Shown piece after piece: positions 1 to 13,233 of a stretch of DNA of 13,233 nucleotides (the first letter of the stretch is position 1; the number at the start of each line of letters is the position of its first letter). A program made the position numbers and the translations under genes. The notes under the pieces are model-generated. The model did not search any database and was not told where the DNA came from. It was given only the letters and a program-made list of their open reading frames with translations. This stretch comes from Lutispora sp. (GTDB taxonomy: Bacteria; Bacillota; Clostridia; Lutisporales; Lutisporaceae): contig JAUQXG010000504.1 in assembly GCA_030834765.1 (NCBI GenBank), positions 1 through 13,233 of the forward strand, written 5' to 3'.

Positions 1-287
1 CAAATAACAATCTGTCTTCTGTCCCTGAATCTTTTCTAAATATAAAGTTATTTTGCTCCAGTATACTAACATAGTTATAGGTATTAGCTAGTGACTTTAC
101 TCCAACTAAAATGTCTATGATAGGTTTTGCACAAATTCCTGGTATAGCTGTACTTCCAATATGCTGTATATCTCTAATGTCTTTATCCATCAATGATATT
201 AATATTTTTTGTTCTTTTTTGTATAGCTCTGCCCATTCAATATCATAAGGAATAAGTTGAACGATGCCTCTTTGCAATCCAATCATT
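1..287 (-). CDS. GrpB family protein (UPF0157), 5' part only
   Basis: This is the N-terminal 95 residues of a GrpB/UPF0157 protein; the rest lies beyond the left edge. The family has a nucleotidyltransferase-like fold and its cellular role is poorly defined. What is visible fits the family well: an N-terminal VQLIPYDIEWAELYKKE, then HIGSTAIPG at residues 42-50 and KPIIDILVGV at 54-63, the two hallmark motifs. The ATG at 287 is preceded by AAAGGAGAAG at good spacing, so the start is secure. Upstream, toward higher coordinates, lies a stretch of about 290 bp shared with the divergent MerR gene. The family assignment is sound; the physiological role is not known. Confidence 0.88.
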
Positions 288-388
288 TTACTTCTCCTTT
301 ATTGTTTCTTATTTTCACTTAGTGTTTAATCATCTTCATCTGCAAGTACCTAGCAAAATCATATACCACCTGAGTTTTTACTTATCCT

Positions 389-511
389 CTATACAGAATC
401 AAACCTAAATATAATCTTCTCTGAGCCATCTTCAGCTTTTGCTGGAAAATCTTCATATATTCCAGATGTATATTCAAACCTTATGATGAAATTAAAATTA
501 GTATTTGACAG
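389..511 (-). pseudogene. Possible remnant of a gene 3' end
   Basis: The 291 bp between the GrpB gene and the MerR gene contain no intact gene. On the minus strand an open stretch of about 40 codons ends at a TAG at 389-391 and reads like protein in part, for example RFEYTSGIYEDFP followed by EKIIFRFDSV. It has no start codon with a ribosome binding site, and its upstream end runs into the -35 element of the MerR promoter. It could be the residue of a deleted gene or chance coding potential. I do not recognise a family. Confidence 0.2.
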
Positions 512-535
512 TTACGTTACGTAATCAATTATAAT
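505..535 (+). promoter_or_regulatory. MerR-type promoter with 19-bp spacer for the 579 gene
   Basis: A perfect TTGACA (505-510) and a perfect TATAAT (530-535) are separated by 19 bp. MerR-family regulators characteristically act on promoters with overlong 19-20 bp spacers by twisting the DNA. The spacer holds TTACGTTACGTAA (512-524), with TTACG and CGTAA as inverted half-sites and TTACGTAA (517-524) as a perfect 8-bp palindrome. The sigma-A elements and spacing are seen directly; autoregulation by the gene product is inferred from the family. Confidence 0.75.
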
Positions 536-539
536 AAAA

Positions 540-557
540 TTATGAAGTACTTCATAA
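540..557. promoter_or_regulatory. 18-bp perfect palindrome at the predicted transcription start
   Basis: TTATGAAGTACTTCATAA is a perfect 18-bp palindrome beginning 5 bp after the -10 hexamer, so it covers the expected start of transcription of the MerR gene. This is a classic place for a repressor operator. It is separate from the dyad in the promoter spacer. As RNA it could only form a tight, loop-poor hairpin, so a DNA operator is more likely. Its binding protein is unknown. Confidence 0.45.
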
Positions 558-578
558 AAGCTGAAATGAGGAATTCCA

Positions 579-1286
579 ATGAAAATAAATCAACTGGCAC
601 AAAAGTATCAAATTTCTATACGCACAATTAGATATTATGAAGAAATAGGCCTATTACACTCAAGTAGAGATGCTGCAAACATTCGTGAGTTTAATCCACT
701 TCAGATAGAGCGACTCGAGTTAATACTTTTCTTCAAAAATCTTGGTCTAAAGCTATATCAAATCAAAAATATACTAAAGAATTTGGATATTAATGTAATA
801 GAATCCTTATTTCAAAAAAGAATGTCTGATATAAGCCATCAAATAAACAGATTAAATAATGAAAAACAAATATTAATTACTGTTCTCACTATGCTTAACT
901 CTAAAGACCATAGCAAAATAAATGTTAAAGAATTTATCAAAGAACAAATATATTTCCAAAAAAATAATGAAAGGATGCTTTATATGAATAATTATAAAAA
1001 TAATATTATTATTGAAATTGGAGAAAACCTAATCCCATTAGCAAATAAACAAGTGAATGGAATATTAATTGATTCAATCAAAAAAATGCGTTTAGAGTTA
1101 GAAAAACAGTATGACCTAAAATTGGATTTAATACGAGTCACCGATAATCCAGACCTACTTTCTCTAAATGAATATCGAATTTTAAAGGATGGGATACAAA
1201 TAATCCATAAAACAATTATCGGCAACGATAGTTCTAAGCAAAATGATCAGATAATAGCTGATTTAAAAGCGGTAATACTTAACTAA
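579..1286 (+). CDS. MerR-family regulator with FlhA-like C-terminal domain
   Basis: A 235-residue transcription regulator. Residues 1-70 form the MerR winged helix-turn-helix, with the hallmark RTIRYYEEIGLL at 15-26. Residues about 72-110 look like the dimerising coiled coil. The C-terminal part is not a usual multidrug or metal sensor: residues 143-212 resemble the first part of the FlhA/FHIPEP cytoplasmic domain, with EIGENLIPL, then SIKKMRLEL, IRVTDN and NEYRILKDG in the family order. After that only a short tail (about 213-235) is left, much shorter than FlhA. There is no membrane segment and no flagellar gene nearby. The ATG has AGGA 7 nt upstream. The promoter has a MerR-type 19-bp spacer, which supports autoregulation. 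The DNA-binding part is certain. The FlhA-like identification rests on remembered motif order without an alignment, and its ligand or partner is unknown. Confidence 0.9.
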   Translation: MKINQLAQKYQISIRTIRYYEEIGLLHSSRDAANIREFNPLQIERLELILFFKNLGLKLYQIKNILKNLDINVIESLFQKRMSDISHQINRLNNEKQILITVLTMLNSKDHSKINVKEFIKEQIYFQKNNERMLYMNNYKNNIIIEIGENLIPLANKQVNGILIDSIKKMRLELEKQYDLKLDLIRVTDNPDLLSLNEYRILKDGIQIIHKTIIGNDSSKQNDQIIADLKAVILN

Positions 1287-1301
1287 CATCACTTATTTTT
1301 T

Positions 1302-1364
1302 ATTATTATAACAGTATCAGATCCAGCCTTCTCTATTCTGTAGATTTGATACTGTTATAATAAT
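1302..1364. terminator. Long inverted repeat between convergent genes, probable terminator
   Basis: Two 22-nt arms (1302-1323 and 1343-1364) pair along their whole length with a single G-T wobble, around a 19-nt loop. The repeat sits 16 bp after the MerR stop and before the end of the convergent DUF2007 gene. A bidirectional terminator is the simplest reading. Neither side has a clean U-tract directly after the stem; T-rich sequence (1291-1301) lies before the stem on the plus strand. It is therefore not a textbook intrinsic terminator. Confidence 0.5.
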
Positions 1365-1381
1365 CATTCATTAAATTATAT

Positions 1382-1462
1382 CTATTTTGCTGCCGCAATT
1401 TCATAACCATATCTTTGACTATCAAGTTTGGGTTTTATAGCGCTATAAAAAGCACTTAGAAA
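1382..1462 (-). pseudogene. Short open stretch resembling a gene 3' end
   Basis: Between the inverted repeat and the DUF2007 gene, a 26-codon minus-strand stretch bounded by stops reads FYSAIKPKLDSQRYGYEI near its end and stops at a TAG at 1382-1384. It has no start codon or ribosome binding site. It contains two perfect palindromes, TTTTATAGCGCTATAAAA (1433-1450) and, just upstream, ATAGCATGCTAT (1466-1477). It may be the tail of a lost gene or chance. No family is recognised. Confidence 0.15.
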
Positions 1463-1479
1463 TTAATAGCATGCTATCA

Positions 1480-1806
1480 TTACATTACATGGTGTTCTCT
1501 TAGCAGCAATCTTGCTTCATCTATCTGTTCCTTCTTTACCAGAACTCTTGCCGCGATTCCACCTGGGGTTACACCCATATTTTCTCCTTGTATATAATAA
1601 ACAATCTCTCTGTCTTCAAAAATTGATTTTATAAAGGCAATATCCGTGTATTTTAGTGTTGATAAAATAAATTCCATATCAATGTATTCTGCATTTGTGC
1701 TCTGAGTCTCTTTTTCTATAGGAAGTTCTTCAACTAAAAGAATTTTACAATCAGAGCATTTAGTAAAACCTTCTCTATACTCACTTTTACATCTTGGACA
1801 GAACAT
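1480..1806 (-). CDS. Zinc-ribbon DUF2007 protein
   Basis: A 108-residue soluble protein. Residues 3-20 form a small zinc ribbon of two CxxC pairs (C3, C6, C17, C20). A linker follows, and then a DUF2007-type domain from about residue 45, ending in the typical GGIAARVLVKKEQIDEARLLL pattern (seen in pieces at 82-102). DUF2007 resembles small signal-transduction PII-like folds and has no settled function. The upstream ATG at 1821 would add five residues, but GGGAGGAG lies inside that extension and is ideally spaced for the ATG at 1806, so I use 1806. The gene is convergent with the MerR gene and stands apart from the operon upstream. Confidence 0.8.
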   Translation of the reverse strand: MFCPRCKSEYREGFTKCSDCKILLVEELPIEKETQSTNAEYIDMEFILSTLKYTDIAFIKSIFEDREIVYYIQGENMGVTPGGIAARVLVKKEQIDEARLLLREHHVM

Positions 1807-1883
1807 ACTAGCTCCTCCCATTCATTTTAAATATAAGCTTCTATATACAAAATAATATCACATTTCTGCATCATTTATCCATC

Positions 1884-1918
1884 CTTGTTTATTATAACCA
1901 TGGGCAATAATAAACAAG
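1884..1918 (-). terminator. Hairpin after the ABC/Fe-S operon, likely terminator
   Basis: Two perfect 11-nt arms, CTTGTTTATTA (1884-1894) and TAATAAACAAG (1908-1918), flank a 13-nt loop just downstream of the last gene of the minus-strand operon. The position fits termination, but there is no U-tract after the stem on the minus strand, so efficiency is uncertain. Confidence 0.45.
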
Positions 1919-1932
1919 ACAGGGTTAAATCA

Positions 1933-2910
1933 TTAACTCCTGCCTATGCCGAACTTCGCTCTATTTATTACAGACCCAAATCCTTTTGGGAATTCTTCTT
2001 TTACATTTAAAATTTCACTCAATATGTGCACTGGGTTTTTCACACCATTCCTCATGAAATTTCCATAGCATGTTGCGCAATAAGTGTGCATTTCATCAAA
2101 GTCTTTTGCTTTTAGCTTATTTACAAGCCCTGCTGATACTTCTCTATCCGTGCATATGGCCAATCCTCCAAGGCCGCAGCATTGCACATCATCTAGTGGT
2201 TTTATAATACTGTCTTGGTGTATGATCTCTTTTATGCTGCCTAATATATCTCTGTTGTACCGGTCTGGACATGGTAGAAAGAAATTGTAATCTTTTGCTT
2301 CCATCTGAGGTTCAAAGCCAATATCCTTTAGCTTTTTGTATATATCTATTACTTCTACATCAATTTTCCCTTTCAAGTAGTGATAGCAATTAGGACACAT
2401 AGTTACAAGCTCTTGGACTTTGTTATCCGAAAGATTCTTATTGATCTTATCAAGTATCTTTTTTTCTTCCTTCTCCATTCCAAGCTCGGCGATTGGTTTG
2501 CCGCAGCAGTCAAAGGCAACTCCTACATCTGCCTTTTCTTTTAGCAGCTTCATAAGGTGCTTTGTTGTTTCAGGAAAAAATGACGGGAAATTGCAGCCTG
2601 GAAACAATACTGATCGCTTATTACTAGAGCTATAGTTTTTAAACAAATAATTTTTCTTTTCAAGTATGACTCCTTTATAAGGAGCTTTATTAAAGTTGCC
2701 CTTTGCCGCTTCTTCCTGCCTTATATCTAATGCAACTTTTCTTCCATCTATATTTTTAGGACAAACCTGGGTACATTCCCCGCACATCAAGCAGTTATAT
2801 GTCAGTTCCCTTCTATCATTTTCAAGATCCTTTAAATCTATATCATATTTTGTTAAAAAGTCACATACTCTAGTACATTCTCCACACTTTATGCAATCAT
2901 CCGTATTCAT
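1933..2910 (-). CDS. CCG-domain Fe-S oxidoreductase subunit (HdrD/GlpC/LutA-like)
   Basis: A 325-residue soluble iron-sulfur protein. Two 4Fe-4S ferredoxin motifs lie at the N-terminus: C6, C9, C12, C16 and C40, C43, C46, C50. Two cysteine-rich CCG domains follow: C106 with CCG at 135-137 and CPNC at 172-175, then C214 with CCG at 244-246 and CATC at 278-281. This layout is that of the electron-transfer or catalytic subunits in heterodisulfide reductase (HdrD), anaerobic glycerol-3-phosphate dehydrogenase (GlpC) and lactate oxidation (LutA). In those families the CCG modules hold a non-cubane cluster or pass electrons to quinones or thiols. No partner flavoprotein is encoded nearby. The gene begins 40 bp after the ATPase and is last in the transporter operon, so a redox job linked to the transported compound is likely. 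The start ATG follows GAGGGG at rather long spacing. The substrate is unknown. Confidence 0.9.
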   Translation of the reverse strand: MNTDDCIKCGECTRVCDFLTKYDIDLKDLENDRRELTYNCLMCGECTQVCPKNIDGRKVALDIRQEEAAKGNFNKAPYKGVILEKKNYLFKNYSSSNKRSVLFPGCNFPSFFPETTKHLMKLLKEKADVGVAFDCCGKPIAELGMEKEEKKILDKINKNLSDNKVQELVTMCPNCYHYLKGKIDVEVIDIYKKLKDIGFEPQMEAKDYNFFLPCPDRYNRDILGSIKEIIHQDSIIKPLDDVQCCGLGGLAICTDREVSAGLVNKLKAKDFDEMHTYCATCYGNFMRNGVKNPVHILSEILNVKEEFPKGFGSVINRAKFGIGRS

Positions 2911-2950
2911 GTCATTCTACCCCTCTAAAATTACTTTAAATATATTCATC

Positions 2951-3925
2951 CTAACAATGCTTTACTTTTATTATTTTTTCATCAGGAAGGTTTATATATA
3001 TTTCTTGTCCAAGTGAGTATTCTTCACTATTATTCATACCGCTAATATTTAAAAATGTGTTTTCCCATAAAATTTTATAATGAATACTGCTGCCTAAAAA
3101 AGTCTTTTCTACTACCTTAGACTTGTTGAATCCTTCTTTTCTAAAGCTGCTTACGCTCATGGCCTCAGGTCTAATCATATAAGAAAATTCTTCTTCTCGT
3201 TTCAAAATATTAACGTCCCCCATGAATTCTGCTGTAAACATATTTGTTGGATTATTATAAAGGCCTTTGGGAGTATCAATCTGTACAATATTGCCTTCAT
3301 CAATGATTACGATTCTATCTGATATTTTCATTGCTTCTTCTCTGTCGTGTGTCACCATAATTGTAGTGGTCTTCGTTTCTCTTTGTATGCTTTTTATAAA
3401 ACTGCACATTTCATTTCTTAGATTAAAATCCAAGCTTGAAAAAGGTTCGTCTAGCAATAGTATATCTGGCTTTGAAATCAATGCTCTTGCTACCGCAACT
3501 CTTTGTTTTTGTCCCCCCGATAGCTCATGAGGAAATCTTTTTTCCATACCACCTAGCTGCACCAATTCCAATAATTCAAACATTCTTTTTGTTCTTTCAT
3601 TTTTTTCTATACCTCTAACCTTTAAGCTGAATTCAATATTTTGTGCAACATTCAGATGAGGAAAAAGCAAGTATTCCTGAAATACCATAGCGATATTTCT
3701 TTTCTGTGTGGGAACTCTACTTATTTCTTTTCCCAAGAGATAAATTCCACCACTGTCGGGTTCAATGGTCCCTGCAATCATTTTAAGTATTGTAGTCTTT
3801 CCGCTTCCCGATTTTCCTAAAATACTAACAAATTCACCAAGGTTCATATCAAAGGTAACATGATTTACCACTGGTTTGCCGTTATATTTTTTTACTATTT
3901 CTTGTATTTCTAAATGTTTCATCAT
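2951..3925 (-). CDS. ABC transporter ATP-binding protein (YnjD/PotA-like)
   Basis: A 324-residue ATPase of the importer type. Walker A is GKSGSGKTT (37-45), the Q-loop Gln is Q83, the signature LSGGQ is at 135-139, Walker B ILLLDEP at 155-161 and the switch His is H193, so all catalytic elements are intact. After about residue 240 there is a C-terminal extension with IRPEAMSV, typical of the TOBE-like regulatory domain of the spermidine/sulfate/iron importer ATPases; E. coli YnjD lacks such an extension. It energises the two permeases encoded just upstream; their last gene ends 8 bp before this start. AGGTGA precedes two adjacent ATG codons and either could serve. General family is certain; the substrate cannot be read from this subunit. 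Confidence 0.93.
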   Translation of the reverse strand: MMKHLEIQEIVKKYNGKPVVNHVTFDMNLGEFVSILGKSGSGKTTILKMIAGTIEPDSGGIYLLGKEISRVPTQKRNIAMVFQEYLLFPHLNVAQNIEFSLKVRGIEKNERTKRMFELLELVQLGGMEKRFPHELSGGQKQRVAVARALISKPDILLLDEPFSSLDFNLRNEMCSFIKSIQRETKTTTIMVTHDREEAMKISDRIVIIDEGNIVQIDTPKGLYNNPTNMFTAEFMGDVNILKREEEFSYMIRPEAMSVSSFRKEGFNKSKVVEKTFLGSSIHYKILWENTFLNISGMNNSEEYSLGQEIYINLPDEKIIKVKHC

Positions 3926-3933
3926 TATTTCAC

Positions 3934-4719
3934 CTATATATTTATCATGTATTTTCCATCTATATTTTTACCTAATATTCGTTCTATAAAATATGTTGCA
4001 ATTAATGCACTGATTATAAAAACCAGACTGTAAGACGATACTTCTGCCCTATTTCCATTTTGAATCACTTGAAAAAGCATGATAGGTAAAGTTTTTATCA
4101 GCCCCCCGCCTATGAGGAAGGTGATGAGGTATTGGCTAAAGGATACGATAAATACCAAAATGGAAGAAAGTATAATGGCTGGCTTAAGGTTTGGCAAATA
4201 AATATACACAATGGTTTGCAGCATACTAGCACCTAACACCTCTGACTGCTCTCGCATACCCTTGCCAATCAGCTCAAGGCTAAAGCTTAGTATCTTCACT
4301 GAATAGGGTATGGTTGGTATAATGTGTGCCAATACAACGCCAAGCATACTATCCGTCAAGCCAGCCTTTAAATACAGAATATGCATCCCTATGGCTGTGC
4401 TTACAGATGGTATGATAAGGGGTGCAAAAATCAAAAACCAAATTATTTTTTTGCCTTTAAACTCAAATTGTGAAAGGGCTATGGCAGCAGGCATGCTTAT
4501 AAAAAGTACAACGATTGCCACTCCCATTGATATCAATATACTTGTAATGATAGATTTTAGCAATTCTTTGCTTTTTATCAAATCAGACCAAATCCTTAAG
4601 GAGAATTCATCTGGCAAAAGCTTTGGCCATGAAATCATTTCAGAAAATGACCATAAAAGCAATGCAAGGACTGGTACTATAAGAATCATTACTATAATAA
4701 TGGATATAAATTTTCTCAT
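3934..4719 (-). CDS. ABC transporter permease, second subunit
   Basis: A membrane permease of 261 residues with about six hydrophobic segments of the binding-protein-dependent type I importer fold. The cytoplasmic coupling loop is visible near residues 157-180 (EQSEVLGAS, then the conserved LP of the EAA motif), which docks on the ATPase. It pairs with the other permease encoded immediately upstream, 12-18 bp away; in E. coli the related YnjC carries both permease units in one polypeptide. Two in-frame ATGs exist, at 4725 and 4719. AGGAAGGA ends right against the first, and gives a 6-nt spacing for the second, so I prefer 4719. It lies eight bases before the ATPase gene. Confidence 0.9.
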   Translation of the reverse strand: MRKFISIIIVMILIVPVLALLLWSFSEMISWPKLLPDEFSLRIWSDLIKSKELLKSIITSILISMGVAIVVLFISMPAAIALSQFEFKGKKIIWFLIFAPLIIPSVSTAIGMHILYLKAGLTDSMLGVVLAHIIPTIPYSVKILSFSLELIGKGMREQSEVLGASMLQTIVYIYLPNLKPAIILSSILVFIVSFSQYLITFLIGGGLIKTLPIMLFQVIQNGNRAEVSSYSLVFIISALIATYFIERILGKNIDGKYMINI

Positions 4720-4737
4720 TTTCATTCCTTCCTGCAG

Positions 4738-5634
4738 CTATATCTGCCCTTCCAATGCTTTTATACTATCTAGTGTTTTAATATAAATAAAAATAAGCAC
4801 GATACTCATGAAAGTAATGATAACATTTAATGCCATCGTATAGGGTCTTACTAATATGTTAGGTGCTATATAGCTTATATAGCCCAATACGGCCATTGTT
4901 TTTGGATGTGTCGGTCCCAGCAAATATGGCACTTCAAAGGCACCAAAATTATATGCAAAAATGATGATGAATGTATTTAGCATCGTAGGCATGCACAGAG
5001 GTAACAACACATATTTAATATATTGAATTTTAGAAGCACCTAAACTATTTGATACAGCTTTTAAGCTATCATCTATATTTTTCATAGATGCAAAGATTAC
5101 CAAGGCACAAAATGGAACCTCTTTCCATATATAAGTTATCATAATTCCAAGTCCAAGCTTATCAAGCACAAGCTGTGGAAAAAAACTTTGATCGCTGATT
5201 ATATTCAAAGACCCCATAATTCTTGATGCAATGCCGCTTTGAGATAAAAGCAAGAACATCATAAAGGCTGCAGTAAAATGAGGAATCAAAATTGGTATTT
5301 GCAGTATATCCTGCAAAATACCTTTCCTTTTACTATTGGATAATAGCAACGCAATAAAAAAACCTAAGACAACAGCAATTATGCTGCATATGGTAGAACA
5401 TCCCATACTAAAGAAAAAAGCACTGCCAAAGGCATCGTCACAAAAAGCTTTCATATAATAACTCAAAGTGAGCTCATTCAATCCTAAGCCGGGAATAAAC
5501 CCCAAGCTTTGCACCAATATCAAAAGCATAGAAATACATAGGGGTAGAATATATAAGATCAAAAGAGGAAAAAGCAGCATATAGGGTATGCTGCTTTTTT
5601 TAAATTGCAGATTATTATTTATCTTTCGCAACAT
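4738..5634 (-). CDS. ABC transporter permease, first subunit
   Basis: A 298-residue polytopic membrane protein with about six hydrophobic segments, starting with a strongly hydrophobic stretch at 17-42. The EAA-type coupling loop lies near residues 190-213 (VSNSLGASKIQYIKYVLLP), showing the Gly and the LP of that motif. It forms the translocation pore with the second permease. Its start overlaps the end of the binding-protein gene by 20 bp, with AGAGGA about 10 nt upstream, which suggests translational coupling. It corresponds to the N-terminal half of a YnjC-type double permease; that assignment rests on the neighbouring YnjB-like protein. Confidence 0.9.
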   Translation of the reverse strand: MLRKINNNLQFKKSSIPYMLLFPLLILYILPLCISMLLILVQSLGFIPGLGLNELTLSYYMKAFCDDAFGSAFFFSMGCSTICSIIAVVLGFFIALLLSNSKRKGILQDILQIPILIPHFTAAFMMFLLLSQSGIASRIMGSLNIISDQSFFPQLVLDKLGLGIMITYIWKEVPFCALVIFASMKNIDDSLKAVSNSLGASKIQYIKYVLLPLCMPTMLNTFIIIFAYNFGAFEVPYLLGPTHPKTMAVLGYISYIAPNILVRPYTMALNVIITFMSIVLIFIYIKTLDSIKALEGQI

Positions 5635-6871
5635 TTTTAGTCCATTCCTCTTCTATAGCGGGAACAAATTTTGCTGGTATTTCAGGGACTCTGTGCTGTA
5701 TAAGCTCACTTTGATCTAATGTCGCTTCTCCTAAATCTAGGCTCTCCAATGCTTTCTTTTCATCTTCACTAAGTTTCTCTGTATCAAAAACAGGAAGATC
5801 TCCCCAGTTATTAGGATCAAGTTTTGATATTTGAGCTTCAAAGCCTGTCATGAAATCAGCAACCGCCATAGCTCCTGCTTTATTTGAAGCATTGTCTGGT
5901 ATTGCTAAAAAGCTAGTATTGCTTATGGTTCCTTCTTCTATTATAAATGTCTTTGTAGTCTTTGGGAATATACCATTTATCACATCACCTGCAGGCTTCA
6001 GTGGATTATAAGTCATTGACATCCATACTTCTCCATCTGCAAACATACTGTCAAGCTGCCCTATATTGGCTGGGTATGTTTTACCTTCTCTCCACAGATA
6101 AGGCTTTAAGCTATTCAAGTATTCCCATGTAGGTGCAAGCGTTGATGCTAAATCCTCTTCCTTCATATTCATAAACTGTTCATAACCGCCAGATTTCATA
6201 TACATTATATTTCTAACAAATGCACTGCCTGTAAAATCAGGTGGTGCTGGATATGTGAATTTTCCAGGATTTTGCTTAATAAATGTTTCTAACTCCGCCA
6301 GATTTTTTGGAGGATTCGGTACTTTGCTGCTATCATATATAAGCACCAATTGAGCTCTTCCGTAAGGTGTTTCATAACCCTCTATGGGATAACCAAAATC
6401 ATAATTATTCTCTGCCGCATCCTTATTTATATATTTAGCATAATTAGGCAGCTTGTCTGTAAACGGTCCATAAAGAAGCCCATTTTCTTTCGCTGTATAG
6501 AAGTTTTCTCCGTTAATCCATAATAAATCGATACTTCCATCTTTTTTGCCTGCAGATTTTTCATTGGCAAGCTTGTTCACAAAATCTGCTGCATCCATAG
6601 GAACTCTATTTAAAGTAACTCCATATTTACTTTTTACTTCTCCTGCCACAAATTCATCAACCCACTTATTTATTCTTGTGTCTCCACCCCACATATAGAA
6701 GTTCACCGTTGTACCTTTAGTAGATTGTACTGATTCTTCCCAAGTATTGTTTGATGTGTTTTGAACATTTTCAGTTGGTTTATTGCTACAGCCAGTTACC
6801 GCGAAGGCTAGCATCAGCACTAATAATCCCATCAATATTATTGTTCTTTTCTCTAGTAGTCTTTTAATCAT
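5615..6871 (-). CDS. ynjB: YnjB-like ABC transporter solute-binding lipoprotein
   Basis: A 418-residue extracytoplasmic binding protein. The signal peptide has a basic start, a hydrophobic core and a lipobox AVTGC with the lipidated Cys at residue 28. The mature part has a Ser/Thr/Asn-rich linker, then a two-lobed extracellular solute-binding fold. Motifs GYETPYGRAQLVLIYD, NPPKNLAELE and NPGKFTYPAPP match what I remember of E. coli YnjB and its relatives, which are of unknown substrate. A longer reading from an ATG at 6889 is possible, but TTGGAGGAAAATC sits inside that extension, ideally placed for the ATG at 6871. That start overlaps the stop of the TVP38 gene by 8 bp (ATGATTAA), which indicates coupled translation. 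I am sure of a binding lipoprotein and fairly sure of the YnjB relationship. Confidence 0.88.
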   Translation of the reverse strand: MIKRLLEKRTIILMGLLVLMLAFAVTGCSNKPTENVQNTSNNTWEESVQSTKGTTVNFYMWGGDTRINKWVDEFVAGEVKSKYGVTLNRVPMDAADFVNKLANEKSAGKKDGSIDLLWINGENFYTAKENGLLYGPFTDKLPNYAKYINKDAAENNYDFGYPIEGYETPYGRAQLVLIYDSSKVPNPPKNLAELETFIKQNPGKFTYPAPPDFTGSAFVRNIMYMKSGGYEQFMNMKEEDLASTLAPTWEYLNSLKPYLWREGKTYPANIGQLDSMFADGEVWMSMTYNPLKPAGDVINGIFPKTTKTFIIEEGTISNTSFLAIPDNASNKAGAMAVADFMTGFEAQISKLDPNNWGDLPVFDTEKLSEDEKKALESLDLGEATLDQSELIQHRVPEIPAKFVPAIEEEWTKNVAKDK

Positions 6872-7532
6872 GATTTTCCTCCAATACATTCTTCATAATT
6901 TTGCTTTTTGATAGCTTGTTTTTTAGTAAGTATGAAAAAATACATAGTGCCGCTAGTATAAGCAAGGCAAACAAGAACTCTATGGACCAAATATCGATAA
7001 TCTTGTCCCCTATATTTGTATAAACCAACACACCAGGTATTACTCCAACAATTGTTGCTAAAATAAAATCTCTATATTTTATTTTGGAAAGCCCTGCTCC
7101 ATAGCTTATCAGGTCAAAAGGAATCATCGGTATGAGTCTTAACAATAAAATGATTACAAATCCTCTTTTTTCCACTCCATCTTCAAATAGCTCTGCTTTA
7201 TGCTTTATGAGCTTTTCTACCACATTTCTTCCAAAGAATCTGCAAATGCAAAAAGCTAAGGTAGCTCCGCCACAAGCGCCGATAATCGTATATATAGCTC
7301 CCTCATATACTCCAAACGACAATCCTCCAGCCACAGCAATTACTCCATCAGGAAAAAGAGTTACTGCCGCGCATGTGAACATAAGGATATACATGATAGG
7401 AGCGAAAACCCCAAAGGATATTATATAATTTTTAATCCCTTCCACTGAGAAACTTTTGAACATATTTGATGAATAGCAACAAGCTGCAATTGCTATCAAT
7501 ACAAGAGCCATTATTATATATTTCTTCTTCAA
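6864..7532 (-). CDS. TVP38/TMEM64 (DedA-superfamily) membrane protein, YdjX/YdjZ-like
   Basis: A 222-residue integral membrane protein of the VTT/SNARE-associated family (PF09335 type), first gene of the transporter operon. Visible features are an N-terminal hydrophobic segment (6-18), the conserved AVAGGLSFG region (67-75), a re-entrant-like GACGGATLAF stretch followed by FFGR (99-102), and RLIPMIPFDLISYGAG at 132-147, the second hallmark. The superfamily is connected with membrane lipid homeostasis and scrambling; the role of the bacterial TVP38 branch is not settled. The start codon is TTG, preceded by TTGGAG at about 9 nt. It overlaps the binding-protein gene by 8 bp, so the two are made together. 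E. coli ydjX and ydjZ are TVP38 genes beside ynjBCD, which supports a real link with this transporter class. Confidence 0.9.
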   Translation of the reverse strand: MKKKYIIMALVLIAIAACCYSSNMFKSFSVEGIKNYIISFGVFAPIMYILMFTCAAVTLFPDGVIAVAGGLSFGVYEGAIYTIIGACGGATLAFCICRFFGRNVVEKLIKHKAELFEDGVEKRGFVIILLLRLIPMIPFDLISYGAGLSKIKYRDFILATIVGVIPGVLVYTNIGDKIIDIWSIEFLFALLILAALCIFSYLLKNKLSKSKIMKNVLEENHD

Positions 7533-7640
7533 TGTTTATATCTCCAATCCCATTCTAAAGTAATCAATTCAATTTGCATAACTGTCCGTTTTAAATTTAA
7601 CATATTAATTGCATTAAATGAATAAGAATAGGGATTATCT

Positions 7641-7672
7641 ATTATAGTTGATATATGTATTCATATTTTCAA
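7641..7672 (-). promoter_or_regulatory. Possible promoter of the TVP38-ABC-Fe-S operon
   Basis: On the minus strand a perfect TATAAT (7641-7646) follows TTGAAA (7667-7672) with a 20-bp spacer, longer than usual for a sigma-A promoter. The leader would be about 100 nt. No better candidate is seen in the divergent region. The long spacer may mean activator dependence, or that this is not the true promoter. Confidence 0.35.
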
Positions 7673-7692
7673 TAATTAATTTCCAATCCTTG

Positions 7693-7701
7693 TGTTATAA
7701 T
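7693..7701 (+). promoter_or_regulatory. Extended -10 promoter for the divergent TVP38 gene
   Basis: TGTTATAAT is a perfect extended -10 element (TGn before TATAAT). No good -35 is found 17 bp upstream, as is common with extended -10 promoters. Transcription would start near 7708. That places it after an in-frame ATG at 7703 and so supports the downstream start at 7736. Confidence 0.5.
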
Positions 7702-7735
7702 CTTGTATGTAAATATAAAACTGGGGGTAAATCAT

Positions 7736-8452
7736 ATGCAAAACATAAAAAAATCTACATTAATCAAGCTTGGTATTGTATTAGCATGTGCGGCAATCTA
7801 TCTTTTTGTACAACCTATACAGGATTCCGTAAATAGTGCATTACTCATGCTAAAAAAGATTGATGTTGCAGCCGCAAAAGAATATATTCTTTCATTCGGC
7901 ATCTGGGCACCTATTGTCTCTTTTCTGCTAATGGTTTTGCAATCCATCGTTGCACCATTGCCAGCTTTCATCATTACCTTCGCTAATGCTGGACTTTTTG
8001 GCTGGGTAAAAGGTGCGATTCTATCCTGGTCAAGTGCCATGGCTGGAGCTGTCCTTTGTTTCTTTATAGCTAAGCTCTATGGAAGAGCTGTCGTAGAAAA
8101 ACTAACAAGTAAATTTGCTCTTGAGAGTATTGATATATTCTTTGAGAAATATGGTAAGTTTGCAATTTTAATTGCTAGACTACTTCCTTTTATTTCCTTT
8201 GATATTGTAAGCTATGCAGCAGGTCTTACTTCAATGAGTTTCTGGTCTTTCTTCTGGGCAACAGGCCTTGGACAACTACCTGCAACTATCGTGTACTCCT
8301 ATGTAGGTAGTATGTTGGTTGGAAGTGTAAGAACTTTCGTAATGGGACTTTTAATTTTATTCTCCCTAAGTATTCTTATTGTCATGTTAAAACAAATATG
8401 GAATGAGAAAAATAAAAAAGTAGAGAAAGCTAAACTAGAAAATTCAAAGTAA
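7736..8452 (+). CDS. Second TVP38/TMEM64-family membrane protein
   Basis: A 238-residue membrane protein paralogous to the TVP38 protein at the head of the divergent operon. It has an N-terminal hydrophobic segment (11-25), then PLPAF and ANAGLFGW (74-90), AMAGAVLCFFIAKLYGR (101-117) and ARLLPFISFDIVSYAAGL (147-164), the same signature as RLIPMIPFDLISYGAG in the first copy. The C-terminal tail is lysine-rich and probably cytoplasmic. An in-frame ATG at 7703 exists, but it lies only 2 bp after the -10 element and has no ribosome binding site, whereas GGGGGT precedes the ATG at 7736. The gene stands alone between its own promoter and a strong terminator. Having two TVP38 proteins beside YnjBCD-like genes repeats the E. 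coli ydjX/ydjZ situation. The biochemical role is unknown. Confidence 0.88.
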   Translation: MQNIKKSTLIKLGIVLACAAIYLFVQPIQDSVNSALLMLKKIDVAAAKEYILSFGIWAPIVSFLLMVLQSIVAPLPAFIITFANAGLFGWVKGAILSWSSAMAGAVLCFFIAKLYGRAVVEKLTSKFALESIDIFFEKYGKFAILIARLLPFISFDIVSYAAGLTSMSFWSFFWATGLGQLPATIVYSYVGSMLVGSVRTFVMGLLILFSLSILIVMLKQIWNEKNKKVEKAKLENSK

Positions 8453-8468
8453 CCTATGAAATGATTGA

Positions 8469-8500
8469 TGGACACTGATTTAAAATCAGTGTCCATTTTT
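8469..8500 (+). terminator. Strong intrinsic terminator after the TVP38 gene
   Basis: A GC-containing hairpin with arms TGGACACTGATTT and AAATCAGTGTCCA (8469-8495) is directly followed by TTTTT (8496-8500), 16 bp after the stop codon. The convergent epimerase gene ends at 8560, and the hairpin may also stop transcripts from that side, though without a U-tract. Confidence 0.88.
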
Positions 8501-8559
8501 ATCAATACAAAAATTTTATATACAATAAAAATTCTCAAGGCTTCATATTTTTTAAATCT

Positions 8560-9519
8560 TTAACTACTGGCTCTCTGTAATTCTAATACTAAATCTGCTT
8601 TATCCATTTTGGAATCTCTTACCTTTGGATTAGCCAAGCAATACCAATCATATGCCAACTTTAATCCTTCAAATAAATCAATTTGGGGAATGTATAATCC
8701 ATCTGCTTTCGCTTTCTTTGTATCTAATAGATAGGTAACATTTCTAAAGGGAAAATACTCCCTTACAGCGACTTCTACTTTTTCACCATCTACTTTCTTT
8801 ATATTCGTATTTCTATTTATTACCTTCATGGCTGCTTCAACGAACTGCTGCCATGTTACAATCTGGGGATGGGTTACATTATAGGCCTGCCCTACTGCTT
8901 TTTCTATATATATGGCACTTTCAAACATTTTAACTAAATCACTTATATGTATAAATTGTGTCTTTTTATTCCCATTCGGTATAGGAATATCTAATCCTTT
9001 TACTACCCTATCAAAGAAATAGATTTCTCTATATAAATTATTTTCCTCACCATATATATAAGTTGGTCTAAATATCGTTATAGGAAAGCTTTCATTTTCA
9101 TATAGCTCAAATAGATAGTCTTCAGCTTTCTTTTTATCCAGCCCATAGTTTCCCCAATTTACATTTTCACCTCGAGTAAATTCTTCTGCGACCATCTCCT
9201 CTGAAGGTATGTATACTGATCCAGAACTGCAAAATACATATCTTTTCAAGTTCTCTTTATTTAAAACTGCAATTAATTTTTCTACATCCTCTTTTGCATA
9301 CGCTGAAATATCAAAAATATAATCATACCTTTCATTTGAAATATTTACTCTTAAATCTTCAACTGATTTTCTATCACCTTTGAAATGTTTTCTAACTCCA
9401 TCATATTTGATGGGTTTCATTCCTCTTGTAAATATATCTACCGTATAACCTTTTGATATCAAATGTTTGGTTAATGCACTGCTTACAAACTCAGTTCCCC
9501 CCATAACTAATATCTTCAT
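8560..9519 (-). CDS. NAD-dependent epimerase/dehydratase family protein
   Basis: A 319-residue protein of the extended short-chain dehydrogenase/reductase family. The N-terminal Rossmann start is MKILVMGGTEFVSSAL (1-16); the usual third Gly of the GxxGxxG-like loop is Ser13. The serine of the catalytic site lies in CSSGSVY (97-103) and the YxxxK pair is Y125/K129 (YGLDK). FRPTYIYG (150-157) and the QFIHISDLV stretch (188-196) are typical of sugar-nucleotide epimerases and isoflavone-reductase-like relatives. The substrate cannot be told. AAAGGAG precedes the ATG by about 8 nt. It begins 21 bp after the methyltransferase gene, so the two probably form an operon. No glycan-synthesis genes lie near. 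Confidence 0.88.
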   Translation of the reverse strand: MKILVMGGTEFVSSALTKHLISKGYTVDIFTRGMKPIKYDGVRKHFKGDRKSVEDLRVNISNERYDYIFDISAYAKEDVEKLIAVLNKENLKRYVFCSSGSVYIPSEEMVAEEFTRGENVNWGNYGLDKKKAEDYLFELYENESFPITIFRPTYIYGEENNLYREIYFFDRVVKGLDIPIPNGNKKTQFIHISDLVKMFESAIYIEKAVGQAYNVTHPQIVTWQQFVEAAMKVINRNTNIKKVDGEKVEVAVREYFPFRNVTYLLDTKKAKADGLYIPQIDLFEGLKLAYDWYCLANPKVRDSKMDKADLVLELQRASS

Positions 9520-9540
9520 ATGTGATTCTCCTTTTGTCTT

Positions 9541-10275
9541 CTATCTATTCATTTTGCATACAACCATTAATTCCCCTGCTGTTAGGAATCCTATATCATA
9601 TAATTCATTTTTCAATTCCTTTAATATTGCTTCATATTTTGGGTATTCGGAGAATTCCTTTATCTTCTCTAACTTTATTTCTAAGGCAGTAAAACATTCA
9701 TCCAGAATTTTCTTCTCTTCTTCCGGTTTTGTCTTTTTTTCCTGTTCTTCACATGAATTGTACTCAAATACATCTTCAATTTTTAGTCCTATATTTTCGG
9801 CAAGGCTAAGGATTTGCTGCTTTTCAAAAGTTCTATTATGAGATATTCCAAGTAAAGTATCTAACTCCGCTTGTAAGTGATGCAGTTGCACATGCGAAAG
9901 CTGTTTTTGAGATTGATCATCACAAAACATTTCATTAATAATAAAAAGACCATCCGTCTTTAATACTCTTTTCATTTCCAATAACACTTTTTCCTTGTCA
10001 GGTAAATGGTGAAGAGTATTTGAAATACAAACTATATCCATGCTATGATCTTTAAAATCAATATTTTGTCCATCCATATAAATAAATTTAATTCTATCAT
10101 TTTTATAAACTTCTCTTGCTTTTATTAGTGCTTCCTCTTTCATATCTATTCCAATTATCAATTCATAACTTGATAGATGTTCTAGAAGTGTTTTTATAAA
10201 GAAGCCTTCTCCCGTTCCAACATCCAAAATTATTGGTTCCAAAGATTCTTTTAATATTTCTTTTAATCTTTTCAT
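9541..10275 (-). CDS. Class I SAM-dependent methyltransferase
   Basis: A 244-residue methyltransferase of the Methyltransf_11 type. Motif I is LDVGTGEGF (17-25), the acidic residue that binds the ribose of SAM lies in GIDM (42-45), and ISNTLHHLPD (84-93) plus MKRVLKTDGLFIINE (101-115) are the usual motifs IV-VI. The C-terminal 120 residues are rich in Glu/Lys and mostly helical, probably the substrate cap; the substrate (small molecule, lipid or other) cannot be predicted. AGGGGAAT precedes the ATG. It is the first gene of a probable two-gene unit with the epimerase-like gene. The 115-bp upstream stretch contains a TTTGGCCAAA dyad, and I see no convincing promoter there. Confidence 0.88.
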   Translation of the reverse strand: MKRLKEILKESLEPIILDVGTGEGFFIKTLLEHLSSYELIIGIDMKEEALIKAREVYKNDRIKFIYMDGQNIDFKDHSMDIVCISNTLHHLPDKEKVLLEMKRVLKTDGLFIINEMFCDDQSQKQLSHVQLHHLQAELDTLLGISHNRTFEKQQILSLAENIGLKIEDVFEYNSCEEQEKKTKPEEEKKILDECFTALEIKLEKIKEFSEYPKYEAILKELKNELYDIGFLTAGELMVVCKMNR

Positions 10276-10390
10276 CTTATTCCCCTATAAATTCATACTT
10301 TTTCTGAGATTATGACTCTATCTTTAATTAATATTTGGCCAAAATAAATCTAAATTAATTCTTTCTGGGGTTGCGATATTCTAATGAAAG

Positions 10391-10918
10391 CTATGTAATG
10401 GGGCAGTTAATATCATTAAGATAGGCAACCTCCTCCAACTTTTTTCTTGGTCTAACTACGCTATTTCCTTCAAAATATCCAAATGGAATTATAGATACGA
10501 TCTGCCAATGGAGAGGTATATTTAATTGCTTCCTAACCTCGCTTTTACTGAAGCTGACTATCCAAACACCTCCCAATCCCTGATCGTGTATTGCCAAAAG
10601 CATGTTTTGGATAGATGCCGCTGTATCAAGAATATAACATTGGTCGTTTTCATCATACTTTTCCCATGTATCATGAGGATTAACACATGCTACAATAACG
10701 CCAGGGGCTTGTTCTACACAAGGTTGATGGTATTCTGGATCAAAATTTTTAATCTTAGCTCTATCTGTAACAACCACAAATCTCCATGGTTGTCTGTTAC
10801 CTCCACTCGGTGCTTTTATTCCAGCCTCAAGGATTGTCTTTATAACTTCTAAAGGTATTTCTTTATCTAAAAATTTTCTTATGCTTGTTCTAGTTGAAAT
10901 AGCTTGTAAGGTTTCCAT
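10391..10918 (-). CDS. Nitroreductase family protein
   Basis: A 175-residue FMN-dependent oxidoreductase of the small nitroreductase family, probably a homodimer in the cytoplasm. The FMN phosphate-binding start RTSIRKF (10-16) is present, followed by APSGGNRQPWRFVVV (36-50), the characteristic active-site segment, and GLGGVWI (114-120) and IPFGYFEG (144-151) near the flavin. Such proteins reduce nitro compounds, quinones or flavins with NAD(P)H; the natural substrate is unknown. Length is normal. AAAGGAGG lies about 9 nt before the ATG. It is probably transcribed on its own; a TTGCAA and an AT-rich -10-like element lie upstream within 10942-10965. Confidence 0.9.
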   Translation of the reverse strand: METLQAISTRTSIRKFLDKEIPLEVIKTILEAGIKAPSGGNRQPWRFVVVTDRAKIKNFDPEYHQPCVEQAPGVIVACVNPHDTWEKYDENDQCYILDTAASIQNMLLAIHDQGLGGVWIVSFSKSEVRKQLNIPLHWQIVSIIPFGYFEGNSVVRPRKKLEEVAYLNDINCPIT

Positions 10919-11017
10919 TTACATGTTCCTCCTTTATTCTAATTATATATGGTTGATTATTGCAAGTTCCTGATTAATCTCACACATTATGAGATGCTCA
11001 AATAAATCTATTCATCT

Positions 11018-11470
11018 TTACCAAAGTCCGAAGTTTGAAGTATCTCCTTTTATATATTCTTCAATTCTTTTCTTTGTTCCTATAGATACTTTTTCAGGCA
11101 ACTCATTTAGTTTAAAGAAATCATATTTTTCAATTTCTCCATCTGTTTTACCTGTTAGAAAAAAATTATCACAGTAAAAAATAATAATATTATCATTTTT
11201 GTATTCATTAAAACTGTTATAAACTCCAAATAACCTTATAGAATGCAATTCACACTCTAACTCCTCTTGCAGCTCTCTTCTAATTGCTTGTTCAAAAGTC
11301 TCTCCCTTTTTCATTCTACCTCCTGGAAGATACCATGAATCATGATATGTATGCTTAACTAGCAAGATTGTATCTCCTTTCAATAGCATAACTCTCACCC
11401 CTATTGTAGTAGGCTTAGTTATTTTCCAAAATATCCTATTCACTATATAAATCAACTTTGGCAGAGTCAT
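11018..11470 (-). CDS. Nudix hydrolase
   Basis: A 150-residue Nudix protein. The Nudix box runs from G51: GRMKKGETFE, then REL (65-67) and EE (69-70); the metal-binding E66, E69 and E70 are present, but the usual Gly two residues after the EE pair is Glu72. Family members hydrolyse nucleoside diphosphate derivatives with Mg2+; the substrate is unknown, and the Gly change may alter it. A longer start at 11485 exists, but GAGGAG lies within the extension and is spaced 7 nt before the ATG at 11470, so I use 11470. The N-terminal 20 residues (LPKLIYIVNRIFWKI) are hydrophobic-basic and could associate with a membrane. A second, less typical Nudix gene lies 675 bp upstream. Confidence 0.87.
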   Translation of the reverse strand: MTLPKLIYIVNRIFWKITKPTTIGVRVMLLKGDTILLVKHTYHDSWYLPGGRMKKGETFEQAIRRELQEELECELHSIRLFGVYNSFNEYKNDNIIIFYCDNFFLTGKTDGEIEKYDFFKLNELPEKVSIGTKKRIEEYIKGDTSNFGLW

Positions 11471-11650
11471 TATTGCACTCCTCATTTCCTAATAATAAGA
11501 ATTATTTCAGAATATCTTACAGCTGCTCCTTATAAATTATGAAATCTTTTAAAATCTAAAGTTTTTTAAGCTGCGCACCTCGAAGAATCAGCAGTCCACA
11601 AGGCATTAATCCCTTGAACATATTTTCTATTAATATATTTGAATATTCTC

Positions 11651-12100
11651 CTATGTACTATGAATCTGCTTCTTTGGTCTTACTCTTATTGCCATAAGAG
11701 TCATTATGTCTTTAATCACAGCCTTGTCTTTTACCTCTATCATAAGCCAACGGCCTCCACAGGCAAAAGACGCCTTACGATATAGTTCTGTTACATATGG
11801 AGAAAATGTTTCCAGCATCATTTCCACCTCGTCTTGCTCTTTAGCCCCTACAACAACCAATGAAATAAAATATCCTTCCATTGGATAAAGCGTACATAGT
11901 GATTTGCCACTCTTTTGGCATTTTATATTCCATCCCGGTTGCGCAGAACATTTACTGTATGTCATTTTAGGCTGCACTTGATATGTTTCTTCAATATATG
12001 AAAATAGCTCCGACCAGGTTGATGCAGCATCCCCAATATATTGCTTAATGTCTTCATAAGATGGCATCTGATTCTCATTGAATCGCTCATTCCATTTCAC
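11651..12100 (-). CDS. DUF3788 family protein
   Basis: A protein of about 149 residues matching DUF3788 by memory of the pattern: TWSELFSYIEETYQ near the N-terminus, GWNIK (56-60), KSGKSLCTLYPMEGYF (63-78), and VVVGAKEQDEVE. Function is unknown. The fold is proposed to be related to SRPBCC-like or YdhG-like small proteins, which I cannot verify. No membrane segment or signal peptide is seen. Two starts are possible: TTG at 12106, only 3 nt after GGAG, and GTG at 12100, 9 nt after it; the GTG is better spaced. The gene sits between two Nudix genes with no tight overlap to either. Confidence 0.75.
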   Translation of the reverse strand: MKWNERFNENQMPSYEDIKQYIGDAASTWSELFSYIEETYQVQPKMTYSKCSAQPGWNIKCQKSGKSLCTLYPMEGYFISLVVVGAKEQDEVEMMLETFSPYVTELYRKASFACGGRWLMIEVKDKAVIKDIMTLMAIRVRPKKQIHST

Positions 12101-12144
12101 AAACAATTTCTCCTTTCATTTACACAATATATAAATATTTCGAA

Positions 12145-12561
12145 TTAGCTAACTAAACTATTTAGAAAATTTCTAACCTCTATTAAAACCTTTTTATTAT
12201 TTTCAAACCTTAATATATCAAACATATTATTATAGCTTAACCATTTAGATTCTTGAATTTCTTCCTGCTGAATATTTACAGAATACTCTAAAGGCCTTCC
12301 AATGAAAAAAGTTACTTCCTTAGATCTGCTTTCAGATAATAAATATTCTACTTTTGTTTTAAATTCATCAAAGAGAGTAATACATAATCCTGTTTCTTCT
12401 AAAACTTCTCGCATTGCAGTTTCTTCTTCACTCTCACCTTTTTTCATTTGTCCTTTTGGAAATCCCCAATGTCCATTTGCTTTACTTTTCACTGCCAAAA
12501 ATTCAAGCTCTGCACGTAGTTTTCTAAATACAACAGCACCACATGATTTTTCCACAGGCAT
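12145..12561 (-). CDS. Nudix hydrolase, bis(5'-nucleosyl)-tetraphosphatase-like
   Basis: A 138-residue Nudix protein of the Ap4A hydrolase (NUDT2-like) type. The start SCGAVVF (6-12), HWGFPKG (31-37) and a textbook Nudix box, G37-QMKKG-E43 then REVLEETG (51-58), are all present. Such enzymes cleave diadenosine tetraphosphate to ATP and AMP, limiting alarmone-like dinucleotides made by aminoacyl-tRNA synthetases. GGAGGGAGA lies before both a GTG (12564) and an ATG (12561); the ATG is chosen on spacing. The catalytic glutamates are intact. Substrate assignment is by family only. Confidence 0.9.
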   Translation of the reverse strand: MPVEKSCGAVVFRKLRAELEFLAVKSKANGHWGFPKGQMKKGESEEETAMREVLEETGLCITLFDEFKTKVEYLLSESRSKEVTFFIGRPLEYSVNIQQEEIQESKWLSYNNMFDILRFENNKKVLIEVRNFLNSLVS

Positions 12562-12645
12562 CACTCTCCCTCCCCAGCTTAATAGCAGCTTTACAATACT
12601 TATTTCGTCACATTCTCTTTGTGAATAAAATTATAAGAGTATGAA

Positions 12646-12831
12646 TTAACTATGCTTTATTTTTTCTACTAATTTTTCAACTAGCGATTTCTTTTTTACT
12701 TCTTTTTCTTGTTGCTCTTCTGTAATTTCAGGTTCTTCTATAAAGCTGTCACACCATGTACCAATTAAACCTCCTAATTGATAATTTAAACACTTATTTC
12801 TATTTTTACATATTATACATTTATTGTTCAT
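12646..12831 (-). CDS. Small Cys-rich protein
   Basis: A 61-residue protein of no recognised family. Four cysteines lie at 5, 8, 14 and 27 (CIICKNRNKC then WCDSF), suggesting a small zinc or cluster site. After a Glu-rich linker (31-44) there is a basic-amphipathic helix, KKKSLVEKLVEKIKHS. An upstream ATG at 12837 is possible, but GAGGGA is placed 8 nt before the ATG at 12831, which I prefer. It is plausible as a real gene because the ribosome binding site and spacing are good. It might be a regulator or scaffold, but function cannot be stated. Confidence 0.6.
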   Translation of the reverse strand: MNNKCIICKNRNKCLNYQLGGLIGTWCDSFIEEPEITEEQQEKEVKKKSLVEKLVEKIKHS

Positions 12832-12862
12832 TCGCATTCCCTCGCTAAATTAATTCTAAATC

Positions 12863-12892
12863 ATTATGATTGCATAATTGCTACAACTGCAA
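12863..12892 (-). promoter_or_regulatory. Possible promoter for the small Cys-rich gene
   Basis: On the minus strand TTGCAG (12887-12892) and CATAAT (12863-12868) are 18 bp apart, about 30 bp before the start codon. Both hexamers differ from consensus by one position or so. An alternative -10, TAGAAT, lies just downstream. Confidence 0.35.
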
Positions 12893-12929
12893 TATAAAGC
12901 AAAAATACTATAGTCTATGCTTGGTAACC

Positions 12930-13100
12930 CTAGAGCCTAAATTCCCATATAATTATTTGTTCTACAAACTCTTCTATATTCCTTGTTCTTCCAAGTATTT
13001 TTATAAAATAATCAATCTTTCAATTAGATGCTTATCATCATGAGAAAATTGTAATTTTGCTATACCATATCAACAAGACTTCCAATAAAGTCATCTTATT
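12930..13100 (-). pseudogene. Possible frameshifted gene remnant
   Basis: The 400 bp to the right of the small Cys-rich gene carry no intact gene. On the minus strand, three short reading-frame pieces in succession look like one broken protein: NNKMTLLEVLLI (about 13072-13107), YGIAKLQFSHDDKHLIERLI (13001-13069) and KILGRTRNIEEFVEQIIIW (12933-12999). Each change of frame falls where the peptide would naturally continue. The start is lost in the promoter to the right. The parent family is not recognised. Confidence 0.3.
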
Positions 13101-13124
13101 ATTGTTTAACAGATAAAAAATCTG

Positions 13125-13153
13125 TTGACATTATCATACTTAGGCATTATTAT
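13125..13153 (+). promoter_or_regulatory. Strong sigma-A promoter for the right-edge leader
   Basis: Perfect TTGACA (13125-13130) and TATTAT (13148-13153) with a 17-bp spacer; an alternative TATAAT at 13151-13156 gives 20 bp. The -35 overlaps one arm of a 7-bp inverted repeat (AACAGAT at 13108-13114 and ATCTGTT at 13120-13126). Transcription would begin near 13160, just before the leader RNA. Confidence 0.7.
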
Positions 13154-13159
13154 AATATC

Positions 13160-13233
13160 TAATATAAAAAATGCTCTGATGGAGAGAAAGATATCGAAGC
13201 TTATTTACAGAGAGTTGGAAAAGGTGAAAGCCA
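13160..13233 (+). ncRNA. Start of a T-box-like leader RNA, cut by the window edge
   Basis: After the promoter comes GATGGAGAGAAAGATATCGAAGC, here in pieces GATGGAGAG and AAGATATCGAAGC, then ACAGAGAGTTGG and GGTGAAAGCCA. T-box stem I regions of Firmicutes have this order: a GA-rich start, then AGAGAG followed by a GC-bearing arm and GGTGAAA leading to the complementary arm (TTGG pairing with CCA). The specifier loop cannot be identified with confidence and the antiterminator lies outside. T-box leaders sense uncharged tRNA and control aminoacyl-tRNA synthetase or amino-acid genes. The identification is by motif memory. Confidence 0.6.

Follow-up and report, generated by a model that had tools for sequence, protein, structure and literature searches.

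In regulators of the MerR class the sensor lies C-terminal to a long helix, and MerR activators act on promoters with spacers of 19–20 bp which contain a pseudo-palindrome; many of these activators control efflux pumps (excerpts of PMC8113463). TipA has been described as a minimal autoregulated drug system (excerpt of PMC7762955). In the flagellar export-gate protein FlhA, the linker is in one state bound to D1 and D3 of the subunit next to it, and the docking dimple involves Leu-438, Ile-440, Pro-442, Asp-456, Phe-459, Leu-461, Val-482, Val-487, and Thr-490 (excerpts of PMC10965912). Furthermore, FlgS of Helicobacter pylori is a regulator that binds FlhA (PMC6978683); in the excerpts of that article MerR and FHIPEP both occur, unconnected. 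Searches of an open-access library gave no report of a MerR-FlhA or HTH-FlhA fusion.

The window, i.e., the whole stretch of 13,233 nucleotides analysed here, contains such a fusion gene (Table 1). The ORF is complete and intact, and no Rfam match was found in the window. Its product is best read as an autoregulated one-component regulator of the MerR class, in which a domesticated FlhA D1 domain would serve as ligand-responsive effector module; the chances that this reading is correct are about even.

Table 1. Features of the regulator gene, its upstream region and its product, with positions in the window.
Feature	Position	Strand	Basis
MerR-type promoter	505..535	+	sequence; pattern match, 0 mismatches
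TTGACA	505-510	+	
19-bp spacer GTTACGTTACGTAATCAAT with half-sites	511-529	+	
TATAAT	530-535	+	
Perfect 18-bp palindrome TTATGAAGTACTTCATAA, near expected transcription start	540..557	+	just behind -10 element
GAGGA, ribosome-binding-like	568..572	+	sequence
MerR-FlhA(D1) regulator gene, 235 aa	579..1286	+	ATG at 579, stop ends 1286
MerR winged helix-turn-helix, residues 1-68	579..782	+	Pfam MerR_1; structural alignment
Long helix, residues 71-108, expected dimerisation coiled coil	789..902	+	predicted structure
Conserved linker EFIKEQIYFQKNNERM..., residues 116-136	924..986	+	family alignment
FlhA D1 domain, residues 140-235	996..1283	+	Pfam, structural alignment, profile searches
GENLI, counterpart of FlhA GYXLI switch motif	1020-1034	+	
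RVTDN, counterpart of FlhA RIRDN	1134-1148	+	
D1 closing helix	1230-1280	+	

The N-terminal half is an ordinary MerR helix-turn-helix domain, as the earlier note had it. Pfam MerR_1 was matched at E 2.2e-15 and was also found in 43 of 43 family members, and this part of the predicted structure could be aligned to the N-terminal parts of TipAL, MtaN, CadR, and CueR. The long helix is present in both structure models and aligns with MerR structures. By analogy, the regulator would be dimeric. In the linker, which was modelled with low confidence, E122, Q123, Y125, and E131 are each kept in 40 of the 43 members.

In the C-terminal half, the stretches EIGENLIPL, SIKKMRLEL, IRVTDN, and NEYRILKDG were all found in the order given by the earlier note, and its proposal that an FlhA-related domain takes the effector's place in a MerR protein was confirmed by Pfam, profile and fold evidence. 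Residues 118–214 match Pfam FHIPEP (PF00771) over positions 309–403 of the 657 positions of the profile (E 4.2e-7). The score of the window protein alone, 29.3 bits, is barely above the curated cut-off of 29.1, several relatives score lower than this cut-off, and the NCBIfam FlhA model gave E 6e-8 and 31.4 bits, its full-length cut-off of 772 being far higher. Such scores could be taken to mean that the likeness to FlhA arose by chance, or that the C-terminal part is in fact a known MerR effector domain. The single-sequence match is indeed thin alone; it is the matches of the relatives that settle the FlhA identity, as FHIPEP was matched by each of the 43 aligned relatives in a one-by-one scan (E up to 0.01). 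None of the 78 lower-scoring MerR proteins listed in the second of two database searches for relatives carries an FHIPEP label.

In addition, a profile of 16 C-terminal pieces was compared with 177,635 PDB sequences. The best match was FlhA of Bacillus subtilis (E 6.3e-15), the match reaching about residue 429 of FlhA. Of the 16 sequences listed, 15 were FlhA or the homologous CdsV, and the remaining one was unrelated (E 0.035). A whole-protein profile found the full-length FlhA of the window's own genome through positions 128–214 (E 5.9e-13). The profile search proposed in the earlier note gave FlhA above background: set against 48 FlhA sequences of the searched genomes in a profile-profile comparison, the family reached a probability of 98.8 over 82 columns. 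No GyrI-like family was among the Pfam matches of the window protein at E up to 10. A chance likeness or a known MerR effector domain is therefore scarcely credible, and the homology to FlhA D1, together with the predicted fold, is close to certain. The TipA effector domain gave no Pfam match in the window protein, and matches to the NCBIfam models of metal and redox MerR proteins were far below cut-off.

A comparison with cytoplasmic structures of FlhA, which the earlier note had suggested as well, matched the D1 fold with 95 of 139 residues aligned and about 44 not matched; the structural aligner reports end points only. The last 20 or so residues, taken before as a remnant of the domain, correspond to the helix which closes D1 in FlhA; D1 is hence complete, and the missing part seems to be D2. 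Judged by fold and length, the module is a whole D1 short of only about 44 residues, and the description as a minimal sub-domain had to be given up. That the missing FlhA stretch corresponds to D2 is suggested by the extent of the structural alignment, the sequence match to about residue 429 and the short connector. The stretch of residues 206–225 has 20 residues in 42 of the 43 members and 22 in the other one, without room for D2. Neither D2–D4 nor the N-terminal membrane domain of FlhA is present in the 235-aa protein; the loss of the latter had been noted before and agrees with the profile positions covered by the FHIPEP match. In the absence of these domains, a nonameric ring like that of the type III export apparatus is not to be expected.

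The same residue is conserved at ≥70% in both families in 14 of the 82 aligned columns (E131, E146, G148, P153, A155, G161, I167, R171, I185, R186, D189, N190, L194, and Y199). G148 is invariant (43/43) and is the counterpart of FlhA Gly-368 in the GYXLI motif (excerpt of PMC9431611). In the profile-profile alignment, E131 falls on a conserved Glu of the FlhA linker, and its distance to the glycine, counted by hand, is that of Salmonella Glu-351. At fifteen columns where FlhA is ≥90% conserved, no residue reaches a majority in the MerR family; the GYXLI Tyr is among them, as are several charged residues. At four of the fifteen (156, 197, 203, and 205) the commonest residue is that of FlhA. Most of the docking-dimple residues fall within the stretch which seems to be missing, going by the excerpts of PMC10965912. 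This speaks against the idea of the earlier note that a gate-docking fold binds a secretion chaperone here; the module may still be a small-molecule or protein-interaction sensor. The D1 module appears to be domesticated, with the chaperone-docking D2 and several FlhA-conserved residues lost; its fold is kept, its switch perhaps kept, and its docking site not kept.

Many residues common to both families could be core residues, and the linker, modelled with low confidence, is conserved at least as strongly as the domain. These points are compatible with a purely structural D1, e.g., a dimerisation or stability domain, with sensing via the linker or none at all. Such a role is doubtful, as the sensors of MerR regulators sit C-terminal to the long helix and an XRE-type regulator, described below, has the same domain.

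The MerR proteins with the same C-terminal part form a family, which the earlier note had considered worth searching for. In total, 43 proteins with MerR and FHIPEP make-up were aligned, 23 from a first and 20 from a second database search, including proteins of Brassicibacter mesophilus and of Clostridium species; three further members (P0130–P0132) were found later and are outside the alignment. A tree built from 92 D1 sequences separates the 43 of MerR proteins (support 87/65; recovered in 88% of 200 bootstrap trees) from 48 of FlhA (support 98/95), each set being a group of its own; the columns used are few, 27 of the 89 inner branches are open, and several end branches are long. A 203-aa piece of a family member (P0015) is entered by its source as “flagellar biosynthesis component FlhA”, which goes back to the D1 match alone. 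By their FHIPEP match, such regulators are generally liable to be named FlhA.

The family is rare. Full-length matches were found in at least two of 391 genomes of the window's class, with at most 7 candidates scored per genome, and in at least 10 of 206 genomes of the C. oryzae family, with at most 13 scored. In the class search at least five of the 391 genomes exceeded the limit, two with full-length matches and three through residues 1–122 at most. When contigs were scanned with the alignment of the whole protein, most hits were ordinary MerR genes, and of the 80 kept loci that of C. oryzae (L003) alone matches through residue 201. Matching records numbered 67 among plasmids and 3 among phages, none of them covering >80% of the query.

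A metagenomic protein of 236 aa (P0133) combines an XRE-type helix-turn-helix with FlhA D1 (HTH_3, E 6.3e-14; FHIPEP, E 1.8e-12). Like the window protein it has no room for D2; it differs in its HTH family, in weakly matching the part of FlhA that follows D1 and in being a single example. No second protein of this kind was found among 398 genomes of the phylum, where five exceeded the limit through the HTH part only. In the D1 tree it stands beside FlhA on a very long branch, with unsure placement, and it is perhaps an independent recruitment of D1. From the two HTH types one could conclude that D1 without D2 is a portable sensor which still recognises the ring or linker of the export gate and couples the state of the gate to transcription, which is quite unlikely.

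The autoregulation assumed in the preferred reading is based on the gene's own promoter, in which a 19-bp spacer and half-sites are present as in MerR target promoters. With up to two mismatches allowed, 11 of 12 carriers have a like promoter in front of the gene, in one of them (G555) about 336 bp away from it; in G428 the pattern is absent, the spacer nevertheless having 19 bp. The pattern was written after viewing these 12 upstream regions, and at up to two mismatches it occurs mildly above a reversed control in the 12 genomes (48 vs. 32 sites). The four sites with no mismatch all lie in front of the regulator gene. Of ten control sites, at which the pattern occurs elsewhere, six precede other MerR genes, two an unnamed gene (one of these with a MerR gene behind it), one an MFS gene of the own genome and one an unrelated gene. 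A regulon search by this pattern in the 12 genomes was given up; no second target could be assigned to the regulator. In the genome of the window, a gene for an MFS-type exporter lies behind a MerR-type promoter with a 19-bp spacer and one mismatch (L145, G000:C414:8-38). Near position 3890194 of contig C1 in G537, close to the contig end, a second copy of the promoter region is followed by a copy of the gene start with several small indels (L151), which is probably an assembly artefact.

The palindrome downstream of the promoter is separate from the spacer site, and a consensus like TAAGAAGTACTTCTTA was found at the expected start of the gene and of several relatives. It is a possible second operator. 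The best 16-bp dyad has 7 or 8 of 8 pairs in six of the 12 carriers (shuffle rate 0.022 each), two of which, G533 and G537, are nearly identical in sequence; in the other six it has 4 to 6 pairs. None of ten other promoters of the same type shows a dyad of 7–8 pairs, the maximum being 5. A search for TATGAAGTACTTCATA in the own genome returned one exact site, that in the window, and 50 sites with up to three mismatches vs. 63 in the reversed control, so that no regulon can be read from the palindrome.

The genes beside the regulator, which the earlier note had proposed to survey, are not conserved among the carriers. An exporter is found nearby in four of the 12 (raw count): G407 has an overlapping MFS gene that runs in the same direction as the regulator gene; in G394 both a convergent MFS gene and, upstream, a gene of the CAT family lie next to it; G481 has a convergent MFS gene with a small ORF in between; and the convergent gene in G428 encodes an ABC ATPase. 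No adjacent exporter was found in the window. Other neighbours encode GrpB, DUF2007, PC4, YdjM, HIRAN or beta-lactamase-like proteins or are without Pfam match (Pfam was run on 20 neighbourhood proteins, 18 of them flanking the gene). The window also contains two divergent genes for membrane proteins alike by eye (6864–7532, minus; 7703–8452, plus), the second of which matches VTT_dom.

In line with the earlier note, no flagellar gene was recognised among the ORFs of the window, most of which were judged by eye and four by Pfam; the same holds for the regulator's surroundings in the carriers, with most ORFs judged by eye. This bears on a further reading, namely a flagellar-state sensor whose D1 docks on the FlhA ring or on D1 partners (FlhA linker, D3, FliJ), so that transcription would report assembly or activity of the export gate. 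It could draw on the long FlhA present in all 12 carriers tested, on the invariant GYXLI glycine, on the linker Glu shared with FlhA, on the contacts of the FlhA linker to the neighbouring D1 and D3, and on FlgS as a precedent of an FlhA-binding regulator. FlhA, however, also occurs in most genomes without the regulator: an FlhA-family match was found in 178 of 206 genomes of the C. oryzae family, a background against which 12 of 12 does not argue for a flagellar link, and this co-occurrence was set aside as evidence. In the window's class, FHIPEP was matched in 148 of 391 genomes. In G449 about 22 kb of a single contig lie between the regulator gene and flhA, and in G407, G537, and G585 the two share a contig at a distance of about 0.2 Mb or more; linkage was not counted as evidence, as chance allows the 22 kb. 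In addition, most of the docking dimple is missing along with D2, and 15 FlhA-conserved columns have no majority residue. A flagellar role thus gains no support from the neighbours or from co-occurrence; the flagellar-state sensor is weaker than the ligand-sensor reading and unlikely. In G431, G460, and G295 the sole FHIPEP match is weak (E 9.8e-16, 2.4e-9, and 1.3e-4, respectively); these are either FlhA pieces or D1 fusions in genomes without FlhA.

For the ligand-responsive regulator, whose mechanism is held with about even confidence, the following course can be assumed. The regulator would bind the 19-bp spacer of its own promoter, the over-long spacer with internal half-sites being of the type which MerR activators remodel, distorting the DNA when an effector binds. 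Upon binding a small molecule or peptide, D1 would change its conformation, this change may be relayed to the coiled coil through the conserved linker and the invariant glycine of what was once the GYXLI switch, and the regulator would then activate its own gene. The output would be autoregulation and, in some species, control of an adjoining exporter, overlapping and co-directional in one carrier, as in BmrR-like and TipA-like systems. The sensing of a small molecule or peptide is suggested by where the domain lies in the protein, by the type of promoter and by the minority of exporter neighbours. An argument against this mechanism is that the invariant residues may be needed for nothing but the fold.

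With this protein, the MerR class gains an effector domain of new origin; the protein also shows that one part of the flagellar export gate, D1, is able to exist by itself once D2 is removed. If a ligand of the regulator's D1 is found, the question arises whether D1 of FlhA has an overlooked binding site.

Compared with FlhA itself, the window protein shares the D1 sequence profile, the fold, the closing helix, the GYXLI glycine and the RxxDN motif; it differs in being fused to a MerR helix-turn-helix, and in lacking the membrane part, D2, D3, and D4; in its family, other residues also stand in place of the GYXLI Tyr and of several conserved charged residues. CueR, ZntR, and SoxR have C-terminal cysteine ligands, whereas the window protein has no cysteine among its 235 residues, which speaks against Cys-based metal or redox sensing. 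With TipA-type regulators it has in common the MerR helix-turn-helix, an autoregulation which is only probable here, and the frequent lack of a dedicated adjoining target; it differs by the lack of a TipA effector domain and of any sign of a drug-binding short form. Finally, the N-terminal helix-turn-helix, the long helix and the promoter with a 19-bp spacer are those of the BmrR, EcmrR, and Mta type, the effector of which is GyrI-like (excerpt of PMC8113463), whereas in the window protein its place is taken by FlhA D1.
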